Source of the DNA: Streptomyces sp. NBC_00659
Lineage (GTDB): Bacteria; Actinomycetota; Actinomycetes; Streptomycetales; Streptomycetaceae
DNA length: 64,000 bases
Reading direction: 5' to 3'
NCBI RefSeq assembly: GCF_036226925.1
Contig: NZ_CP109031.1
Coordinates: 4,216,001 to 4,280,000, forward strand
The stretch's first letter is position 1. Every line of letters begins with the position of its first letter. The notes under the pieces were generated by a model. It searched no databases. It worked only from the letters and a program-made list of their open reading frames with translations, and had not been told where the DNA came from. Position numbers and translations under genes: made by a program. This document shows, in pieces, positions 1-64,000 of this stretch.

Positions 1-38
1 AGGTACTGGCCCGGGTCCCAGGTGGGGGTGGCAGCCAT
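1..38 (-). CDS. tam: trans-aconitate 2-methyltransferase, N-terminal fragment
   Basis: Only the first 12 codons lie in the window (MAATPTWDPGQY); the rest runs off the left edge. The ATG is preceded on the minus strand by a GAGGAGG ribosome site. The motif TWDPGQYL is the usual opening of trans-aconitate 2-methyltransferase, an AdoMet enzyme that methylates trans-aconitate, an inhibitory isomer of the TCA intermediate cis-aconitate. It diverges from the MarR regulator at 212-709 across MarR-type boxes, the arrangement known for tam/tamR in S. coelicolor. The assignment rests on 12 residues plus this context. Confidence 0.65.
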   Translation of the reverse strand, partial: MAATPTWDPGQY

Positions 39-130
39 GGGTGGCCTCCTCGAAGTCGCCGCGGAGGTCGCGGACCGCTGAAGGGGCGGCGGTGACCGGA
101 CCGTTCGGATCTCCAGCCTCACAGGAAAAC

Positions 131-190
131 TATCTCGACGTCAAGAGACTTGCGATCGAGAAACTCCACATCAAGAGACTTCATGTCGAC
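131..190. promoter_or_regulatory. MarR/TamR operator boxes between tam and tamR
   Basis: Two similar imperfect inverted repeats lie in the divergent promoter region: TATCTCGACGTCAAGAGACT at 131-150 and a second, CACATCAAGAGACTTCATGT-like, at about 166-187. They share the core CRTCAAGAGACTT and resemble the TATCTTGA-type palindromes bound by actinobacterial MarR proteins of the TamR group. Placement between tam and the regulator suggests autoregulation and tam control; this is inference. Confidence 0.6.
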
Positions 191-211
191 ACAACCACTA
201 CACTGATCGTC

Positions 212-709
212 ATGGAGGACGAGGTCGATCGGCTGGTCGCTGCGTGGCGCCGTGAGCGCCCTGACCTCGACGTGGAACCGCTCGAGGTGCTCAGCCGCGT
301 GAGCAGGCTGGCCCGGCACCTGGACCGTGCGCGCCGGCTCGCTTTCGCCGAGCACAGCCTGGAGCCCTGGGAGTTCGACGTCCTGACGGCGCTGCGGCGC
401 GCGGGTTCCCCGTATCAGCTCTCTCCCGGCCAGTTGCTGACGCAGACGCTCGTCACCTCCGGCACGATGACGAACCGCATCGACCGTCTGACCAAGAAGG
501 GTCTGGTCGAACGCCTCCCGGACCCGAGCGACCGCAGGGGCGTGCTCGTCCGCCTCACGGACGAGGGATGCGACCGCGCCGACCAGGCGCTGGCCGGTCT
601 GCTCGACCAGGAGCGGGCGATCCTCGCCGAGCTGAGCCGGGCACAGCGCGGTGAACTGGCCGGGCTGCTACGCCAGTTGACCGCCCCGTTCGACAACATC
701 CCCGGTTAG
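212..709 (+). CDS. tamR: MarR-family transcriptional regulator, TamR-like
   Basis: A 165-residue winged-helix regulator. I chose the ATG at 212 (MEDEVDRLVAAWRR) because the reading frame upstream of it runs through the operator boxes and looks non-coding. The core around residues 55-115 has the MarR pattern: LVTSGTMTNRIDRLTKKGLV recognition helix, then the DPSDRRGVLVRLT wing, a hallmark of the family. In S. coelicolor, TamR binds citrate, aconitate and related acids and derepresses tam and TCA-cycle genes under oxidative stress (established knowledge). The last 42 bp overlap the 3' end of the convergent response regulator gene. Family membership is certain; TamR identity rests on the divergent tam start and gene order. 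Confidence 0.85.
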   Translation: MEDEVDRLVAAWRRERPDLDVEPLEVLSRVSRLARHLDRARRLAFAEHSLEPWEFDVLTALRRAGSPYQLSPGQLLTQTLVTSGTMTNRIDRLTKKGLVERLPDPSDRRGVLVRLTDEGCDRADQALAGLLDQERAILAELSRAQRGELAGLLRQLTAPFDNIPG

Positions 710-1435
710 GTCGACGGGTCCGACACCCGCGCGCCGGGCCAGTGCCACGGCGGCGAGGGTGGAGTGCACCCCGAGCTTCCCGAGAACGTTCTGCATATGG
801 GTGCGGACGGTGTGCGGCGACAGGAACAGCCGCTCCGCCACCGCCTTGCGCCCGAGCCCGGCGACCATGCACCGCAGCACCTCGCGCTCACGGGGCGTCA
901 GCGACTCGACGAGCCGCTCGCTCTCGGTGCGGTGCTTGCGCGCGGCGGTCAGCTCCCGCAGCACCCCGGTGAGCAGGGCGGGCGGCAGATGGGTCTCGTC
1001 GCGCAGCACACCCCGTATGACCGTGAGCAGCCGCGACAGCGAGCAGTCCTTGGCGACCCATCCCGAGGCCCCGGCCTGGAGGGCGAGCGCCGCCCGGCGC
1101 GGATCGTCCTTCTCGGCCAGCACGACAATCCGTACGCCCGGCTGCCCGGAGCGCACTCCGGCGACCAGCGATATGCCGTCGACCAGGCCGTCCTCGTTGC
1201 TCTCCTGGACGGGCACCGCCGGACGCATGCCGGGCAGATTGCCGCCCAGGTCGGCGTCGACGAGCAGCACGTCGAAGCGGCGGCCCTCGGCCGCCGCGCG
1301 TTCGAGGCAGCGCAGCGCGGCCGGGCCGCTGCCTGCGGCGGACACGTCGACATCGGGCTCGGCCGCGAGCGCGGCGGCGAGCGACTCGGCGAAGATGCGA
1401 TGGTCGTCGACGACCAGTACTCGGATGCGAACCAC
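668..1435 (-). CDS. NarL/LuxR-family response regulator
   Basis: A 255-residue two-component response regulator. The N-terminal receiver has the acidic pair in VLVVDDHRIF, the phospho-acceptor Asp in DVLLVDADLGG and the conserved Lys in ASGWVAKD, so it should be phosphorylatable. The C-terminal LuxR helix-turn-helix is ESLTPREREVLRCMVAGLG followed by LFLSPHTVRTHMQNVLGKLG. I chose the GTG at 1435 (VVRIRVLVVDD) because GGGGG lies 8-12 bases upstream; a GTG at 1447 is possible. No histidine kinase lies nearby, so it is an orphan here and its targets are unknown. It converges on, and overlaps, tamR. Confidence 0.88.
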   Translation of the reverse strand: MVRIRVLVVDDHRIFAESLAAALAAEPDVDVSAAGSGPAALRCLERAAAEGRRFDVLLVDADLGGNLPGMRPAVPVQESNEDGLVDGISLVAGVRSGQPGVRIVVLAEKDDPRRAALALQAGASGWVAKDCSLSRLLTVIRGVLRDETHLPPALLTGVLRELTAARKHRTESERLVESLTPREREVLRCMVAGLGRKAVAERLFLSPHTVRTHMQNVLGKLGVHSTLAAVALARRAGVGPVDLTGDVVERGGQLA

Positions 1436-1703
1436 AGAAACCCCCACTGTCGGGGGACGATCCGTACGGGTACGGCGCCCGAGGTGATCCCGGACCCGCT
1501 TGCGACCCGGAAAACGAGGTGCCTCCGCCGCACGGCCGCCGCCGTGCTGGAAGTGCTACCCCCACTTCGGGCGTCGTACCCGACTGTCTCGCCCCCTGAT
1601 CAGCACCGGCCCCCACCGGCACTGCTCATCAGAGTACGGCCGGGGGCGAGGAGCGGAAGGTGATTTGCAGAACTGGTTGGCCAGCGCGTTTATGGTGAGC
1701 CGT

Positions 1704-2153
1704 ATGTTTCGTATCGAGACAGGAGACGACAAGGAGCGTCGGGATCTGCTCCGCAGACGGCTGCTGGACACGAACACGGCGGCCTCCCCGGTGCTGCGCG
1801 CGCTGCGCGGAACCCCGGGCGAACGTGAATCTCCGCTTCATGTCTGGGCCTTGGACGAGGTCGGCGCCCTGGCCGGCGGTCTGGTGGGCCACACCTGGAC
1901 GACCTGGCTGCACGTGACGTACCTGTGGGTCGACGACCGCACCCGGGGCACGGGCCTCGGCAGCCGTCTCCTGGCGGAGGCCGAGCGCGTCGCGCGCGAG
2001 GAACGGGGCTGCCACGCCGCCCGCCTGGAGACCTGGGACTTCCAGGCCCCGGGCTTCTACAAGAAGCAGGGGTACGAGGTGGTGTGCGTGATCCCCGACT
2101 ACCCGCCGGGAATCACGGAGTACACCCTGACGAAGCACTGGAAATCCAACTGA
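1704..2153 (+). CDS. GNAT-family N-acetyltransferase
   Basis: A 149-residue protein with the GNAT fold: a central strand (LHVTYLWVDD) and the acetyl-CoA pyrophosphate loop RTRGTGLGSRLL, matching R/Q-x-x-G-x-G/A, then the C-terminal APGFYKKQGYEVV motif typical of motif B. The ATG at 1704 has GGTGAG five bases upstream; another ATG at 1692 is in frame. The substrate cannot be told from sequence; relatives include small-molecule and protein acetyltransferases. It stands alone between the response regulator and the gal operon, and an intergenic repeat follows it. Confidence 0.8.
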   Translation: MFRIETGDDKERRDLLRRRLLDTNTAASPVLRALRGTPGERESPLHVWALDEVGALAGGLVGHTWTTWLHVTYLWVDDRTRGTGLGSRLLAEAERVAREERGCHAARLETWDFQAPGFYKKQGYEVVCVIPDYPPGITEYTLTKHWKSN

Positions 2154-2159
2154 GCCCCC

Positions 2160-2290
2160 AGCCCCTCGGGCGTCCGGAAATTCGGCCCCTCCAGCGCAAC
2201 TTCCAGCCCTCCGGCGCCCGAGAGATTTCAGCCCCTCCGGCGTTTGAGGAGCGGGGGGTTCGGGGGGCGGAGCCCCCTGAGCACGGGACG
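2160..2290. repeat. Streptomyces intergenic GC-rich repeat / terminator
   Basis: The space between two convergent genes holds three degenerate copies of a CAGCCCCTCCGGCG motif (about 2158, 2205 and 2229) followed by GTTTGAGGAGCGGGGG and a GGGGGCGGAGCCCCC hairpin. This is the dispersed intergenic palindrome seen very often between convergent Streptomyces genes, here acting as the likely shared terminator of the GNAT gene and galK. Confidence 0.7.
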
Positions 2291-2324
2291 GGCAGGGGCG
2301 GAGGGGGCGAAACAAGCCCGGAGG

Positions 2325-3476
2325 TCAGCCGATCCGCCGGGCCCCGGCCGAAGGCACCGCCGGGAACACCCGGGGTGCCGTGAAGCCCGCCGCGGCGAAG
2401 GCCTCGACCACCGCCTTGGTGACACTGTCCACGTCGGTGGACTCCACCAGCACGACGGCGGAACCGCCGAAGCCCCCGCCCGTCATACGGGCCCCCAGCG
2501 CACCCGCGGAGTTGGCCGCCGAGACCGCGAGATCCAGCTCGGGACACGAGATCCGCAGATCGTCGCGCAGCGAGGCGTGACCGTCCGTCAGGACCGGCCC
2601 GATCGCGCGGACGTCACCCGCGTCCAGCAGGGAGATGACCCGGTCCACCCGGTGGTCGTCGGAGACGACGTGCCGGACGTAGCGGCGCACGCGCTCGTCG
2701 GAGAGCCGCGCGAGGGCCGTGTCGAGGTCCTCGTACGCGACATCACGCAGATGGGACACGCCCAGCAGACGTGCCCCCTCCTCACAGCCCGCGCGCCGCT
2801 CCGCGTACGCCCCGTCGCCGAGCGCGTGCTTCACCCGGGTGTCGACGACGAGGAGTTCGAGGCCTTGGGAGGCGAGGTCGAAGGGGACCTGGCGGATGGA
2901 CAGGTCGCGGCAGTCGAGGTGCAGGGCGTGACCCTCGGTGCAGCACGCCGACGCCGTCTGGTCCATGACCCCGCAGGGCACGCCGACGAAGTCGTTCTCG
3001 GCGCGCTGGGCGAGCCGCGCCAGCTCGGGCCGGGTGAGCCCGAGCCCGTACAGCTCGTCGAGGGCGAGGGCGGTGACGACCTCCAGGGCCGCCGAGGAGG
3101 ACAGCCCGGCGCCGGTGGGGACCGTGGAGGCAAGATGGATGTCCGCGCCGCCGACGGCGTGGCCCGCCTCGCGCAGCGCCCACACCACACCCGCCGGATA
3201 GGCGGCCCAGCCGCTGTCCGACCGGGGCGTCAGTTCGTCGACGCGCAGCTCGACGACCGGGCCGTCGATGTCCGCCGAGTGCAGCCGCAGCACCCCGTCG
3301 GACCGGCGGGACACCGCCGCGACCGCCGTGTGCGGCAGTGCGAGCGGCATCACGAACCCCTCGTTGAAGTCCGTGTACTCGCCGATCAGGTTGACCCGGC
3401 CGGGCGCCGCCCAGACGCCCTCGGGCGCGGCGCCGTACAGCTCCTCGAAACCCTCACGTACCCCCACCTGGCCCAT
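2325..3476 (-). CDS. galK: galactokinase
   Basis: A 383-residue GHMP kinase that phosphorylates alpha-D-galactose at C1 with ATP, the first committed Leloir step. The galactokinase signature GRVNLIGEYTDFNEG is near residues 26-40, the ATP loop PTGAGLSSSAALEV near residue 120, and the third GHMP motif MTGGGFGGSAV near the C-terminus. Length fits the family. It is the last gene of galT-galE-galK, starting 2 bases after the galE stop, so it is almost certainly translationally coupled. The ATG at 3476 is the only start fitting the conserved N-terminus. Confidence 0.95.
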   Translation of the reverse strand: MGQVGVREGFEELYGAAPEGVWAAPGRVNLIGEYTDFNEGFVMPLALPHTAVAAVSRRSDGVLRLHSADIDGPVVELRVDELTPRSDSGWAAYPAGVVWALREAGHAVGGADIHLASTVPTGAGLSSSAALEVVTALALDELYGLGLTRPELARLAQRAENDFVGVPCGVMDQTASACCTEGHALHLDCRDLSIRQVPFDLASQGLELLVVDTRVKHALGDGAYAERRAGCEEGARLLGVSHLRDVAYEDLDTALARLSDERVRRYVRHVVSDDHRVDRVISLLDAGDVRAIGPVLTDGHASLRDDLRISCPELDLAVSAANSAGALGARMTGGGFGGSAVVLVESTDVDSVTKAVVEAFAAAGFTAPRVFPAVPSAGARRIG

Positions 3477-3478
3477 TG

Positions 3479-4444
3479 CTACCCCTTTGCCACGTTCTGT
3501 GCGAACTCCCACGCGTCCGCGACGATCCCCGCGAGATCCGCGCGGGACGGGTTCCAGCCGAGCCGCTCCCGGGCGGTCTCGGCCGAGGCGACCAGGACCG
3601 CCGGGTCCCCGCCGCGGCGGGGGGCCACGGCCTCGGGGATCGGGTGCCCGGTCACCTGGCGCACGGTTTCGATGACCTCGCGGACGGAGAAGCCGTTGCC
3701 GTTGCCGAGGTTGCAGATCAGGTGCTCGCCGGGGGCCGCGGCCTCGAGGGCCAGCAGGTGCGCCTCGGCGAGGTCCGCGACATGGATGTAGTCGCGGATG
3801 CAGGTGCCGTCCGGCGTCGGGTAGTCGTCGCCGAAGACGGAGATCGCGTCGCGGCGGCCCTGCGCGACCTGGAGGACCAGCGGGATGAGGTGCGACTCGG
3901 GGTCGTGCCGCTCGCCGCTCTCGCCGTAGGCGCCGGCCACGTTGAAGTAGCGCAGGGAGACGGCGCCGAGTCCGTGGGCCGCCGCCTCGCCGGTGATCAT
4001 GTGGTCGACGGCGAGCTTGGAGGCGCCGTAGGGGTTGGTGGGCCGGGTCGGCGCGGACTCCACGATCGGGGTGGTCTCGGGCTCGCCGTACGTCGCGGCG
4101 GTGGAGGAGAAGACCAGCGTGCGCACGCCGGCCTCGCGCATCGCGGCGAGCAGCGCCATGGTGCCGCCGACGTTGTTGTCCCAGTACTTCTCGGGCTTCA
4201 CCACGGACTCGCCGACCTGCGAGAACGCGGCGAAGTGCAGGACGGCGTCGTACGAGGAGTCCAGCCACTTGGCGGCATCGCGGATGTCGCCCTCGATGAA
4301 CGCGGCGCCGGCGGGCACGCCCTCGCGGAAGCCCGTCGAGAGGTTGTCGAGGACGGTGACCTCGTGGCCCGCCTCGAGCAGGTGGCGCGCGACCACGCTG
4401 CCGACATAACCCGCTCCACCCGTGACCAGATACTTCCCACTCAT
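3479..4444 (-). CDS. galE: UDP-glucose 4-epimerase
   Basis: A 321-residue extended short-chain dehydrogenase that interconverts UDP-galactose and UDP-glucose using tightly bound NAD. The Rossmann loop TGGAGYVGS is at residues 8-16, the catalytic serine region at 113-115, and the Y139-x3-K143 pair lies in NPYGASK. It overlaps the galT stop by 4 bp (ATGA at 4441-4444) and ends 2 bp before galK, so it is the middle gene of the galTEK operon. It should supply UDP-galactose for glycans even when galactose is absent. Confidence 0.95.
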
Positions 4445-5529
4445 GTACTCGCTACCTCTCGCAGTCGCTGAGCCGCGGTCTCCGGCGGCACGTCGTTGAT
4501 GAACACGTTCATGCCGGACTCGGAACCCGCGAGAAACTTCAGCTTGCCGGAAGTGCGGCGAATGGTGAAAAGCTCGAGGTGGAGCGCGAAGTCGTCCCGG
4601 TTGACGCCTTCGAACTCCTCCAGCGGGCCGAAGGGAGCCTGGTGCCACGCCGCGATGTACGGCGTCGGCGGCTCGCCCGTCCCGTCCTTCCCACCGTCCG
4701 GTCCGTCGAAGATCCGGTCGAAGCGCCTCAAGAGTTCCAGATAGACCTGGGGGAATTCTGTGCGCGCGTCCTCGTCGAGGCCGAGCAGGTCCGGCACGCG
4801 GCGGCGCGGGTAGAGGTGGACCTCGTACGGCCAGTGGGCGGCGTACGGGACGAAGGCGACCCAGTGGTCACTCGACAGGACGACCCGTGAACCGTCCGCC
4901 AGCTCCCGTGCGAGGACCTCGTCGAACAGGTTCTCCCCGCCGGTCGCCTCCTTGTGCGCGGCGAGCGAGCGCAGCATCAGCGCGGTACGAGGGGTGGTGA
5001 AGGGGTAGCCGTAGATCTGCCCGTGCGGGTGACCGAGTGTCACGCCGATCTCGGCGCCGCGGTTCTCGAAGCAGAAGACCTGTTGGACGGAGGGCAGATG
5101 GGACAGTTCGGCGGTGCGGTCCGTCCAGGCCTCCAGGACGAGTGCCGCCTGCGCCTCCGTCAGATCCGCGAAGGAGGCGTCGTGGTCGGAGGTGAAGCAG
5201 ACGACCTCGCAGCGGCCGGAGTCCCCCGCCAGCGAGGGGAAGCGGTTCTCGAACACCACGACGTCGTACGAGGAGTCGGGGATCTCGCTCAGCCGGTCGC
5301 CCGAGGACGGGCACAGCGGGCACTCGTTCGCCGGGGGGTGGTAGATGCGCCCCTGGCGGTGCGAGGCGATCGCCACCGAGTCGCCGAGCAGCGGGTCGCG
5401 GCGCACCTCCGAGGTGGTGACGGTCGGGTCGAGCGGGCGCCGGTCCACCGCGTCGCGCACCTGGTCGTCGCCCGCGTCGTAGTAGATGAGCTCACGACCG
5501 TCGGCGAGCCGGGTCGAGGTCTTCTTCAC
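4441..5529 (-). CDS. galT: galactose-1-phosphate uridylyltransferase
   Basis: A 362-residue HIT-superfamily enzyme that exchanges UMP between UDP-glucose and galactose-1-phosphate. The catalytic HPHGQ motif is at residues 167-171, with H169 as the expected uridylylated nucleophile, and a CPLC zinc-site motif is at residues 70-73. I chose the GTG at 5529 ([14 protein letters not shown]) because GGGGAG lies about 8 bases upstream and the sequence matches the family N-terminus; ATGs at 5544 and 5550 are alternatives. It is the first gene of galTEK and shares its upstream region with a divergent sodium/solute symporter. Confidence 0.95.
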
Positions 5530-5708
5530 AGTCGGACTCCCCATCAGCACCCGATCAAACCTTCAAACATAACCGAACACAACAAACCACAAGCCACCAC
5601 CGCAGTCAACGTCACAATCAAACAAAGGACACCATCGGAAGGGTGCGTCCGTTGAATTCGGAGGCATGAGTTCCGGCCCGATGGGTTCATGCGACGAAGC
5701 GAGTTCTG
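5530..5708. promoter_or_regulatory. galT/symporter divergent control region
   Basis: This is a locally AT-rich stretch within a GC-rich neighbourhood. On the plus strand it carries repeated [AT]TCAAAC heptamers at 5554-5560, 5562-5568 and 5617-5623 and a related AACAAAC at 5581-5587. Such tandem TTTGA-type repeats are typical of DeoR-family operators. A TATGTT -10-like hexamer facing galT lies at 5566-5571. Galactose-responsive control is expected from the known Streptomyces gal promoter; the bound regulator is unknown. Confidence 0.5.
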
Positions 5709-7409
5709 ATGCAGTCCCCCACACATCCGCCCCAACCGGGCATCCTGCTCGCCGCCGAGCTGCGTCTCCCCACGAACGCACTCGACTACACAATCCTCGG
5801 CATCTACTTCGTGGTCGTCCTCGGCATCGGCTTCGCGGCCCGCCGCTCGGTGCGGACGAGCCTCGACTTCTTCCTGTCCGGGCGCTCACTGCCCGCGTGG
5901 ATCACCGGCCTGGCCTTCATCTCGGCCAACCTGGGCGCCACCGAGATCCTCGGCATGGCCGCCAACAGCGCGCAGTACGGCGTCTACACCGTGCACTGGT
6001 ACTGGATCGGCGCCATCCCGGCGATGGTCTTCCTGGGCCTGGTGATGATGCCGTTCTACTACGGTTCCAAGGTCCGCTCGGTGCCCGAGTTCCTGCTGCT
6101 GCGCTTCGACAAATGGGCGCATCTGCTGAGTTCGGTCCTGTTCGCCTTCGCCGCGGTCCTGATCGCGGGCGTCAACCTCTACTCGCTCGCGATCGTGGTC
6201 GAGGCACTGCTCGGCTGGCCGCAGTGGGTGGCGATCGTGGTCGCCGGGTTCTTCGTCCTCGCCTACATCACCCTGGGCGGCCTCTCCTCCGCGATCTACA
6301 ACGAGGTGCTCCAGTTCTTCGTGATCCTGGCGGCGCTGATCCCGATCGCCGCGCTCGGCCTGCACCGGGTGGGCGGCTGGGACGGCCTGACGGACTCCCT
6401 GGACAAGACCCACGGTGCCGACTTCACGACGGCCTGGGGCGGCACGGGCATCGGCAGCGCCAACCCGCTCGGCGCCAACTGGCTGACGATCGTGCTCGGT
6501 CTCGGCTTCGTGCTGTCCTTCGGCTACTGGACGACGAACTTCGCCGAGGTGCAGCGCGCGCTGTCGGCGAAGAACCTCTCCGCCGCCCAGCGCACCCCGC
6601 TGATCGCGGCCTACCCGAAGATCTTCATCGTCTTCCTGGTGATGATCCCGGGGCTGGTGGCGGCCGTCCTCGTCCCGAAGATCGGCACGAGCGGTTCGGA
6701 TCTCCAGTACAACGACGCGATCCCTTATCTGATGCAGGAGTTGCTGCCCAACGGTGTCCTCGGCATCGCGGTGACCGGTCTGCTGGCCGCGTTCATGGCG
6801 GGCATGGCGGCCAACGTCTCGTCCTTCAACACGGTGTTCACCTCGGACATCTGGGCGAAGTACGTGGCCAAGGGGCGCGAGGACGGCTACTACGTCCGCT
6901 TCGGCCGCCTGATCACGGTCGTCGGCGTCCTGGCCTCGATCGGAACGGCCTTCCTGGCCTCGTCCTTCTCCAACATCATGAGCTACCTCCAGACGTTGTT
7001 CTCCTTCTTCAACGTGCCGATGTTCGCGGTCTTCATCGTCGGCATGTTCTGGAAGCGGGCGTCGGTGAAGTCGGGCTTCTGGGGCCTGCTGGCCGGTACG
7101 ACGGCCGCGATGGTGAACTACTTCGTCCTCTACAAGCAGGACGTCATCGGCTTCCCCTCCGACCAGGGCGCCAACTTCGTCTCCGCGATCGTCGCCTTCG
7201 TGGCCGGTGGCGTGGTGATGGTGGGGGTCTCGCTCTTCACCGCCCCGAAGCCGGCGGAGGAACTGCAGGGCCTGGTCTACGGCACGGTGTCCCCCGGCAT
7301 GGCCGAGCCGTCGGCCCCCGGTGACGACGCCTGGTACCGCAGGCCCGCCCTGCTGGGCTGGGGCGCGCTGATCCTGGCGGCCGCCTGCTACATCCCGTTC
7401 TCGTTCTGA
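5709..7409 (+). CDS. sodium:solute symporter (SSS family), probable sugar transporter
   Basis: A 566-residue polytopic membrane protein of the SSS/SGLT family with about 13 hydrophobic segments from residue 25 onward. Family features include the FFLSGRSLPAW segment after TM1 and the ATEILGMAANSAQYG sodium-site helix, the unwound TM region of these symporters. It diverges from galTEK across a shared control region, so galactose or a galactoside is a reasonable substrate, though position is the only evidence. The ATG at 5709 lacks a strong Shine-Dalgarno sequence. A small two-TM protein gene follows 51 bp later and is probably co-transcribed. Confidence 0.88.
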   Translation: MQSPTHPPQPGILLAAELRLPTNALDYTILGIYFVVVLGIGFAARRSVRTSLDFFLSGRSLPAWITGLAFISANLGATEILGMAANSAQYGVYTVHWYWIGAIPAMVFLGLVMMPFYYGSKVRSVPEFLLLRFDKWAHLLSSVLFAFAAVLIAGVNLYSLAIVVEALLGWPQWVAIVVAGFFVLAYITLGGLSSAIYNEVLQFFVILAALIPIAALGLHRVGGWDGLTDSLDKTHGADFTTAWGGTGIGSANPLGANWLTIVLGLGFVLSFGYWTTNFAEVQRALSAKNLSAAQRTPLIAAYPKIFIVFLVMIPGLVAAVLVPKIGTSGSDLQYNDAIPYLMQELLPNGVLGIAVTGLLAAFMAGMAANVSSFNTVFTSDIWAKYVAKGREDGYYVRFGRLITVVGVLASIGTAFLASSFSNIMSYLQTLFSFFNVPMFAVFIVGMFWKRASVKSGFWGLLAGTTAAMVNYFVLYKQDVIGFPSDQGANFVSAIVAFVAGGVVMVGVSLFTAPKPAEELQGLVYGTVSPGMAEPSAPGDDAWYRRPALLGWGALILAAACYIPFSF

Positions 7410-7460
7410 TCTCGTTCCGACGAGTCCTGGCCCACTCCGACGAGGGAGAATGAAGAAACC

Positions 7461-7772
7461 ATGTCCGACTATTCGGAAAGCGACGCGCAGCGCGAGGTCT
7501 CGGACCTCGAGAAGAAGTCCGCGACCGCCGCTCGCCTGTTCGACATCCGTCGCATCATCGGCGGCCTGTTCGTGATCTACGGCGTCATCGTCACCATCGC
7601 CGGCATCACGGCCTCCGACGCCGACCTCGACAAGGCCGACGGCATCAACATCAACCTCTGGACCGGCCTGGGCATGCTCGCCCTCGGCCTGTTCTTCCTG
7701 GCCTGGCTGTGGCTGCGACCCCTGCCCGTGACGGAGCCACCGACCGAGGAACAGTCTCCGCCGACCGAGTAA
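7461..7772 (+). CDS. small two-helix membrane protein
   Basis: A 103-residue protein with a hydrophilic N-terminus (about 30 residues) and two hydrophobic segments, roughly residues 33-53 (IIGGLFVIYGVIVTIAGI) and 67-88 (LWTGLGMLALGLFFLAWLWL). It ends in a Pro/Glu/Thr tail. GGGAG lies 11 bases before the ATG. It sits 51 bp downstream of the symporter and is probably in its transcription unit; it may be an accessory subunit, but no function is recognised. Confidence 0.75.
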   Translation: MSDYSESDAQREVSDLEKKSATAARLFDIRRIIGGLFVIYGVIVTIAGITASDADLDKADGININLWTGLGMLALGLFFLAWLWLRPLPVTEPPTEEQSPPTE

Positions 7773-7835
7773 CACCCGTGCAGTGGGCCGGGGTTCCTGG
7801 GGACTCCGGCCCTTGGCGGCTACTCGGGCTTCGGG

Positions 7836-8326
7836 CTACTCGGAGGTGAACAGGTCGGCCGGGTCGGTCACGTGCACGGCCCGCTCCGACCACACCTTGA
7901 GTTGCTCCAGGTCGGAACACGCCTGTACGCGAAGCCGGGCGGAGTCGGATACCTGGATACCGCGCAACTCCAGGATCCTCAGGATCATCTCGATGCGATC
8001 CTCGATACGCCCTTCGTCCCTCAGCTGATCCGCGACCGGATTCTGGAAGAAGTAGTTCACCGGAGCCATCAGGTCCCTCCAAATCTCTCGTCCTTCTTGC
8101 CCTCCGACTCCAGCACCAGCAGGAAGTCCCCGCTCTCGGTGTGCACCCGGACCAGGCTGTCCACCCGCCGCTCGACCGGCTCGATCTCGGTCAAGTCCGT
8201 GTTGACTACCGTGAAGCCGCACGGTTCCGGAAACTGCACATGGAACAGCCTCTGGAAGTTGCGGATCAGCACGGCCGTGTCCTTCTGGCCGAAGTGATGC
8301 ATCGCCTCATGCGACGAGCTGACCAT
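7836..8326 (-). pseudogene. decayed Rpn/PD-(D/E)XK-like family gene with internal deletion
   Basis: Two pieces of one gene survive in different frames. The 5' piece (8326-8069) opens MVSSSHEAMHHFG and runs to LLVLESEGKKDE, then hits a stop. The 3' piece (about 8080-7836) resumes as EIWRDLMAPVNYFF and ends with SERAVHVTDPADLFTSE. Streptomyces genomes carry many intact copies of about 300 residues whose N- and C-termini match these pieces. About 150 middle codons, including the nuclease-like core, are gone and the junction is out of frame. The intact family is Rpn/transposase-related. I regard this copy as non-functional. Confidence 0.7.
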
Positions 8327-8359
8327 CCGACCTCCCTTCGATCCGACGTGATCAACGAG

Positions 8360-8761
8360 CTAGGCGGCAGCGAGGTCACACCACACGTACTTGCCGGTGT
8401 CGCCGCCCTGACGCAGCGGATGCCAGCCCCAGTCGTCGGCGCAGGCCCGCACGAGGGCAAGACCCCGGCCCGCCTCCGCGTCGGCGGTGACCGACAGGTC
8501 GTACGGCGGCGGCAGCGGGCTCGCGTCCCAGGCGCCGATCCGCAGCACCCCGTCCCGCCGGTGCAGCCGCAGGGCAGCGGGCCCCTTCGTATGCCGTACG
8601 GCGTTGGAGACCAGCTCCGCCGCCATCAGCTCGGCGACGTCCACGAGGCGGATCAGCCCGTGCAGGGTAAGGATCAGGCGGACGGTACGACGGCAGACGG
8701 TCACCGCCCGGTCGTCCTGCGGGATGTGCAGGGTGTAGGTCCAGGGTTCGGATGTGGGCAT
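8360..8761 (-). CDS. ATP-binding protein, RsbW-like HATPase domain
   Basis: A 133-residue stand-alone GHKL ATPase domain. The N box is ELVSNAVRHTKG, the G1 region GAWDASPLPP, and the G2 region AEAGRGLALVRACADDWGW. Such single-domain proteins resemble anti-sigma factors (RsbW/SpoIIAB type), and Streptomyces has dozens of them. This one is divergent from an XRE regulator plus DUF397 gene, the classic whiJ/abaA-type trio linked to development and antibiotic control. AGCGGAG precedes the ATG. Its partner sigma or anti-anti-sigma factor cannot be told from the window. Confidence 0.85.
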   Translation of the reverse strand: MPTSEPWTYTLHIPQDDRAVTVCRRTVRLILTLHGLIRLVDVAELMAAELVSNAVRHTKGPAALRLHRRDGVLRIGAWDASPLPPPYDLSVTADAEAGRGLALVRACADDWGWHPLRQGGDTGKYVWCDLAAA

Positions 8762-8997
8762 GCGTGAACTCCGCTTCAGGTGTGGGGAGCCGAGAGTTCG
8801 CTGAGGGCGCGGGCGGTGGCAGTGTCACAGCCGCCGTGGCAGGACGGAGTGGTGCGCTTCCGGGTCCCCGAGGTTCCGCAGCGTGTGCGTCGCGTCACCG
8901 ACGGTATGGGTAAAATTTGGGCCCGCGCAAGCCACTGCCGTAATCTTCCCCTCGAAGGGGTCACGGCCCCTAGGCAGTTGGGGCGAGGGAGGAAGCC

Positions 8998-9846
8998 ATG
9001 CCGCGCAGACGGCAGCCAACCGCACGCCAGGAGCGCCTGGGCATCGAGCTGCGGAAACTGCGTGAGACCGCAGGACTCAAGGCACGTGAGGCTGCCGCGC
9101 TGGTCGGATCCGACTCCGCCCAGATCAGCCAGATGGAGTCCGGCATCGCGGGCGTGAGCGAAGAGCGGGTGCGCAGTCTCGCCGCTCACTACTCCTGTAC
9201 GGACGAGGAGTTGATCGAGGCCCTGGTCGCGATGGCGACCGACCGGACGCGTGGCTGGTGGGAGGAGTACCGAGGGCTGCTGCCCGCGCCGTTCCTGGAC
9301 CTGGCCGAGCTGGAGCACCACGCCACCTACCGGCTCGATGTGGAGTTCCTGCACGTCCCCGGCCTCTTCCAGACGGAGGACTACGCGCGCGCCGTCTTCT
9401 CGTACCGGGTACCCCGACTGCCGGACAACGAGCTGGAGTTGCGGGTCCGCCATCGAATGGAACGCAAGGCGGTCGTCACTGAATCCGCTGTCCCCTTCAA
9501 GGCCGTGATCCACGAGGCGGCCCTGCGCATCAGAGTCGGCGATCGGGCCGCCGCCCGGACTCAGCTCACACGCATTCTGGAGCTCTCCGAAGCGGACCAC
9601 GTCACGGTGCGCGTCATCCCCTTCGACCTCGACAGCTTCGCCGGAGCCACGAACGCGATGATGTACGTGGGCGGTGCCGTGCCCAAGCTGGACACCGCGG
9701 TACGCGACGCACCTCACGGAGTGGGTTTCATCGACTCCGCGCCCCAACTGGGCACCTTTCGAACGCTCTTCCATATGGTGGAGGCTGTATCGCTCGAACC
9801 CGTTCGTTCGCGCGACTTCATCCACCAGCTGGCGAAGGAACTATGA
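8998..9846 (+). CDS. XRE-family regulator with DUF5753 domain (WhiJ-like)
   Basis: A 282-residue protein. Residues 15-70 form the Cro/C1 helix-turn-helix (LGIELRKLRETAGLKAREAA then DSAQISQMESG). The rest is the DUF5753 ligand or partner domain, with landmarks HVPGLFQTEDYARA and VRHRMERKAV. It overlaps the next gene, a DUF397 protein, by 4 bp (ATGA). In S. coelicolor, WhiJ works with such small partners to repress development; the partner may relieve DNA binding (known family behaviour). GAGGGAGG precedes the ATG, and an AT-rich promoter-like patch (GGGTAAAATTTGG) lies at about 8907-8920. Confidence 0.9.
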   Translation: MPRRRQPTARQERLGIELRKLRETAGLKAREAAALVGSDSAQISQMESGIAGVSEERVRSLAAHYSCTDEELIEALVAMATDRTRGWWEEYRGLLPAPFLDLAELEHHATYRLDVEFLHVPGLFQTEDYARAVFSYRVPRLPDNELELRVRHRMERKAVVTESAVPFKAVIHEAALRIRVGDRAAARTQLTRILELSEADHVTVRVIPFDLDSFAGATNAMMYVGGAVPKLDTAVRDAPHGVGFIDSAPQLGTFRTLFHMVEAVSLEPVRSRDFIHQLAKEL

Positions 9847-10058
9847 GGCCTGCCGTGACCACTCCCGACAGCTGGCAGAAGTCGTCCTTCTCCGGAAGCG
9901 GCGACGGCAACAACTGCGTCGAGCTCGCCACCACCCCCGGCTCCGTGCACCTCCGTGAGAGCGACACCCCCGCCCTCCGTCTCTCGACCACCGCCGGTGC
10001 CGTCGCCCACTTGCTGCTCCGGATAAAGACCGGGTTCCACCAGGGCACCCCCGTGTGA
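9843..10058 (+). CDS. DUF397 small protein, partner of the upstream XRE regulator
   Basis: A 71-residue DUF397 protein with the family opening W-x-KSSFSGSGDGNNCVELA and the following V-x-LRES-x-P block. These proteins are nearly always encoded beside a DUF5753 XRE regulator, and here the genes overlap by 4 bp, so a fixed partner stoichiometry is likely. The C-terminus (LLLRIKTGFHQGTPV) departs from the usual W-x-x-F/L-x-x-x-V ending, which may mark a diverged tail. Confidence 0.85.
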   Translation: MRPAVTTPDSWQKSSFSGSGDGNNCVELATTPGSVHLRESDTPALRLSTTAGAVAHLLLRIKTGFHQGTPV

Positions 10059-10124
10059 TCAACTGCGCGCTGACGTGTACGGACGGCCTCTGGGGAGGGG
10101 CCGTGGGGCAGGGGAGAGTCAGCG

Positions 10125-11420
10125 ATGCACACCGCCGTGACGGAAACAGTTCAGCCATGCCCGCAATGCGGGGCCGAGATCCGCGGGGACGGACGGTTCA
10201 CCACGTGGTGCGCCGCCTGTGACTGGAACGTCGATCCGGAACGGCCGGAGGAGAAGCAGGGACGGCTGGCCAAGGCCCAGCGGGCCCAGGCCCGGCGGCA
10301 CGGTGAGCGGCTGCTCGCCGAGCTGGGCACCGGCGGGACCCTGCATGCCCGGTGGGACTCCTCGACAGTGCTCGCCGTCGCGGTCGCTCTCGTCGTCCAC
10401 GCCATGACCGTGGCCCTGACCGCGGGCGGGATCTGGTTCCTCGTCCGGGGATGGGGCGGGATGGGGATGATCCCGGGCGCCTTCCTCCTCGCCCTGGGAT
10501 GGTCACTGCGGCCCCGGCTGCACCGGCTGCCGGAGGACGAGCCCGTCCTGCGCCGTGCCGACGCACCCGAACTCTTCGCGCTCACCGACGAGGTCGCCCG
10601 CGTGGCCGGCACCCGCGGCGTCGACGCGATCGTCGTCGACGCCGAGATCAACGCGAGTGTGCGGAGCTACGGCATACGCGGGCGCCGGCTCCTCACGCTG
10701 GGACTGCCCCTGTGGGAAGTCCTCACACCGCAGCAGCGGATCGCCCTGCTGGGCCATGAGATGGGCCACTACGTCAACGGGGACACCCGCCACGGCCTGG
10801 TCGTCGGGACCGCCTACCGCTCGCTGATCACCTGGCACTACTACTTCGAACCGGTCGACCGTGATCCCCTCGACGACACCGGCGCGCTCACACTGATCCT
10901 CAACCTGCTCTACGTCGTGCCCCGTCTCCTCGTCCGCGGCGTGCTGACGGTCCTGGACGGGCTGACCCTGCGTGCCTCTCAGCGGGCCGAGTACCTCGCC
11001 GACCGTGTGGCCGCCCGGACGGGGTCCACGCGGGCCGCACTGGAACTCATGGACCATCTGCTGATCGCGGACTCGGCCGCCGTGACGCTGCGGCGCGAGG
11101 TCAACCGCGCCGCGCTGAACGGCCCGCGCGGCCGACGGCAGGCCGCTGACCGGACGGACGGACTGTGGGAGCTTCTCGCCGCGGACCTGGCGTCCGTTCC
11201 GGAGCACGAGCGCGAGCGGCTGCGACGGGCCGGTGCCCTGCGGGGCCACAGCGTCGACGCGACCCATCCACCGACCCATCTGCGTCACGCCTGCCTGCTG
11301 ATCGGAGAAGCCGCGCCCCCTGCCGTCGTGGCCGACGACGACCGGGAGCGGCGGATCACCGAGGAACTGTCCACCGCGCGCACGAAGGTGGCCCGCCAGA
11401 TCCTCCGCGACGGCTACTAG
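10125..11420 (+). CDS. M48-family membrane zinc metalloprotease with N-terminal zinc ribbon
   Basis: A 431-residue protein. It starts with a zinc ribbon (CPQCG at about 12-16 and CAACDW at 29-34). A membrane hairpin follows at about residues 84-130, then an M48 peptidase domain. The HExxH motif is H211-E-M-G-H215, and the third zinc ligand is expected in RAEYLADRVA. Hydrophobic stretches after the active site (LILNLLYVVPRLLVRGVL) suggest further membrane association, as in HtpX/Ste24 relatives. The role is probably quality control or processing at the membrane. It stands alone downstream of the WhiJ-like pair. Confidence 0.85.
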   Translation: MHTAVTETVQPCPQCGAEIRGDGRFTTWCAACDWNVDPERPEEKQGRLAKAQRAQARRHGERLLAELGTGGTLHARWDSSTVLAVAVALVVHAMTVALTAGGIWFLVRGWGGMGMIPGAFLLALGWSLRPRLHRLPEDEPVLRRADAPELFALTDEVARVAGTRGVDAIVVDAEINASVRSYGIRGRRLLTLGLPLWEVLTPQQRIALLGHEMGHYVNGDTRHGLVVGTAYRSLITWHYYFEPVDRDPLDDTGALTLILNLLYVVPRLLVRGVLTVLDGLTLRASQRAEYLADRVAARTGSTRAALELMDHLLIADSAAVTLRREVNRAALNGPRGRRQAADRTDGLWELLAADLASVPEHERERLRRAGALRGHSVDATHPPTHLRHACLLIGEAAPPAVVADDDRERRITEELSTARTKVARQILRDGY

Positions 11421-11524
11421 GCCGTCTCCTCCGGATCTTGCCTGACCCGCGACGCTTCCCAGCTACCGCTGGGAGGTGTCCTCGGGCACCGCGCCTCGCG
11501 GCGTATCCGAACGAGACGACCTGG

Positions 11525-12178
11525 CTAGCCGGGCCCGGTCCAGTCGAAGGTGATGTGCTTGCTGGACCGGCCTTCGCGGCTCCAGAGGAAGCCGTGGGCA
11601 TCGGCACGGTCCGCCGTCGAGCGGCCCCAGGTCGCGACCTGGCCCGGTCCGGTCTCCGCACCCGGCAGGTTGGTCGACTGGACGCGCGCGCCCTCCGGGG
11701 TCGTGGGTCCCGTGAGCGCGACCGCGCTCGCCTCGACCCGGTCCGGTACCACGGCCCGCCAGCTCGCGAGGTCGTCGGCGACCTCGATCTCGATGGGGGC
11801 GAACTCCATGCCGCGCATCTCGGCGCCCATCATGCTCACCATCTCGGCGGGCCAGCTGCCCGCCTGCCCACCGAAGATCATCTGAAGCGCCTCGCGCTGG
11901 GAATCGTCGGCGCGCTCGTCGACGAAGACCGCGGCGTACGCGTCCGTGTGCTCGGCCCAGATGTTGCCGACGAACGAGGCCACCATCAGTACGTTCAGGC
12001 CGTCCAGCCGTACGTCACCGTAGCGGCCCTCGCGGATGTGCCAGGCCAGGATGCCGTCGCAGTCGCCGTGGGTGGGCAGCTGTGCGAACGAGCAGGGGCA
12101 GGGCACGTTGCACTTGCAGGTGTCGAACCAGTCGCCCGCCGCGTGCCACCGGGGAACGGTCGCCGTCGTCTCGGACAT
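11525..12178 (-). CDS. DUF1326 cysteine-rich protein
   Basis: A 217-residue DUF1326 protein. The defining motif CKCNVPCPC is at residues 21-29 and is probably a metal site. The ATG at 12178 has an upstream GGAGGCAGGGAG ribosome site, and the frame upstream of it shows no conserved coding character. DUF1326 genes usually neighbour DUF2182 membrane-protein genes, and here a DUF2182 gene lies divergently at 12385. The molecular function is not established; metal handling is a common guess. Confidence 0.85.
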   Translation of the reverse strand: MSETTATVPRWHAAGDWFDTCKCNVPCPCSFAQLPTHGDCDGILAWHIREGRYGDVRLDGLNVLMVASFVGNIWAEHTDAYAAVFVDERADDSQREALQMIFGGQAGSWPAEMVSMMGAEMRGMEFAPIEIEVADDLASWRAVVPDRVEASAVALTGPTTPEGARVQSTNLPGAETGPGQVATWGRSTADRADAHGFLWSREGRSSKHITFDWTGPG

Positions 12179-12384
12179 CTCCCTGCCTCCTCGTGACCGT
12201 GCCGGGACGTCGGTCTCGGGAGGACGGCAGAGCCCCCGGGAGCCATCGTCGGCCCACGCCCGGGTCGTACGGTTCGTACGGGTATCCATCTCATTGTCCC
12301 ACCGCAGGGGTCACCCGGATGAGGTGTTCCCGCGTACACCCGTTCCCGCGCGCACGCGCAGGCCCGCCGTGATGTGCTGGAGGT

Positions 12385-13212
12385 GTGCGCCTCGACCGGA
12401 AGGCCCTGTCACCCCCTCTGCGTCCGGCAAATCTGCTGTCGGCCGGGCAGCTCGCGTTCGCCTGGTCCGTGATGGCGGCGCTCGCCCTCCTCGCCTGGGT
12501 GCTGGTGGTCGACCAGGCCCGTGACATGGGGGTCGAGCCGGGAACCATGGGTATGGGCGTCCCGCTGTTCCTGCTGCTGTGGCTGGTCATGATGATCGCC
12601 ATGATGTTCCCGTCGGTGGCCCCGGTGGCCCTCACCTGGGCGCGTTCCATCGGGCGCCAGTCGCCCACGAGAGTCGTGCGGGTGGCTCGTACCGCCCAGT
12701 TCGTCGGCGGGTACCTGCTGGCCTGGACGGCCTTCGGCCTGTTCGCCTACGGGCTCCTCGCCTGGACCGGGGCCCTGGTGGACGAGCACCCGGGCGCCGG
12801 GCGCTGGATCGGCGCCGGGGCCTTTCTGGTCGCCGGGCTGTACCAGTTCGGCCCGTGGAAGGACCTCTGCCTGCGGCACTGCCGGAGCCCGATGGGCCAG
12901 CTCGTGCGCTACGCGGGCTTCCGGCCCCGGGCCCGCGATCTCCGGGTCGGGGCGCACCACGGGGCGTACTGCGTGGGCTGCTGCTGGGGGCTGATGGTCG
13001 TGCTCGTCCCGCTGGGCGTCATGAACGTCCTGGCGATGGCCGCCGTGGCCGTGGTGATCTTCGTGGAGAAGCTCTGGCGGCTGGGCCCCGTCTTCGCTCA
13101 GGTCGTCGGCGCCGCCTTCCTCGTACTCGCGGTACTGAGCCTCTTCCAGCCCCGGCTGCTGCCGGGCCTGATCCCGCCGGAGTCGCCCATGACGGAGATG
13201 CTCCGCCCCTAG
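12385..13212 (+). CDS. DUF2182 predicted metal-binding integral membrane protein
   Basis: A 275-residue membrane protein with about seven hydrophobic segments. Diagnostic Cys/His/Met clusters are LCLRHC (161-166) and HHGAYCVGCCWG (191-202), plus the Met-rich helix LVMMIAMMFP (67-76), all suited to binding a soft metal such as copper. It is divergent from its usual partner DUF1326. The GTG start at 12385 lies just 3 bases after GGAG, so the true start could be slightly downstream. Its TAG stop lies within the left end of the 13206-13402 inverted-repeat element. Confidence 0.85.
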   Translation: MRLDRKALSPPLRPANLLSAGQLAFAWSVMAALALLAWVLVVDQARDMGVEPGTMGMGVPLFLLLWLVMMIAMMFPSVAPVALTWARSIGRQSPTRVVRVARTAQFVGGYLLAWTAFGLFAYGLLAWTGALVDEHPGAGRWIGAGAFLVAGLYQFGPWKDLCLRHCRSPMGQLVRYAGFRPRARDLRVGAHHGAYCVGCCWGLMVVLVPLGVMNVLAMAAVAVVIFVEKLWRLGPVFAQVVGAAFLVLAVLSLFQPRLLPGLIPPESPMTEMLRP

Positions 13213-13402
13213 GACCTGTCCGGCCGATCATGCCGCAGACGCGGGGTCTGGCACGCACACCTGCAGCGTTGTCGTCGGTTGCCGACGCTCCGCGTCGACG
13301 CCCTCCTCCGCCTTGCAGTTGCACGCACCAGACCCCGCTCACCGGTGCTGATACGGCACCGTCGCCCTCCTGTGACCTGATCGGCCGGACAGGTCCTAGG
13401 GG
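13206..13402. mobile_element. MITE-like element with 25-bp perfect inverted ends
   Basis: The segment 13206-13230 is the exact reverse complement of 13378-13402. Each end contains CTAG (13209-13212 and 13396-13399), which can be read as a target-site duplication flanking a 183-bp element that begins GACCTGTCCGGCCGATCA and ends with its complement. A nested inverted repeat (GCGGGGTCTGG at 13241-13251 against 13328-13338) lies inside. There is no transposase. CTAG duplications and such ends fit IS5-type elements, so a non-autonomous derivative is likely. Insertion at the CTAG keeps the DUF2182 stop codon intact. Confidence 0.7.
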
Positions 13403-13482
13403 TGTCGCCGAGCGCCTTCTCCCGGGCCTCCCCCGCCTTCACTTCGCGAGAGAAGTGCGGGCGACGGGGAAGGCTGAGCTGT

Positions 13483-14379
13483 ATGACCGACAAACTCACC
13501 GTCAGTGTCCTCGGCACCGGGATCATGGGGGCCGCCATGGCCCGTAACCTCGCCCGGGCCAGGCTCGGCGTCCGCGTCTGGAACCGCAGCCGCGCCAAGG
13601 CCGAGCCGCTGGCCGCCGACGGCGCGCACGTCGCGGACACCCCGGAGGAGGCCGTACGGGGCGCTGATGTCGTCCTGACCATGCTCCACGACGGCCCGGC
13701 CGCCCTCGACGTCATGCGCCGGGCGGCACCCGGGCTGCACGCGGGGGCCGTGTGGGTGCAGTCCACGACCGCCGGGACCGAGGCACTCGGCGAGCTCGCC
13801 GAGTTCGCCGGCGCGCACGGGCTCGTGTTCTTCGACGCGCCCGTCCTCGGAACCCGCGCGCCCGCCGAGGCCGGGCAGCTCACCGTGCTCGCCGCCGGTC
13901 CGAGCGCCGCCCGCGACACCGTGATCCCCGTCTTCGACGCCGTCGGCGCCCGTACCGTGTGGACCGGCGAGGACGGCTCGGCGGGCAGCGCCACCCGGCT
14001 CAAGCTCGTCGCCAACAGCTGGGTCCTCGCCGCCACGGCCGCGACCGGGGAAGTGCTCGCCCTGGCCAAGGGCCTCGGCGTGGACCCGGAGGACTTCTTC
14101 GGCCTCATCGCGGACGGCCCGCTCGATATGGGCTATCTGCGCGCCAAGGCCTCCCTCGTCCTGGAGGACCGGCTGTCCCCGGCCAGCTTCGCCGTCACGA
14201 CCGCCGAGAAGGACGCCCGCCTGATCGTGCGGGCGGGGCAGCGGCACGGCGTGCGGCTGGACGTGGCCGAGGCCGCAGCCGAGCGGTTCGGCCGCGCCGG
14301 CGCCCTCGGCCACGGGGACGAGGACATGGCCGCCGCGTACTTCGCGAGCTTCGAGGAGGGGAAGCCCCCCTCCTCGTAG
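13483..14379 (+). CDS. NAD(P)-dependent beta-hydroxyacid dehydrogenase-like protein
   Basis: A 298-residue member of the 3-hydroxyisobutyrate / 6-phosphogluconate dehydrogenase superfamily. The N-terminal Rossmann motif is VLGTGIMGAAMA (11-16 core), the substrate-side signature is FFDAPVLGT (D118), and the catalytic lysine is K174 in RLKLVANSW with N178. The cofactor arginine in VWNRSRAKA suggests NADP(H) preference. It may act on a hydroxy acid, but relatives also include imine reductases and glyoxylate reductases. The ATG at 13483 follows GGGGAAGG. Confidence 0.85.
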   Translation: MTDKLTVSVLGTGIMGAAMARNLARARLGVRVWNRSRAKAEPLAADGAHVADTPEEAVRGADVVLTMLHDGPAALDVMRRAAPGLHAGAVWVQSTTAGTEALGELAEFAGAHGLVFFDAPVLGTRAPAEAGQLTVLAAGPSAARDTVIPVFDAVGARTVWTGEDGSAGSATRLKLVANSWVLAATAATGEVLALAKGLGVDPEDFFGLIADGPLDMGYLRAKASLVLEDRLSPASFAVTTAEKDARLIVRAGQRHGVRLDVAEAAAERFGRAGALGHGDEDMAAAYFASFEEGKPPSS

Positions 14380-14421
14380 ACCCGTCGCCCCGTCAGCCTC
14401 CTCGTAGACCCGTCGCCCCGT
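14369..14421. repeat. 28-bp tandem duplication at a gene 3' end
   Basis: A 25-bp unit beginning CCTCCTCGTAGACCCGTCGC occurs at 14369-14393 and again at 14397-14421, overlapping the end of the dehydrogenase gene. Further GTAGACCCG fragments follow. It looks like replication slippage and has no evident function. Confidence 0.7.
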
Positions 14422-14451
14422 AGACCCGTAGACGCGTGGACCCCGTCCGCC

Positions 14452-15159
14452 TCAGCGGGCGTTGTCCGTGTTCCCGTGCTGTGTCTGGGCCGGGATCGGG
14501 CCCGCCCGGTCCAGCAGGCCCGTGCGGGCCGCGAGCGCCGCCGCTTCGAGGCGCGAGCCCACGCCCAGTTTCATCAGGACCCGCTGGACATGGGTGCGGG
14601 CCGTGGACGGGGCGATGCCCATACCGGCCGCGATGAGCCGGGTGTCCTCGCCGTCGGCGACCCGTACCAGGACCTCCACCTCGCGGGGCGTGAGCATCTG
14701 GAGCAGCCGCTGGCCCTCGTCGTCGGGCTGGGCGGCGGGGTTGAGCAGTTCGCTGAACGCGCCCTGGAGCAGTTGCGGGGCCACGGCCGCCTCGCCCGCC
14801 CTCGCCTTCATGATCGCGCGCTCGACACCCTCGATGCGCTCGTCATGGCGTACGTAGCCGGAGGCGCCGGCGGCGAACGCGGCGGCGATCCCCCGCGGGT
14901 TCGGCACCGGTCCGAGCACCAGGACCGCCACCTGCGGGCGCTCCCGTTTGATCCGCACCACCGGGTCGAAGATCCCCGGCTCGGCGGGCGTCGCCGTGCC
15001 CATCAGGCACACCTCGGGCGCCCGTGTGATCACCAGCTCCGCCGCCCCCGCGGCGGGCGCCGCCGCGGCGAGCACCCGGTGCCCGCGCAGCTTCAGTGCC
15101 GAGGCCAACGCCTCGGCGAGCAGTCGGTGGTCATCGACCACCATGAGCCGGACTCCCAT
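14452..15159 (-). CDS. LuxR-type response regulator with degenerate receiver
   Basis: A 235-residue protein. The receiver keeps the acidic pair (LMVVDDHRLL), but the phospho-acceptor position reads EVCLMGTATP, with Gly where Asp is expected, and the conserved Lys is replaced (ASGYVRHDE). It probably cannot be phosphorylated by the usual route. The C-terminal LuxR helix-turn-helix is intact: MLTPREVEVLVRVADGED then MGIAPSTARTHVQRVLMKLG. I chose the ATG at 15159 (MGVRLMVVDD). No kinase is adjacent. It resembles the regulator at 668-1435 in layout. Control may be by ligand or by constitutive activity. Confidence 0.85.
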   Translation of the reverse strand: MGVRLMVVDDHRLLAEALASALKLRGHRVLAAAAPAAGAAELVITRAPEVCLMGTATPAEPGIFDPVVRIKRERPQVAVLVLGPVPNPRGIAAAFAAGASGYVRHDERIEGVERAIMKARAGEAAVAPQLLQGAFSELLNPAAQPDDEGQRLLQMLTPREVEVLVRVADGEDTRLIAAGMGIAPSTARTHVQRVLMKLGVGSRLEAAALAARTGLLDRAGPIPAQTQHGNTDNAR

Positions 15160-15333
15160 CAGGCAACCCCCCAGTCCCCCCAAGCATCCCCACTGGTTCC
15201 CCGTGGATTAGGAGCCCCCCGGCTCTCCATCCCCCGGAAGCTACACGCTTGTTCGACGTCGCGCTTCCCCTACTGGAGAGAAGTGCCCCGGAATATCGAA
15301 ATCCCACCCAATAGGAAGTGATGCGGAGTACGC

Positions 15334-15369
15334 GTACGGCCCCGCCCCTGAACAGGGACGGGGCCGTAC
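15334..15369 (-). terminator. terminator downstream of the PQQ-propeller gene pair
   Basis: A strong hairpin with GTACGGCCCCG pairing CGGGGCCGTAC and an extra inner CCCTG/CAGGG pairing lies 90 bp past the stop of the 15460-17418 gene. The surrounding 15160-15459 stretch holds no recognisable gene. Confidence 0.75.
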
Positions 15370-15459
15370 ACGGTGTTTCGGCCCGGACAAATCAATCCGG
15401 AGAAACGATCACCGCATTCTTTCGAAGATGATCACTTTGCTTCACCCGAAAGGTGACGG

Positions 15460-17418
15460 TTACTTCGTTCCGAAGGCGATCGTCAGGTACGCCTTGTCCG
15501 TCGCGGAGGTCGGCTTGGACGCGTAGGTCTGGGACATGTACAGCCGTCCGTCGCCGTAGAGGATCTCGGCGTAGTCCGGGAGCATGCTCGCCTCCGCGTC
15601 GCGCGTCGACTGGGTGGCCGGGTTCTCCATCAGCTTCGTCTCCTTGAAGGAGGTTCCGTCGATGGAGACGATCTGCCCGCCCTTGTCGTACGGCGGCCGC
15701 TTGTACGCGATGAGGCTGGTGCCGTCCATGCGCAGCGGGGTGATGCTGTAGCCGTCGCCCGCGTCGGCGCGCTGGCCCGTCTGCTTACCGGTGGCCAGGT
15801 CGAACGCGACGATCTCGTTGGTCCGGCTGTAGTCGCCGGCGCCCTCGTGCTCCTCCGTCGGGACGTACAGCTTGTCGTTGCCGACGGCGAGCGACTTGCA
15901 GAACTCGATCCGGGTGATGCCGTCGCACTTGGCCGCGTACGTCTCGCCGGGTGCCGAGATCTTCGCCCGCAGCTTGCCGGTCTTGTTGTCGATGGAGAAG
16001 AAGTCCGAGATGCCGCTGCCGTCACCGGCGGTGTCGCCGACGTCGGCCGCCACGACCAGCGGGTCGGTGGAGACGACGCTGGCGTAGTCGATACCGGGCG
16101 ACATCTTGTACTCGGAGATCACCTTCCCGGACTTCGGGTCGATGGTCTGGATGTGCAGCTGGCGCGTACTGCCGTACTCGCCGCACTTGCGGACCGCGAC
16201 CAGCTTCTCGCCGCCGCCGTAGCCGGAGTCGTAGCAGCTGTCGCCCGTCTTCGGCGCCCACAGAACCTTGCCGGTGGAGATGTCGAACGCTCCGCCGCCG
16301 CCCGTGCTGCCCGCGGCGACCGTGTTCCCGCTGATCGTCACGTTGTCGAGGTTGATCGACTGGTCACCGGACTTGATCGTCCGGGTCCAGAGTTTCGCGC
16401 CCGCGTCGAGGTCGACGGCGGCGAGCTGGGTGCATCCGTGCGAGGGCTGCGTCTTGGTGGGCATGGCCGGCTCGTAGATGATCGCCGAGCGGTTGGCGTC
16501 CGTGGTGTGCCGGCTGGCCTGACACACCGGGCCGGGAAGCTTGAGCGTCCAGGTCTTGGCGCCGGTGTCCGGGTCGTAGCCGTTGATCTCGGCGTTGCCG
16601 GTCTTGGCGTACACCTTGTCGGTGAGCCAGGAGCCGGCCGTCTGCACGCTCGTGATGCCCTTGGGCACGGCCGGCGCGGGGAGCTGGAACAGCAGCGCGG
16701 AGTTGGTGTTCGCCGGCACCTTCTCCCCGCCGTTGCCGCCCTTGTCGTCGCCGCCCTTGTCGTCGCCCTTGCCGCCGGTGGTGCCGCTCGTCGCCCCGGT
16801 GTTGTGCGGGTCGTCCTTGCCGGAGCGCTGCGAGTACAGGAAACCGCCGCCGACGATCAGCGCGACGGCCACCACGGCCGCCACGATGATGAGCAGCTGG
16901 CTGTTGATCCTGCGCCCGCCGCCTGCCTGCTGGGCCTGCGGCTGCATCGGCATGGTCGGCGGCTGCGGGTAGCCGTAGCCGTACGGAGCCTGCGGCTGGC
17001 CGGGAGCGCCGTACGGGGCCTGCGGCTGGCCCGGGTAGCCGTAGCCCGGCTGGCCCGGGGGCGGCGTCTGCGGATAGCCGTACGGCTGCTGCGGAGCGGC
17101 GGGCGGGGGCGTCTGGGGATAGCCGTAGCCCGGGCCGGCGGGGGGCGGCGGGGGCGGGGTCGGCGGGCCGAATCCGCCCGCGGGCGGGTCCTGCGGAGCA
17201 CCGAAGCCCTGCGCGGGCGGGTCCTGCGGGACGCCGAAACCCTGCGCCGGCGGATCCTGCGGGGCGCCGAAACCCTGCGGGGGCGCGTCCTGTGGAGCGC
17301 CGGGACCGCCGGGCTCGGGGTCTCCGCCGCTCGGACTCTGCGGAGTGCCCGGAGCGGGTTCCTGCGGTGCGCCGAAACCCTTCGGGGGTTCGTTCGGCGG
17401 CGGGGGCGGCTGGCTCAT
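15460..17418 (-). CDS. membrane-anchored PQQ-like beta-propeller protein, Pro/Gly/Gln-rich N-terminus
   Basis: A 652-residue protein in three parts. Residues 1-170 are low-complexity, with GFGAPQDPPAQ-type and YGYPQTPPPG-type repeats. A single TM anchor is at about 173-195 (LLIIVAAVVAVALIVGGGFL). An outside domain follows in which repeated strands such as YDPDTGAKTWTLKLPG and FDLATGKQTGQ mark a PQQ-type propeller. No catalytic residues are seen; such domains usually bind partners or act as scaffolds. It is a tandem paralogue of the gene at 17497-19410 (78-bp gap, same strand). The cytoplasmic repeats may bind signalling proteins or condense. Confidence 0.8.
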   Translation of the reverse strand: MSQPPPPPNEPPKGFGAPQEPAPGTPQSPSGGDPEPGGPGAPQDAPPQGFGAPQDPPAQGFGVPQDPPAQGFGAPQDPPAGGFGPPTPPPPPPAGPGYGYPQTPPPAAPQQPYGYPQTPPPGQPGYGYPGQPQAPYGAPGQPQAPYGYGYPQPPTMPMQPQAQQAGGGRRINSQLLIIVAAVVAVALIVGGGFLYSQRSGKDDPHNTGATSGTTGGKGDDKGGDDKGGNGGEKVPANTNSALLFQLPAPAVPKGITSVQTAGSWLTDKVYAKTGNAEINGYDPDTGAKTWTLKLPGPVCQASRHTTDANRSAIIYEPAMPTKTQPSHGCTQLAAVDLDAGAKLWTRTIKSGDQSINLDNVTISGNTVAAGSTGGGGAFDISTGKVLWAPKTGDSCYDSGYGGGEKLVAVRKCGEYGSTRQLHIQTIDPKSGKVISEYKMSPGIDYASVVSTDPLVVAADVGDTAGDGSGISDFFSIDNKTGKLRAKISAPGETYAAKCDGITRIEFCKSLAVGNDKLYVPTEEHEGAGDYSRTNEIVAFDLATGKQTGQRADAGDGYSITPLRMDGTSLIAYKRPPYDKGGQIVSIDGTSFKETKLMENPATQSTRDAEASMLPDYAEILYGDGRLYMSQTYASKPTSATDKAYLTIAFGTK

Positions 17419-17496
17419 GACGTGATTACCTCGGAATGCGTCGGGACGGCGGGCCTGTGCGCGCGTACGGGCGCGACGGAACGGGCAGGGGCGTGA

Positions 17497-19410
17497 TCAC
17501 TTGCCGAAGGCCAGCATCAGCTTCTCCTTCGCCTCGTCATTGCCCGTCAGCCGGGTCGTGGAGATGTAGAAGCGTCCGTCCACGTAGTCGACGGCCTTCG
17601 AGTAGAAGCCGGACTCGATGTCCGCGGTGCCCTGCGGGTTCTGGAGCAGTTTCGTGGGCGTGTGGACGGTGCCGCCCGTCGGGATCGACACGACGCGGCC
17701 GCCGCCGTCGTAGGACGCCTCGACATAGGCGATGAGCCCGGTGCCGTCCGTCTTCATCGGCATCATCGTCGCGTCCGTCGGGGACTTGACGCGCCACTTC
17801 TCCTTGCCGGTCGCGAGGCTGAACGCGACGATCTCGTTGGGGCCGCTCTTCGCCTCGGTCGGCAGATAGAGCGTGTCGGCGTCGGCGACGGCACCGAAGC
17901 AGCCCGTCAGGTCGCGGTCGAGGATCGCGAAGCCGCATTCGGGCGCGAGGCCGTCGTCGCTCTTGAGCTGCGAGCGCTCGTCACCGTTGCCCGTCAGCAC
18001 GGTGATGTTCACCGTCTTCTTCGCGTCGTTGGTCAGGTAGAGCACGACCGGGTCCACGGAATAGGCGCGCCCGACCCGCCAGCCCTTGGGGAACTTCTTC
18101 GTCCATCGGACCTTGCCGGTGGCCGGGTCCAGTTCCTGCACCTCGTCGTGCTCGGTGCTGCTGCCGGCCCCGCAGGACGAGACGGCCAGCAGCTTGGGGC
18201 CGCCCGCGAATCCCGCCGGGTAGCAGCCGGAGCCGTACTTCTTCTTGTCCCACAGCTTCTTGCCGCTGGTGACGTCGTAGGCCGTGCCCGACATCGAGCG
18301 CCCGACCGTCAACGTGTTCCCGGTGACGGACAGTTCGACCGAGAGCGTGCTGTCGAACAGGTCGCCGTCCGCGACCTTCCCGCTCCAGCCCTTGGCGCCG
18401 GTGTTCAGGTCGACCTGCTGGAGCTGGTTGCACTTGGCGCTGCTGGCGGCGCTGCTCATGTAGGCGATGACGACCTTGTCGTCGGCGGTCTTCTGCGGGG
18501 TGACCGAGCAGATCTTCTGCGGGAAGGTCAGCGCGGGCCAAGTCGGCTTGCCGTCCCCGACGTTGAACGCGAAGAGCTGCTTGTACGCCGACTTCACCGC
18601 CGTCTTGCCGGTGATCCACATGCCGGAGGCGTCGGCGCCCGAACCGGGCGCGTCGGGTGCCGACTTGTACCAGAGGACCTTCGCCTCGCCCGCCTTGCGG
18701 CCGGCGTTCAGGTCGCCGTCCTCCTCGCCGCCGTCACCGCTGCCGTCGCCGGGGTTGGCCGGATCGTCGGACGCGGACGCCGATGCGGACGGGCTGCCGC
18801 TCGCGCTGTGCTCCGCGACGGGCTTCTTGTCGTCACCACCGCCGGTGACGGCCCATACGGTGCCGCCGACGACGAGCAGACCCGCCACCGCGGCGGCGAT
18901 GACGAGCGCGGGCTTCCCCTTGAACGGGTTCTTCGAGCCACCGCCGGGACCGCCGGGCTGCGGGATGCCGGGCGCGCCCGGGTACGGCGCCTGAGGCGGG
19001 TACCCGTACCCCGGCTGCTGCCCGTATCCGTAGGGTCCGGGCCCGCCGTAGGGACCCGGCTGCTGCGGCTGTCCGTACGGGCCCGGCTGGGCGTAGGGGC
19101 CGGGCTGCTGCGGGTATCCGTAGCCGGGCTGCGGGGGCCCGGCGGGCGGGATGTTCTGGGGCGCGGGCGCCTGGGGCGGCTGCGCGGGAGGAGGGGGCGT
19201 GCCGTGGGGCGGCGGGGGCGTGTTCGGGGGCGTGCCCTGCGAACGCGGGTCCTGCGGAGTGCCCTGCGGCGCACCCTGGGGTGCCCCCTGCGGTGCGCCG
19301 AAACCACCCTGCGACCGCGGGTCCGGCGAGGCGTCGGCACCACCTGTCGGCGGCTGGTCCTGCGGTACTCCGAAACCGCCCTGCGGCGGCTGACTCGGCG
19401 GCTGACTCAT
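17497..19410 (-). CDS. membrane-anchored PQQ-like beta-propeller protein, paralogue
   Basis: A 637-residue protein built like its downstream neighbour. The N-terminus (1-160) is low-complexity (GFGAPQGAPQ, GPYGQPQQPG), the TM segment is at about 166-188 (LVIAAAVAGLLVVGGTVW), a charged Ser/Asp linker follows, and then an extracytoplasmic propeller with VDLNTGAKGWSGKV and FSLATGKEKWRVK repeats. Paired cysteines in the propeller (ICSVTPQK, SSAKCNQL) may form disulfides outside the cell. The ATG at 19410 follows GAGGGGG. The pair probably arose by tandem duplication. Confidence 0.8.
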   Translation of the reverse strand: MSQPPSQPPQGGFGVPQDQPPTGGADASPDPRSQGGFGAPQGAPQGAPQGTPQDPRSQGTPPNTPPPPHGTPPPPAQPPQAPAPQNIPPAGPPQPGYGYPQQPGPYAQPGPYGQPQQPGPYGGPGPYGYGQQPGYGYPPQAPYPGAPGIPQPGGPGGGSKNPFKGKPALVIAAAVAGLLVVGGTVWAVTGGGDDKKPVAEHSASGSPSASASASDDPANPGDGSGDGGEEDGDLNAGRKAGEAKVLWYKSAPDAPGSGADASGMWITGKTAVKSAYKQLFAFNVGDGKPTWPALTFPQKICSVTPQKTADDKVVIAYMSSAASSAKCNQLQQVDLNTGAKGWSGKVADGDLFDSTLSVELSVTGNTLTVGRSMSGTAYDVTSGKKLWDKKKYGSGCYPAGFAGGPKLLAVSSCGAGSSTEHDEVQELDPATGKVRWTKKFPKGWRVGRAYSVDPVVLYLTNDAKKTVNITVLTGNGDERSQLKSDDGLAPECGFAILDRDLTGCFGAVADADTLYLPTEAKSGPNEIVAFSLATGKEKWRVKSPTDATMMPMKTDGTGLIAYVEASYDGGGRVVSIPTGGTVHTPTKLLQNPQGTADIESGFYSKAVDYVDGRFYISTTRLTGNDEAKEKLMLAFGK

Positions 19411-19774
19411 CAGCGCGTCCCCCTCTTCACTGATGTGACCCCTCACCGGCGGCGCCGGGTTCGCGCCTCGCACGGTGGATCTCAGACTGTTCTCAGACCG
19501 CTCTTTCTATCACTCTGGGGGGCGCGGGCAGGGGGCCGGTGCGCGCCCTGTTCCCAAGGGAGGACCGGGCTGTGATGCCGCCGTTACGCGCCTTCACGTG
19601 CTTTTCACGCCGAGCGACCAGGGTGAGTTCACCACCCCCGGACCGCCGCGACGGGGGCGCCATCGGCAACTCGGGGGCGCCGGGCGGCACTTGCGCGCCC
19701 TCCGAGCAAGCCGCGCGCGCCGGGCCGGTCGCGCCGGGCGACCGAGCCGGGCACGCGGCGCCTCCTCCCCGGGA

Positions 19775-19836
19775 GGCACCGCATGTCAGGGGGCACCGCA
19801 CCTCAGGGGGCACCGCACGTCAGGAGGCACCGCGGA
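19775..19836. repeat. 17-bp tandem repeat in the 19411-19864 gene-free stretch
   Basis: Four copies with period 17 of GGCACCGCANNTCAGGG start at 19775, 19792, 19809 and 19826, the last one partial. The rest of the 454-bp intergenic stretch holds the promoter region of the 19410 gene, including TCTGAGAACAGTCTGAGA near 19482-19500, and no gene that I can support. Confidence 0.7.
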
Positions 19837-19864
19837 TCGGGCAGGGGGTGGTTTGCCCGCTGGA

Positions 19865-21670
19865 TCAGGCGTCTTCCGCCAGCTCCAGCCAGCGCATCTC
19901 CAGTTCCTCCCGCTCGCCCGCCAACTCGCGCAGCTCGGAGTCGAGTCGGGCGACCTTCCCGAAGTCGGTGGCGTTGTCGGCGATCTGGGCGTGCAGCTTG
20001 GTCTCCTTCTCGGAGATCTTGTCCAGCTGGCGCTCGATCTTCTGGAGTTCCTTCTTGGCGGCGCGGGCGTCGGCGGCGGAAGCGGCCTTGACGGGGGCGG
20101 GGGCGGCGGCGAGCACGGCCGCCGCGGCCACCTCCTCCATCTTCTGGCGCCGCTCCAGGTACTCGTCGATCCCGCGCGGAAGCATCCGCAGGGTGCTGTC
20201 GCCGAGGAGCGCGAACACGTTGTCCGTGGTGCGCTCGATGAAGAAGCGGTCGTGGGAGATCACGATCATGGAGCCGGGCCAGCCGTCGAGGAGGTCCTCG
20301 AGCTGGGTGAGGGTCTCGATGTCGAGGTCGTTGGTGGGCTCGTCGAGGAAGAGGACGTTGGGCTCGTCCATCAGCAGGCGCAGGAGCTGGAGCCGCCGGC
20401 GCTCACCACCGCTGAGGTCGCCGACCGGCGTCCACTGCTTCTCCTTGTTGAAGCCGAACGTCTCGCAGAGCTGCCCCGCGGTCATCTCGCGGCCCTTGCC
20501 GAGGTCGACACGGTCGCGGACGGACTGGACGGCCTGGAGGACCCGCCAGGTGGGGTCGAGCTCGGCGACCTCCTGGGAGAGGTAGGCGAGCTTCACCGTC
20601 TTGCCGGTGACGATCCGGCCGGCGGCGGGCTGCTTCTCGCCGTCGCTGCGGGCGGCCTCGGCCAGGGCGCGCAGCAGCGAGGTCTTGCCCGCGCCGTTCA
20701 CGCCGACGAGGCCGACACGGTCACCCGGTCCGAGCTGCCAGGTCAGGTGCTTGAGCAGCACCTTGGGCCCGGCCTGCACGGTGACGTCCTCCAGCTCGAA
20801 GACGGTCCTGCCGAGCCGCGTACCGGCGAACTTCATGAGCTCGCTCTTGTCGCGCGGCGGCGGCACATCGGCGATCAGCTCGTTGGCGGCCTCGACGCGG
20901 AAGCGCGGCTTGGAGGTACGGGCGGGCGCCCCGCGGCGCAGCCAGGCCAGCTCCTTGCGGACCAGGTTCTGCCGCTTGACCTCCTCGGTCGCGGCGATGC
21001 GCTCACGCTCGGCCCGCGCGAACACGTAGTCGGTGTAGCCGCCCTCGTACTCGTACACCGCGCCCTTCTGCACGTCCCACATCTGGGTGCAGACCTGGTC
21101 GAGGAACCACCGGTCGTGCGTCACGCACACCAGCGCGGAACGGCGCTCGCGCAGGTGCTTGGCCAGCCAGGCGATGCCCTCGACGTCCAGGTGGTTGGTG
21201 GGCTCGTCGAGGACGATCAGGTCCTGCTCCTCGATGAGGAGCTTCGCCAGCGCGATACGGCGCCGCTCGCCGCCGGAGAGCGGGGCGATCACGGTGTCGA
21301 GCCCCTGCGGGAACCCGGGCAGGTCGAGACCGCCGAAGAGACCCGTCAGCACGTCCCTGATCTTGGAGTTGCCGGCCCACTCGTGGTCGGCCATGTCCCG
21401 GATGACCTCGTGGCGGACGGTGGCCGTGGGGTCGAGCGAGTCGTGCTGGGTGAGCACGCCGACGTTCAGGCCGCCGGAGTGCGTGACGCGGCCGGTGTCG
21501 GGCTCCTCCAGCCGGGCCAGCATGCGGATCAGGGTCGTCTTGCCGTCCCCGTTCCGGCCGACCACGCCGATCCGGTCGCCCTCGCTGACGCCGAGGGAGA
21601 CTCCGTCGAGCAGTGCACGGGTGCCGTACACCTTGCTGACGGACTCGACATTGACCAGGTTGACGGCCAT
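19865..21670 (-). CDS. ABC-F family ATPase (Uup/EttA-like)
   Basis: A 601-residue protein with two ABC domains and no membrane segments, the ABC-F layout of ribosome-associated factors. The first Walker A is GRNGDGKTT (38-46) with signature LSGGERRRIALAKLL; the second is GVNGAGKTS with LSGGERRRLQLLRLL. The linker is rich in basic residues (KRQNLVRKELAWLRRGAPA), and a Uup-type coiled coil closes the C-terminus (KKELQKIERQLDKISEKE). It probably acts on stalled or assembling ribosomes; an antibiotic-resistance role is possible but the Uup-type tail argues for housekeeping. The ATG at 21670 follows CAGGAGAG. Confidence 0.9.
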   Translation of the reverse strand: MAVNLVNVESVSKVYGTRALLDGVSLGVSEGDRIGVVGRNGDGKTTLIRMLARLEEPDTGRVTHSGGLNVGVLTQHDSLDPTATVRHEVIRDMADHEWAGNSKIRDVLTGLFGGLDLPGFPQGLDTVIAPLSGGERRRIALAKLLIEEQDLIVLDEPTNHLDVEGIAWLAKHLRERRSALVCVTHDRWFLDQVCTQMWDVQKGAVYEYEGGYTDYVFARAERERIAATEEVKRQNLVRKELAWLRRGAPARTSKPRFRVEAANELIADVPPPRDKSELMKFAGTRLGRTVFELEDVTVQAGPKVLLKHLTWQLGPGDRVGLVGVNGAGKTSLLRALAEAARSDGEKQPAAGRIVTGKTVKLAYLSQEVAELDPTWRVLQAVQSVRDRVDLGKGREMTAGQLCETFGFNKEKQWTPVGDLSGGERRRLQLLRLLMDEPNVLFLDEPTNDLDIETLTQLEDLLDGWPGSMIVISHDRFFIERTTDNVFALLGDSTLRMLPRGIDEYLERRQKMEEVAAAAVLAAAPAPVKAASAADARAAKKELQKIERQLDKISEKETKLHAQIADNATDFGKVARLDSELRELAGEREELEMRWLELAEDA

Positions 21671-21755
21671 TTCTCTCCTGAACAAGGGGGACGATCGACC
21701 CTCAAGGGTAGTCCGCGCGGCGGACGTCCCCCGCCGCGCGTTCCCCGTCCCCTCG

Positions 21756-21798
21756 GTCGAGCACCGTCGCTCCGGTCAGTCGAGCACCGTCGCTCCGG
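21756..21798. repeat. tandem copy of the ispE 3' end
   Basis: GTCGAGCACCGTCGCTCCGG occurs at 21756-21775 and at 21779-21798. The second copy covers the last codons of ispE; the first lies just beyond its stop codon. It is a 23-bp-period slippage duplication of the gene end. Confidence 0.75.
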
Positions 21799-22678
21799 GC
21801 GCCGGGGACCGCGTGACGCGGACCGTCCGGCAGGTGCCCGAGGCGAGAAGCACCTGGCCGATGGTCCGCGCGGACTCCTCGTCCGGCGCGAGGAACGCCG
21901 TGGTCGGGCCCGACCCGGAGACGAGCGCGGCGAGCGCGCCGGCCGCGCGGCCTGTCGCGAGGGTGTCGGCGAGGGCGGGGAAGAGGGAGAGGGCCGCGGG
22001 CTGGAGGTCGTTGGAGACGGTGCGGGCGAGGGCTCCGGCGTCCCCCTTCGCCAGCGCGTCCAGCAGTTCCTGCGAGGCGACCGGCTCCGGGACGCGTACG
22101 CCCTCGTTCATCCGGTCGAACTCCCGGAAGACCGCCGGGGTCGACAGTCCGCGCTCGGCCATCGCGAACACCCAGTGGAAGGTCCCGCCGACCTCCAGGG
22201 CACGCAGCTGCTCACCACGCCCGGTACCGAGCGCCGCCCCGCCCACCAGGGAGAACGGCACATCGCTGCCCAATTCGGCGCAGATGTCGAGGAGTTCGTC
22301 GCGCGAGGCGTTCGTGCCCCACAGGGTGTCGCAGGCGAGCAGCGCGCCCGCCCCGTCCGCGCTGCCTCCGGCCATGCCGCCGGCGACGGGGATGTCCTTG
22401 GCGATGTGGAGATGGACGGCGGGGTCGATGCCGTACCGGCGGGCGAGTTCCAGGGCGGCGCGGGCCGCGAGGTTCGTGCGGTCGAGGGGCACCTGGGCGG
22501 CGTCCGGGCCCGCGCAGGTGACACGCAGTTCGTCCGCCGGGGTGACCGTCACCTCGTCGTACAGGCCGACCGCGAGGAAGACGTTGGCCAGGTCGTGGAA
22601 GCCGTCGGGGCGTGCGCCGCCGACCGCGAGCTGGACGTTGACCTTGGCAGGGACGCGTACCGTCACCGTCTCCGTCAC
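21776..22678 (-). CDS. ispE: 4-diphosphocytidyl-2-C-methyl-D-erythritol kinase
   Basis: A 300-residue GHMP kinase that phosphorylates CDP-methylerythritol in the MEP pathway to isoprenoid precursors. K12 in VPAKVNVQL and the ATP loop [15 protein letters not shown] (97-111) are the diagnostic residues, and a third motif ([11 protein letters not shown]) is near the C-terminus. The GTG start at 22678 overlaps the ksgA stop by 4 bp. The ksgA-ispE order is conserved in actinobacteria. Its last codons are duplicated just downstream. Confidence 0.95.
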
Positions 22679-23625
22679 GGCTGGGTCGACTCCTCGTTCT
22701 CGGTGGCGCTCTCGGCGTTCTCGGGGCGGTAGCGGCGCGCGTTCCTCGTGTCCGCGCCGCTCGCCTCGCCGCGGTTCTCCGCGATCCGGACGAACTCCTC
22801 GACCGTCAGGGACTCGCCGCGGGCCTGCGGGGAGACACCGGCGGCGACGAGCGCGGCCTCGGCGGCGGCGGCCGAACCGGCCCATCCGGCGAGGGCGGCG
22901 CGCAGGGTCTTGCGGCGCTGCGCGAAGGCCGCGTCCACGGCCGCGAACACGTCGTTCTTCCGGACGGTCGTGGAGATCGGCTCGGCACGCCGGGTGAGCG
23001 ACACGAGACCGCTGTCGACGTTGGGCGCCGGCCAGAAGACGTTGCGTCCGATGGAGCCGGCCCGCTTCACGTCGGCGTACCAGTTCGCCTTCACGGACGG
23101 CACGCCGTACACCTTCGAGCCGGGCGGGGCGGCGAGCCGGTCGGCGACCTCCGCCTGGACCATCACGAGGGTGCGCTCGATCGTCGGGAAGGTGTCGAGC
23201 ATGTGCAGCAGGACGGGCACGGCGACGTTGTACGGGAGGTTCGCGACCAGCGCGGTCGGGGGCGGGCCCGGCAGCTCCCGGACCTGCATGGCGTCCGAGT
23301 GCACCAGCGAGAACCGGTCGGCCCGCTGCGGCATGCGGGCCGCGACCGTCGCGGGGAGCGCGCTCGCGAGGACGTCGTCGATCTCCACGGCGACGACCCG
23401 GTCCGCCGTCTCCAGCAGACCGAGCGTCAGCGAGCCGAGGCCGGGGCCCACCTCCACGACCACGTCGTCGGGCCGCACCTGCGCGGTCCGCACGATGCGG
23501 CGCACCGTGTTGGCGTCGATCACAAAGTTCTGGCCGCGCTGCTTGGTGGGCCGTACGCCGAGGGCTGCCGCGAGTTCGCGGATCTCGGCGGGGCCCAGGA
23601 GGGCGTCGGAGGTGGGGCTGGTCAC
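22675..23625 (-). CDS. rsmA: 16S rRNA (adenine1518-N6/adenine1519-N6)-dimethyltransferase
   Basis: A 316-residue KsgA/RsmA enzyme that dimethylates two adjacent adenines of the 16S rRNA helix-45 loop during 30S assembly. It shows the AdoMet loop [14 protein letters not shown] (58 onward), the acidic ribose-binding VAVEIDD, and the catalytic motif NLPYNV (N129-Y132). A C-terminal tail beyond about residue 285 is charged and poorly conserved. It overlaps ispE by 4 bp and lies downstream of rpfB and tatD on the same strand. The gene is also known as ksgA. Confidence 0.95.
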
Positions 23626-23751
23626 GAGCCAAGGGTACGGGGGGCCGGGCCCCGGCCGTGCAGCCGCGGCCCGGTGGTGCCGGTGTCAGCCGTGCGGCCC
23701 CGGCCCGGTGGGCCGATGCCGGCCGTGCGCCCCGGGCCCGGTGGGGCCATG

Positions 23752-25668
23752 TCAGCTGTGCAGCCGCGGCCCGCAGTGCGGCCAGGGAGTCGTCCCGCGG
23801 CGCATGTACAGCTTCTTGGCCCTGCGCGTCTGTTCCGCGGCCGAGGCGTCCTGGGGGTGTCCGGTGCCGCCGAGGGTGTGCCAGGTGCGGGTGTCGAACT
23901 GATAGAGGCCGCCGTACGTGCCGGACGGATCGACGGCGCCGGGCCGGCCGCCGGACTCGCACGCGGCGAGGCTCTTCCAGTTCAGGTGGTCGGCGCCGCC
24001 GCGGGACGGGGGATGCGGCTTCGTGCCGACCCTGACCAGCCGGTCCTGCGGGTGCCGCACCACCTCGGACCGTTCGAGCCGGGGCCGCTGCTTGACGCCG
24101 TTGACGGTGCGCAGGCTGTAGGTGAGGCGCCAAGCCCCGTACCGGCCCGGGTTCTCGACGACCTCGACGCCCTCGAACAGCGAGGCGTCGTCGGCCCGCC
24201 GCACCTCGAACGGAATCCGTTCCTCGCGGACCTCCCTGGTCCCGGTGACGCGCAGCACGGTGACCGCCTGCCCGTCCCGCGGAAAGCTCGCGCCCGGTAC
24301 GGAGGTCATGTCCTGTCCGTGCAGGGTGATCCCGGCCTCCCGCACCGCCTCCGCGACGCTCGCCGCGTTGGTGCGGATCGTCCGGGCCCGGCCGTCGGCC
24401 ATGATCGTGACGGCGCGTTCGGTCCGTACGTCGAGCGCCAGTCCTTCGGGTCCGATGCGCCGGGAGCGCGAGGCCGACAGGTGGGCGCCCTCGGCGCGCA
24501 CCCCCAGCTGGCCGAGCGCTCCGTCCACGGTGTGCGCCGTCGTCCACACCCTGCGCCGCTCCCCGTCGACGGTGAGGTGCACCGGACGCCCGTAGCGCAC
24601 CGCGACCTCGTCCCCGCTGGCGAGGGCGGTGCCGGGGGCCGGCGCGACCATGTCGTGCGCGCCCACCTTCACGCCTTCGTCGGCCAGCAGTTCCGACACG
24701 TCGTCCGCGAAGGTGTGCAGCGTGCGCGGTCTGCCGTCGACGCTGAGCTCGATCGCCTTGTCGTTGGCGACGAACGCGGAGGTGCCGCCGGCCAGGAAGG
24801 CCACGACCAGGGCCTGCGGAAGCAGCCGCCGCAGGGAATCGGAGCGCTCGGGGATCCGCCTGCGCCGGGCCGCGCGACGCGCCTCGGCCCGGCCGCCCGT
24901 TCCCCTCGCGCCGTCCCGACCCCGTACACCGTCCACACCGTCCACACCGTCCACGGGGTTCGTGGTGGCGGCCGGGTCGCCCTGCCGCAGACGCGGCAGG
25001 CGGGGCTCGGTCGGCGCGTCGGGCGCCACCGGCACCGTGCGCCCATCCCGCGCGCCGGACGCGCCCTGCACGCCGTACAAGGGGGCTCGGGGCGCTTCCG
25101 GCGCCGCGGGCCCGGCAGCGCGGGTCCCGTAGGCCGGGGTCCAGGAAACCGGGGAGACTCCGCCGTACGGCCCGTACCCCGCGTGACCGGAGTACGCCTC
25201 CTGCCCGGAGAAGGCCTCACGCCGGCGGTAGCTCTCGTGCCCGGCATACGCCTCGTGACCGGCGTACACCTCACGCCCGGAGTCCGTCGGCACCTCGTGC
25301 CCGGCATACGCGTCGTGACCGGACTGCGCCTGGTGACCGGGGTCCGTCGGCAGCTCGTGCTCGCGGTAGGCCTCGTGACCTGTGTACGTCTGATGACCGG
25401 GGTGAGGCGGGTGACCGGAGTCCGCCCACGCCTCCTGGCCCCGGTACTCCCCGTGACCGCGGTACCCCTCGTGGTCGGCCCGCGGCACACCGGCGAGGCC
25501 GGGCCCGGCGGGCGCGCCGAATGCGCCGGGCGGCCCGGCCGTGCCGAGCGGGTCCGCCGCGGGGGGCGGGCCGGCGGCGGCGCCGGTGACGCCCATGACG
25601 ACGGTGGTGGCCTCGGGGCCACCGGTCGGTCCGTACGTCTTGTACGGCTCGTACCGCGAGCTGCTCAC
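23752..25668 (-). CDS. rpfB: resuscitation-promoting factor B, long form
   Basis: A 638-residue secreted or membrane-anchored muralytic protein that cleaves peptidoglycan to help spore germination or resuscitation. The order is: residues 1-260 low-complexity with many GHEAYAGHE-like repeats (about 70-170), a basic stretch, a TM anchor (about 283-300), three DUF348 repeats, a G5 domain, then the RPF catalytic domain (about 560-638). The catalytic Glu is E571 in ACESGG, and C570 probably pairs with the Cys in WPHCGPRLHS. The cytoplasmic Tyr/His-rich repeat N-terminus is unusually long for an RpfB. It lies between tatD and ksgA, as in other actinobacteria. Confidence 0.92.
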   Translation of the reverse strand: MSSSRYEPYKTYGPTGGPEATTVVMGVTGAAAGPPPAADPLGTAGPPGAFGAPAGPGLAGVPRADHEGYRGHGEYRGQEAWADSGHPPHPGHQTYTGHEAYREHELPTDPGHQAQSGHDAYAGHEVPTDSGREVYAGHEAYAGHESYRRREAFSGQEAYSGHAGYGPYGGVSPVSWTPAYGTRAAGPAAPEAPRAPLYGVQGASGARDGRTVPVAPDAPTEPRLPRLRQGDPAATTNPVDGVDGVDGVRGRDGARGTGGRAEARRAARRRRIPERSDSLRRLLPQALVVAFLAGGTSAFVANDKAIELSVDGRPRTLHTFADDVSELLADEGVKVGAHDMVAPAPGTALASGDEVAVRYGRPVHLTVDGERRRVWTTAHTVDGALGQLGVRAEGAHLSASRSRRIGPEGLALDVRTERAVTIMADGRARTIRTNAASVAEAVREAGITLHGQDMTSVPGASFPRDGQAVTVLRVTGTREVREERIPFEVRRADDASLFEGVEVVENPGRYGAWRLTYSLRTVNGVKQRPRLERSEVVRHPQDRLVRVGTKPHPPSRGGADHLNWKSLAACESGGRPGAVDPSGTYGGLYQFDTRTWHTLGGTGHPQDASAAEQTRRAKKLYMRRGTTPWPHCGPRLHS

Positions 25669-25816
25669 GACGACACGCTCCAGGGTCCGGATCGGGCGAC
25701 CAGAACCTAGCGGAGCGACGTCACTCTCCCAAGCAACGCGGCTACGCTGTGTCGCGGCACTTTCTCGCCGAAGACCCCGGCCGGACCGGGAAGAGTCCCC
25801 CCGAGGCCGTTATGGG

Positions 25817-26704
25817 TCAGTAATCGAACGCGCGCGCCGTGTTGGCGGAGATCGAGGTCGCCAGCGTGTCCTCGTCGATCCCCCGTACCGCGGCCATGGC
25901 GCGCACCGTGACCGGAATGAGATACGGCGCGTTGGGCCGTCCGCGGTAGGGCGCGGGGGTCAGGAACGGCGCGTCGGTCTCGACGAGGACGAGTTCGAGC
26001 GGGGCCACGGCCAGCGCGTCGCGCAGCGGCTGGGCGTTCTTGAAGGTCATGTTCCCGGCGAAGGACATGAAGTAGCCGGCGCGGGCGCAGACCGCGGCCA
26101 TGTCGGCGTCGCCCGAGTAGCAGTGGAAGACGGTCCGCTCCGGGGCGCCCTCCTCCGCCAGGACGCGCAGGACGTCCGCGTGGGCGTCGCGGTCATGGAT
26201 GACCAGGGCCTTGCCGTGCCGCTTGGCGATCTCGATGTGGGCGCGGAAGGAGCGCTCCTGCGCCTCCTTGCCCTCGGGCCCGGTGCGGAAGTGGTCGAGG
26301 CCGGTCTCGCCGACGCCCTTGACGTGCGGGAGGGCGGCGAGCCGGTCGATCTCCGCGAGCGCCTCGTCCAGGGCGGCCTCGCCGCCCGGCCGGCGGGCGC
26401 CCTGCCGGGACCAGCCGTCGGGATCGCCGAGCACGATACGGGGTGCCTCGTTGGGGTGCAGGGCGACGGTGGCGTGGACGGCGTCGTGCGTGGCCGCCGT
26501 CTCGGCCGCCCAGCGTGAGCCCTTCACGTCGCAGCCGACCTGCACGACCGTCGTCACGCCGACCGAGGCGGCCTTGGCGAGGGCGTCCTCGACCGTGCCG
26601 GACTGCATGTCGAGATGGGTGTGCGAGTCGGCCACGGGAACGCGCAGGGGCTCGGGGAGCGGCGGTGCGGCGTTCTTGTCGGCGGCGGAGGCGGAGGAAG
26701 GCAT
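25817..26704 (-). CDS. tatD: TatD-family metal-dependent DNase/hydrolase
   Basis: A 295-residue TIM-barrel hydrolase. The metal ligands are H28 and H30 in DSHTHLD, the Glu in GVGETGLD, the His in ALVIHDRDA, the His in VFHCYSGD and the Asp in LVETDAPFL, so the active site is complete. TatD proteins are 3'-5' exonucleases acting on damaged DNA. The first 20 residues are an Ala/Pro-rich extension, so the true start may be internal. It is upstream of rpfB and ksgA, the standard actinobacterial order (metG is absent here). Confidence 0.9.
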   Translation of the reverse strand: MPSSASAADKNAAPPLPEPLRVPVADSHTHLDMQSGTVEDALAKAASVGVTTVVQVGCDVKGSRWAAETAATHDAVHATVALHPNEAPRIVLGDPDGWSRQGARRPGGEAALDEALAEIDRLAALPHVKGVGETGLDHFRTGPEGKEAQERSFRAHIEIAKRHGKALVIHDRDAHADVLRVLAEEGAPERTVFHCYSGDADMAAVCARAGYFMSFAGNMTFKNAQPLRDALAVAPLELVLVETDAPFLTPAPYRGRPNAPYLIPVTVRAMAAVRGIDEDTLATSISANTARAFDY

Positions 26705-26790
26705 GCCCCGATCCTACGAAGGGGGCATGCACCGCCTCACCTCGCGGGGAGCCGACGGGCGGTCCCGTGCGCGGGTCCCGCCCGGGAAGG

Positions 26791-27261
26791 TCAGCCCGCC
26801 CGGCGGTGCTGGAAGGGGTGCAGCAGGTCCGACAGATGCCAGTGGTGCGGCTCCTTCGGGGCGTCGGAGGCCCCGGCCCGCGCCTCTCCCTCCGGGCCGT
26901 CCTCGGGCTGGTGCGGTACCGGCCGGCGGTGGCGGTGCGTCATGGAGTGCATGGAGTCGTGGACGGAGGACACCTGGCCGGCGCGCATGATGCGCACCAC
27001 GTGGCTGTCGCAGTTCAGGCAGGTGGGCCGGCTGAGCGGCGACGGCACGACCTCGCCGTTCGCCACGTACACCACGAACTCGACGCCTTCCGCGTCGCGG
27101 TGGTGCTCGATCTCGTACGACTGTTCCCAGCCGTGCCCGCAGCGCATGCAGGCGAAGGAATACGATTCGTGGACGACGGCCCTCGCCGTGCCGCGATGCC
27201 TGTTCTGTTCGGTGACCTGACCGGCGGCGGTACCGTCGGTCCGTCCTGTGGTCTCACTCAT
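26791..27261 (-). CDS. zinc-ribbon protein of unknown function
   Basis: A 156-residue soluble protein with two CxxC knuckles, CMRCGHGWEQ and CLNCDSH, about 45 residues apart, forming a likely zinc ribbon. The last 50 residues are rich in His, Arg and Pro. The ATG at 27261 follows GAGGAG. A perfect palindrome TTGTCCGCTGGACAA sits immediately upstream of the ribosome site with a related copy further out, so the gene is probably under specific repression. No pathway can be named. Confidence 0.7.
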   Translation of the reverse strand: MSETTGRTDGTAAGQVTEQNRHRGTARAVVHESYSFACMRCGHGWEQSYEIEHHRDAEGVEFVVYVANGEVVPSPLSRPTCLNCDSHVVRIMRAGQVSSVHDSMHSMTHRHRRPVPHQPEDGPEGEARAGASDAPKEPHHWHLSDLLHPFQHRRAG

Positions 27262-27271
27262 GCCGGCTCCT

Positions 27272-27371
27272 CTTGTCCGCTGGACAAGCACCTCCGTCGG
27301 CGGATTTCCCCCTGGATTCCGTCGAGTCGCCGGAGGCGAGGGACGGGTGCGTCCCTTTGTCCAGTGGACGC
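27272..27371. promoter_or_regulatory. paired palindromic operator candidates
   Basis: CTTGTCCGCTGGACAAG (27272-27288) is a 17-base palindrome. TTTGTCCAGTGGACGC (27356-27371) repeats its core TTGTCC-N3-GGAC 84 bp away. Between them GGGACGGGTGCGTCCC forms a further hairpin. The near copy adjoins the ribosome site of the zinc-ribbon gene. The layout suggests two binding sites for one dimeric repressor. The 27262-27489 gap holds no gene. Confidence 0.5.
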
Positions 27372-27489
27372 TTCTCCCGGCGCGAACGCATCCGGCCTGT
27401 CGAGTGTTGGAGCCGATTTGGCCTTTCCTTGTCGGAAGGCTCCTGTCACCCGGCCTGATCTTTGCTTTTCACGATAGTCCTTTGCCCTT

Positions 27490-28344
27490 CTATGGGCCGG
27501 TTCGTTCGGCGTTCTTTGCCGCCACGACGGCATCGAAGACGTCCCGCTTGGGAATTCCCGCTTCGGCGGCGACGGCGGCGATGGCCTCCTTGCGCCGCTC
27601 CCCCGCCTCCTCGCGCACCCGCACCCGGCGCACCAGCTCGGCGGCGTCCAGTTCCTCGGCCTTCTCGGGGGCACCCTCGACGACGACGGTGATCTCGCCG
27701 CGGACGCCCTCGGCGGCCCAGGCGGCCAGCTCGCCGAGCGGGCCGCGCTTGACCTCCTCGTACGTCTTGGTCAGTTCGCGGCAGACGGCGGCGCGGCGCT
27801 GGGCGCCGAAGACCTCCGCCATGGCGGCGAGGGTGTCGTCGAGCCGGTGGGGCGCCTCGAAGTAGACGAGCGTGCGGCGTTCCTCGGCGACCTCCCGCAG
27901 CCGGGACAGTCGCTCGCCGGCCTTCCTGGGCAGGAAGCCCTCGAAGCAGAAGCGGTCGACGGGCAGGCCGGACAGCGCGAGCGCGGTGAGCACGGCGGAG
28001 GGGCCGGGGACGGCGGTGACCTTGATGTCCTTCTCGACCGCGGCCGCGACCAGCCGGTAGCCGGGATCCGACACGGAGGGCATCCCGGCGTCGGTCACGA
28101 GCAGGACCCGCGCCCCGCCGACGAGCGCCTCGACGAGTTCGGGAGTCCGGGCGGCCTCGTTCCCCTCGAAGTACGACACGATCCGCCCCGTCGGCTGGAC
28201 ACCGAGGGACTGGGTGAGGCGGCGCAGCCTGCGCGTGTCCTCGGCGGCGACGACATCTGCCCCGGTCAGTTCCGTGGCGAGCCGTGGCGGCGCGTCGGAG
28301 ATGTCGCCGATGGGGGTGCCTGCCAACACAAGGATTCCTGTCAC
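27490..28344 (-). CDS. rsmI: 16S rRNA (cytidine1402-2'-O)-methyltransferase
   Basis: A 284-residue tetrapyrrole-methylase-fold enzyme that 2'-O-methylates C1402 of 16S rRNA. It shows GTPIGDISDAPPR near the N-terminus, AAEDTRRLRRL, LVTDAGMPSVSDPGYRLV and VPGPSAVLTALALSG, the RsmI signature blocks. The GTG at 28344 follows GAGG. It diverges from pmt with a gap of under 100 bp, an arrangement common in actinobacteria. Confidence 0.95.
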   Translation of the reverse strand: MTGILVLAGTPIGDISDAPPRLATELTGADVVAAEDTRRLRRLTQSLGVQPTGRIVSYFEGNEAARTPELVEALVGGARVLLVTDAGMPSVSDPGYRLVAAAVEKDIKVTAVPGPSAVLTALALSGLPVDRFCFEGFLPRKAGERLSRLREVAEERRTLVYFEAPHRLDDTLAAMAEVFGAQRRAAVCRELTKTYEEVKRGPLGELAAWAAEGVRGEITVVVEGAPEKAEELDAAELVRRVRVREEAGERRKEAIAAVAAEAGIPKRDVFDAVVAAKNAERTGP

Positions 28345-28440
28345 GGTTCCATCCTCGCAGGGGCGCGGCCCGACAAGCTCATCCGACCGGAAGGGGCCCA
28401 TGCACGGGACTCCCACAGACCTGTTCCCTACGATGGCGCG

Positions 28441-30177
28441 GTGACCAGTACCGCGTCCTCCACGGACACCCGGCAGGGCCAGGCCGCAGCGCAGCGGCCG
28501 TCGTGGCAGCAGCGGCTGCGCCGATTCGGCTACACGACGCCGCCCAGAAGTGATGTGCGCGACCGGCTCGTACCGCCGTACGCCAAGCCAGGCCCCGGAA
28601 TCTGGGCCTCGCTCGGGCTGCGCCAGGAGGCCGCCGACCGTTTCAACCGCTGGTCGGGCTGGGTGGGCCCGCTCCTGGTGACCCTGCTCGCCGGGTTGCT
28701 GCGGTTCTGGAACCTGGGCAGCCCGAAGGCGGTGATATTCGACGAGACGTATTACGCCAAGGACGCCTGGGCGCTCTTCCACCGCGGCTACGAGGTCAAC
28801 TGGGCGAAGAACGCCAACGACCTGATCCTCCAGCGCGACGGGCACGTCACGGTCCCCAGCGACGCCGCCTATGTCGTGCACCCGCCGGTCGGCAAGTACG
28901 TCATCGGGCTCGGCGAGTGGATGTTCGGCTTCAACCCCTTCGGCTGGCGCTTCATGACGGCGCTGCTCGGCACGCTGTCGGTGCTGCTGCTGTGCCGGAT
29001 CGGACGCCGGCTGTTCCGCTCGACGTTCCTCGGCTGCCTCGCGGGCACGCTGATGGCGGTGGACGGTCTGCACTTCGTGATGAGCCGCACCTCGCTGCTC
29101 GACGGCGTGCTGATGTTCTTCGTGCTGGCGGCCTTCGGCTGTCTGGTCGTGGACCGGGACAAGGCGCGGGCCAGGCTGGCCGCCGCGCTGCCCGCCGACG
29201 AGAACGGTTTCGTCCGCCCCGACGCGCACATCGCCGAGACGACCCGGCTGGGCCTGCGGCCCTGGCGCTGGGGGGCGGGCCTGATGCTGGGCCTGGCCAT
29301 CGGCACCAAGTGGAACGGGCTGTACGTCCTCGCCGCGTTCTGTGTGATGGCGGTCCTGTGGGACGTGGCCTCGCGCAGGGTGGCGGGCGCCCGCCACCCC
29401 TACGTGGCATCGCTCCGGCACGACACGGGCCTCGCGTTCCTGGCGACGGTCCCGGTCGCCCTGTCCGTGTACCTGGTCTCGTGGACCGGCTGGATCCTGT
29501 CGCCGGACAACGGCAAGGGCGGCTACTTCCGCAACTGGGCCCTGACGGACGGCAGAGGCGGCAACTGGACCTTCCTCCCGGACTGGCTGCGCAGCCTGTG
29601 GCACTACGAGCACGAGGTCTACAAGTTCCACGTCGGGCTGTCGTCGCCGCACACCTACCAGTCCAACCCGTGGAGCTGGCTCGTCCTCGGCCGCCCGGTC
29701 TCGTACTTCTACGAGTCCCCGCTGCCCGGCAAGGACGGCTGCCCCTCCGACGCCGGCGACAAGTGCGCCCGTGAGGTGCTGGCGCTCGGCACGCCCCTGC
29801 TGTGGTGGGCCGCCTGCTTCGCGATCCTGTACGTGCTGTGGCGCTGGGCCTTCCGCCGTGACTGGCGGGCGGGCGCCATCGCCTGCGCCGTCGCGGCCGG
29901 CTACCTCCCCTGGTTCATGTACCAGGAGCGCACGATCTTCCTCTTCTACGCCGTCGTCTTCGTCCCGTTCCTGTGCCTCGCCGTGACGATGATGATCGGC
30001 GCGATCCTCGGCCCACCGGGCGCCGGAGAACGCCGCCGCGTCATCGGCGCGGCCGGAGCGGGCGTCCTGGTCCTCCTGATCCTCTGGAATTTCATCTACT
30101 TCTGGCCCCTGTACACCGGCACCGCCATCCCGATCGAACAGTGGCGGTCCCGGATGTGGCTGGATACGTGGGTCTAG
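28441..30177 (+). CDS. pmt: protein O-mannosyltransferase
   Basis: A 578-residue GT39 membrane enzyme that moves mannose from polyprenyl-phosphate-mannose onto Ser/Thr of secreted proteins. The catalytic acidic pair D101-E102 lies in the first outside loop (IFDETYYAKDAW), and about ten further hydrophobic segments follow. In S. coelicolor, Pmt glycosylates the phage receptor and lipoproteins, and its loss increases antibiotic sensitivity (established). A TACGAT -10 hexamer at 28429-28434 is only 6 bases before the GTG, so the transcript is probably leaderless. Two penicillin-binding proteins follow nearby on the same strand. Confidence 0.93.
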   Translation: MTSTASSTDTRQGQAAAQRPSWQQRLRRFGYTTPPRSDVRDRLVPPYAKPGPGIWASLGLRQEAADRFNRWSGWVGPLLVTLLAGLLRFWNLGSPKAVIFDETYYAKDAWALFHRGYEVNWAKNANDLILQRDGHVTVPSDAAYVVHPPVGKYVIGLGEWMFGFNPFGWRFMTALLGTLSVLLLCRIGRRLFRSTFLGCLAGTLMAVDGLHFVMSRTSLLDGVLMFFVLAAFGCLVVDRDKARARLAAALPADENGFVRPDAHIAETTRLGLRPWRWGAGLMLGLAIGTKWNGLYVLAAFCVMAVLWDVASRRVAGARHPYVASLRHDTGLAFLATVPVALSVYLVSWTGWILSPDNGKGGYFRNWALTDGRGGNWTFLPDWLRSLWHYEHEVYKFHVGLSSPHTYQSNPWSWLVLGRPVSYFYESPLPGKDGCPSDAGDKCAREVLALGTPLLWWAACFAILYVLWRWAFRRDWRAGAIACAVAAGYLPWFMYQERTIFLFYAVVFVPFLCLAVTMMIGAILGPPGAGERRRVIGAAGAGVLVLLILWNFIYFWPLYTGTAIPIEQWRSRMWLDTWV

Positions 30178-30189
30178 CCGGGCGAACAA

Positions 30190-30226
30190 ACCGAGAGGGC
30201 GCGACCGGCGGTCGCGCCCTCTCGGT
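30190..30226 (+). terminator. pmt terminator
   Basis: A perfect 17-bp stem ACCGAGAGGGCGCGACC (30190-30206) with a 3-base loop pairs with 30210-30226 and is followed by CGTTGT. It lies 12 bp after the pmt stop. Confidence 0.9.
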
Positions 30227-30321
30227 CGTTGTCGGCCGCCGACGGAGGGGTCCATCGGCCGCTGGGACTAGGTCCTGCGCCTCAGGCGTGCTTCGGGCCT
30301 GCCTGGCTAGGGTCGGACCTC

Positions 30322-30810
30322 ATGGAGACCACGGGAATCGTTCGCCGCGAGACGGCGGAGCGTATACGCGACGCTCTGGAGCGGCTCGCCACCGAGCGGG
30401 ATGTGTGGGTGTCGACGGCTCACCCTGATCACGGGCCGCACCAGGTGCCGCTGTGGTTCCTGTGGGACGGGCGAGCGATGTGGATGTGCACCGGCGCCAC
30501 TTCCGTGACCGCGCGGAACGTCCGTAAGGAGGCGCGCGTGCGCCTGGCGCTGCCGGACACCTTCGACGTGGTGCTCCTCCAAGGTGAGGCGGAGTGCTTC
30601 CCGGACCAAGAGGTGCCCGGAGACGCAGCGGAGGCGTTCGCCGGAAAGTTCGGGTGGGACCCACGCGTGGAAGAGGGTTCCTTCCTGTATGTGCGAGTGG
30701 CCCCGAGGACGGTGCGCGCCTGGCGCGGCGAGCCGGAACTGCGCGGGAGAGTCATCATGCGCGACGGAATCTGGCTGGACACGGCATCATCGGCGCCGGC
30801 ATCCGCCTGA
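30322..30810 (+). CDS. pyridoxamine 5'-phosphate oxidase-like flavin/F420-binding protein
   Basis: A 162-residue split-beta-barrel protein. The strand pattern VWVSTAHPDHGPHQVPLWFLWDG followed by MCTGATSVTARNVRKEARV is typical of the PNPOx-like F420/FMN families of actinobacteria, where the K/R after the second strand contacts the cofactor phosphate. The substrate is unknown; relatives include F420-dependent reductases and heme-degrading proteins. A TAGGGT -10 hexamer at 30308-30313 ends 8 bases before the ATG, suggesting a leaderless message. Confidence 0.8.
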   Translation: METTGIVRRETAERIRDALERLATERDVWVSTAHPDHGPHQVPLWFLWDGRAMWMCTGATSVTARNVRKEARVRLALPDTFDVVLLQGEAECFPDQEVPGDAAEAFAGKFGWDPRVEEGSFLYVRVAPRTVRAWRGEPELRGRVIMRDGIWLDTASSAPASA

Positions 30811-30868
30811 CCGTGGCCGGATAGCCGGGGCCAGACCGACCCGGCTGGCCGAAAAGAAACGCATGGAT

Positions 30869-30895
30869 GCATCCGTGAATAACGTTCACGGATGC
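30869..30895 (+). terminator. hairpin after the PNPOx-like gene
   Basis: GCATCCGTGAA (30869-30879) pairs perfectly with TTCACGGATGC (30885-30895) across a 5-base loop, about 60 bp after the stop. There is no T-run, so it could also act as an operator. Confidence 0.55.
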
Positions 30896-30977
30896 GTCTC
30901 CGTGGTTTGAGCAACAATTCGGCGAAGGTCTGCACCACGAGCCCCGTCCGCACCTACAGTGCGAAGTGAACCGGCTT

Positions 30978-30995
30978 TTCTGAACGCGTTCAGAA
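30978..30995. promoter_or_regulatory. 18-bp palindrome upstream of the PBP pair
   Basis: TTCTGAACGCGTTCAGAA is a perfect palindrome 36 bp before the first PBP start codon. Its length and symmetry fit a dimeric repressor operator, for instance of TetR type. No adjacent regulator gene identifies the binder. Confidence 0.45.
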
Positions 30996-31030
30996 GTTCG
31001 GAGGAGGGTTCACGGGGAGGGATTCGCGCA

Positions 31031-32659
31031 ATGCGCAAGGGGGCCAGGGCTGCCGTCATAGGCAGTGTGTTCGCGGTGATGGTGGGCGGCGCCGGGTACG
31101 GCGCCTACAACGTGGTGACCGCGGTCAGCGGGGGCGGTGCGACGGGAGACGGCGGGCCCGCCGCGGTGAAGACCGGGCCGCCGAGCGACGCCGAGGTCAA
31201 GGAGGCCAGCCGCGCGTTCTTCGCGGCCTGGGAGAAGGGCGACGCGGCCGAGGCGGCCGCGGACACGAACTACGCGTCGAGCGCCGAGGGGCTGCTCGCC
31301 GGCTACCGCGACGACGCGCATCTGACCGACGTGAAGATCACGCCGGGCGCCGCGTCCGGTGCGCGGGTGCCGTTCTCCGTCAAGGCGACGGTGTCGTACG
31401 ACGGGAAGAGCAAGCCGTTCGCGTACGACTCCGAACTGACCGTCGTCCGCGGCGAGACCACCGGGAAGGCCCTGGTCGGCTGGAAGCCGTCCGTCGTCCA
31501 CCCGGAGCTGAAGGACGGCGACACCCTGGTCACGGGCGAGTCGGCGAGCCCGGCGATCGAGGCCGTGGACCGGAACAACGTTGTCCTGACGAAGGAGAAG
31601 TACCCGTCCCTCGGACCGATCCTGGACGCGCTCCGGGAGAAGTACGGCGACACGGCGGGCGGCACCCCCGGTATCGAGCTGTCGATCCGGCACAGCGGCG
31701 AGAGCAGCGGCGACACGGCCCTGGTCACTCTCGCCGAGGGACGGGCGGGCAAGGTCCGTACGACACTCAGCGCGAGCGCGCAGGCCGCCGCGGAGAAGGC
31801 CGTCACCCAGTTCGCCGAATCCTCCGTGGTGGCCGTCAAACCCAGCACCGGAGAGGTGCTCGCCGTAGCCAACCACCGCGCGGACGGCTTCAACGCGGCC
31901 TTCCTCGGCAAACTCGCGCCCGGCTCCACGATGAAGATCATCAGCGCGGCGACCCTCATCGACAACGGCATCACGACGGCCAACGGCCCCGCGCCCTGCC
32001 CGCCCGACGCGGCCTGGCAGAGCCAGACCTTCCACAACCTCAAGGGCATGCAGCCGCAGCTGAACGCCACGCTCTCCGACAGCTTCGCACGCTCGTGCAA
32101 CACCGCTTTCGTGAAGTACGCGGACGCGGTGAAGGTCGACTCCCTCACCAACGAGGCCCAGCAGCGCTTCGGACTCGGTCAGAACAACTGGAAGACCGGC
32201 ATCGATTCCTTCGACGGCTCCGTGCCCGCCTCCGGCGGCCCGGACACGGCGGCCAACATGATCGGCCAGGGCCAGGTCCAGATGAGCCCGCTGAACATGG
32301 CGTCGGTGACCGCCACCGCGATGACGGGCGTCTTCCGGCAGCCGGTCATCGTGCCGCGCTCCCTCGACGACCGTGAACTGGCCACCGCGAAGGGCCTGTC
32401 CAGCGCTACGGTCGCGCAGCTCCGCGCGATGATGAACCGCACGGCCGTCAGCGGCACCGCGGCCCCGGTGATGAGCGCACTCGGCGGCAGCATCGGAGCC
32501 AAGACCGGCTCCGCCGAGGTCGACGGCCAGGCCAAGTCCAACAGCTGGTTCACCGGATACCGCAACGACATGGCGGCCGCCGCCATGACGCAGGAGGGCG
32601 GTCACGGCGGTCAAGCGGCCGGCCCGATCGTCGCAGCTGTGCTACGAACGGGCGGCTGA
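31031..32659 (+). CDS. penicillin-binding protein with MecA-N (NTF2-like) domain
   Basis: A 542-residue protein: an N-terminal TM anchor (about 7-27), an NTF2-like MecA-N domain (about 50-150), then a transpeptidase domain with S299-T-M-K302 (SxxK), SCN in FARSCNTAF (SxN) and KTGSAEV (KTG). All three active-site motifs are present, so it should acylate with beta-lactams and cross-link peptidoglycan. The dimer-type domain is shortened, unlike classical class B PBPs such as FtsI. GGGGAGGG precedes the ATG. A tandem paralogue starts 115 bp downstream. Confidence 0.9.
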   Translation: MRKGARAAVIGSVFAVMVGGAGYGAYNVVTAVSGGGATGDGGPAAVKTGPPSDAEVKEASRAFFAAWEKGDAAEAAADTNYASSAEGLLAGYRDDAHLTDVKITPGAASGARVPFSVKATVSYDGKSKPFAYDSELTVVRGETTGKALVGWKPSVVHPELKDGDTLVTGESASPAIEAVDRNNVVLTKEKYPSLGPILDALREKYGDTAGGTPGIELSIRHSGESSGDTALVTLAEGRAGKVRTTLSASAQAAAEKAVTQFAESSVVAVKPSTGEVLAVANHRADGFNAAFLGKLAPGSTMKIISAATLIDNGITTANGPAPCPPDAAWQSQTFHNLKGMQPQLNATLSDSFARSCNTAFVKYADAVKVDSLTNEAQQRFGLGQNNWKTGIDSFDGSVPASGGPDTAANMIGQGQVQMSPLNMASVTATAMTGVFRQPVIVPRSLDDRELATAKGLSSATVAQLRAMMNRTAVSGTAAPVMSALGGSIGAKTGSAEVDGQAKSNSWFTGYRNDMAAAAMTQEGGHGGQAAGPIVAAVLRTGG

Positions 32660-32773
32660 AGTCGCTCCGCACAGAACGGGACCCTAGGGTGGTGCTTCTC
32701 GTTGAGGAGCGAGAGGCACGGGGGCATCACGGAGCATCACGGGGCACCAGGGGACGGCGGAGGAAACAGGGCT

Positions 32774-34450
32774 GTGGGCAAGAGAAGGCGCGTCGCCGAG
32801 CGACGGAAGACGAAGCAGCCCGCCGTACTCGGCGGGGTGATCGCCGTGGCCGTCGTCGGCGGGGCGCTGGGTGCCTACAGCCTCTACGGAAGCGGGGCGT
32901 CGGCCGACGAGGGGACCACGGCCACCACCCGCAAGGCCGTCAAGACGGGCCCGCTGTCGGCCGCCGAGGTCACCATGGCGTCCACCGCCTTCCTGAACGC
33001 CTGGCAGAGCGGCGATGTCACCGCGGCGGCCGCGGCGACCGACGACTCGGCCGCCGCCACGACCACGCTGACCGGCTTCGGCAAGGACGCCCACGTCAGC
33101 GACGTGACCCTGACCGGCGGCAAGCGCTCGGGCGCCGACGTCCCCTTCACCGTCAAGGCCAAGGTCACCTACAAGGGCATGACCAAGCCCCTGTCGTACT
33201 CCTCGAAACTGACGGTCGTGCGGGGGGCCAAGGACGGCGTAGCGCTGGTCGGCTGGAAGCCGTCCGTGGTCCACCCGGACCTCCAGGACGGCGACCGGCT
33301 GGTGACCGGTGAGGCCGGGGCACCGCCGGTCACCGCCATCGACCGCCACGGCGGTGAGCTGACCGCCGCCAAGTACCCCTCCCTCGGCACCGTCCTCGAC
33401 GGGCTGCGCGAGAAGTACGGCAAGACGGCCGGCGGCAAGGCGGGCATAGAGCTGCGCGTGGTCCGCAAGGCCGCGGCCAAGGGCGCCCAGAAGACCCCCG
33501 ACAAGACCCTGCTGACGCTCAGCGCGGGCACGCCGGGCAAGGTCCAGACGACGCTCAGCCCGACCCTCCAGGCGGAGGCCGAGCGTCTGGTGGCCGCCAA
33601 GCCCAAGGCGTCGGTGGTGCTGATGCGGCCCTCGACCGGTGAGATCCTCGCCGTCGCGAACACCGGCCACGGCTTCAACACCGCCTTCCAGGGCTCCCTA
33701 GCGCCCGGCTCCACGATGAAGGTCATCACGGCGTCGATGCTCTTCGAGAAGGGGCTCGCCTCCCCCGACAAGTCGCATCCCTGCCCCAAGACGGTGACGT
33801 ACGGCGGCTGGAAGTTCCACAACGACGACGACTTCGAGATCAAGAACGGCACGTTCAAGGCGAGCTTCGCGCGGTCCTGCAACACGGCCTTCATCTCCCA
33901 GGCCAAGAAGCTGAAGGACGACGACCTGACCAAGCAGGCCCAGCAGGTCTTCGGCCTGGGCCTGAACAACTGGGCCATCGGGGTGCCGTCGGCGGACGGC
34001 TCGGTGCCGGTGCAGAGCGCCGCGCAGATGGCCGCCGAGCTGATGGGCCAGGGCGGGGTCCGCATGAACCCGCTGAACATGGCGTCCGTCGCCTCCACGG
34101 TCCAGTCCGGCACCTTCCACCAGCCGTACCTGGTCGCCCCGTCGGTCGACCACCGCACGCTGGCCAAGGCCTCCCGCACGATGTCCGCGACGACGCTCGC
34201 CCAGCTCCGCGAGGTCATGCAGTACACGGCCGCCGCCGGCACCGCCGCCGAGGCCATGGCCGGACTCGGCCCCGACTACGGTGCCAAGACCGGCTCCGCC
34301 GAGGTCGACAACCAGAAGCAGCCCAACGGCTGGTTCACCGCGTGGAAGGGCGACCTGGCGGGAGCCGGCGTCGTCCAGCAGGGCGGCCACGGCGGCAGCA
34401 CGGCGGGCCCGATCGTGGCAGCCCTCCTGAAGGCGGGAAGCGGCGGCTGA
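32774..34450 (+). CDS. penicillin-binding protein with MecA-N domain, tandem paralogue
   Basis: A 558-residue paralogue of the preceding protein with the same order: TM anchor, NTF2-like domain (KTGPLSAAEVTMASTAFLNA), then the transpeptidase with S313-T-M-K316, SCN in FARSCNTAFIS, and KTGSAEVD. The duplication is clear from shared stretches such as LVGWKPSVVHP and KYPSLG. The GTG at 32774 follows GGAGGAA. In S. coelicolor the equivalent pair lies close to pmt and to the SsgA-like gene ssgE, which hints at sporulation-stage wall synthesis; this is inference. Confidence 0.9.
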   Translation: MGKRRRVAERRKTKQPAVLGGVIAVAVVGGALGAYSLYGSGASADEGTTATTRKAVKTGPLSAAEVTMASTAFLNAWQSGDVTAAAAATDDSAAATTTLTGFGKDAHVSDVTLTGGKRSGADVPFTVKAKVTYKGMTKPLSYSSKLTVVRGAKDGVALVGWKPSVVHPDLQDGDRLVTGEAGAPPVTAIDRHGGELTAAKYPSLGTVLDGLREKYGKTAGGKAGIELRVVRKAAAKGAQKTPDKTLLTLSAGTPGKVQTTLSPTLQAEAERLVAAKPKASVVLMRPSTGEILAVANTGHGFNTAFQGSLAPGSTMKVITASMLFEKGLASPDKSHPCPKTVTYGGWKFHNDDDFEIKNGTFKASFARSCNTAFISQAKKLKDDDLTKQAQQVFGLGLNNWAIGVPSADGSVPVQSAAQMAAELMGQGGVRMNPLNMASVASTVQSGTFHQPYLVAPSVDHRTLAKASRTMSATTLAQLREVMQYTAAAGTAAEAMAGLGPDYGAKTGSAEVDNQKQPNGWFTAWKGDLAGAGVVQQGGHGGSTAGPIVAALLKAGSGG

Positions 34451-34596
34451 CACCCGCTCTCCGGCTCCGGGAAGCGCTCCCGGCCCCGCGGATCCGCCCG
34501 GGGCAGGGGCCGCGCCGGCCCGGGGATGCAACTGTCCAGGAGCAGACGGAAGTCGGAGAGCGCGTCGATGTCAGTGGGGCCTTCTACGCTCCGCGC

Positions 34597-35385
34597 ATGA
34601 CGTTCTCGCTTCCCGTAGGCCTGCCGTCCGGCCGCGGCGTGCCCGTCGGCTCACCGGTCATGTGGTACGCCGACAAGATGCCGTACGCCCCGCTGCTGGA
34701 CGCGTGGACCCGCGCCCAGCGGCAGCAGGACACCACCGGCCTGCGCCCGATCCTCTGCTACGCGGACGACGACCACCCGCGCTCCCTCGACCTCGCCGAG
34801 ATAGATGCCGTCGACCTCGGACCCGCGATGGAGCAGGCGTGGCACGACGACCGTCGGCGCCGGCTCGCGTGGCGGGCCGAGCCCTCCGCTCCACCGGCGA
34901 TCCCCGAGGACCTCGCGGAGTTCATCGAGCCCTGGGAGGACGACCCGGGTCCGCCGTTCGACCGGTGGCCGGGCCTGGCCCCCGCCACCCTCTCCTCGGG
35001 CGTCGACCCCGACGAGGCCGCCAGGGCGGTCTTCACCCGCCTCCTGAACGAGGCGGGGGGAATGTCACTCGGCCTCGTGCGGGCCGCGCGGAGCGCCGAC
35101 ATCCCCGCCGTCATCGGCTGGCGCGCGGAAGCGCCCCTCCCCCTGCTCTGCGCGCTGCTGCGGAGCTGGGAGGACCGTTTCGGGGCGCGTGTCCTGGCCG
35201 CGATCGGATCGACGCTGTACGTCTCCGTCGCGAACCCGCCGCGCGACCGGCGGCAGGCCGACCACATCGCCCTCGAACACCTTCTGACCACGGCCGACAA
35301 CATCGTCGACGACCCTCCGACACCGTTCCCCGAGTACGCGGCGTCACTCGTCGACGCCCCGCTGTGGAGCTTCTGGTGGGACTGA
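34597..35385 (+). CDS. DUF4253 protein
   Basis: A 262-residue soluble protein matching the DUF4253 pattern: a variable N-terminal half, then a C-terminal half containing DIPAVIGW, LLRSWEDRFGARVLAAIG and LYVSVANPP, ending FPEYAASLVDAPLWSFWWD. The function is unknown. TACGCT at 34585-34590 lies 6 bases before the ATG, so it is probably leaderless and has its own promoter. It is separate from the PBP pair upstream. Confidence 0.8.
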   Translation: MTFSLPVGLPSGRGVPVGSPVMWYADKMPYAPLLDAWTRAQRQQDTTGLRPILCYADDDHPRSLDLAEIDAVDLGPAMEQAWHDDRRRRLAWRAEPSAPPAIPEDLAEFIEPWEDDPGPPFDRWPGLAPATLSSGVDPDEAARAVFTRLLNEAGGMSLGLVRAARSADIPAVIGWRAEAPLPLLCALLRSWEDRFGARVLAAIGSTLYVSVANPPRDRRQADHIALEHLLTTADNIVDDPPTPFPEYAASLVDAPLWSFWWD

Positions 35386-35455
35386 GGCCGCAGGCCCGGC
35401 AACCTGTCGGGGACCCGGTCGCGTGCGCCGTGCACCGGCCACTAGCGTGCGGTAC

Positions 35456-35986
35456 ATGAACGTCACCGATGAGAACGCCGGCGAGGGCCAGTCCTCCGTC
35501 GAGAACGACACCGACCCCCGTTTCGCCGAGGCTCTGCGGGAGCTGGGCCTCGGCGAGGTGATCGCACGTGTCCGGCGCTTCCCCGCCACGGCCCGCACGA
35601 CCCCCGAGGCAGCCGCGGCGATCGGCTGCGAACCCAGCCAGATCTGCAAGTCGCTGTTCTTCGCGGCGGACGGGGCTCCGGTGCTGGTGCTGCTGGACGG
35701 CTCGGCGCACGTCGGCATGGAGCTCGTGCGGCGGCAACTGGGCGCCGAGAAGATCACCCGTGCGGGGGCACACCTCGTGCGGGAGTCGACCGGGTACGGG
35801 ACCGGCGCGGTGCCGCCCTTCGGACACCGTACGAGGATCCGTGTGCTGGTCGACCGTTCGGTGCTCGGCCACGACACGGTGTGGGCCTCGGCGGGCACCC
35901 CGTTCACCGTCTTCCCCATGGACCCGCGGAGCCTGATCGCGCACGCGGGCGGCACACTGGTGGACGTGCGCGAGCCGATGGCGTGA
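35456..35986 (+). CDS. YbaK/EbsC-family aminoacyl-tRNA deacylase-like protein
   Basis: A 176-residue YbaK-fold protein: EPSQICKSLFFAADG carries the conserved Lys of the active site, with the family blocks LGAEKITRA and GYGTGAVPPFGH. Relatives hydrolyse mischarged aminoacyl-tRNA in trans (Cys-tRNAPro, Ala-tRNAPro). It has a 30-residue acidic N-terminal extension. A TAGCGT -10 hexamer at 35443-35448 suggests a leaderless transcript. It is the last core gene before the surface-protein island. Confidence 0.85.
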   Translation: MNVTDENAGEGQSSVENDTDPRFAEALRELGLGEVIARVRRFPATARTTPEAAAAIGCEPSQICKSLFFAADGAPVLVLLDGSAHVGMELVRRQLGAEKITRAGAHLVRESTGYGTGAVPPFGHRTRIRVLVDRSVLGHDTVWASAGTPFTVFPMDPRSLIAHAGGTLVDVREPMA

Positions 35987-36394
35987 CGCCGCTCGTCGCC
36001 GCGGCCATCACCTTCGACGGCCGCCTCTCAGCGGCCCGTCGGTAGCCCCAACCACCCTCGGTTGCACGGCTCGTTCGACAGCCCCCGCCTCGGCATCACC
36101 CTGCCGCCGAAGATCAGAACAACGAGCCAATAGTCCGCAGCCCTAACTCTCGCTCCAGGTCATTGGGTTGACGCGACGGTGTGCCGGCCGGGCCCTCGTC
36201 CGCAGCGCGTCCATACCGTATGCCGAACAGCAAAGCCTCTTTCTGTGGCGCCAGTTGGCGTCAACTCCGGGCCCGGCCCCTCCTCCGTACACGATGGCCT
36301 CCGCGCTCCGACCACCCGGCGCTACTGCTAGTGTTCATCCGGTCACGCTAGGCAACTAGCTATCACGTGTAAGCAATGGAGAACCGAGGGTTCC
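35987..36394 (+). promoter_or_regulatory. gene-free border and promoter region of the surface-protein island
   Basis: About 400 bp have no supported gene. A TAGTGT -10-like hexamer at 36329-36334 could serve the first small secreted protein. GAGGG lies just before its ATG. The palindromic fragment TGGCGCCAGTTGGCG is near 36246. No integrase, direct repeats or att-like sequence was found at this border. Confidence 0.4.
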
Positions 36395-36640
36395 ATGCGT
36401 AAGTTTCAGCAGGTCGTGATCGCAGCAGTGGCGGCGGCCGGTGGCCTGTCCGCCATCGGTGCCGGAACAGCTGTCGCCGACACCCATGACAACGGACCGC
36501 GGGCGGTGGACCTTTACCGCCCCTACCAGGAGTGCAGCCCGCAGACGGTGTCGGAGAACGACATCCCGATCGGAGTGCTCGGCCTGGGTCAGACCCGGGA
36601 CACCGCCTGCGGCCAGCACAACCGCGCCTTCAACGGCTGA
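36395..36640 (+). CDS. small secreted protein 1 with RPYQECSPQT module
   Basis: An 81-residue protein. A Sec signal peptide (MRKFQQVVIAAVAAAGG, cleavage after AVA28) leaves a mature part of about 53 residues. The mature part is essentially one module: LYRPYQECSPQT, then NDIPIGVLG, QTR, and a second Cys in ACGQHN. The same module forms the C-terminus of the protein at 39793-40272 (FRPYQECSPQT, NVPIALLG, QTRGVECTQAN), so this is a two-cysteine secreted family. The leader CCGAGGGTTCC before the ATG is also shared with the 40730 gene. Function unknown; a surface or spore-coat role is inferred from the neighbouring chaplin. Confidence 0.8.
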   Translation: MRKFQQVVIAAVAAAGGLSAIGAGTAVADTHDNGPRAVDLYRPYQECSPQTVSENDIPIGVLGLGQTRDTACGQHNRAFNG

Positions 36641-36675
36641 GGTCAGCGACGTCAGCATCGCGACGATCGGCACGG

Positions 36676-36703
36676 GATCCCTTCGGGTTAACCCGAAGGG
36701 ATC
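36676..36703 (+). terminator. terminator of small secreted protein 1
   Basis: A perfect 28-bp palindrome with arms GATCCCTTCGGGTT lies 36 bp after the stop codon; the next gene therefore has its own promoter or is weakly read through. Confidence 0.75.
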
Positions 36704-36952
36704 GAATGCCGGCAGCCGGCCGCCTTGATCTCAGTGCGAGCCGGCCAGGGCTGGTGAAGCCCAGAGGGGACGGCCGCTCAGGTCGGCTATGCCCCGCACG
36801 TTCCCCCAACCAGCGGCCCCATCCGCCTGTCAGGCCAACTGTCCAGCCGACGCGGAAAGTTGGAAAAGGCTCAGTGCCGCAGACCGCACCTGCGGCGCGG
36901 CCGATCCCGAGGGAGCGGCGCCCGGGGCGCCCGTACTAAGGACACGCATCAC

Positions 36953-37294
36953 ATGTTCAGCGCGAAGAAGATCGCGGCCCTCTCGGGGCTCATCGGCGGG
37001 CTCGCCGTGACGTCCATGGGCATGACGTACGCACACGCCGCGGGAGACCCGGCATCTTGCACTCGGAACCCCCAAGGGGACGTCATCTGTGTGCAGCACA
37101 TCGAAGGCAGGACCGCCGGGCGCGACGCCATTCCTCATCAGGAAACCTGTATGCCGGTGCAGGCCGTGACGCTGCCCGCTCCCACGGGCAACGGCACCAC
37201 ACAACTCGGCCCTCGGGTGACCTGTTCACCTGCCACGTCTGGAGCACCTCGACCGATCGAAGGAAAGCGGGAACTGCCCGACCTCCTCCCCTGA
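36953..37294 (+). CDS. small secreted four-cysteine protein 2 (CVQ family)
   Basis: A 113-residue protein with a signal peptide (MFSAKKIAALSGLIGGLAV, cleavage after AHA29). The mature part has four cysteines with the core GDVICVQHIEG and LGPRVTCSPA. It is a paralogue of the protein at 38277-38615 (KDVVCVQKNE, VGPVVECSN), with the same four Cys in similar spacing, which suggests two disulfides. The C-terminus is Pro-rich. I chose the ATG at 36953 from the signal peptide. Function unknown. Confidence 0.7.
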   Translation: MFSAKKIAALSGLIGGLAVTSMGMTYAHAAGDPASCTRNPQGDVICVQHIEGRTAGRDAIPHQETCMPVQAVTLPAPTGNGTTQLGPRVTCSPATSGAPRPIEGKRELPDLLP

Positions 37295-37461
37295 GGAATA
37301 CGACGGCTGAACCCCGCCCTATGGCGCCATTGACGCTTTACCCCATACGGGGCTCCGGGGCGACATGGGGCGTAAATCCTCGATTGATTACACCTGGCGT
37401 GCAAACGTTTACGTTAAGTGGTCATTCCGGGCGGTATGCCTGGATCAGGAAAGGGTCATCT

Positions 37462-38043
37462 ATGCGTAAGTTCCAGCGCGCCATGGTCGTAGCGGCGGCC
37501 GTAGCGGGACTGTCCGCCCTCGGCGTCGGCATCAGCTTCGCCGACGGTAACGGCAGCGTGCCTGTACCGGTCACCGCCGTCGCCAACACGTCTGCCAACG
37601 CCGTAGCCGTCGGGGGTGGCTACTACCTCCAGCCGCAGGAGCAGGTCCAGCCGCAGGAGCAGAAGCTGGCGCAGGAGCAGGCTCAGCCGCAGGTCCAGCC
37701 CCAGGAGCAGGCCCAGCCTCAGGAGCAGGCTCAGCCCCAGGTCCAGCCGCAGGAGCAGGCCCAGCCGCAGGTCCAGCCCCAAGAGCAGGCCCAGCTGCAG
37801 GAGCAGGCCCAGCCGCAGGAGCAGGCCCAGCCGCAGGAGCAGGTCCAGCCCCAGGTCCAGCCCCAGGAGCAGGCTCAGCCGCAGGTCCAGCCCCAGGAGC
37901 AGGCTCAGCCGCAGGTCCAGCCCCAGGAGCAGGCCCAGCCGCAGGAGCAGGCTCAGCCGCAGATCCAGGAGCAGGCCCAGGAGCAGGGGCAGCCTCAGGA
38001 GCAGACCCAGCCGCAGGAGCAGGAGCAGGGTGACAACGGCTAA
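37462..38043 (+). CDS. secreted QPQEQ-repeat protein 3
   Basis: A 193-residue protein. The signal peptide (MRKFQRAMVVAAAVAGL, cleavage after SFA27) is followed by a short linker and then about 135 residues made almost wholly of Gln, Pro, Glu and Ala in units such as QPQEQAQPQVQ. There are no cysteines. The mature chain should be extended, highly soluble and rich in Gln side chains, a possible transglutaminase or amyloid-type substrate, or a stalk. The repeated codons are nearly identical, so the repeat number is probably variable between strains. AAAGGG precedes the ATG. Confidence 0.75.
   Translation: MRKFQRAMVVAAAVAGLSALGVGISFADGNGSVPVPVTAVANTSANAVAVGGGYYLQPQEQVQPQEQKLAQEQAQPQVQPQEQAQPQEQAQPQVQPQEQAQPQVQPQEQAQLQEQAQPQEQAQPQEQVQPQVQPQEQAQPQVQPQEQAQPQVQPQEQAQPQEQAQPQIQEQAQEQGQPQEQTQPQEQEQGDNG
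37630..38034. repeat. coding tandem repeats, 6- to 18-bp units
   Basis: About 400 bp of CAGGAGCAGGCCCAGCCG-type units that encode the QPQEQ repeats. Units are mostly 12 or 18 bp and differ only by synonymous or Ala/Val switches, pointing to recent expansion by slippage or recombination. They are in frame throughout and are not CRISPR-like. Confidence 0.85.
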
Positions 38044-38136
38044 GTGCCAGAGCTCCGAGTGAAGGCCCGCCGCGGCCTCACTCGGCGTCGGGGATACGGA
38101 CCGAGCGGTGCGCCGAGTGATATCCCGTGGTGCAGG

Positions 38137-38169
38137 TAGCCCGGACGCCGAGTTCGCGTCCGGGCTACA
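38137..38169 (+). terminator. terminator of the QPQEQ-repeat gene
   Basis: The stem GTAGCCCGGACG (38137-38148) pairs with CGTCCGGGCTAC (38158-38169) around a 9-base loop, 95 bp after the stop. Confidence 0.8.
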
Positions 38170-38276
38170 TCCATCCTGCCGGCGGACAAGGATTTTAATT
38201 GCCCGACTTTCTCGGCGCGGATAGCGCCGGTCAATAAAGAACTATCTGATTTCTTCACCACAAAGGAATTCAACGG

Positions 38277-38615
38277 ATGCTCTTTTCACAGAAGACTGCG
38301 GCCGTCGCAGCATTCGCCGGAAGCCTCGCCGTCATCTGCCTCGGCTCTACAGCACATGCCGGGGTGAACGCAGGCGCCTGCCCCACCGAGCAGAAGGACG
38401 TCGTGTGCGTTCAGAAGAATGAGACGTACACCGACAAGGACGGCACGCACGTCATCAACCAGGACCAGCAGTGCTCGACAACAGACCGGCCGAACGTGGT
38501 CACCCAGCAGGACCAGCTCACGGGCAGCGCCCCTGCCAAAGTGGGGCCTGTTGTGGAGTGCTCCAACACGGCCAAGCTGCCCAAGGGGTTCAAGAAGCCG
38601 CACATCGGCGTCTGA
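38277..38615 (+). CDS. small secreted four-cysteine protein 4 (CVQ family)
   Basis: A 112-residue protein with a signal peptide (MLFSQKTAAVAAFAG, cleavage after AHA28). Its mature four-cysteine domain (ACPTEQKDVVCVQKNE, DQQCSTTD, GPVVECSNT) is paralogous to the protein at 36953-37294. It ends in a basic tail (KLPKGFKKPHIGV), unlike its relative. AAAGGAATT precedes the ATG, and the 5' region is unusually AT-rich for this genome. A strong terminator with a T-rich run follows. Function unknown. Confidence 0.78.
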   Translation: MLFSQKTAAVAAFAGSLAVICLGSTAHAGVNAGACPTEQKDVVCVQKNETYTDKDGTHVINQDQQCSTTDRPNVVTQQDQLTGSAPAKVGPVVECSNTAKLPKGFKKPHIGV

Positions 38616-38625
38616 GCACTCACGG

Positions 38626-38663
38626 AAATGCTGGTCCGGGGAAGGGTTCCCGGACCAGCATTT
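38626..38663 (+). terminator. intrinsic terminator of small secreted protein 4
   Basis: The stem AAATGCTGGTCCGGG (38626-38640) pairs with CCCGGACCAGCATTT (38649-38663) and is followed by TCGTTTTCG. It is one of the best Rho-independent terminators in the window. Confidence 0.92.
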
Positions 38664-38737
38664 TCGTTTTCGAAGCGGCTGGTGTCCGACCATCGCGTCC
38701 CCTCGGGACGTGCCGTGGTGCAACCACCTCACAGCTA

Positions 38738-38795
38738 CGGCCTTCGCGTCGATCCCGCGCTTCCGTGACGGAGCGCAGGATCAACGCGAAGGCCG
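38738..38795 (-). terminator. long hairpin terminator of small secreted protein 5
   Basis: CGGCCTTCGCGT (38738-38749) pairs with ACGCGAAGGCCG (38784-38795), with inner GATCC/GGATC and GCGCT/AGCGC pairing. It lies 18 bp past the stop of the minus-strand gene at 38813. Confidence 0.8.
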
Positions 38796-38812
38796 CTGCC
38801 GTGTTCGGCGTC

Positions 38813-39097
38813 TCAGCCGCCAAACGTGTTGCTGCAGCCCGCGGTCGAGCCCAGTGACGTCTTCTGACCCCCCGGGTTGCCCTCTCCGCCCAGCAGGTTG
38901 CCGCCCAGCCCGTTGCCGATGCCGACCTGACCGAGGACATCGAGGTTCAGGTCGTGCGACTGACAGGTGCTGTGCTGCGAGACCTTGAGGCTGTCGCCCC
39001 TGTCCCAGCCCTGATCCGCGTGGGCGACGCTCGCGCCCAGAAGACCGACGTTTCCGAGGACGGCCATCAGGACAGCGGCCGTACGGAGCTTGCGCAT
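38813..39097 (-). CDS. small secreted protein 5, SHDLN family
   Basis: A 94-residue protein with a signal peptide (MRKLRTAAVLMAVLGNVG, cleavage after AHA27). The 67-residue mature part has the family core CQSHDLNLDVLGQVG, then NGLGGNLLGGEGNPGGQ, SLGS and a final GCSNTFGG, with just two cysteines 42 residues apart. It is one of three paralogues in this island (also 39314-39595 and 41385-41669). Gly/Asn/Leu-rich composition and alternating hydrophobics recall chaplin domains, though sequence and Cys spacing differ. GGAGATGGC precedes the ATG. Function unknown. Confidence 0.82.
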   Translation of the reverse strand: MRKLRTAAVLMAVLGNVGLLGASVAHADQGWDRGDSLKVSQHSTCQSHDLNLDVLGQVGIGNGLGGNLLGGEGNPGGQKTSLGSTAGCSNTFGG

Positions 39098-39242
39098 GCC
39101 ATCTCCAGAAGAAGTGAGGTGAATACGATCCGCGAGGGATCGCCTCTATGTGACGCGAAGAATTCAAGGACGCCAGAACGGAGTGCCCGGAAGGGGCCAG
39201 CGCAACGCCGTACCGCCTCGGAAGTGTTTTGGCGCACGAGAA

Positions 39243-39279
39243 GGTCCCGGCACTTTGCCTGAGGCCCAGTGCCGGGACC
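39243..39279 (-). terminator. terminator of small secreted protein 6
   Basis: GGTCCCGGCACT (39243-39254) pairs perfectly with AGTGCCGGGACC (39268-39279) across a 13-base loop. It separates the two minus-strand SHDLN genes, so the gene at 38813 needs its own promoter. Confidence 0.85.
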
Positions 39280-39313
39280 GTTCTGGTTAAGCGTTTTTAC
39301 GCCTGAGGGGACT

Positions 39314-39595
39314 TCAGAAGGCGCTGTTGTTACAGCCCATGGTGGAGCCGAGCGAGGTGGACTGGGCGCCCGGGTTGCCTTCGCCGTTGAGGGCGTTGCC
39401 CAGCAGGCCGTTCAGCACGCCGACCTGGCCGAGGACGTCGAGGTTCAGGTCGTGCGACTTGCAGTTGGAGCTCTGCGTGACGCTGAACTGGTCGCCGCCG
39501 CCCTCGCCGTGACCGCCGGCGTAGGCCGTACCGCCTACGAGTCCGATGCTGCCGATGGCAGCGACCAGGACGGCAACGTTGCGAAGCTTGCGCAT
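39314..39595 (-). CDS. small secreted protein 6, SHDLN family
   Basis: A 93-residue protein with a signal peptide (MRKLRNVAVLVAAIGSIG, cleavage near AYA26). The mature part carries CKSHDLNLDVLGQVGVLNG, GNALNGEGNPGAQ and STMGCNNSAF. Identity to the tandem neighbour at 38813-39097 is high over the mature region, so this is a recent duplication. The Gly-rich segment after the signal (GGHGEGGGDQF) is specific to this copy. CGGAGATAAA precedes the ATG. Function unknown. Confidence 0.82.
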   Translation of the reverse strand: MRKLRNVAVLVAAIGSIGLVGGTAYAGGHGEGGGDQFSVTQSSNCKSHDLNLDVLGQVGVLNGLLGNALNGEGNPGAQSTSLGSTMGCNNSAF

Positions 39596-39792
39596 TTTAT
39601 CTCCGTGTGGGGGTGAGTTTTTGCGATCTGTGGGTAGATCGCGGTTACAGGGCAGAACATTAGCGACAAATGCCTTGAACTGGGCAACGACACGCTGGCT
39701 TTATGTCGCAAAGAAAGCACCGAAATCCGTATCGCATGGCGAGCCGAGCCGGTTCGTCCGCCGCCCGAACCCGGTATCGACGCGGTTGTCCG

Positions 39793-40272
39793 TCAGTGCT
39801 GCTGCACGTTGGCGAAAGAATTCGTCTGGCTGTTGGCCTGGGTGCACTCGACGCCCCGGGTCTGGGACGAGCCGAGCAGGGCGATCGGGACGTTCGCGTC
39901 GAGCAGGGTCTGCGGGCTGCACTCCTGGTACGGACGGAACAGGTTGGCCTGCCCCGCCGAAGCACCCTGCTGCTGCCGCGGCGCTTCAGGAGAGATCCGC
40001 GGGCTGAGCTGCGGATTCAGCTGCGGGCTGACCTGCGGGGCAACCTGAGTGCCACGCGCCGGTGCCAGCTGTTGCGGAGCCGGCGAGCCATAGGTCTGCG
40101 CGGTCGCCTGAGCGGAGGACGCCGATGCTGCCTGGGCGTCGGGCTGCGAAACCGGGTGCGGTGCAACGCCGTTGGGTGCGGACGGGGTGACGGCGAAGCT
40201 TGAGCCGGCGCCGACGCCGGCCAGGCCGCCGGCTGTTGCGGCGACGAGCGCGATCTTGTGAAGCATACGCAT
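39793..40272 (-). CDS. secreted protein 7: low-complexity region plus RPYQECSPQT module
   Basis: A 159-residue protein. The signal peptide (MRMLHKIALVAATAGGL, cleavage after SFA27) is followed by about 80 residues rich in Ala/Gln/Pro/Ser (QVSPQLNPQLSPRIS). The C-terminal module FRPYQECSPQT, NVPIALLG, QTRGVECTQAN matches the whole mature part of the protein at 36395. The low-complexity part resembles the protein at 40730 (QVNPQLNPQVNP), which is divergent from it. GAGGAAA precedes the ATG at 40272. It thus links two of the island's groups, as if modules had been shuffled. Function unknown. Confidence 0.8.
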   Translation of the reverse strand: MRMLHKIALVAATAGGLAGVGAGSSFAVTPSAPNGVAPHPVSQPDAQAASASSAQATAQTYGSPAPQQLAPARGTQVAPQVSPQLNPQLSPRISPEAPRQQQGASAGQANLFRPYQECSPQTLLDANVPIALLGSSQTRGVECTQANSQTNSFANVQQH

Positions 40273-40729
40273 GAGTTTCCTCGGCTCTTCAATTGACCTG
40301 TGCACGGAAGCTGATGTGCCGATGCGGCAGCGCAGTCTTCGCTGTCCTCGCTGCTCCATTCGGCCGCGATGGGCCATCCCTATCGCCCCGTGGGGAACGA
40401 AAAAAACACGGGCTCGAAACGGGTGCGGGGGTGTGGTCACCCATTCGGTGCGGCGTGCGAGCCGTGACGCCCGGGCCGGCAGACGGCAAATGGGTGACGG
40501 CCCGTCGAGTGCCGTGACCACGGCGCCGAAATCTCGTTCCTCGGAGGGGAGGGCAGCGACCGTAAACCTTTGACAGGTAGAGGATCCGCTGCCAGCTCCG
40601 ATACGAAGTCCGCGTGCTCCTCGAGACAACCGTAGCCTCCGGCACGATGCGAGTGACGCACCAACTGCACGCGTGACCGCATCGAATGCAATGGACTCAC
40701 ATCTCAGGCAACGAAGGGCCGAGGGTTTC
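40273..40729. promoter_or_regulatory. divergent intergenic region between secreted proteins 7 and 8
   Basis: 457 bp without a supported gene. It contains an A7 tract (about 40400-40406) and a TTGACA -35-like hexamer at 40571-40576 facing the 40730 gene, without a clear -10 at the normal distance. Both flanking genes have a CCGAGG element just before the ATG, a shared leader also seen before the 36395 gene. Confidence 0.4.
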
Positions 40730-41311
40730 ATGCGGAAGCTTCACAAGGCCGCGCTCGTCGTCGCGGCGGCCAGCGGTTTGGCCGGCATCGGCGCCAGCGG
40801 CAGCTATGCCGACTCACCGGAGGGGCGCCTCAGTACCACCCCGGCATCGGTTCCGGATCAGCCGGCTGCTCCGGCCGCGGCTCCCCAGCCGGCCCCACAG
40901 GCCGCTCCGTCAGGTCAACAGCAGACCGGATACGCGTCGGCCTCGGCCTCATCACAGGGAACGGCCCAGGCCTCCAGCACGTCGAACCCGCAACAGGCCG
41001 CTCCCGCACGCTTCGTGCAGGCCGCACCCGCACCCGCACAGCCTGCGCAGGCCGCGCCGTCACAGGTCGTGCCCCAGGTCATGCCGCAGGTCATGCCGCA
41101 AGTGGCCCCGCAGGTGGCAGTACCCCAGGTACTCGACTCCGAGGCCCCGATGATGGTCGCCCCCCAGGTGAACCCGCAGCTCAACCCTCAGGTGAACCCG
41201 CTCGTCGACCCGACGATCACGCCCACGAGCGCACCGGAACTGGCTCCGGTCGCCCTCGGGCAGATCGCGGCCCCTCCCATCGGGCAACTGGGACTTCCCC
41301 GACTCGGCTGA
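40730..41311 (+). CDS. secreted Ala/Gln/Pro-rich protein 8
   Basis: A 193-residue protein. The signal peptide (MRKLHKAALVVAAASGL, cleavage after SYA27) is followed by a chain dominated by Ala, Pro, Gln, Val and Ser, including QVMPQVMPQVAPQVAVPQV and QVNPQLNPQVNP repeats. It has no cysteine. The end (APPIGQLGLPRLG) is hydrophobic. It is related in composition and leader to the divergent protein at 39793-40272 and probably forms a two-gene unit with the SHDMN gene 73 bp downstream. Function unknown; an extended surface polymer is plausible. Confidence 0.75.
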   Translation: MRKLHKAALVVAAASGLAGIGASGSYADSPEGRLSTTPASVPDQPAAPAAAPQPAPQAAPSGQQQTGYASASASSQGTAQASSTSNPQQAAPARFVQAAPAPAQPAQAAPSQVVPQVMPQVMPQVAPQVAVPQVLDSEAPMMVAPQVNPQLNPQVNPLVDPTITPTSAPELAPVALGQIAAPPIGQLGLPRLG

Positions 41312-41384
41312 CGGCCCGCCCCCTGCACATCCGCAGTCCTGACTCAACGGGTCAGATCCCCGCACTTCCTCCAAGGAGTTTCAC

Positions 41385-41669
41385 ATGCGCAAGTTGCACA
41401 AGGTAGTTCTTCTGAGCGTCCTCCTCGGCAGTGTCGGCTCCTTTGGTGCCAACACCGCTTTCGCGTACGGCGATGAGGGCCACGACACCGACAGCATCGA
41501 CATCACGCAGGGCGTCGAGTGCCGCTCGCACGACATGAACATCGAGGTGCTCGGCAACGTCGGCGCCCTCACCGGCCTGGCCGGCAACCTGCTGAACGGA
41601 GAAGGGGCCGCGGGCGCGCAGAAGAGCCACCTCGGTTCCGAGATGGGCTGCAACAGCCGGGCGCTCTGA
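41385..41669 (+). CDS. small secreted protein 9, SHDMN family
   Basis: A 94-residue protein with a signal peptide (MRKLHKVVLLSVLLGSVG, cleavage after AFA27). The mature core CRSHDMNIEVLGNVGALTG, GNLLNGEGAAGAQ and SEMGCNSRAL makes it the third and most diverged member of the family that includes 38813-39097 and 39314-39595. The acidic segment YGDEGHDTDS follows the signal. CAAGGAG precedes the ATG. It lies 73 bp after the Ala/Gln/Pro-rich gene and is followed by a strong terminator. Function unknown. Confidence 0.82.
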   Translation: MRKLHKVVLLSVLLGSVGSFGANTAFAYGDEGHDTDSIDITQGVECRSHDMNIEVLGNVGALTGLAGNLLNGEGAAGAQKSHLGSEMGCNSRAL

Positions 41670-41733
41670 CCGGCTTCCCCTTACCTGCCTGCCTTGTCGA
41701 TTTAGCCGGCACCATCCCCGCACCGGGATGCAC

Positions 41734-41776
41734 GGAGGCGGCGTGGACGCATGAAGCGTTCACGCCGCCTCCGTTT
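41734..41776 (+). terminator. terminator after small secreted protein 9
   Basis: GGAGGCGGCGTG (41734-41745) pairs with CACGCCGCCTCC (41761-41772), followed by GTTTTC. It probably also serves the convergent chaplin gene. Confidence 0.88.
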
Positions 41777-41884
41777 TCATGCCCCTTCTCGCCCACCGGG
41801 CTGAGCGGACGAACGGGCGGACAGGCACCGGCAGCCCCCTGGGCCCCACCAAACAGGTTCGATGGGGCTCTACAGGCATCCGGG

Positions 41885-42586
41885 TCAGCGAGTTGGGCGG
41901 AAGCGGCGGTACAGGAACGCACCCGCAAGGAGGGACGCGGCGCCGCCCGCGAGGGCCGGCACCGTCAGATCCGCTCCTGTGTGGGCCAGCGTGGACGTCG
42001 CCATGTCCGGGGTGTCCGGAACGGCCTCATGCCGGGGGGCCGGGGTTCGTGACACGGGGGGCGTCGGGGCCGAGGGCTTGGGGGCCGGAGTCGTTCGGGG
42101 AACGTGCGGGTGAGAGTGGTCACCGCCGTTGACCGACTGGTTGCCGACCGCAGGGTTGCCCACGCCGACCGCGTTGACGCTGTTCCCGGAAACGTTCACC
42201 GGCAGATCGACCGGGAGCTGCAGACCGTTGCCTGAGAGCAGCCCGGGCGAGTCCGTGACGCGGCCGTCAGCCGAGGCTCCGCCCGACGTGTCCGATCCGC
42301 CGCCGGTTTCCGCACCGTCGGCCTTGGCCGTGTCCTTGTTTTTGCACACGTTGCCCACGGCCGGGTTGAGCAGCCCCACGACGTCCACCGTGTTGCCGCA
42401 GAGGTTCAACGCCCCGGACAGTGGAACCTGGATGTTGTTCCCGGAGAGCACCCCGGGCGAATCGGCCGCCGTAGCCCCGGCATCAGCACCGTCGGCTGCG
42501 AAGACGGCGGACGCGGGAAAAGCCACGGCCATCGCGCCGGATGCGGCGGCAACAGCGAGCACACGGTTTCGAGTAGCCCGTCTCAT
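41885..42586 (-). CDS. long chaplin with two chaplin domains and LAHTG sortase signal
   Basis: A 233-residue cell-wall-anchored chaplin. After the signal peptide (cleavage near VFA30), chaplin domain 1 is DSPGVLSGNNIQVPLSG through CGNTVDVVGLLNPAVGNVC, with the usual cysteine pair. Domain 2 (DSPGLLSGNGLQLPVDLP through SGNSVNAVGVGNPAVGNQS) has both cysteines replaced by serine. A Pro/Thr linker precedes LAHTG, a hydrophobic helix and RRFRPTR, the class E sortase signal. Long chaplins (ChpA-C in S. coelicolor) coat aerial hyphae and spores with amyloid and make them hydrophobic. The ATG at 42586 follows GGAAGG. A BldN-type promoter lies upstream. Confidence 0.93.
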   Translation of the reverse strand: MRRATRNRVLAVAAASGAMAVAFPASAVFAADGADAGATAADSPGVLSGNNIQVPLSGALNLCGNTVDVVGLLNPAVGNVCKNKDTAKADGAETGGGSDTSGGASADGRVTDSPGLLSGNGLQLPVDLPVNVSGNSVNAVGVGNPAVGNQSVNGGDHSHPHVPRTTPAPKPSAPTPPVSRTPAPRHEAVPDTPDMATSTLAHTGADLTVPALAGGAASLLAGAFLYRRFRPTR

Positions 42587-42634
42587 AGATATGCACCTTC
42601 CTGGCATCACTGCGGGCACTCACCCGCACATCTG

Positions 42635-42662
42635 CAAACGCTGGAAAAGCAACGGGGTTATG
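42635..42662 (-). promoter_or_regulatory. sigma-BldN-like promoter of the chaplin gene
   Basis: On the minus strand CATAAC, a 16-base spacer and CGTTTG lie about 50 bp before the chaplin ATG. The sigma-BldN consensus I recall is CGTAAC-N16-CGTTGA, so 9 of 12 positions match with exact spacing. Chaplin genes are known BldN targets, which makes the match credible. Confidence 0.55.
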
Positions 42663-42985
42663 GCGTGCCCCCTTCCAAGTCGCCGTGCCGGACCAAAGGG
42701 CCTCAACAAATACCGTCGATCATATGAATGTCGGCCTGGTTTCTCGTTGCTCTTGTCATGACGATCGTGAAGAAGAGACAACCGCGGCCGTAAGACGTAT
42801 CGCCGGCATCGCGGCAATCCCTACAGGCAGGCACGTAAACGGCCGTTGAATGCGGGGCGATGGATACGTCGCTTTACCGTTCGACGTGCCACACCTTCTG
42901 CTGATTTGCGGGCGAAACGACAGACAGCGCTCGCACGCGACTCCACGTTGATCAAGCCTTTGTTTTCCGACAAGGAGACGCCACT

Positions 42986-44389
42986 GTGCGAATTTCCGAT
43001 ATTCAGCGCTGCGAGGTCCGGCCTGGGCGGCTTGTGGAGTGGGGGTTCAGCCCTGCGACCGTCGCGGCCGCGACGGTGCTGCCGACGGATCCACGGCCGC
43101 CGGCGTACATCCAGGAGTCGCACATCAGAACGGCGCGGTCGGTGCGCGAGGGGGGCTTGTTCGTGCCGACCTGGCTCGGTACGGCTTTCGACCTGCCCGG
43201 CCGAGTCGACCTCGACGCGCTGGAACAGGCCCTACGCGGCTGGACACTGCGCCACGAGACGCTGCGCAGCGGGTTCACATGGGTGGGCGACGAGATGCAG
43301 CGGTTCACTCTCGACCAGGACGATGTCACGCTCTACCGCGAAGTGGTGGGCGACTTCGCCGATGCGGACGTCCTGGCCGAACATTTGCAGGACCGTTTCG
43401 ACCAGGCGGCAGACGCTCTCGGCTGGCCCAATCTCCTCTACGCGGCGGTCGTCCGCGAAGACTCCACCAGCGTGTATCTGGCATTCGACCACACCAACGT
43501 CGACGCCTACTCGCTGCAGCGCATCCCGTACGAGGTGCAGGAGCTGTACACGGCACATGCCGCAGGGCAGCCCCTCGCCGCCGCACCGGTCGCGAGCTAC
43601 GTGGACTTCTGCGAGCAGGAACGAACGAACGCGAACGCCATCGACGACACACACGCGATCGTCACGCGCTGGCGGGAGTTCATCGGCCGGTGCGACGGAA
43701 GGCTTCCGGAGTTCCCTGTCGATCTGGGCCTGCAGCCCGGCGACGGTCTGCCCGTCCAAAAGCTCATGCGCGAGCCGCTCGTCGATGCGGAAGCGGCCGC
43801 GGCGTTCGAGACGTACTGCCGGCCCTACGGCGGCAGCCTGGTGGGCGTCCTGGCCGCAACCAGTCTGATCGTCCACGAACTCGGCGGGCAACCGGTCTAC
43901 CGCGCGGTCGTGCCGTTCCACACCCGGCTGAAGTCCACATGGTCGGACTCCGTGGGCTGGTATGTCGGCGGCGCGCCGATCGAAGTACCCGCGGCACGGG
44001 ACTTCGACGCCGCGCTCGCCTCGGTCCGGGCCCAGCTGCAGGCCAATCGGTCGTTGGCCCGCATTCCTCTGGCCCGGGTACTACGCCTCCTGGGCGAGGA
44101 CTTCCGCCCCACATCACCCGACCTGTACTCGATCGTCTCGTATGTGGACGCCCGCCTCACTCCTGGTTCGGCCTGCTGGACCGAACAAAAGGCGTACGGG
44201 CTGCTCCGTGTGTCGTACGGCGATCAGGTGTGCGCCTGGGTCAACCGGCTGCACGAGGGACTCTGGATCGCATGCCGCCACCCCGACACGGACATCGCTT
44301 CCAAGAACGTACAGCTGTATATCGAGAAGCTTCGAGAGCTGATCGTCTCGGTTTGTCCCGCACCCCTTTCAGCCGTCGCAGGGCGATGA
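42986..44389 (+). CDS. stand-alone condensation-domain-like acyltransferase
   Basis: A 467-residue protein with the fold of NRPS condensation domains and PapA acyltransferases. It shows RHETLRSGF (89-97, condensation core 2) and the active-site region FDHTNVDAYS, where H169 and D173 keep the second His and the Asp of HHxxxDG, while the first His is Asp and the Gly is Ala. No carrier protein, adenylation or ketosynthase domain is encoded nearby, so it may transfer an acyl or aminoacyl group to a free acceptor. The GTG at 42986 follows AAGGAG. It is divergent from the chaplin, at the edge of the small-secreted-protein island. Confidence 0.75.
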   Translation: MRISDIQRCEVRPGRLVEWGFSPATVAAATVLPTDPRPPAYIQESHIRTARSVREGGLFVPTWLGTAFDLPGRVDLDALEQALRGWTLRHETLRSGFTWVGDEMQRFTLDQDDVTLYREVVGDFADADVLAEHLQDRFDQAADALGWPNLLYAAVVREDSTSVYLAFDHTNVDAYSLQRIPYEVQELYTAHAAGQPLAAAPVASYVDFCEQERTNANAIDDTHAIVTRWREFIGRCDGRLPEFPVDLGLQPGDGLPVQKLMREPLVDAEAAAAFETYCRPYGGSLVGVLAATSLIVHELGGQPVYRAVVPFHTRLKSTWSDSVGWYVGGAPIEVPAARDFDAALASVRAQLQANRSLARIPLARVLRLLGEDFRPTSPDLYSIVSYVDARLTPGSACWTEQKAYGLLRVSYGDQVCAWVNRLHEGLWIACRHPDTDIASKNVQLYIEKLRELIVSVCPAPLSAVAGR

Positions 44390-44499
44390 TGTCGGGCTGA
44401 AGCTGCGGACGGGGGCCGGGTAGGCCGTCACGGCGGGCGGGCGGCTGCCCGACGGTTCGGCGACCGGCCGTGGTCGGGCGGCCTGCCGTGGTCGGGCGG

Positions 44500-45660
44500 T
44501 TACGCGGTGACGGCCGTCCGCACCGCCCGGACCAGCGCCTGGGCCCGTGCGTCCGCCGTCACGCTCTTGCGGAAGCCGTTGGTGACATAGCCGAACGCGA
44601 TGCCCGACTCGGGGTCGGCGAAACCGAGGGCGCCGCCGCGGCCGGGGTGGCCGAAGGAGCCCGGGGAGAGAAGCGGCGACGCTCCGCCGTGGAGCATGTA
44701 GCCGAGGCCGAACCGGGTGCTGACGACGAGGATCCGGTCCGGTCCCGCGGACTGTTCCGTCCGCGCGGCCGCCAGCGTCTCGGGCGTGAACAGCCGGACG
44801 CCGTCCACCTCCCCGATCAGCGCGGCGTAGAAGCGGGCGAGGCCGTCGGCGGTGGCGATGCCGTTCGAGGCCGGGAGGACGGCGGAGCGGTAGCCGGGAT
44901 CGTTCTCGTCGGGCATCGGGGTGATCGCGGCGAAGGCGCGGCGGGTGAGGCTGCCGGGGTCGGCGTAGGCCTCGGAGACCGCTCGCTTGGGGCGGGTCCT
45001 GAGGCCGCCCGGCGTGGCCGGTGCCTCGATCTGCGCGACCCGGCCCACCCGGCCGGCCTCCGTCTCCGGAAGCCCGACCCACAGGTCGAGGTCCAGCGGC
45101 CCGGCCACCTCGTCCGCGATCCACCGGCCGAGGGTGCGTCCGGTGACGCGCCGGACCAGCTCGCCCGTCAGCCAGCTGTACGTCTGCGCGTGGTACCCGT
45201 GCTCGGCTCCCGGCTCCCATACGGGCGTCTGGGCGGCCACCGCCGCGGCCGCGAGGTCGGGGTCGGCGGCCTCGGCGGGGGTGAGCGGACGGTCGAGGAC
45301 GGGCACACCGGCCCGGTGCGCGAGCAGATGCCGTACGCGCGTGTGCTCCTTGCCGTGCGCCTTGTACTCGGGCCAGTACGCGCCGACCGGCGCGTCCGGG
45401 TCGAGCTGTCCCCGCTGGGCGAGCAGCAGGAGTACGGCGGCGGCAACGCCCTTCGTCGCGGAGCGCACGATCTGCGCGGTGCCCCGCTGCCAGGGCTCGG
45501 TGCCGTCGACGTCACGGGTGCCGCCCCACAGGTCGACGACCTTGTGCCCGTCGCGGTACACGGCGACGGCGGCGCCCCGGTCCCCCAGGGCCGCGAAGTT
45601 GGCCGCGAACGCCTCCCTGACCGGTTCGAAGCCCTCCGCCACTGTGCCGTTCACGTCCAC
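44500..45660 (-). CDS. serine hydrolase of the beta-lactamase / EstB type
   Basis: A 386-residue class C beta-lactamase-fold hydrolase. The nucleophile motif is S67-A-T-K70, the tyrosine motif lies in GYHAQTYSW (Y156), and the third element is FGHPGRGG in place of KTG, as in esterases of family VIII. It has no signal peptide, so it is probably a cytoplasmic esterase. The GTG at 45660 follows GGGAGC. It stands alone between the island and ohr. Confidence 0.85.
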   Translation of the reverse strand: MDVNGTVAEGFEPVREAFAANFAALGDRGAAVAVYRDGHKVVDLWGGTRDVDGTEPWQRGTAQIVRSATKGVAAAVLLLLAQRGQLDPDAPVGAYWPEYKAHGKEHTRVRHLLAHRAGVPVLDRPLTPAEAADPDLAAAAVAAQTPVWEPGAEHGYHAQTYSWLTGELVRRVTGRTLGRWIADEVAGPLDLDLWVGLPETEAGRVGRVAQIEAPATPGGLRTRPKRAVSEAYADPGSLTRRAFAAITPMPDENDPGYRSAVLPASNGIATADGLARFYAALIGEVDGVRLFTPETLAAARTEQSAGPDRILVVSTRFGLGYMLHGGASPLLSPGSFGHPGRGGALGFADPESGIAFGYVTNGFRKSVTADARAQALVRAVRTAVTA

Positions 45661-45736
45661 GCCCGCGCTCCCTGTCGCCTCACCGCTGCCGATGATGAGT
45701 GCAACACGCGTCCGCGGCCTTCGATTCCTAGGACGT

Positions 45737-46183
45737 CTAGCCCAGCAGGATCGTGACCTCGATGTTGCCGCGGGTGGCGTTCGAGTAGGGGCAGACCTCG
45801 TGCGCCGCGTCCACGAGTTTCGCCGCGACGTCCTCGTCGACGACGGGGAGCGAGACGCTGAGGGCGACCGCCAGTCCGTAGCCGCGCTGCTTGTTGGGGC
45901 CGATCCCGACCTTGGCCGCGACCGTGGAACCGGAGAGGTCGAGGCCGGCCCGGCGGCCGACCATGACCAGCGCGTTGTGGAAGCAGGCGCTGAATCCGGC
46001 CGCGAACAACTGCTCCGGGTTCGTGCCGTTCCCGTCGCCGCCCAGCGCCGGCGGCATCGCGACCTTCAGTTCGAGCTGCCCGTCCTGACTGGTCACGTAG
46101 CCGTTCCGGCCGCCGTGCGCGGTCGCCTCGGCGACATACATGATCTTCGTCGGACGGGTGTCGACAACGGCGCCGTCGGACAC
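45737..46183 (-). CDS. ohr: organic hydroperoxide resistance protein
   Basis: A 148-residue OsmC/Ohr-family thiol peroxidase that reduces organic hydroperoxides using lipoylated partners. The catalytic pair is C67 (SACFHNAL) and C131 (EVCPYSNATRGN), with the supporting R26 and E58. The GTG at 46183 follows GGGGGAGG. The regulator ohrR lies upstream on the same strand, and the gap between them carries a repeated TTGTGCAC motif, the probable OhrR operator. Confidence 0.93.
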   Translation of the reverse strand: MSDGAVVDTRPTKIMYVAEATAHGGRNGYVTSQDGQLELKVAMPPALGGDGNGTNPEQLFAAGFSACFHNALVMVGRRAGLDLSGSTVAAKVGIGPNKQRGYGLAVALSVSLPVVDEDVAAKLVDAAHEVCPYSNATRGNIEVTILLG

Positions 46184-46215
46184 GGCAGGCCTCCCCCGGG
46201 GCGGGCAACAGAAGG

Positions 46216-46256
46216 TGGTGCACACATGCATCGTGCACAAGTGCATGGTGCACAAG
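46216..46256. promoter_or_regulatory. OhrR operator repeats upstream of ohr
   Basis: On the minus strand TTGTGCACCATGCAC is followed directly by TTGTGCACGATGCATG and then TGTGCACC, giving two and a half copies of a partly palindromic TTGTGCAC-ATGCA unit. It lies 33-73 bp before the ohr start, as expected for peroxide-relieved repression. Confidence 0.65.
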
Positions 46257-46348
46257 GTACTGGCCGGTATGGAACACGGAAAGCCTCGGGGTGCCCATTG
46301 TCGATCATGTGATCCGGCCCCGGCCTCGGCAGGGGGCCGGTCCCGGTG

Positions 46349-46822
46349 TCAGCGTCCGCGTGCCGCCGCGTTCTCCGCGCGTTCGGTCAGCCGGCACAGC
46401 TCCTCGCGCAGCCGCGTGACGTCGGCCTCGCTCAGACCGGTCGCCGTCAGCAGCGCCTGCGGCACGTCCTCCGCGCGTTCCCTGAGCACTTCGCCGCGCC
46501 CGGTCAGCGCGACGCGCACCGAGCGTTCGTCCTGCGCCGAGCGCTCACGGCGTACGAGCCCCGCCGACTCCAGCCGCTTGAGCAGCGGCGACATCGTGCC
46601 GTAGTCGAGGTGCAGGGCGGCGCCCAGTTCCTTGACCGTGGTCTCGCCGCGCTCCCACAGGACCAGCAGGACGAGGTACTGCGGGTAGGTGAGGCCGAGT
46701 TCCTCCAGCAGAGGGCGGTACGCGGCGGTCACGGCGCGCTGGGCTGCGTACAGGGCGAAGCACAGCTGGTCGTCGAGCAGCAGCGACCCGGCCGGCGGCC
46801 CGACGTCCTCTTGTTTCGTCAC
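46349..46822 (-). CDS. ohrR: MarR-family organic hydroperoxide sensor
   Basis: A 157-residue MarR regulator of the OhrR group: C21 in LDDQLCFALYAAQ is the peroxide-sensing cysteine near the N-terminus. The DNA-binding part holds LHLDYGTMSPLLKRLESAGL and the wing SAQDERSVRVALT. Its oxidation by organic hydroperoxides releases ohr. The GTG start at 46822 overlaps the stop of the ECF transporter ATPase gene by 4 bp, so it may receive read-through from the nickel operon. Confidence 0.92.
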   Translation of the reverse strand: MTKQEDVGPPAGSLLLDDQLCFALYAAQRAVTAAYRPLLEELGLTYPQYLVLLVLWERGETTVKELGAALHLDYGTMSPLLKRLESAGLVRRERSAQDERSVRVALTGRGEVLRERAEDVPQALLTATGLSEADVTRLREELCRLTERAENAAARGR

Positions 46823-47574
46823 GCCCCCATTGTCACGGAGCGCGGGTCGAACCCGAAGGGAAGCTCCAGACGATGGGTGCGCATGAGCTCGTCGTCGGAG
46901 AGGAGCTCGCCGGTCCCGCCGTCGGCGACGATCACGCCGTCGCCGAGGACGAGGGAGCGGGGGCACAGTTCGAGGGCGTACGGCAGGTCGTGGGTGACCA
47001 TGAGGACCGTGACGTCCAGCGAGCGCAGGATGTCCGCGAGTTCACGCCGGGAGGCGGGGTCGAGGTTGGAGGAGGGCTCGTCGAGGACGAGGATCTCCGG
47101 CTCCATCGCGAGCACCGTCGCGACGGCGACCCGGCGCCGCTGCCCGAAGGACAGGTGGTGCGGAGGGCGGTCGGCGAAGGCTTCCATGCCGACGCGCTCC
47201 AGCGCCGTGCGGACGCGGGCCTCCAGCTCGGCGCCCTTCATGCCCGCGGCGGCCGGCCCGAAGGCCACGTCCTCGCGCACGGTCGGCATGAAGAGCTGGT
47301 CGTCCGGGTCCTGGAAGACGATGCCGACCCTGCGCCGGATCTCCGCCATGTGCCGCTTGCCGACCGGGAGTCCGGCGACCGTCACCGTTCCGGCGCCGCC
47401 GGTCAGGATGCCGTTGAGGTGCAGGACGAGGGTGGTCTTGCCGGCGCCGTTCGGGCCGAGCAGGGCGACGCGCTCGCCGCGTCCGATCCGGAAGTCCACG
47501 CCGAACAGGGCCTGGTGTCCGTCCGGGTAGGCGAACGCGAGGCCGGAGACCTCCAGAGAGGGTGCAGCAGACAT
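46819..47574 (-). CDS. nikO: nickel/cobalt ECF transporter ATPase
   Basis: A 251-residue ABC ATPase of the CbiO/NikO type: Walker A GPNGAGKTT (40-48), Q-loop FQDPDDQLFMPTV, signature LSFGQRRRVAVA, Walker B ILVLDEPSSNLD. The FQDPDDQLF stretch is specific to energy-coupling-factor ATPases. The ATG at 47574 overlaps the upstream gene stop (TGATG). It is the last gene of the NikM(N)-Q-O operon. Metal choice (nickel over cobalt) rests on the Nur box upstream of the first gene. Confidence 0.88.
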   Translation of the reverse strand: MSAAPSLEVSGLAFAYPDGHQALFGVDFRIGRGERVALLGPNGAGKTTLVLHLNGILTGGAGTVTVAGLPVGKRHMAEIRRRVGIVFQDPDDQLFMPTVREDVAFGPAAAGMKGAELEARVRTALERVGMEAFADRPPHHLSFGQRRRVAVATVLAMEPEILVLDEPSSNLDPASRRELADILRSLDVTVLMVTHDLPYALELCPRSLVLGDGVIVADGGTGELLSDDELMRTHRLELPFGFDPRSVTMGA

Positions 47575-48335
47575 CACAGCGTCCATCCCAACAGACATAC
47601 GACAAGGGCGGCGAACGGAAGGACGAGGGCGTACGACCACTGCGCCCGGGACGCGGTCACCTCGTCGATGACGGGCATGGAACCGGCGTACCCGCGGCTC
47701 ACCATGGCCAGGTGCACGCGTTCCCCGCGTTCGTAGGAGCGGATGAACAGCGCGCCCGCCGACTTCGCGAGCACCCCCCAGTGCCGCACCCCGCTCGCCG
47801 CGAAGCCGCGCGACTCCCGCGCGATCCGCATGCGCCGCATCTCGTCGGTGATGACATCTCCGTAGCGGATCATGAAGGAGGCGATCTGCACGAGGAGCGG
47901 CGGGAGCTTCAGCCGCTGGAGTCCGAGGAGCAGTTCACGCAGTCCGGTGGTGGAGGCCAGCAGGACGGAGGCGGCGACGCCGAGGGTGCCCTTGGCGAGG
48001 ACGTTCCAGGCACCCCACAGGCCGTTGACGCTCAGGGACAGGCCCAGCACGTCCACCCGTTCGCCCTCCGCCACGAAGGGCATCAGCACCGCGAACGCGA
48101 CGAACGGGATCTCGATCAGGAGCCGCCGCAGGAGGACGCCCGCCGGTACGCGGGCCCGGTGGGCGACCACCGCCAGCAGCACGGCGTACAGCGCGAACGC
48201 CCACATCGCCTCGCGCGGGGTGGAGACGACCACGACCACGAAGGCGAGGGTGGCGGCGAGCTTGGTGTGCGGCGGCAGCGCGTGCACGGGCGAGTCCGCG
48301 TGCCGGTACAGCTTGTGCGCGTGACCGGCCCCCAC
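47574..48335 (-). CDS. nikQ: nickel/cobalt ECF transporter transmembrane T component
   Basis: A 253-residue CbiQ/NikQ-type T component with about five hydrophobic segments. It has the two Arg-containing coupling motifs near the C-terminal half, RIARESRGFA and LAMVSRGYAG, which contact the ATPase. It is translationally coupled on both sides: the start is 1 base after the NikM stop, and its stop overlaps the ATPase start. It forms the membrane scaffold between the substrate-binding and ATPase subunits. Confidence 0.88.
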   Translation of the reverse strand: MGAGHAHKLYRHADSPVHALPPHTKLAATLAFVVVVVSTPREAMWAFALYAVLLAVVAHRARVPAGVLLRRLLIEIPFVAFAVLMPFVAEGERVDVLGLSLSVNGLWGAWNVLAKGTLGVAASVLLASTTGLRELLLGLQRLKLPPLLVQIASFMIRYGDVITDEMRRMRIARESRGFAASGVRHWGVLAKSAGALFIRSYERGERVHLAMVSRGYAGSMPVIDEVTASRAQWSYALVLPFAALVVCLLGWTL

Positions 48336-48336
48336 C

Positions 48337-49386
48337 TCAGACGCCTTCCGGCACGGAGGCGGGCGAGGTGTCGGCCGTACGGCGCCTGCGGACCGTCCAG
48401 AAGACGCCGGTGCCCGCGACGACGGTGACGCCGACGCCGATCACCCCGGCGAGCCCGCCGGACAGGCGGGCGTCGGAGACGTCCTTGACTCCGTATCCGG
48501 CGAGCGGCGAGTCCTCGGAGGCGTGCGCCTTGGCCTTCGCGTCGATGCCCTTGTCCTTGGCGACCTTCTCCAGGCCGTCGGGGCTCGCGGAGGCGTAGAA
48601 GCTGACGAATCCGGCGAGGACGAGGGAGGTGACCAGGCCGGTGATCCACACCTTGCGGTGCGAGGAGCGGGCCGCGACGGGGGCGGCGGCCGCGGAGGCG
48701 TCGACGAGTTCCCCGTTCACCCGCAGTTTGAGGCGCTGCTGGAGGCCGCGGGCGCCGTACACGAGGTCGGGCCGTACGGCGATGACGGCGCCGACGGTGA
48801 GCGCCGTGATCACGGCCTCGCCGATGCCGATGAGGACGTGGACGCCGACCATGGCGGTGGCGACCTTGGAGAGCGCGATGTCGGTGGTACCGCCGACCGC
48901 GTAGATGAGGGTGAAGGCGGCCGCGGCGGCCGGGACGGAGAGCAGCGCGGCGACGAAGGACGCGACGGTGACCGAGCGCCGCGTGCGGGGCAGCACCTTC
49001 ACCAGGCCGCGGAAGACGGCGTACGCGACGACCGTGGTGACGATCGCCATGTCGGTGATGTTCACGCCGAGCGCGGTGAGCCCGCCGTCGGCGAAGAGGA
49101 TTCCCTGCATGAGCAGGACGACGGAGACGCAGAGGACGCCGGTGAAGGGGCCGACGAGGATCGCGGCCAGGGCGCCGCCGAGCAGATGTCCGCTGGTCCC
49201 TGCGGCGACCGGGAAGTTCAGCATCTGCACGGCGAAGATGAAGGCGGCGACCAGGCCGGCGAGCGGCGCGGTCCGTTCGTCGAGTTCACGGCGGGCACCT
49301 CGCAGGCTCACGGCGACGGCGCCTGCGGCGACCACGCCTGTGACCGCGGAGACCGGGGCATTGATGAATCCGTCAGGAACGTGCAC
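48337..49386 (-). CDS. nikM: nickel/cobalt ECF transporter S component, CbiM-CbiN fusion
   Basis: A 349-residue fusion. Residues 1-210 are CbiM/NikM, starting VHVPDGF; the N-terminal amine plus His2 of this motif bind the metal, so the GTG at 49386 is fixed by function. A linker is followed by an N-type subunit with two TM segments (around 240-260 and 310-330) and the outside loop SPDGLEKVAKDKG, typical of CbiN/NikN. A TATCAT -10 hexamer ends 6 bases before the GTG (leaderless), and a Nur-type box overlaps the -35 region. Confidence 0.9.
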   Translation of the reverse strand: MHVPDGFINAPVSAVTGVVAAGAVAVSLRGARRELDERTAPLAGLVAAFIFAVQMLNFPVAAGTSGHLLGGALAAILVGPFTGVLCVSVVLLMQGILFADGGLTALGVNITDMAIVTTVVAYAVFRGLVKVLPRTRRSVTVASFVAALLSVPAAAAAFTLIYAVGGTTDIALSKVATAMVGVHVLIGIGEAVITALTVGAVIAVRPDLVYGARGLQQRLKLRVNGELVDASAAAAPVAARSSHRKVWITGLVTSLVLAGFVSFYASASPDGLEKVAKDKGIDAKAKAHASEDSPLAGYGVKDVSDARLSGGLAGVIGVGVTVVAGTGVFWTVRRRRTADTSPASVPEGV

Positions 49387-49406
49387 CGTCCGATGATAAT
49401 GCCTTG

Positions 49407-49423
49407 TTGCGAATGACTTGCAA
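49407..49423 (-). promoter_or_regulatory. Nur box (nickel-responsive Fur-family operator)
   Basis: TTGCAA-GTCAT-TCGCAA on the minus strand matches the S. coelicolor Nur consensus tTGCaa-N5-ttGCAA at 11 of 12 positions. It overlaps the -35 region of nikM. Nickel-bound Nur should repress the operon, giving uptake only under nickel starvation. Confidence 0.8.
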
Positions 49424-49662
49424 GAGCGGGAACGCGCGAACAGCTTGCGACGGGCAGGCGTACGGGAGCAGTTCGCGGGCGCGGAAGGCGTGGACCGCCC
49501 GCGGATGTGACCACCGCGCACATGGACGCGCCGCGACCGGGCAGGCGTTCCCGAAGGAGGGTCACGGACGGCCGGAGAGCGGTTTCCGCCAGATGTGCGA
49601 CATTGGAATGGTGACGGAATTCACATCTTCCGCATAGGTCACGCAGCGTAAGGAGTCGGTTC

Positions 49663-50019
49663 ATGCACGCCGTCGAGCAGTACGCCCGCGCTCATATCGT
49701 GACGGACACCGCCGACTCCCTCGACGACGAACACCGGGCCGTCCCGGTGGCCCTCCGATACGACCCGGAGACGGACCCCCGCCAGGTGCGCATCACGCTG
49801 CCCGGCCCCCACGAGTGGACCTTCGCGCGCGAACTCCTGGAACGGGGTCTGCGCGTCCCCGTCAGCAACGGCGACGTACGCATCTGGCCGTGCGGCCGCG
49901 TCCAGGCCGTCCTGGAGTTCCACTCGGCGCATGGAGTGGCGGTCGTGCAGCTCGACACGAAGGCGCTCATGCGCTTCCTCCGCCGTACGTACACGGCCGC
50001 CACACCCGTGGCGCACTGA
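49663..50019 (+). CDS. ssgE: SsgA-like sporulation protein, probably SsgE
   Basis: A 118-residue SALP-family protein. Family blocks are VPVALRYDPETDPRQVRITL, EWTFARELLERGL, GDVRIWPC and LEFHSAHGVAVVQLD. SALPs occur only in morphologically complex actinomycetes and control septum placement, wall remodelling and spore separation. SsgE is assigned from memory of the S. coelicolor order (near the tandem PBPs, SCO3158); SsgG or another SALP cannot be excluded. AAGGAG precedes the ATG at 49663. Confidence 0.8.
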   Translation: MHAVEQYARAHIVTDTADSLDDEHRAVPVALRYDPETDPRQVRITLPGPHEWTFARELLERGLRVPVSNGDVRIWPCGRVQAVLEFHSAHGVAVVQLDTKALMRFLRRTYTAATPVAH

Positions 50020-50036
50020 GGAACGGCACGTACGTG

Positions 50037-50082
50037 TCACGTGAGAGACCTCGCCGAGGCGTCGGCGAGGTCTCTCACGTGA
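50037..50082. terminator. bidirectional terminator between ssgE and the MMPL gene
   Basis: A perfect 21-bp stem with arms TCACGTGAGAGACCTCGCCG(A) at 50037-50057 and 50062-50082 and a 4-base loop lies between two convergent genes. Confidence 0.92.
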
Positions 50083-50107
50083 ACGGTCCGGCCGCAGGAG
50101 CCGAAGG

Positions 50108-52324
50108 TCAGACGCCGACCAGCTTCCGGTCCTCGTCCCCTTCACGTGCCTTGTCGTCGAGCGCGCGCAGGCCCTCGCCCTCGACATCGACGTTCGGCAG
50201 CACGCGGTCCAGCCACTTCGGCAGCCACCAGGCCCGCTTGCCGAGCAGCGCGAGCACCGCCGGGACGAGTGCCATCCGTACGACGAACGCGTCGAAGAAG
50301 ACGGCGATGGCGAGACCGAAGCCGATCATCTTGATCATCGACTCACTGGAGCCGATGAACCCGGAGAACACGGCGATCATGATGACGGCGGCGGCCGTGA
50401 CGACCCGGGCGCCGTGCTTGAACCCGGTCACGATCGCCTGGGCAGGCTTCTCGCCGTGGACGAAGGCCTCCCGCATCCGCGTCACGAGGAACACCTCGTA
50501 GTCCATGGCCAGACCGAAGACGACACCCACCATGAAGATCGGCATCATCGACATGATCGGGCCGGTCTCCTCGACGCCCATCAGGCCGGACAGCCAGCCC
50601 CACTGGAACACCGCGACGACCGCGCCGAGGGCCGCCATCACGCTGAGCAGGAAGCCGAGGGCCGCCTTCAGCGGAACGAGGATCGACCGGAACACCACGA
50701 TCAGCAGCAGGAAGGCGAGGCCGACCACGAGCGCGAGATACGGGATCAGCGCGTCGTTGAGCTTCTGCGAGAAGTCGATGTTCATGGCCGTGGAGCCGGT
50801 GACGAGCACCGTGGCGTCCGTCTCGGCCTTGATGTCACCGCCCGCGCCGCGGATGGTGTGGACGAGGTCCTCGGTCGTGACGGAGGACGGCTTCGAGTCG
50901 GGGATCACCGTGATCATCGCGGTGTCCCCGGCCTTGTTGGGGGCCGCCGGGCTGACGCTCACGACACCCTTGAGGTCCGCGATCCTGTCGTGCACCGTGC
51001 TGAACGCCGTCTTGGGCGCGTCGCTCGCCTTGGCGTCGACGACAACCATCAACGGGCCGTTGAAACCGGGACCGAAGCCCTCGGAGAGCAGGTCGTAGGC
51101 GCGGCGCTGGGTGGTGGACGTCGGCTGCGAGCCGTCGTCGGGCAGGCCGAGCTGGAGCGAGGCCGCCGGGACCGCGGCGGCGCCGAGGCCGACCACGCCG
51201 AGCAGCAGCACCGCGAGCGGGCGGCGGACGACGAAGCTCGCCCAGCGCGTGCCCATGTTCGGCTTGCCCGCCTTCTTGGCGGCGCGCCCGCCACCGAGGA
51301 ACCTGCTCTTCTGGCCGGCCGGCTGGACCCTGCGGCCCGCGTATCCGAGCAGCGCCGGGATCATCGTCAGGGCGATGAGGACGGCGATGGCGACGGTGCC
51401 CGCCGCCGCGACACCCATCTTCGTGAGCATCGGGATGTTGACGACCGACAGTCCGACCAGCGCGATCACGACGGTCAGTCCCGCGAAGACCACGGCCGAG
51501 CCCGCCGTACCGACGGCCCGTCCGGCCGCTTCCTCGCGCTCTCGGCCCTCGGCCAGCTCGGCCCGGTAGCGGGAGACGATGAAGAGGGCGTAGTCGATGC
51601 CGACCGCCAGGCCGATCATCATCGCGAGGGTGGACGTGGTGGAGCCGAGGTCGAGCACGCTGGCGAGCGCGGTGATCGTCGAGACGCCGATGCCGACACC
51701 GACCAGCGCGGTCAGCAGCGGCAGTCCGGCCGCGATGAGCGAACCGAAGGTGATGACGAGGACGACCGCGGCTATCGCGATGCCGATGACCTCGGAAGAA
51801 CCGGTCTCGGGCGTCGCCTGGAGCGCGTCACCGCCCACCTCGACGGTCAGCCCGGAGTGCCGCGCGTCCTCCGCGGCCGCCTTCAGGGCGTCCTTCGAGG
51901 CGTCCTTCAGCTCCATGCCGGAGACGTCGTACTTCACCGAGGCGTAGGCGATCGTCCCGTCCTTGCTCACGGCGTGGGCCTTGAACGGGTCGGTGACGGA
52001 GGTGACCTCGGAACCGGTTCCGAGCACCTTGACGGCCTGCTCGACCGTCGCCTTGTTGTCCTTGTCCGCCATCTTCTCGCCGGCGGGCGCCTTGAAGACG
52101 ACCCGTGCGGTCGCTCCGTCGGCGCTCATTCCGGGGAAGCGGCTCTCCAGCAGGTCGAAGGCCTTCTGCGCCTCGGTGCCGGGGATCGAGAAGGAGGACG
52201 ATCCCGCGACGGGCGCAGAGGCGGCGCCGACACCCGCGAGCGTCAGCAGAGCCACCCATATCAGGGCGGCGAAGTGCCGTCGCCGGAAGGCGAGTCGGCC
52301 GAGTTTGTAGAGGAATGTGGCCAC
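50108..52324 (-). CDS. MMPL/RND-family exporter
   Basis: A 738-residue transporter with the MMPL layout: TM1, a large outside domain, TM2-6 containing GLAVGIDYALFIVSRYRAEL (the conserved GxxxDY proton-relay motif), a second outside domain, and TM8-12 with the matching FGLAMDYEVFLVTRMREA. Such proteins export lipids, glycolipids or antibiotics. The GTG at 52324 gives VATFLYKLGRLAFRRR. It is downstream of and in line with a TetR gene, so it is probably its target. The substrate is unknown. Confidence 0.88.
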   Translation of the reverse strand: MATFLYKLGRLAFRRRHFAALIWVALLTLAGVGAASAPVAGSSSFSIPGTEAQKAFDLLESRFPGMSADGATARVVFKAPAGEKMADKDNKATVEQAVKVLGTGSEVTSVTDPFKAHAVSKDGTIAYASVKYDVSGMELKDASKDALKAAAEDARHSGLTVEVGGDALQATPETGSSEVIGIAIAAVVLVITFGSLIAAGLPLLTALVGVGIGVSTITALASVLDLGSTTSTLAMMIGLAVGIDYALFIVSRYRAELAEGREREEAAGRAVGTAGSAVVFAGLTVVIALVGLSVVNIPMLTKMGVAAAGTVAIAVLIALTMIPALLGYAGRRVQPAGQKSRFLGGGRAAKKAGKPNMGTRWASFVVRRPLAVLLLGVVGLGAAAVPAASLQLGLPDDGSQPTSTTQRRAYDLLSEGFGPGFNGPLMVVVDAKASDAPKTAFSTVHDRIADLKGVVSVSPAAPNKAGDTAMITVIPDSKPSSVTTEDLVHTIRGAGGDIKAETDATVLVTGSTAMNIDFSQKLNDALIPYLALVVGLAFLLLIVVFRSILVPLKAALGFLLSVMAALGAVVAVFQWGWLSGLMGVEETGPIMSMMPIFMVGVVFGLAMDYEVFLVTRMREAFVHGEKPAQAIVTGFKHGARVVTAAAVIMIAVFSGFIGSSESMIKMIGFGLAIAVFFDAFVVRMALVPAVLALLGKRAWWLPKWLDRVLPNVDVEGEGLRALDDKAREGDEDRKLVGV

Positions 52325-52430
52325 GAGGGCGTACTCCCGGTCAGGTCGTGGAAGGGCAGGGGCTGGTGTGATCACCCGAGTGGGGGCAGGGGGGATCAGC
52401 CCGACGACGTGAGCGGCGCGTCAGGTGCGA

Positions 52431-52470
52431 CTACAGGGATCTGTAGAGGTGGATCACTACAGGGATCCAC
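52431..52470. promoter_or_regulatory. palindromic operators between TetR and MMPL genes
   Basis: CTACAGGGATCTGTAG (52431-52446) is followed by GTGGATCACTACAGGGATCC(AC) (52449-52470); both contain CTACAGGGATC, so they also form a direct repeat. They lie about 110-150 bp before the MMPL start and are candidate TetR sites. Confidence 0.5.
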
Positions 52471-52505
52471 GGGGGTGGAACAGGGGAAGGGTCAGGAGTG
52501 GGACG

Positions 52506-53096
52506 TCAGGCGCCGAGAGCGGGGAGGACCACGGCGTCGACATACGAATGCAGGAAGGCCTGCGTCGGTGGGAGTTCGTCGATCATGGTGCGGGCCGCGA
52601 AGGCGCCGATGAGCATGTGCATCACGTACTCCATCGCGGGGTTGTCCGCTCGGATCTCACCTCGGTCGACACCGCGCTGGAGCACCCGGCGCAGCTCTTC
52701 CATCTCCGGCTCGATCAGCCATTCCCGGAACGCCTTCAGCAGATCCGGGTTCCCGTGCGCCGCCATGGCCAGACCCCGCATCAGCGCGGAGTCCTGCTCC
52801 ATCTGGCAGTCGTCCTGCCGGAGGGCCAGTGCGTGGAAGTCGCCCCGCAGGCTCCCGGTGTCCATGTCGGAGAACTTCAGCGGCTTCTGGTGCCGCAGGG
52901 CTTTCACGACGAGCTCGGCCTTGCCGCCCCACTGGCGGTAGAGGGTGGCCTTGCTGGAACGGGTACGGGCCGCGACGGCGTCCATCGTGAGGGCGTCGTA
53001 GCCGACCTCGCGAAGCAGGTCGAGCACGGCCGTGTACAGCTCGGCCTCGCGCTCGGGCGTGATCCGACTGCGACGCACCGTTGCGGCTTCAGCCAT
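52506..53096 (-). CDS. TetR-family regulator
   Basis: A 196-residue TetR regulator. The helix-turn-helix is ALTMDAVAARTRSSKATLYR at about 35-54, followed by QWGGKAELVVKAL. The C-terminal ligand domain is of the TetR_C family seen with MMPL and other efflux partners. I chose the ATG at 53096 (MAEAATVRRSR), which follows GAGAGG; the ATG further upstream would run into the probable operator. The MMPL exporter gene lies 181 bp downstream. Confidence 0.88.
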   Translation of the reverse strand: MAEAATVRRSRITPEREAELYTAVLDLLREVGYDALTMDAVAARTRSSKATLYRQWGGKAELVVKALRHQKPLKFSDMDTGSLRGDFHALALRQDDCQMEQDSALMRGLAMAAHGNPDLLKAFREWLIEPEMEELRRVLQRGVDRGEIRADNPAMEYVMHMLIGAFAARTMIDELPPTQAFLHSYVDAVVLPALGA

Positions 53097-53165
53097 CCCA
53101 CTCACCTCTCCCGCTTCGAACGACACGGATTCGTATGCCCTGAACATACCCCCGACGCCAGCGAA

Positions 53166-53180
53166 ACGAAACCGTTTCGT
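53166..53180. promoter_or_regulatory. TetR autoregulatory palindrome
   Basis: ACGAAACCGTTTCGT is a perfect palindrome 70 bp upstream of the TetR start, the typical length and position of an autoregulatory TetR operator. Confidence 0.6.
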
Positions 53181-53219
53181 ACGTGTGCTGGGTCACGCCG
53201 GGGGAGGGGCGCGCCCGGG

Positions 53220-53425
53220 GGCGGGTTACGGCCGGGGACGGTGTGGGGCGGGAGCAGGTGATGGATGGAGCCGGTGTGGGCGGGAGCCGGGGCGGGCGGG
53301 AGCCGGGCGGGGCCCGAGCCGGTGTGGAGCCTGTGCGGGGCCCGAGCCTGTGCGGGGCGCGTGCGGGGCGCGAGCCGGCGTGAGGCCTGTGCGGGGCGCG
53401 AGCCGTGCGGGGCGCGTTCGTTTCT
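53220..53425. repeat. GC-rich degenerate tandem repeats
   Basis: About 200 bp built from shifting units such as GTGCGGGGCGCGAGCC and GGCGGGAGCCGG. The stretch is over 80 percent G+C and strongly G-biased on the plus strand. Together with its flanks it fills the 53097-53533 gap. No gene is supported there. Confidence 0.7.
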
Positions 53426-53533
53426 GAACGCGCCCCATACGCACCTCCCGCATCCCCGCCTGCGCCCACGTCCCACAACGCGCCCCCGGCGCCACGAGTT
53501 GCCGGGGTCACTCCAGCGGAAAAACATGGGGAG

Positions 53534-56500
53534 GTGAGCCACGAGCACGAGAACGCGACCACGGACGAGAACTCCCCCGGCTATCTGCGTTTCCCGCATC
53601 TGAGCGGCGACCGGTTGTGCTTCGTCACGGAGGACGACCTGTGGCTGGCCCCGCTCGACGGCCGCGGACGCGCCTGGCGGCTCACCGTCGACCGCACCAA
53701 GGTCGGCCACCCCCGCTTCTCCCCCGACGGCCGGCGCATCGCGTACACGAGTTGGCGGAGCCTCGTCCCGGAGATCCACCTGGCGCCGGTGGACGGCGGA
53801 CCGGGCCACCGGCTCACCTACTGGGGCAGCGCCGACACCCAGGTGTGCGGCTGGTCCCCCGAAGGCGACATCCTCGCCGTCGCCTCGCACGGCCAGCCCT
53901 TCTCCTACTTCACCTGGGCCTACTCCGTCCCCACCGACGGCGACCCCGGCCGCAAACAGCCCTGGGGCCCGGTCTCGGACATCGGCGTCGCCGACATCGA
54001 GGGCGAGCGCAAGACCCTGCTGCTCACCGGCACCCCACCGCACGAACCGGCCGCCTGGAAGCGCTACCGGGGCGGGGCCATGGGCCGTATCTGGCTGCAC
54101 GGCCGGCAACTGGTCGCCGAGCTCGGCGGCCATCTCGCCTGCCCGATGTTCGTCGACGGGCGGATCGCGTTCCTCTCCGACCACGAGGGCATCGGGAACC
54201 TCTACTCGTGCTCGTACGAGGGCTCCGACCTGCGCCGGCACACCGACCACGACGCCTTCTACGCCCGGCACGCCTCCTCGGACGGCACCCGGGTCGTCTA
54301 CCAGTGCGCCGGCGATCTGTGGATCGTCGACAACCTGTCCCCCGAGTCGGTTCCGCGGCGCCTCGACGTCCTGCTGGGCGGTCCGCGCGCGGGACGGCGT
54401 ACGTACCCGGTACCGGCCGCCCAGCACGTGGACAGCATCTCCGTGGACGAGACGGGCCGGGCCTCCGCCGTCGTCGTACGCGGCAGCCTGTACTGGCTCA
54501 CCCATCGCGACGGTCCCGCGCGCACCATCGCGGACACCCCGGGCGTACGGGTCCGGCTTCCGGAGATGCTCGGCTCGGGCGGCCAGGTCGCCTATGTCAC
54601 CGACGCGGAGGGCGAGGACGCTGTCGAGATCGCCTACCTCCCGCGCGCGACCGGCGCCCGCGAGCCGCGCCGCCTCGCCTCCGGCCGGCTGGGCCGCGTC
54701 CAGGAGCTGGTGTCGGACCCACAGGGCGAACGTCTCGCCATCGCCTCGAACGACGGACGGCTGCTCCTGCTCGACGCCACGGAGGAACCCGGCGAGGCCG
54801 CCGAACTCGGCGGCCTCGATGAGCTGGGTGAATCCGACGAATCCGAGGACTCCGAGGACTCCGGGGACTCCGGGGACTCCGGGAAGTCCGGGAAGTCCGG
54901 GAAGAGCGATGAGGCCGAAGGGGCGTGGGCGGAGCCCGGAGCAGGGGCCGAGTCCGAGGACGCTCCGAGAGCGGGGTCCGGCGAGGTCACCGAGCTCATC
55001 CGGTCCATCAACGGACCGGTGACGGACCTCGCCTTCTCGCCGGACGGCGCCTGGCTGACCTGGTCGCACCCCGGGATCGGGCGCTCCCTGCGGCAGATCA
55101 AGATGGCGCGCATAAAGGACCGTCTGATCGTCGACGTGACCAACGGCCGCTTCGAGGACGAGAATCCGGTGTTCACGCGGGACGGCCGCTATCTCGCCTT
55201 CCTGTCCTGGCGCGGCTTCGACCCCGTGTACGACGTGCACACCGGGGACCTGTCCTTCCCCCTCGGCTGCCGCCCCTACCTCGTCCCCCTGTCCTCGGCC
55301 ACCCCTTCCCCGTTCGCGCTGAACCCGGACGGGCGGCCGGTCGCCGGAGGCCTCGACCCGGTCGAGGACGGGTCCGGCGACGGCACCGCGACGACCGTCG
55401 AACTCGAAGGCCTGGAGAGCCGGGTGACCCCCTTCCCGGTCACCGCCTCCAAGTACTCGGCGCTGCGCCCGGTCTCGGGCGGCGGCCTGGTCTGGCTGCG
55501 CTGGCCAATCTCCGGCGCACTGGGCGAGACGTTCGCCAACCCCGACGACACGACCGGCCGTCCGACCCTGGAGTTCTTCAACATCACCAAGGCGAAGAAG
55601 TCCGAACTCGTCGACCATCTGGACTGGTTCGCCGTGAGCGGCGACGGTTCCCGGCTGGTCGTCGTCGACGAGGGCGACCTGCGCGCAGTCCCCGCCACCG
55701 AGTCCGGCGACAGCGACTCCACCGTCTGGATCGATCTGCGCCGCATCCTGCACGAGGTGGACCCGCCCGCCGAGTGGCGCCAGGCGTACGCGGAGGCCGG
55801 CCGCATCATCCGCGCCTACTACTGGGACCCGGACATGTGCGGCATCGACTGGGACGCGATCCTGGAGCAGTACCGCCCCCTGGTCGAACGGGTCTCGTCC
55901 CCGGACGAGTTCGCGGACCTGCTGCGCGAGGTGCTCGGCGAACTGGCCACCTCGCACGCGTACGTGAGCCCCGCGCGCCGCAACGAGGGCCCGCCCCACT
56001 ACCAGCGCTGGCAGGGCCTGCTGGGTGCCAACTTCGTCTGCCGTGACGGCCATTGGATGCTCAAGCGCATCCTGCCCGGCGACTCGTCCGACTCCAAGGC
56101 GCGTTCACCGCTTGCCGGCACCGGCATCCGCGAGGGCGCGGTCCTCACCCACGTCGACGGGCGTCCGGTGCACCCGGTCACCGGACCGTATCCGCTGCTC
56201 GCGGGCGCGGGCGGCACGACGGTGGAGCTGACCTTCACCCCGGCCGAGGGCGAGGGCCGCCCGCGCCGGGTGGCGGTGGTCCCGCTGATCGACGAACGCC
56301 CCCTGCGCTACCAGGACTGGGTGGCCAAACGCCGCCAGGTGGTGCGGGAGTTGAGCGGCGGGCACTGCGGCTATCTGCACATCCCGGACATGGGCGGCTC
56401 GGGCTGGGCCCAGTTCAACCGCGACCTGCGGATGGAGGTCTCGCGCCCGGCCCTCATCGTCGACGTGCGGGGCAACGCGGGCGGCCACATCAGCGAGCTG

Positions 56501-56992
56501 GTCGTCGAGAAGCTGACCCGCACGATCCTCGGCTGGGACCTCACCCGCGACGCCCAGCCGGTGTCGTACGCCTCCAACGCCCCGCGCGGTCCGGTGGTGG
56601 CCCTGGCCGACGAAGCGACGTCGTCCGACGGCGACATGATCACCGCCGCCTTCAAACTGCTGAAGCTGGGCCCGGTCGTGGGGCAGCGCACCTGGGGCGG
56701 AGTCGTCGGCATGACCGGCCGCCATCGTCTCGGCGACGGCACGGTCATCACGGTGCCGATGAACGCCGCCTGGTTCGACGCGTACGGCTGGTCCGTCGAG
56801 AACCACGGCGTCGCACCGGACCTGGAGATCCTGCGCACCCCGCTCGACTGGGCGGAGGGCCGCCACGCCCAACTGGACGACGCCATCCAGCTCTCACTCG
56901 ACCTGCTGCGCGCCCACCCCGCGGCCTCCCCGCCGGACCACTCGGACGTGCCCGACAGAAGAAGGCCGAAGCTCCCCCCTCGACCGGAGTGA
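53534..56992 (+). CDS. tricorn-like S41 protease
   Basis: A 1152-residue tricorn homologue, a large cytosolic protease that trims peptides released by the proteasome or Lon. Order: beta-propellers (about 10-680), the C1 helical domain, a PDZ domain (about 860-930) and the C2 catalytic domain. The tetrad is visible: S807-H808 in LATSHAY, the nucleophile S1031 in TSSDGDMI, and E1089 in SVENHG. A Ser/Asp/Glu/Lys low-complexity insert at about 420-480 interrupts the second propeller. The GTG at 53534 has GGGGAG directly against it, so the start is uncertain. Length slightly exceeds the usual 1060-1100. Confidence 0.9.
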   Translation: MSHEHENATTDENSPGYLRFPHLSGDRLCFVTEDDLWLAPLDGRGRAWRLTVDRTKVGHPRFSPDGRRIAYTSWRSLVPEIHLAPVDGGPGHRLTYWGSADTQVCGWSPEGDILAVASHGQPFSYFTWAYSVPTDGDPGRKQPWGPVSDIGVADIEGERKTLLLTGTPPHEPAAWKRYRGGAMGRIWLHGRQLVAELGGHLACPMFVDGRIAFLSDHEGIGNLYSCSYEGSDLRRHTDHDAFYARHASSDGTRVVYQCAGDLWIVDNLSPESVPRRLDVLLGGPRAGRRTYPVPAAQHVDSISVDETGRASAVVVRGSLYWLTHRDGPARTIADTPGVRVRLPEMLGSGGQVAYVTDAEGEDAVEIAYLPRATGAREPRRLASGRLGRVQELVSDPQGERLAIASNDGRLLLLDATEEPGEAAELGGLDELGESDESEDSEDSGDSGDSGKSGKSGKSDEAEGAWAEPGAGAESEDAPRAGSGEVTELIRSINGPVTDLAFSPDGAWLTWSHPGIGRSLRQIKMARIKDRLIVDVTNGRFEDENPVFTRDGRYLAFLSWRGFDPVYDVHTGDLSFPLGCRPYLVPLSSATPSPFALNPDGRPVAGGLDPVEDGSGDGTATTVELEGLESRVTPFPVTASKYSALRPVSGGGLVWLRWPISGALGETFANPDDTTGRPTLEFFNITKAKKSELVDHLDWFAVSGDGSRLVVVDEGDLRAVPATESGDSDSTVWIDLRRILHEVDPPAEWRQAYAEAGRIIRAYYWDPDMCGIDWDAILEQYRPLVERVSSPDEFADLLREVLGELATSHAYVSPARRNEGPPHYQRWQGLLGANFVCRDGHWMLKRILPGDSSDSKARSPLAGTGIREGAVLTHVDGRPVHPVTGPYPLLAGAGGTTVELTFTPAEGEGRPRRVAVVPLIDERPLRYQDWVAKRRQVVRELSGGHCGYLHIPDMGGSGWAQFNRDLRMEVSRPALIVDVRGNAGGHISELVVEKLTRTILGWDLTRDAQPVSYASNAPRGPVVALADEATSSDGDMITAAFKLLKLGPVVGQRTWGGVVGMTGRHRLGDGTVITVPMNAAWFDAYGWSVENHGVAPDLEILRTPLDWAEGRHAQLDDAIQLSLDLLRAHPAASPPDHSDVPDRRRPKLPPRPE

Positions 56993-57080
56993 CCGGACCG
57001 ACCGAACCGACGAGACTGACCGGACCGACGAGACCGGACTCACCGGACCGGACTGCCGGACTCACCGGAAACGAGCACAA

Positions 57081-57116
57081 GAATGGGGCGCCCTCCGGGA
57101 AGAGGGCGCCCCATTC
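57081..57116. terminator. bidirectional terminator after the tricorn gene
   Basis: GAATGGGGCGCCCTC (57081-57095) pairs perfectly with GAGGGCGCCCCATTC (57102-57116). It lies between the tricorn gene and the convergent small gene at 57137. The sequence before it (56993-57075) is a string of ACCGGAC repeats. Confidence 0.9.
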
Positions 57117-57136
57117 AGGCCGAGCGGGCCTTTCGA

Positions 57137-57346
57137 TCAGGCGTCGTAGTCCTGGTCGAAGCGGTCCTGAGCCTCCCGCTGAGCTCGCTCCGCTTCCGGC
57201 CTCGCGCCGTCACGCGCCGGGGCACTGTCGCGGCCGGCCGGGGCACGGCGGCTCGCCTCGTCCTGCCGGCCCTCGGGGCGCGTCTTCTTCTTGCCCTGCT
57301 GCTTCATCCGCTCGGCCTTGTCCTTGAACTGGTCCTGCATGCTCAT
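57137..57346 (-). CDS. small highly charged hydrophilic protein
   Basis: A 69-residue protein, nearly all charged or polar (MSMQDQFKDKAERMKQQGKK then Arg/Glu/Ala-rich), ending FDQDYDA. It is probably disordered or a single amphipathic helix. AGGAG precedes the ATG at 57346, which supports real expression. It resembles in character the small stress-type hydrophilic proteins of actinobacteria, but I recognise no family. Confidence 0.65.
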   Translation of the reverse strand: MSMQDQFKDKAERMKQQGKKKTRPEGRQDEASRRAPAGRDSAPARDGARPEAERAQREAQDRFDQDYDA

Positions 57347-57555
57347 GAGATTCACTCCTGTTGCGGGTGAGGGATTCGGCCCTCGCCCCCCCTGTGAATG
57401 GGGGAAGTCCGGGCCTCGACCAGACTGACACGCAGGAACAGAGCACGCATTTCGGTCAGTCACTCACCGTGAGACACGCCGGTGGGACACACTCCGGAGG
57501 CCTCCCGGAGACGCCCGGAGGCGCCCCGGATCCTCCCGGGGCGCCTCCAGCCGGC

Positions 57556-58440
57556 TTACGGAGTCGTCGACTTCCGTTCCTCCTCGTCGGCCGCCCCGCC
57601 GGCACCGACCAGCCCGGTCCGCACACCGCCGAGACGCGGTTCGAACCGCCGCATCTCGCGCTGCCCGACCGACCCGATGACGCCGGGCAGGTACCCCCGG
57701 ATCCCCTGCATCCCGCGCAGCCACCACTGCGCGTACACATGGCTGGAGCGGCGCTCGATCCCGGCCACGATCCGTTCGACGGCCGGACCCAGCGGATAGG
57801 TCTTGTTGGACGGCCACGGCAGCCGCTGCCTCAACTCCCGCATCACCTCGTCCTGATCGGCTCCGCGCACCATGTCGGTGTCGGTCCAGGACAGATACCC
57901 GACGCCGACGCGAACGCCCTTGTGGCCGACCTCGGCGCGCAGACTGTGCGCGTACGCCTCCACACCGGACTTGGAAGCGCAGTAGGCCGACATCATGGGG
58001 GCGGGAGTCATCGCGGCCAGCGAGGCGATCTGGAGCAGATAGCCCCGGCTCTTCATCAGCGCCGGCAGGAACGCCCGTGCGGTGACCGCCGATCCGATCA
58101 GGTTCACCTCGATCACCCGCCGCCAGGCGACGGGGTCGGAGTCCATGAAGGGGCCGCCGCTCGCGACACCGGCGTTCGCGACGACGATGTCCACCTTCCC
58201 GAACCGCTCCTCGACCTCCTGGGCGACCCGCGCCATCGCCTCGTGGTCGGTGACGTCGGCGTACCAGTGGTCGCTCTCGCCGGGCAGCCGTTCCGAGACC
58301 CGCTTCAGTTCGTCCGCCTCCAGTCCGACCAGCGCGACCTTCGCCCCGCGCGCGGAGAGCTTGCGGGCGAGGAGTTCGCCGACACCGCGCGCCGCCCCCG
58401 TGACGACGGCGACCTGCCCTTCCAGGCTCACCCTGCTCAT
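57556..58440 (-). CDS. short-chain dehydrogenase/reductase
   Basis: A 294-residue classical SDR: cofactor loop TGAARGVGELLA (about 15-26), NAG in VVANAGVASGG, catalytic serine in LLQIASLAAM and the Y-x3-K pair in MSAYCASKSG. The C-terminal 60 residues extend beyond the usual 250 and are Arg/Gly-rich. The ATG overlaps the stop of the hydrolase gene by 4 bp. It is the third gene of a BVMO-hydrolase-SDR operon and probably oxidises or reduces an alcohol/ketone in the same pathway. AAGGAGG precedes the ATG. Confidence 0.9.
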   Translation of the reverse strand: MSRVSLEGQVAVVTGAARGVGELLARKLSARGAKVALVGLEADELKRVSERLPGESDHWYADVTDHEAMARVAQEVEERFGKVDIVVANAGVASGGPFMDSDPVAWRRVIEVNLIGSAVTARAFLPALMKSRGYLLQIASLAAMTPAPMMSAYCASKSGVEAYAHSLRAEVGHKGVRVGVGYLSWTDTDMVRGADQDEVMRELRQRLPWPSNKTYPLGPAVERIVAGIERRSSHVYAQWWLRGMQGIRGYLPGVIGSVGQREMRRFEPRLGGVRTGLVGAGGAADEEERKSTTP

Positions 58441-59384
58441 GCGCCCTCCTTGATCTCTGCGATCCGCTCGGCTTCCGCGGTCTTCACGGCGTACGTGGCG
58501 ACGAGTTCCCTGATGCGGGCCGTCACCAGTTCCGGCGCCTCCACCGGAGTCATGTGCCCGAGGCCCGGCAGCTCGGTGCTGCCGACACAGTTCGGCAGCG
58601 CCGCCACGAGGGCGCGCGCGTGCACGACCGGTGTCAGCCGGTCCACGCTGCCCGCGATCACCGCCGTCGGCACCCTCAACTCCCGTACCCCCGCTTCGAG
58701 ATCGAGGGTGGCGAGCACGGCCGACCACGCGTGGCGCACGGCGCGCGGACAGGCGTGCACGATCCGCGCGCACGCCTCCACCATGACGGGAGACGAACCG
58801 GGGCCCATGGTCGCGTACTTGAGGATCCGCCTGGCGACCGGCGTGACGGGCCCGAGCGGCGCGCGCGAGCCGAGCACGGCCCCGGTGAGACGCGTCCGGA
58901 GCCGTCCGGCGCGCCATGGCAGCACACGCGCCTCCTCGACCAGTCGCGTGCTCCCCGTGCTGCACAGCAGCGCCGCCGCCGCGTGCTCCTGGAACCGCGG
59001 CCGCGCCGAAGCCGCCATCAGCGTCATCCCGCCCATGGAGTGGCCCGCGAGCACGGCCTTCTCCCCCGGCGCGAGGGTGGCCGCGAGCACCGCCTCCAGG
59101 TCGTCGGCGAGCGCCTCGGTGCTGCACGCGTCACTCGCGGGACTGCGTCCGTGCCCGCGCTGGTCGTACGCGATGACCTTGTGGTCGGCGGAGAGGTCCC
59201 GGATCTGGGCCGCCCAGAAGGCGGTCGAACAGGTCCAGCCGTGGGCGAGGACGACGGCGGGCGCGCCCTCGGGGCCGTGCACCTCGACGTGCAGTCGCGC
59301 GCCGTCCGCGGAGTGCGCGATCAGTTCCCGTGCCGGCACGGGAGGCGCGTACACCCCGTGCGCCTCGTGCGTCAGTCGGCTCAC
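58437..59384 (-). CDS. alpha/beta-fold hydrolase
   Basis: A 315-residue alpha/beta hydrolase: oxyanion region LAHGWTCSTAFW, nucleophile elbow LAGHSMGGMTL, catalytic Asp in GSVDRLTPV and His in LPGLGHMTPVEAP. It overlaps the BVMO gene upstream (GTGA at 59381-59384) and the SDR downstream (ATGA), so the three are translated together. Next to a Baeyer-Villiger monooxygenase the natural job is hydrolysis of the ester or lactone it makes; this is inferred from context. Confidence 0.9.
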   Translation of the reverse strand: MSRLTHEAHGVYAPPVPARELIAHSADGARLHVEVHGPEGAPAVVLAHGWTCSTAFWAAQIRDLSADHKVIAYDQRGHGRSPASDACSTEALADDLEAVLAATLAPGEKAVLAGHSMGGMTLMAASARPRFQEHAAAALLCSTGSTRLVEEARVLPWRAGRLRTRLTGAVLGSRAPLGPVTPVARRILKYATMGPGSSPVMVEACARIVHACPRAVRHAWSAVLATLDLEAGVRELRVPTAVIAGSVDRLTPVVHARALVAALPNCVGSTELPGLGHMTPVEAPELVTARIRELVATYAVKTAEAERIAEIKEGA

Positions 59385-60937
59385 GCTCCTGCCTCCACCT
59401 TCTTCTTGCGGGTGCTCTTCGTACGCGGTTCGGGCGCGGCCTCCGGCGCTTCTCCCGGTACGGGCCGCGCCGCGCGCAGCACGTCGTACTCCCCCAGATC
59501 GACGCGGCGCGTGGCGCCCCGGAACTCGGTCGTCGTACCGGGCCAGACGGTCGTGTTGACGCCGTTGGCGTCGAGGTACCAGCTGGTGCAGCCGCCGGTG
59601 TTCCACACCGTGCGCTTCATGCGTTCCTGGACCTTGTGGTTCCAGGCGTCCACGGCGGCGGGGCGGGCATCGAGCGCCACGCGTCCCCCGAGGACGTCCA
59701 GTTGCCGTACGAAGTCCGCCATGTAGTTGAGCTGGGACTCGATCATCAGGATCATCGAGGAGTTCCCGAGCCCGGTGTTCGGTCCGATGATCGTCATCCA
59801 GTTGGGGAAGCCGGCCGCGGTGGCGCCGCGCAGCGACTTCATGCCGGTCTCCCACGCCTGTGCGAGCGTCCTGCCGTCCGCTCCGACGACCCGCTCGGCG
59901 ATCGGCATGTCGGTGACGTGGAAGCCGGTCCCGAAGACGATCGCGTCGACCTCGGCCCTCGTACCGTCGGCGGCGACCACCGTGGAGCCGTCGATCTCGG
60001 CGAGCCCGGAGGCCACGACGTCCACGTTCGGCCGGGTGAGCGCCGGGTAGTAGGCGTTCGACAGCAGGATGCGCTTGCAGCCGATCCGGTAGTCGGGCGT
60101 CAGCTTCTTCCGCAGCGCCGGATCCTTCACGGCGCGCGCGATGTTCCGCTTGGCCAGTCGCTCGACCACGCCCAGCTGATGCGGCCGCTTGGTGAACGCC
60201 TGCACCTGGAGTTCCCTGATGCCCCAGAGCAGTCCGCGCCTGCCCTTCGTCGTGAACGGCACCTGCCGGTGCAGCCACCGCTCCACGCCGCTGATGGCCC
60301 GGTCGACCCGCGGCATCACCCACGGCGGGGTGCGCTGGAAGAGGGTCAGCCGGGCGACGTCCTGCTGGATCGCCGGGACGATCTGGATGGCGGAGGCCCC
60401 GGTGCCGACCATGGCCACCCGCTTGCCGCGCAGGTCGTAGTCGTGGTCCCAGCGGGCGGAGTGGAACACCTTGCCGGTGAACGTGTCGATCCCCGGGATC
60501 TGCGGGATCTTGGGGTCGGAGAGCGGCCCGGTCGCGGACACCACGACGTCCGCCGTCAGGAACCCGCTGCTCGTCTCGATCCCCCAGCGCAGCTTCTCCG
60601 CGTCCCAGGTCATCTTCGTGACCTCGGTGTCGAACCGCAGATGCGGCCGCAGCCGGAAGACGTCCGCCACGTGCTCCAGGTACGCGCGGATGTGCTCCTG
60701 CCCGGAGAAGGTGCGCGGCCACTCGGGGTTGGGCGCGAACGAGAACGAGTACAGGTGCGACGGGACGTCACAGGCGCACCCGGGATAGCTGTTGTCGCGC
60801 CAGGTGCCGCCCACGCTGCCGGCCCGCTCCAGGACCACGAAGTCGGTGATCCCTTCGCGTCGCAGCCGCACGGCGGCGCCCAGTCCCCCGAACCCGGACC
60901 CGATCACCGCCACCCGTACATGCTCGTGCTCGGTCAT
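59381..60937 (-). CDS. flavin-containing Baeyer-Villiger-type monooxygenase
   Basis: A 518-residue FAD/NADPH enzyme. The FAD motif is VIGSGFGGLG (12-20), the second Rossmann motif is MVGTGASAIQI (176-186), and the BVMO fingerprint F-x-G-x3-H-x3-W is F153-T-G-KVF-H159-SAR-W163. It probably inserts oxygen next to a carbonyl of a ketone or fatty-acid-derived substrate. It is the first gene of a tight operon with an alpha/beta hydrolase and an SDR, the same first three functions as the mycobacterial mymA operon (Rv3083-3085). The C-terminus is a Lys/Arg/Ala tail. Confidence 0.92.
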   Translation of the reverse strand: MTEHEHVRVAVIGSGFGGLGAAVRLRREGITDFVVLERAGSVGGTWRDNSYPGCACDVPSHLYSFSFAPNPEWPRTFSGQEHIRAYLEHVADVFRLRPHLRFDTEVTKMTWDAEKLRWGIETSSGFLTADVVVSATGPLSDPKIPQIPGIDTFTGKVFHSARWDHDYDLRGKRVAMVGTGASAIQIVPAIQQDVARLTLFQRTPPWVMPRVDRAISGVERWLHRQVPFTTKGRRGLLWGIRELQVQAFTKRPHQLGVVERLAKRNIARAVKDPALRKKLTPDYRIGCKRILLSNAYYPALTRPNVDVVASGLAEIDGSTVVAADGTRAEVDAIVFGTGFHVTDMPIAERVVGADGRTLAQAWETGMKSLRGATAAGFPNWMTIIGPNTGLGNSSMILMIESQLNYMADFVRQLDVLGGRVALDARPAAVDAWNHKVQERMKRTVWNTGGCTSWYLDANGVNTTVWPGTTTEFRGATRRVDLGEYDVLRAARPVPGEAPEAAPEPRTKSTRKKKVEAGA

Positions 60938-60965
60938 CCCGACGCCTCCCTAGCCCGCACGACCC

Positions 60966-60983
60966 TGCCAGTGAACACTGGCA
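60966..60983. promoter_or_regulatory. 18-bp palindrome in the BVMO / MerR divergent region
   Basis: TGCCAGTGAACACTGGCA is a perfect palindrome 29 bp upstream of the BVMO start and 86 bp from the MerR start. It is a likely regulator site controlling the operon; whether the adjacent MerR protein binds it is unknown, since MerR sites usually span the -35/-10 gap. Confidence 0.55.
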
Positions 60984-61068
60984 CAATCGGGAGGGTAGAG
61001 CAGCTTCGTACTCATGGGTAGGGGTCGCGAGCGGGAAAGTTACCCGGGGTACGACGTAGGGTGCGGAC

Positions 61069-61926
61069 GTGGCCGAGGGATCAGGAAAGCGCGGCGCGGA
61101 GACGCGGGCAGGGGGCACGGCGACGCGGAAGTCCGGCGGACGCCGGACGGATACGCCGACGCGCGGAGCGTCGGCCCCGGACCCCGGGCCGCTCACCGGC
61201 ACCGCCCGCCCGGCGCCGGAGCCCGGCCGTCGCGAGTACCGCATGGAGGAACTGGCCGAGGAGGCCGGCATCACCGTGCGCACGCTGCGCTTCTACCGGG
61301 AGCGCAAGCTCATACCGCCGCCCCGGCGCGAGGGCCGCATCGCCTGGTACGACGACACCCACCTGGCCCGTCTGCGCACCATCTCGGCGCTGCTGGAACG
61401 CGGCCACACCCTGAACGGCATCGCGGAACTGGCCGAGGCCTTCGACCACGGCCGCGACGTCGGCGAACTGCTCGGCCTCGGCGAGCCCACCGAGGAGACC
61501 CCGGTCCGCCTCTCCCCCGAGGAACTGGCCGACGTCTTCGCGGGCCAGGCGACCGGGGAGAACCTCGCCGCGGCGCTCGACCTCGGCTATCTCGGCACGG
61601 ACGGCGGCGAGATCGTGCACATAAGCCGCCGCCTGCTCGACGTCTCGGCCGCCCTGGTCCGCGAGGGCATCCCGCTCGCGGACGTCCTGACGGCCGCCCG
61701 CCGCGTACGGGAGCACACCGAGGCACTGGCCGAACTCTTCACCACCCTGGTCCTCACCGAGGACCGCACCCCCGAAGACCTCCAGCGCCTGCGCCCCCTG
61801 GCGAAGAGCGTGGTGGAGGCGGAGCTGTCGATGGCGATGGACCGCCGGCTACGGGAGCACCGGGACCCGCGGACAGGCCGGGACACCGGGCCCCAGGGGC
61901 GCGACGAGACCCCTCAGAGCTCGTAG
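61069..61926 (+). CDS. MerR-family regulator
   Basis: A 285-residue regulator. After a 55-residue Arg/Gly/Ala-rich N-terminal extension comes the MerR helix-turn-helix (YRMEELAEEAGITVRTLRFY then ERKLIPPPRREGRIAWYDDT), followed by a long helical effector domain. It has no metal-binding cysteines, so it probably senses an organic ligand. It is divergent from the BVMO operon and is its probable regulator. TAGGGT at 61057-61062 ends 6 bases before the GTG, suggesting a leaderless message. Its last 13 bp overlap the convergent exonuclease gene. Confidence 0.85.
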   Translation: MAEGSGKRGAETRAGGTATRKSGGRRTDTPTRGASAPDPGPLTGTARPAPEPGRREYRMEELAEEAGITVRTLRFYRERKLIPPPRREGRIAWYDDTHLARLRTISALLERGHTLNGIAELAEAFDHGRDVGELLGLGEPTEETPVRLSPEELADVFAGQATGENLAAALDLGYLGTDGGEIVHISRRLLDVSAALVREGIPLADVLTAARRVREHTEALAELFTTLVLTEDRTPEDLQRLRPLAKSVVEAELSMAMDRRLREHRDPRTGRDTGPQGRDETPQSS

Positions 61927-62717
61927 ACCACCGTGACCGGGGCATGGTCGGACCAGCGCTCCCCATGGGTCGCCGCGCGCTCCACGAACCCCTTGACCGC
62001 CTTGCCCGCGAGCCCCGGCGTGGCGGCCTGAAGGTCGATCCTCCAACCTGAATCGTTCTCAAAGGCCCGCCCCCGATACGACCACCAGGTGTACGGACCC
62101 TCGGCGTCCGGGTGCAGGGCGCGTACGACGTCGACGTACCCGCCGTCCTGCGGGTCCAGGACCCGGCCGAGCCACTCCCGCTCCTCGGGCAGGAAGCCGG
62201 AGTTCTTCTTGTTGGCGCGCCAGTTCTTGAGGTCGGCCTCCTGGTGGGCGATGTTCCAGTCGCCGCAGACGACGACCTCGCGCCCGTCGGCGGCGGCCCG
62301 CACCCTGAGTTCCTTCAGGTGGGCCAGGAACTCGCCCATGAACCGGACCTTCTCGTCCTGCCGTTCGGTCCCGACCTCGCCCGAGGGGAGGTAGAGGCTC
62401 GCGACGGTGACACCGGGCAGGTCCGCCTCGACGTACCGTCCGGTGGAGTCGAACTCCTCGGACCCGAAGCCGATCCGGACGCGGTCGGGCTCACGGCGTG
62501 TGTAGAGGGACACACCGGCGCGGCCCTTGGCGGCGGCGGGGGCGTGCACGACGTGCCACCCCTCGGGCGCGCGCACCTCCTCGGGAAGCTGCCCGGGCTC
62601 GGCCCGCACCTCCTGGAGACACAGCACGTCCGCGGAGGTCTCCCCGAGCCACTCCACGAAACCCTTCTTCGCGGCGGCCCTGAGCCCGTTCACATTCACA
62701 GAGGTCACAGTCAGCAC
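61914..62717 (-). CDS. xthA: exodeoxyribonuclease III
   Basis: A 267-residue exonuclease III/AP endonuclease for base-excision repair. Key residues: N10 in SVNVNGLRAAA, E36 in CLQEVRAE, the catalytic GDWNIAHQEADLKN and SDHAPV at the end. The GTG at 62717 (VLTVTSVNVNG) matches the family N-terminus; another GTG at 62726 is possible. Both lack a good ribosome site, and TAAGTATCG just upstream may be the -10 of a nearly leaderless transcript. Confidence 0.93.
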   Translation of the reverse strand: MLTVTSVNVNGLRAAAKKGFVEWLGETSADVLCLQEVRAEPGQLPEEVRAPEGWHVVHAPAAAKGRAGVSLYTRREPDRVRIGFGSEEFDSTGRYVEADLPGVTVASLYLPSGEVGTERQDEKVRFMGEFLAHLKELRVRAAADGREVVVCGDWNIAHQEADLKNWRANKKNSGFLPEEREWLGRVLDPQDGGYVDVVRALHPDAEGPYTWWSYRGRAFENDSGWRIDLQAATPGLAGKAVKGFVERAATHGERWSDHAPVTVVYEL

Positions 62718-62865
62718 CCGGGGCACGATACTTAATCGGTACGTTCGACCAGAACTCGATCTACATCCGTGCGACCGGCCGGAACTCGACCGACGAGAAC
62801 GGCACGACCGGCCGGACCCGCACCACCCGTCCATTCACCTATCGCATAGACGTACGGTATTACGC

Positions 62866-63342
62866 ATGAATTTCCGCCAGGTCCCCTTCGACCATCCCGA
62901 CGCCGTGAAGCTCAACGACCAGGTTCAGGCCGAATACGCCGTGCGCTACGGCGACGGCGGCGACGCCACGCATCTGGACGCGCGGATGTTCGCCCCGCCG
63001 TTCGGCCTCTATCTGATCGCTTACGACGAGTGGGACCGCCCGGTGGCCACGGGCGGCTGGCGCACCCAGGACGAGAACGACGAGGGCTACGCGGACGGGG
63101 ACGCCGAGCTCAAGCGCATGTACGTGGTCCCCGAGGCCCGCGGGCTCGGCCTCGCCCGGCGCATGCTGGCCGCCCTGGAGGAGGACGCCCGCACGGCCGG
63201 CCGCACCCGCATGGTCCTGGAGACCGGCTCCAAGCAGCCCGAGGCGGTCGCCCTGTACGCGTCGAGCGGCTACGAACCGTGCGCCAAGTTCGGCTACTAC
63301 CGCTTCCACGAACTGAGCCTCTGCTACGCCAAGGCCCTCTAG
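62866..63342 (+). CDS. GNAT-family N-acetyltransferase
   Basis: A 158-residue GNAT protein: central strand ELKRMYVVPEARGLGLARRML, holding the acetyl-CoA loop ARGLGLA (R/Q-x-x-G-x-G/A), then TRMVLETGSKQPEAVALYASSGYEP, a typical motif B. The substrate is unknown. TACGGT at 62853-62858 lies 7 bases before the ATG, so it is probably leaderless. A hairpin follows the stop. Confidence 0.85.
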   Translation: MNFRQVPFDHPDAVKLNDQVQAEYAVRYGDGGDATHLDARMFAPPFGLYLIAYDEWDRPVATGGWRTQDENDEGYADGDAELKRMYVVPEARGLGLARRMLAALEEDARTAGRTRMVLETGSKQPEAVALYASSGYEPCAKFGYYRFHELSLCYAKAL

Positions 63343-63380
63343 CGGCTCCGGCAGCCACCAGGCGGCCTTCACCCGGCGGT

Positions 63381-63410
63381 GGCGGGAGCGCCCGCCGCGC
63401 CGCTCCCGCC
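63381..63410 (+). terminator. terminator of the GNAT gene
   Basis: GGCGGGAGCG (63381-63390) pairs with CGCTCCCGCC (63401-63410). The 63411-63573 stretch that follows shows no gene. Confidence 0.75.
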
Positions 63411-63573
63411 GGGCGAGGCAGCACCAGGCTCACGCCGACGGCTGCTTTTGCGCGCCCGCAGGAGTTGGCGGCGCTGTACCAGCCCAACGCCGTGGGGGAC
63501 ATCAGCAGCGGGAAGGCGGCCACGAGAGAGAAGGCCGAAAGCAGTTGCCGTGCTTCGCCCCACGCAACGCCAA

Positions 63574-63606
63574 AGAGCCCCAGCCGGATCTCTCCGGCTG
63601 GGGCTC
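63574..63606 (-). terminator. terminator of the tRNA-Ala gene
   Basis: AGAGCCCCAGCCGGA (63574-63588) pairs perfectly with TCCGGCTGGGGCTCT (63592-63606), immediately downstream of the tRNA on the minus strand. Confidence 0.88.
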
Positions 63607-63616
63607 TGAGCTGCGG

Positions 63617-63690
63617 TGGACCTGTGGGGATTTGAACCCCAGACCCCCTCGATGCGAACGAGGTGCGCTACCAGACTGCGCCACAGGCCC
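63617..63690 (-). tRNA. tRNA-Ala (anticodon CGC)
   Basis: A 74-nt cloverleaf. The acceptor stem GGGCCTG pairs with CAGGTCC and contains the G3:U70 pair that identifies alanine tRNAs. The anticodon arm is CCTCG-TTCGCAT-CGAGG, giving anticodon CGC, which reads GCG. The T arm contains GGTTCAAATCC. The discriminator is A73 and the CCA end is not encoded. No integrase or direct repeat of the tRNA end is seen nearby. Confidence 0.96.
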
Positions 63691-63785
63691 TTGCAACGAG
63701 TGAAACTCTAGCATCCCGATCGAGGTGCTCGGTAATCCGTTCCTGCCTGGTCAGCCGGACCCCGCGCACCCCGTCGTCACACTCG

Positions 63786-64000
63786 TCACTCGTTGGCCGC
63801 TCGCGGCCGATCGCCGTCCTCGTACTGGTCGAACAGCGGCGTCCGGCCGCGCTCGCGGGCGCGGCGGGCGGCCGCCGCCCGCCTGGCGTCGCTGCGGCTG
63901 TCGTCCGCCGCCCCGGCGCCCTCGGATCCTTCGGCGAGGTCCTCGTCGGCCGGTTCCGCCTCGGGCGCGCTCGGCTCCACCGTGCTGGAGCGTGCGGAGC
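63786..64000 (-). CDS. unidentified protein, C-terminal fragment
   Basis: An open frame enters from the right edge and ends at 63786. The visible 71 residues are an acidic Glu/Ala/Pro stretch, then an Arg/Ala-rich stretch (RRAAAARRARERGRT) and the end FDQYEDGDRPRAANE. It could start at the GTG at 63980, but lack of a ribosome site there and the continuing open frame favour a longer protein that begins outside the window. No domain is recognisable; it may be the tail of a membrane protein. Confidence 0.5.
   Translation of the reverse strand, partial: SARSSTVEPSAPEAEPADEDLAEGSEGAGAADDSRSDARRAAAARRARERGRTPLFDQYEDGDRPRAANE

Follow-up and report, generated by a model that had tools for sequence, protein, structure and literature searches.

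What do a cluster of short secreted proteins and a long chaplin build in Streptomyces sp. NBC_00659? In the window, the 64,000-nucleotide stretch of DNA analysed here, an ORF check places nine small Sec-secreted proteins (g1-g9) and one two-domain sortase-type chaplin (g10) at 36395-42586 (Table 1). The first-pass annotation had read this island as a surface-coat assembly, and its ten ORFs are all present where it had placed them. Its prediction of Sec signals cleaved at residues 26-29 agrees with an AXA-type site ending there in 9/9 small proteins by the motif rule. The MRK[FL] start ascribed to most of them is found in six of the nine, whereas g7, g2 and g4 begin with MRML, MFSA and MLFS. 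Paralogous groups on both strands were confirmed for two families, A and B (the latter counting the C-terminus of g7), but the third, C, lies on the plus strand only. Metabolic genes are missing inside the island, as claimed, but a PapA-like acyltransferase gene lies directly beyond it.

Table 1. Features of the island and its neighbour (coordinates are positions in the window).
Feature	Coordinates	Strand	Description
g1	36395..36640	+	family B, 81 aa; signal peptide and YRPYQECSPQT...VLGL...C domain, two cysteines
g2	36953..37294	+	family C, 113 aa, four cysteines; HMM C 92 bits
g3	37462..38043	+	TAVANxSANAVAVGGGYY-type head, then PQEQ repeat tail; cysteine-free, at 193 aa an unusually long copy
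g4	38277..38615	+	family C, 112 aa; invariant mature cysteines 35, 44, 66, 95
g5	38813..39097	-	family A, 94 aa
g6	39314..39595	-	family A, 93 aa, two cysteines
5'-UTR hairpin upstream of g6	39623..39642	-	GCGATCT-N6-AGATCGC
g7	39793..40272	-	159 aa; Pro/Gln stalk like that of g8, fused to a B domain at the C-terminus
g8	40730..41311	+	Pro/Gln/Ala-rich stalk, 193 aa; conserved C-terminus VPQVMPQ...NPQVNP...GQLGLPRLG
g9	41385..41669	+	family A, 94 aa
g10	41885..42586	-	long chaplin, two ChpA-C domains, LAHTG sortase signal
PapA-like acyltransferase	42986..44389	+	stand-alone condensation fold, HxxxD kept; island-linked in other species

Cysteine domains, stalks and the chaplin

Seven of the nine small proteins carry new cysteine domains, which fall into families A (g5, g6 and g9), B (g1 and the end of g7) and C (g2 and g4). 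The remaining two, g3 and g8, are Pro/Gln-rich stalks, and g7 starts with one; g7 and g8 have a common stalk (E 6e-15), and g3 is a distinct repeat protein. The modules are also joined in fusions, stalk with B in g7 and stalk with A in S. noursei, S. natalensis and S. chattanoogensis. There are 162 relatives of g1. Library searches gave no convincing match, and Rfam gave none. In the PDB, family B matches TRIAP1 (E 0.0014-0.006), but over only about 30 residues round one cysteine, and these matches were taken as chance. Family A could conceivably correspond to NepA; no S. coelicolor locus was recognised by the neighbours of solitary A genes. The pN/pS values (0.56-0.91) are uninformative because GC-rich sites are saturated. 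The idea that microbial transglutaminase cross-links the Gln repeats was rejected, for the PF09017 enzyme only, because PF09017 exceeded its cut-off in none of 10 island genomes (7 of 61 genomes overall).

Small size, secretion, two to four cysteines and fast change would also suit cysteine-rich antimicrobial or signalling peptides. However, the domains are fused to long stalks and their gene order is conserved, no immunity or export partner gene was noticed, and PHROGs and PADLOC gave no match to island proteins beyond repeat noise. We regard a peptide function as very improbable.

The anchored chaplin of the first-pass annotation is borne out by g10, which matches PF03777 at 140.3 bits (cut-off 21) over two domains. 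Its LPXTG-type anchor is barely above the cut-off (TIGR01167 16.2 against 15.9), and two LAxTG sub-models score below theirs. Chaplins (ChpA-H) resemble the small island proteins in that they are small, secreted and hydrophobic, belong to the surface, often have two cysteines and are sometimes sortase-anchored. Rodlins (RdlA/RdlB), which come from the spore sheath, resemble them in small size, secretion and the presence of two cysteines. Nevertheless, homology of A, B and C to either was rejected on the Pfam and profile tests. None of g1-g9 matched PF03777 or the rodlin model NF041022 at E <= 1 (NF041022 cut-off 75 bits; a control rodlin from another genome scored 221 bits), and the profile-profile comparison (hhalign) of A, B and C gave probabilities of at most 5.9% against chaplins and under 2% against rodlins. 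A few A and B relatives are labelled 'Chaplin domain-containing' or 'DUF320' in UniRef, with which the Pfam and profile tests disagree.

The individual terminators proposed for each gene are only partly apparent. Hairpins beyond the best of 20 shuffles follow five of the ten genes (g1, g4, g5, g6 and g9), but a consensus scan found two sites where 4.8 are expected by chance. The hairpin in the g6 5'-UTR has a stem of at least 6 bp at 28 of 29 loci, 24 of which are listed with the CGATC core. The BldN consensus scored high before 5 of 11 chaplin or rodlin controls and above background before none of the ten window genes. Its mean over up to 29 species was 6.4 for g5 and 7.3 for g6, against 3.2 for random sequence. 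However, WhiG scores likewise exceed random sequence in each of the six groups tested, as do SigB-type scores in five (up to 29 species), so these promoter scans decide nothing.

Conservation, chaplin linkage and rodlin absence

Families A, B and C are common to the same 10 of 61 Streptomyces genomes. B occurs in exactly these 10, each with B, two C and several A genes within about 6 kb. Scattered extra copies among the 61 genomes belong to family A only, and two further genomes without a full island hold divergent A and C genes inside a chaplin cluster. Islands were found at 49 of 80 fetched loci, 28 of them in the exact seven-gene order ABAACCB (HMM matches under 35 bits were left out of the locus maps). 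Simple B-A-A-C-type sets also occur in Actinacidiphila and Streptacidiphilus. Since gene order is kept across species, the island is more than a chance grouping; it is a conserved unit.

A chaplin adjoins 17 of the 49 islands and is thus a frequent but not obligatory neighbour, which qualifies the surface-coat proposal. The proposal otherwise gains from the linkage of A, B and C and from the divergent A and C genes in the chaplin cluster. The families are not mostly solitary, as would have spoken against the proposal: B and C never lay apart from the island in the 61 genomes. This, together with the chaplin linkage, supports a surface-structure system.

Rodlins have an inverse genome distribution to the island. 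They are missing in 19 of 28 island genomes versus 36 of 171 others (Fisher p 1.7e-6); one genome whose B match is the signal peptide only was dropped before counting. Of 32 named genomes reached via island-type or family A loci, 20 likewise lack them. Rodlin and island occur together in 9 of the 28. In an rpoB tree the islands fall within one large clade with about five changes, divergent islands included, and a separate rodlin-less clade has no island. Inside the island clade the association weakens to p 0.028. Secreted repeats rich in Pro and Gln, together with an anchored protein, would also suit adhesins, and the island might serve adhesion or the biofilm matrix of vegetative mycelium. 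We consider this improbable, as chaplin linkage, frequent rodlin absence in carriers and the divergent copies in the chaplin cluster point instead to the aerial or spore surface. The first-pass annotation had mentioned neither the rodlin pattern nor the ornamentation link and acyltransferase neighbours described below.

Spore ornamentation and the length of g3

Spore ornamentation (smooth, spiny, hairy or warty) has long been used in Streptomyces taxonomy. The few open-access papers listed on the subject show no gene for it, though one may well be in print. Eleven carrier species had readable ornamentation: seven spiny, two hairy, two rough and none smooth, a sample biased because the papers were sought by spiny or hairy spores. 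Literature drawn on in the analysis as a whole comprises PMC6414726, PMC4255298, PMC5693915, PMC3184153, PMC11061393, PMC7232196, PMC12166134, PMC13260306, PMC7023189, PMC10111032, PMC5307326, PMC12705811 and PMC6395624, the last with no ornamentation found. Among species named for spines or hairs, 6 of 12 are carriers versus 28 of 199 genomes of the genus (p 0.003), a post hoc comparison made after such names stood out among carriers. These twelve do not include Streptomyces echiniscabiei, with which the count becomes 6 of 13 (p 0.005). The smooth S. corchorusii, S. lydicus, S. siamensis, S. fumigatiscleroticus and S. thinghirensis are not among the matches listed (best 120 of 594, 120 of 162, 53 of 53 and 80 of 191), and neither, within the same matches, are the spiny triticiradicis, griseoflavus, althioticus, phytorum and spinosisporus, which come from the papers that gave the ornamentation of the carriers.

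The length of g3 was ranked over 37 copies outside the window, with matches under 78 bits left out; some of these were fused or g7-type proteins, of up to 215 aa. The two longest copies belong to the two hairy species (217 and at least 182 aa), and the other 35 have 71-146 aa (p 0.0015). Stalk and A fusions rival the hairy g3 length when the A domain is counted (S. noursei 205 aa, the spiny S. chattanoogensis 192 aa), and it is the shortest g8 copies, rather than the longest, that occur in the hairy species.

The island could instead add a further protein layer to aerial hyphae or spores, one that gives stiffening, dormancy or hydrophobicity, like chaplins, rodlins and NepA, without spines or hairs, while ornamentation tracks the same clades. 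NepA (SCO4002) of S. coelicolor is described as an insoluble spore-wall protein of sporulating hyphae that maintains dormancy (PMC5693915, PMC6414726); the island proteins would resemble it as insoluble structural proteins of the wall. Secretion, cysteines and chaplin linkage fit such a layer equally well, and the evidence from ornamentation consists of correlations, is biased in part and clusters by phylogeny. Against it stand the post hoc share of carriers among spine- and hair-named species and the longest g3 repeats in both hairy species despite their different branches of the rpoB tree. We judge the extra layer rather unlikely, though it merits consideration. On balance we infer, as somewhat probable, that the island is a building set of an ornamented spore surface with protein-lipid spines or hairs.

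An acyltransferase neighbour and a possible assembly

An acyltransferase adjoins 35 of the 49 islands (22 PapA-like, 13 WS/DGAT-like) and none of 25 loci where A stands alone. The gene in the window matches PF00668 at 68.5 bits. It also matches, over the full length (E 2.6e-46) and with the H and D of HxxxD kept, the mycobacterial trehalose-2-sulfate acyltransferase PapA2 (PDB 6aef). By predicted fold and HxxxD motif it is a PapA-type acyltransferase.

In the spine or hair building set that we favor, Sec export of the small proteins would take place while aerial growth develops, and disulphides would form outside the cell. The stalk proteins (g3, g7 and g8) may build extended fibres, with A and B domains as their caps or joints, and the chaplin, or an existing chaplin layer, would tie the fibres to the wall. 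The acyltransferase might make an acylated lipid, perhaps of trehalose, for a hydrophobic layer. In many lineages the set would replace the rodlet layer made by rodlins. It may be the repeat length of g3 that determines how long the hairs or spines are. In the hair nap of the Bacillus exosporium, the repeat length of the filament protein BclA sets hair length, and by analogy we propose the same for g3; BclA differs from the island in its collagen-like repeats and in belonging to an endospore.

It is possible, and we advance it tentatively, that the island is the long-missing genetic basis of spines and hairs on Streptomyces spores. Pro/Gln stalks, interchangeable cysteine caps and an acylated lipid would then form a modular kit in place of the rodlet layer, and the repeat length of g3 would be the ruler from spine to hair. 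If so, the window's own species is predicted to be hairy-spored. The length of g3 gives a ranked prediction of hair versus spine, by which the ornamentation question becomes testable. The island would then represent a bacterial appendage made from short secreted modules, probably together with lipid.

Domain architecture and flanking hairpins of the island

The ten genes of the island, g1 to g10 in order, include nine that code for secreted-type proteins of 81-193 amino acids, each with a Sec-type signal peptide whose AXA-type site ends at residue 26-29. Three cysteine domain families (A, B, and C) and stalk sequences make up these small proteins (see table), and the G+C content is about 65-68% in the island versus about 69-73% in the flanks. 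The g7 protein combines a stalk and a B domain. Three other species, S. noursei (L050), S. natalensis (L072), and S. chattanoogensis (L073), have an A domain joined to a g3-like head and a Pro/Gln/Ala stalk. Because fusion in one species of what are separate proteins in another often means that the partners act in one structure, the fusion pattern suggests that the island may encode stalks with exchangeable caps.

Features of the island and its borders
Feature	Position	Strand	Description
Promoter-region block 5' of g1	36322-36359	+	highly conserved; contains CTAGTGTTCA and CTAGGCAACTAG
Island (g1-g10)	36395-42586		ten genes
g1; C-terminal part of g7			family B, YQECSPQT
g2, g4			family C, four invariant cysteines
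g3			conserved head, then PQEQ repeat (unit of 18 bases, 22.9 copies)
g5, g6, g9			family A, two cysteines, CxSHDxN...VLG
g8; N-terminal part of g7			Pro/Gln-rich stalk in common (E 6e-15)
g10			long chaplin, two ChpA-C domains and LAHTG wall signal
5'-UTR hairpin of g5	39126-39142	-	GCGATCT...AGATCGC type
5'-UTR hairpin of g6	39623-39642	-	GCGATCT...AGATCGC type
Right neighbor	42986-44389		stand-alone condensation-fold protein

None of g1-g9 matched Pfam or NCBIfam over the cut-off, none matched PHROGs, and Rfam gave no match; the single PADLOC match, on the g3 repeat, was taken as noise. Against the PDB, family A had no match, family C one (E 0.73), and family B six, the best being short TRIAP1 stretches. 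The NCBIfam rodlin model found none of g1-g9 at E ≤ 1 (a rodlin of another genome scored 221 bits), and profile-profile comparison of the mature A, B, and C sequences with 47 chaplin domains and 64 rodlins gave probabilities of at most 5.9%. Relatives numbered 594 for g6, 162 for g1, and 53 for g4; among those inspected (the best 120, the best 120, and all 53, respectively), the names given are, with few exceptions, 'hypothetical' or 'secreted protein' of a Streptomyces. The exceptions are the UniRef names 'Chaplin domain-containing' (P0065, P0168, P0199, P0210) and 'DUF320' (P0231), and one other (P0228).

Hairpins 3' of g1, g4, g5, g6, and g9 exceed the best of 20 shuffles. In the 5'-UTR of g6, a stem is present in 28 of 29 loci, with the CGATCT...AGATCG core in 24 of those listed; the same hairpin occurs in at least 14 of 29 copies of g5, compared with 3 of 28 g1 upstream regions that have any stem at all. 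Since G-U variants occur across species, the hairpins of g6 and g5 may act as RNA. The window's own g6 hairpin is stronger than its shuffles (z -3.1) and that of g5 is not (z 0.2). For promoter scoring we used a BldN consensus. It scored 10-11 out of 12 ahead of 5 of the 11 chaplin and rodlin controls, but none of the ten window genes exceeded 9 (in the background, 20 of 600 reached at least 10). Over species, g5 and g6 scored above random sequence.

Conservation and neighboring genes

The first-pass annotation had proposed a surface-coat island of small secreted proteins closed by a chaplin. That island does exist, is conserved, and shows linkage to chaplins. Scanning genomes collected at species level with family A confirmed 191 loci, of which we examined 80 together with as much as 20 kb of context: 49 contained both B and C genes, one or more of each (counted as islands), 25 had A alone, and 6 fell in neither group. 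The exact order A-B'-A-A-C-C-B, where B' is a g7-type stalk with B, mirrors the window and was found in 28 loci. Where the slot was inspected, 28 of 35 loci had a g3-like gene and 24 of 31 a g8-like one. Among 61 Streptomyces genomes drawn evenly from the genus, the window's own included, A matched 12, B 10, and C 12, B being present in 10 of the 12 genomes with A and C; in these ten, the island genes all lie inside about 6 kb. Strong solitary A copies were confined to island-bearing genomes of this sample; the window's genome has a solitary A gene, far from the island (C1:7553848-7554114). Across Streptomycetaceae, family C occurs in 11 of 121 genomes and 4 of 17 genera.

In the remaining two of the 12 genomes, G026 and G027, A and C gave weak matches next to a chaplin. 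At the DNA level these lie in a chaplin cluster, with four A-like genes and one C-like gene in G026 and two A-like and two C-like genes in G027. Some neighbors of this cluster recur at the main chaplin cluster in the genome of the window: an MKSLKAA protein for both genomes and a melC1-like gene for G026. The loci of these divergent A-like and C-like genes are L127 (7279-9424) and L128 (6190-7742), and both genomes lack rodlins.

Of the 49 islands, 17 have a chaplin next to or inside them, in several cases with the position and orientation that it has in the window. The left flank (PBP, DUF4253, and tRNA-editing protein) is common to only one of the 49, L013; therefore, the island begins at g1. 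The right neighbor, whose best solved relative is PapA2 (full length, E 2.6e-46, HxxxD motif kept), adjoins 22 of 49 islands and 0 of 25 A-alone loci; in 21 of the 22 it is next to g1, whereas in L013 it is next to the chaplin, which is also its place in the window. A further 13 islands, none of which has the PapA-like gene, carry a WS/DGAT-like acyltransferase and a ketosynthase next to g9, and a second WS/DGAT-like gene follows in both loci examined (L055, L064). WS/DGAT genes lie beside 0 of 25 A-alone loci and ketosynthases beside 2 of 25. An acyltransferase thus neighbors 35 of 49 islands, in few lineages rather than as 35 independent events. At L055 (3450-7784), in one lineage, the ketosynthase sits between the two acyltransferases directly at the island, and the first two genes recur in 12 other loci.

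Inverse distribution of islands and rodlins

Rodlins (NF041022) were found in 43 of the 61 genomes and in 144 of a set of 199 (141 over cut-off). Among the latter, rodlins were lacking in 19 of 28 island genomes, defined by a full-length B match, versus 36 of 171 others (odds ratio 7.9, p 1.7e-6). Island-type or family A loci also led to 32 named genomes. Rodlins are missing from 20 of these, including S. glaucescens, S. rhizosphaerihabitans, S. populi, and S. chattanoogensis, and 12 have a match (11 over cut-off), including S. echinatus and S. noursei. In a midpoint-rooted tree of the rpoB region from 30 chosen genomes, islands fall in one large clade with about 5 changes, divergent ones counted, and a separate clade of six has neither islands nor rodlins; relatedness therefore accounts for part of the pattern. 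Within the island clade, rodlins are absent from 10 of the 12 genomes with an island or divergent genes and from 1 of the 5 others (one-sided p 0.028). In two of the genomes that have both, the distance from rodlins to island is 18-20 kb. The window's genome has sixteen ChpA-C matches (e.g., L093-L098) and no rodlin match. S. griseoflavus lacks rodlins according to a review (PMC4255298) and is listed as spiny (PMC5307326).

Spore ornamentation of carriers

Published descriptions give spiny spores for the carriers S. naphthomycinicus, S. echinatus, and S. cellostaticus and rough ones for S. musisoli (PMC11061393), spiny for S. piniterrae and S. chattanoogensis (PMC7232196), spiny once mature for S. 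sediminimaris, counted as a carrier from a C relative (PMC12166134), hairy for S. rhizosphaerihabitans and rough for S. populi (PMC7023189), hairy for S. glaucescens (PMC5307326), and spiny for a strain called S. viridochromogenes by its paper (PMC12705811). All 11 carriers with ornamentation read are thus not smooth, in a sample biased by papers found mostly through the words spiny or hairy. The paper on a further carrier, S. monashensis, gives no ornamentation (PMC6395624). The smooth comparators S. corchorusii, S. lydicus, S. siamensis, S. fumigatiscleroticus, and S. thinghirensis of the same tables are absent among the carriers listed (120 of 594 relatives of g6, 120 of 162 of g1, and 80 of 191 loci), and so are five spiny species. 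We also tested twelve species names with spine or hair roots (identifiers mark carriers): spinichromogenes, spinicoumarensis, spinosirectus, spinosisporus, spinosus (L043), spinoverrucosus (P0135), echinatus (L022), echinoruber (L025), albospinus (L079), cinereospinus (P0153), hirsutus, and pilosus. Six of 12 are carriers versus 28 of 199 genus genomes (p 0.003, counting the six not among the carriers listed as negative, and post hoc because such names had already been noticed among carriers).

We ranked by length the 37 copies of g3 outside the window whose core scored 78 bits or higher. First come the two species described as hairy, S. rhizosphaerihabitans with 217 aa and S. glaucescens with 182 aa or more, followed by S. 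zinciresistens (146 aa), and most copies have 80-114 aa; the chance of both topping the ranking is 1 in 666. A run of N, an assembly gap, lies within the S. glaucescens repeat (L029, 5522-6106). The two repeats are unlike in sequence, and the species sit on different branches of the rpoB tree (tips G024 and G017, equated with L013 and L029 through coordinates). However, stalk and A fusions scoring under 78 bits reach 205 aa in S. noursei and 192 aa in the spiny S. chattanoogensis, A domain included, and g8 is shortest in the hairy pair and the window (187, 191, and 193 aa) versus 202-282 aa in the other 22. We regard the relation of g3 length to hairs as a lead, with ornamentation read for a minority of the species ranked. 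Because g3 of the window is 193 aa long and the scan places S. rhizosphaerihabitans as the nearest relative (99% in g6), hairs would be predicted on the spores of this strain.

Of the readings of the island, an assembly of the spore surface has the best support, and most probably it is the one that produces spines and hairs. Computation shows the secretion signals, the families, their order and linkage, the fusions, and the rodlin pattern, from which we infer the assembly, the attachment of lipid, and the role in ornamentation. The ketosynthase and WS/DGAT set at L055 is a candidate lipid pathway worth characterizing.
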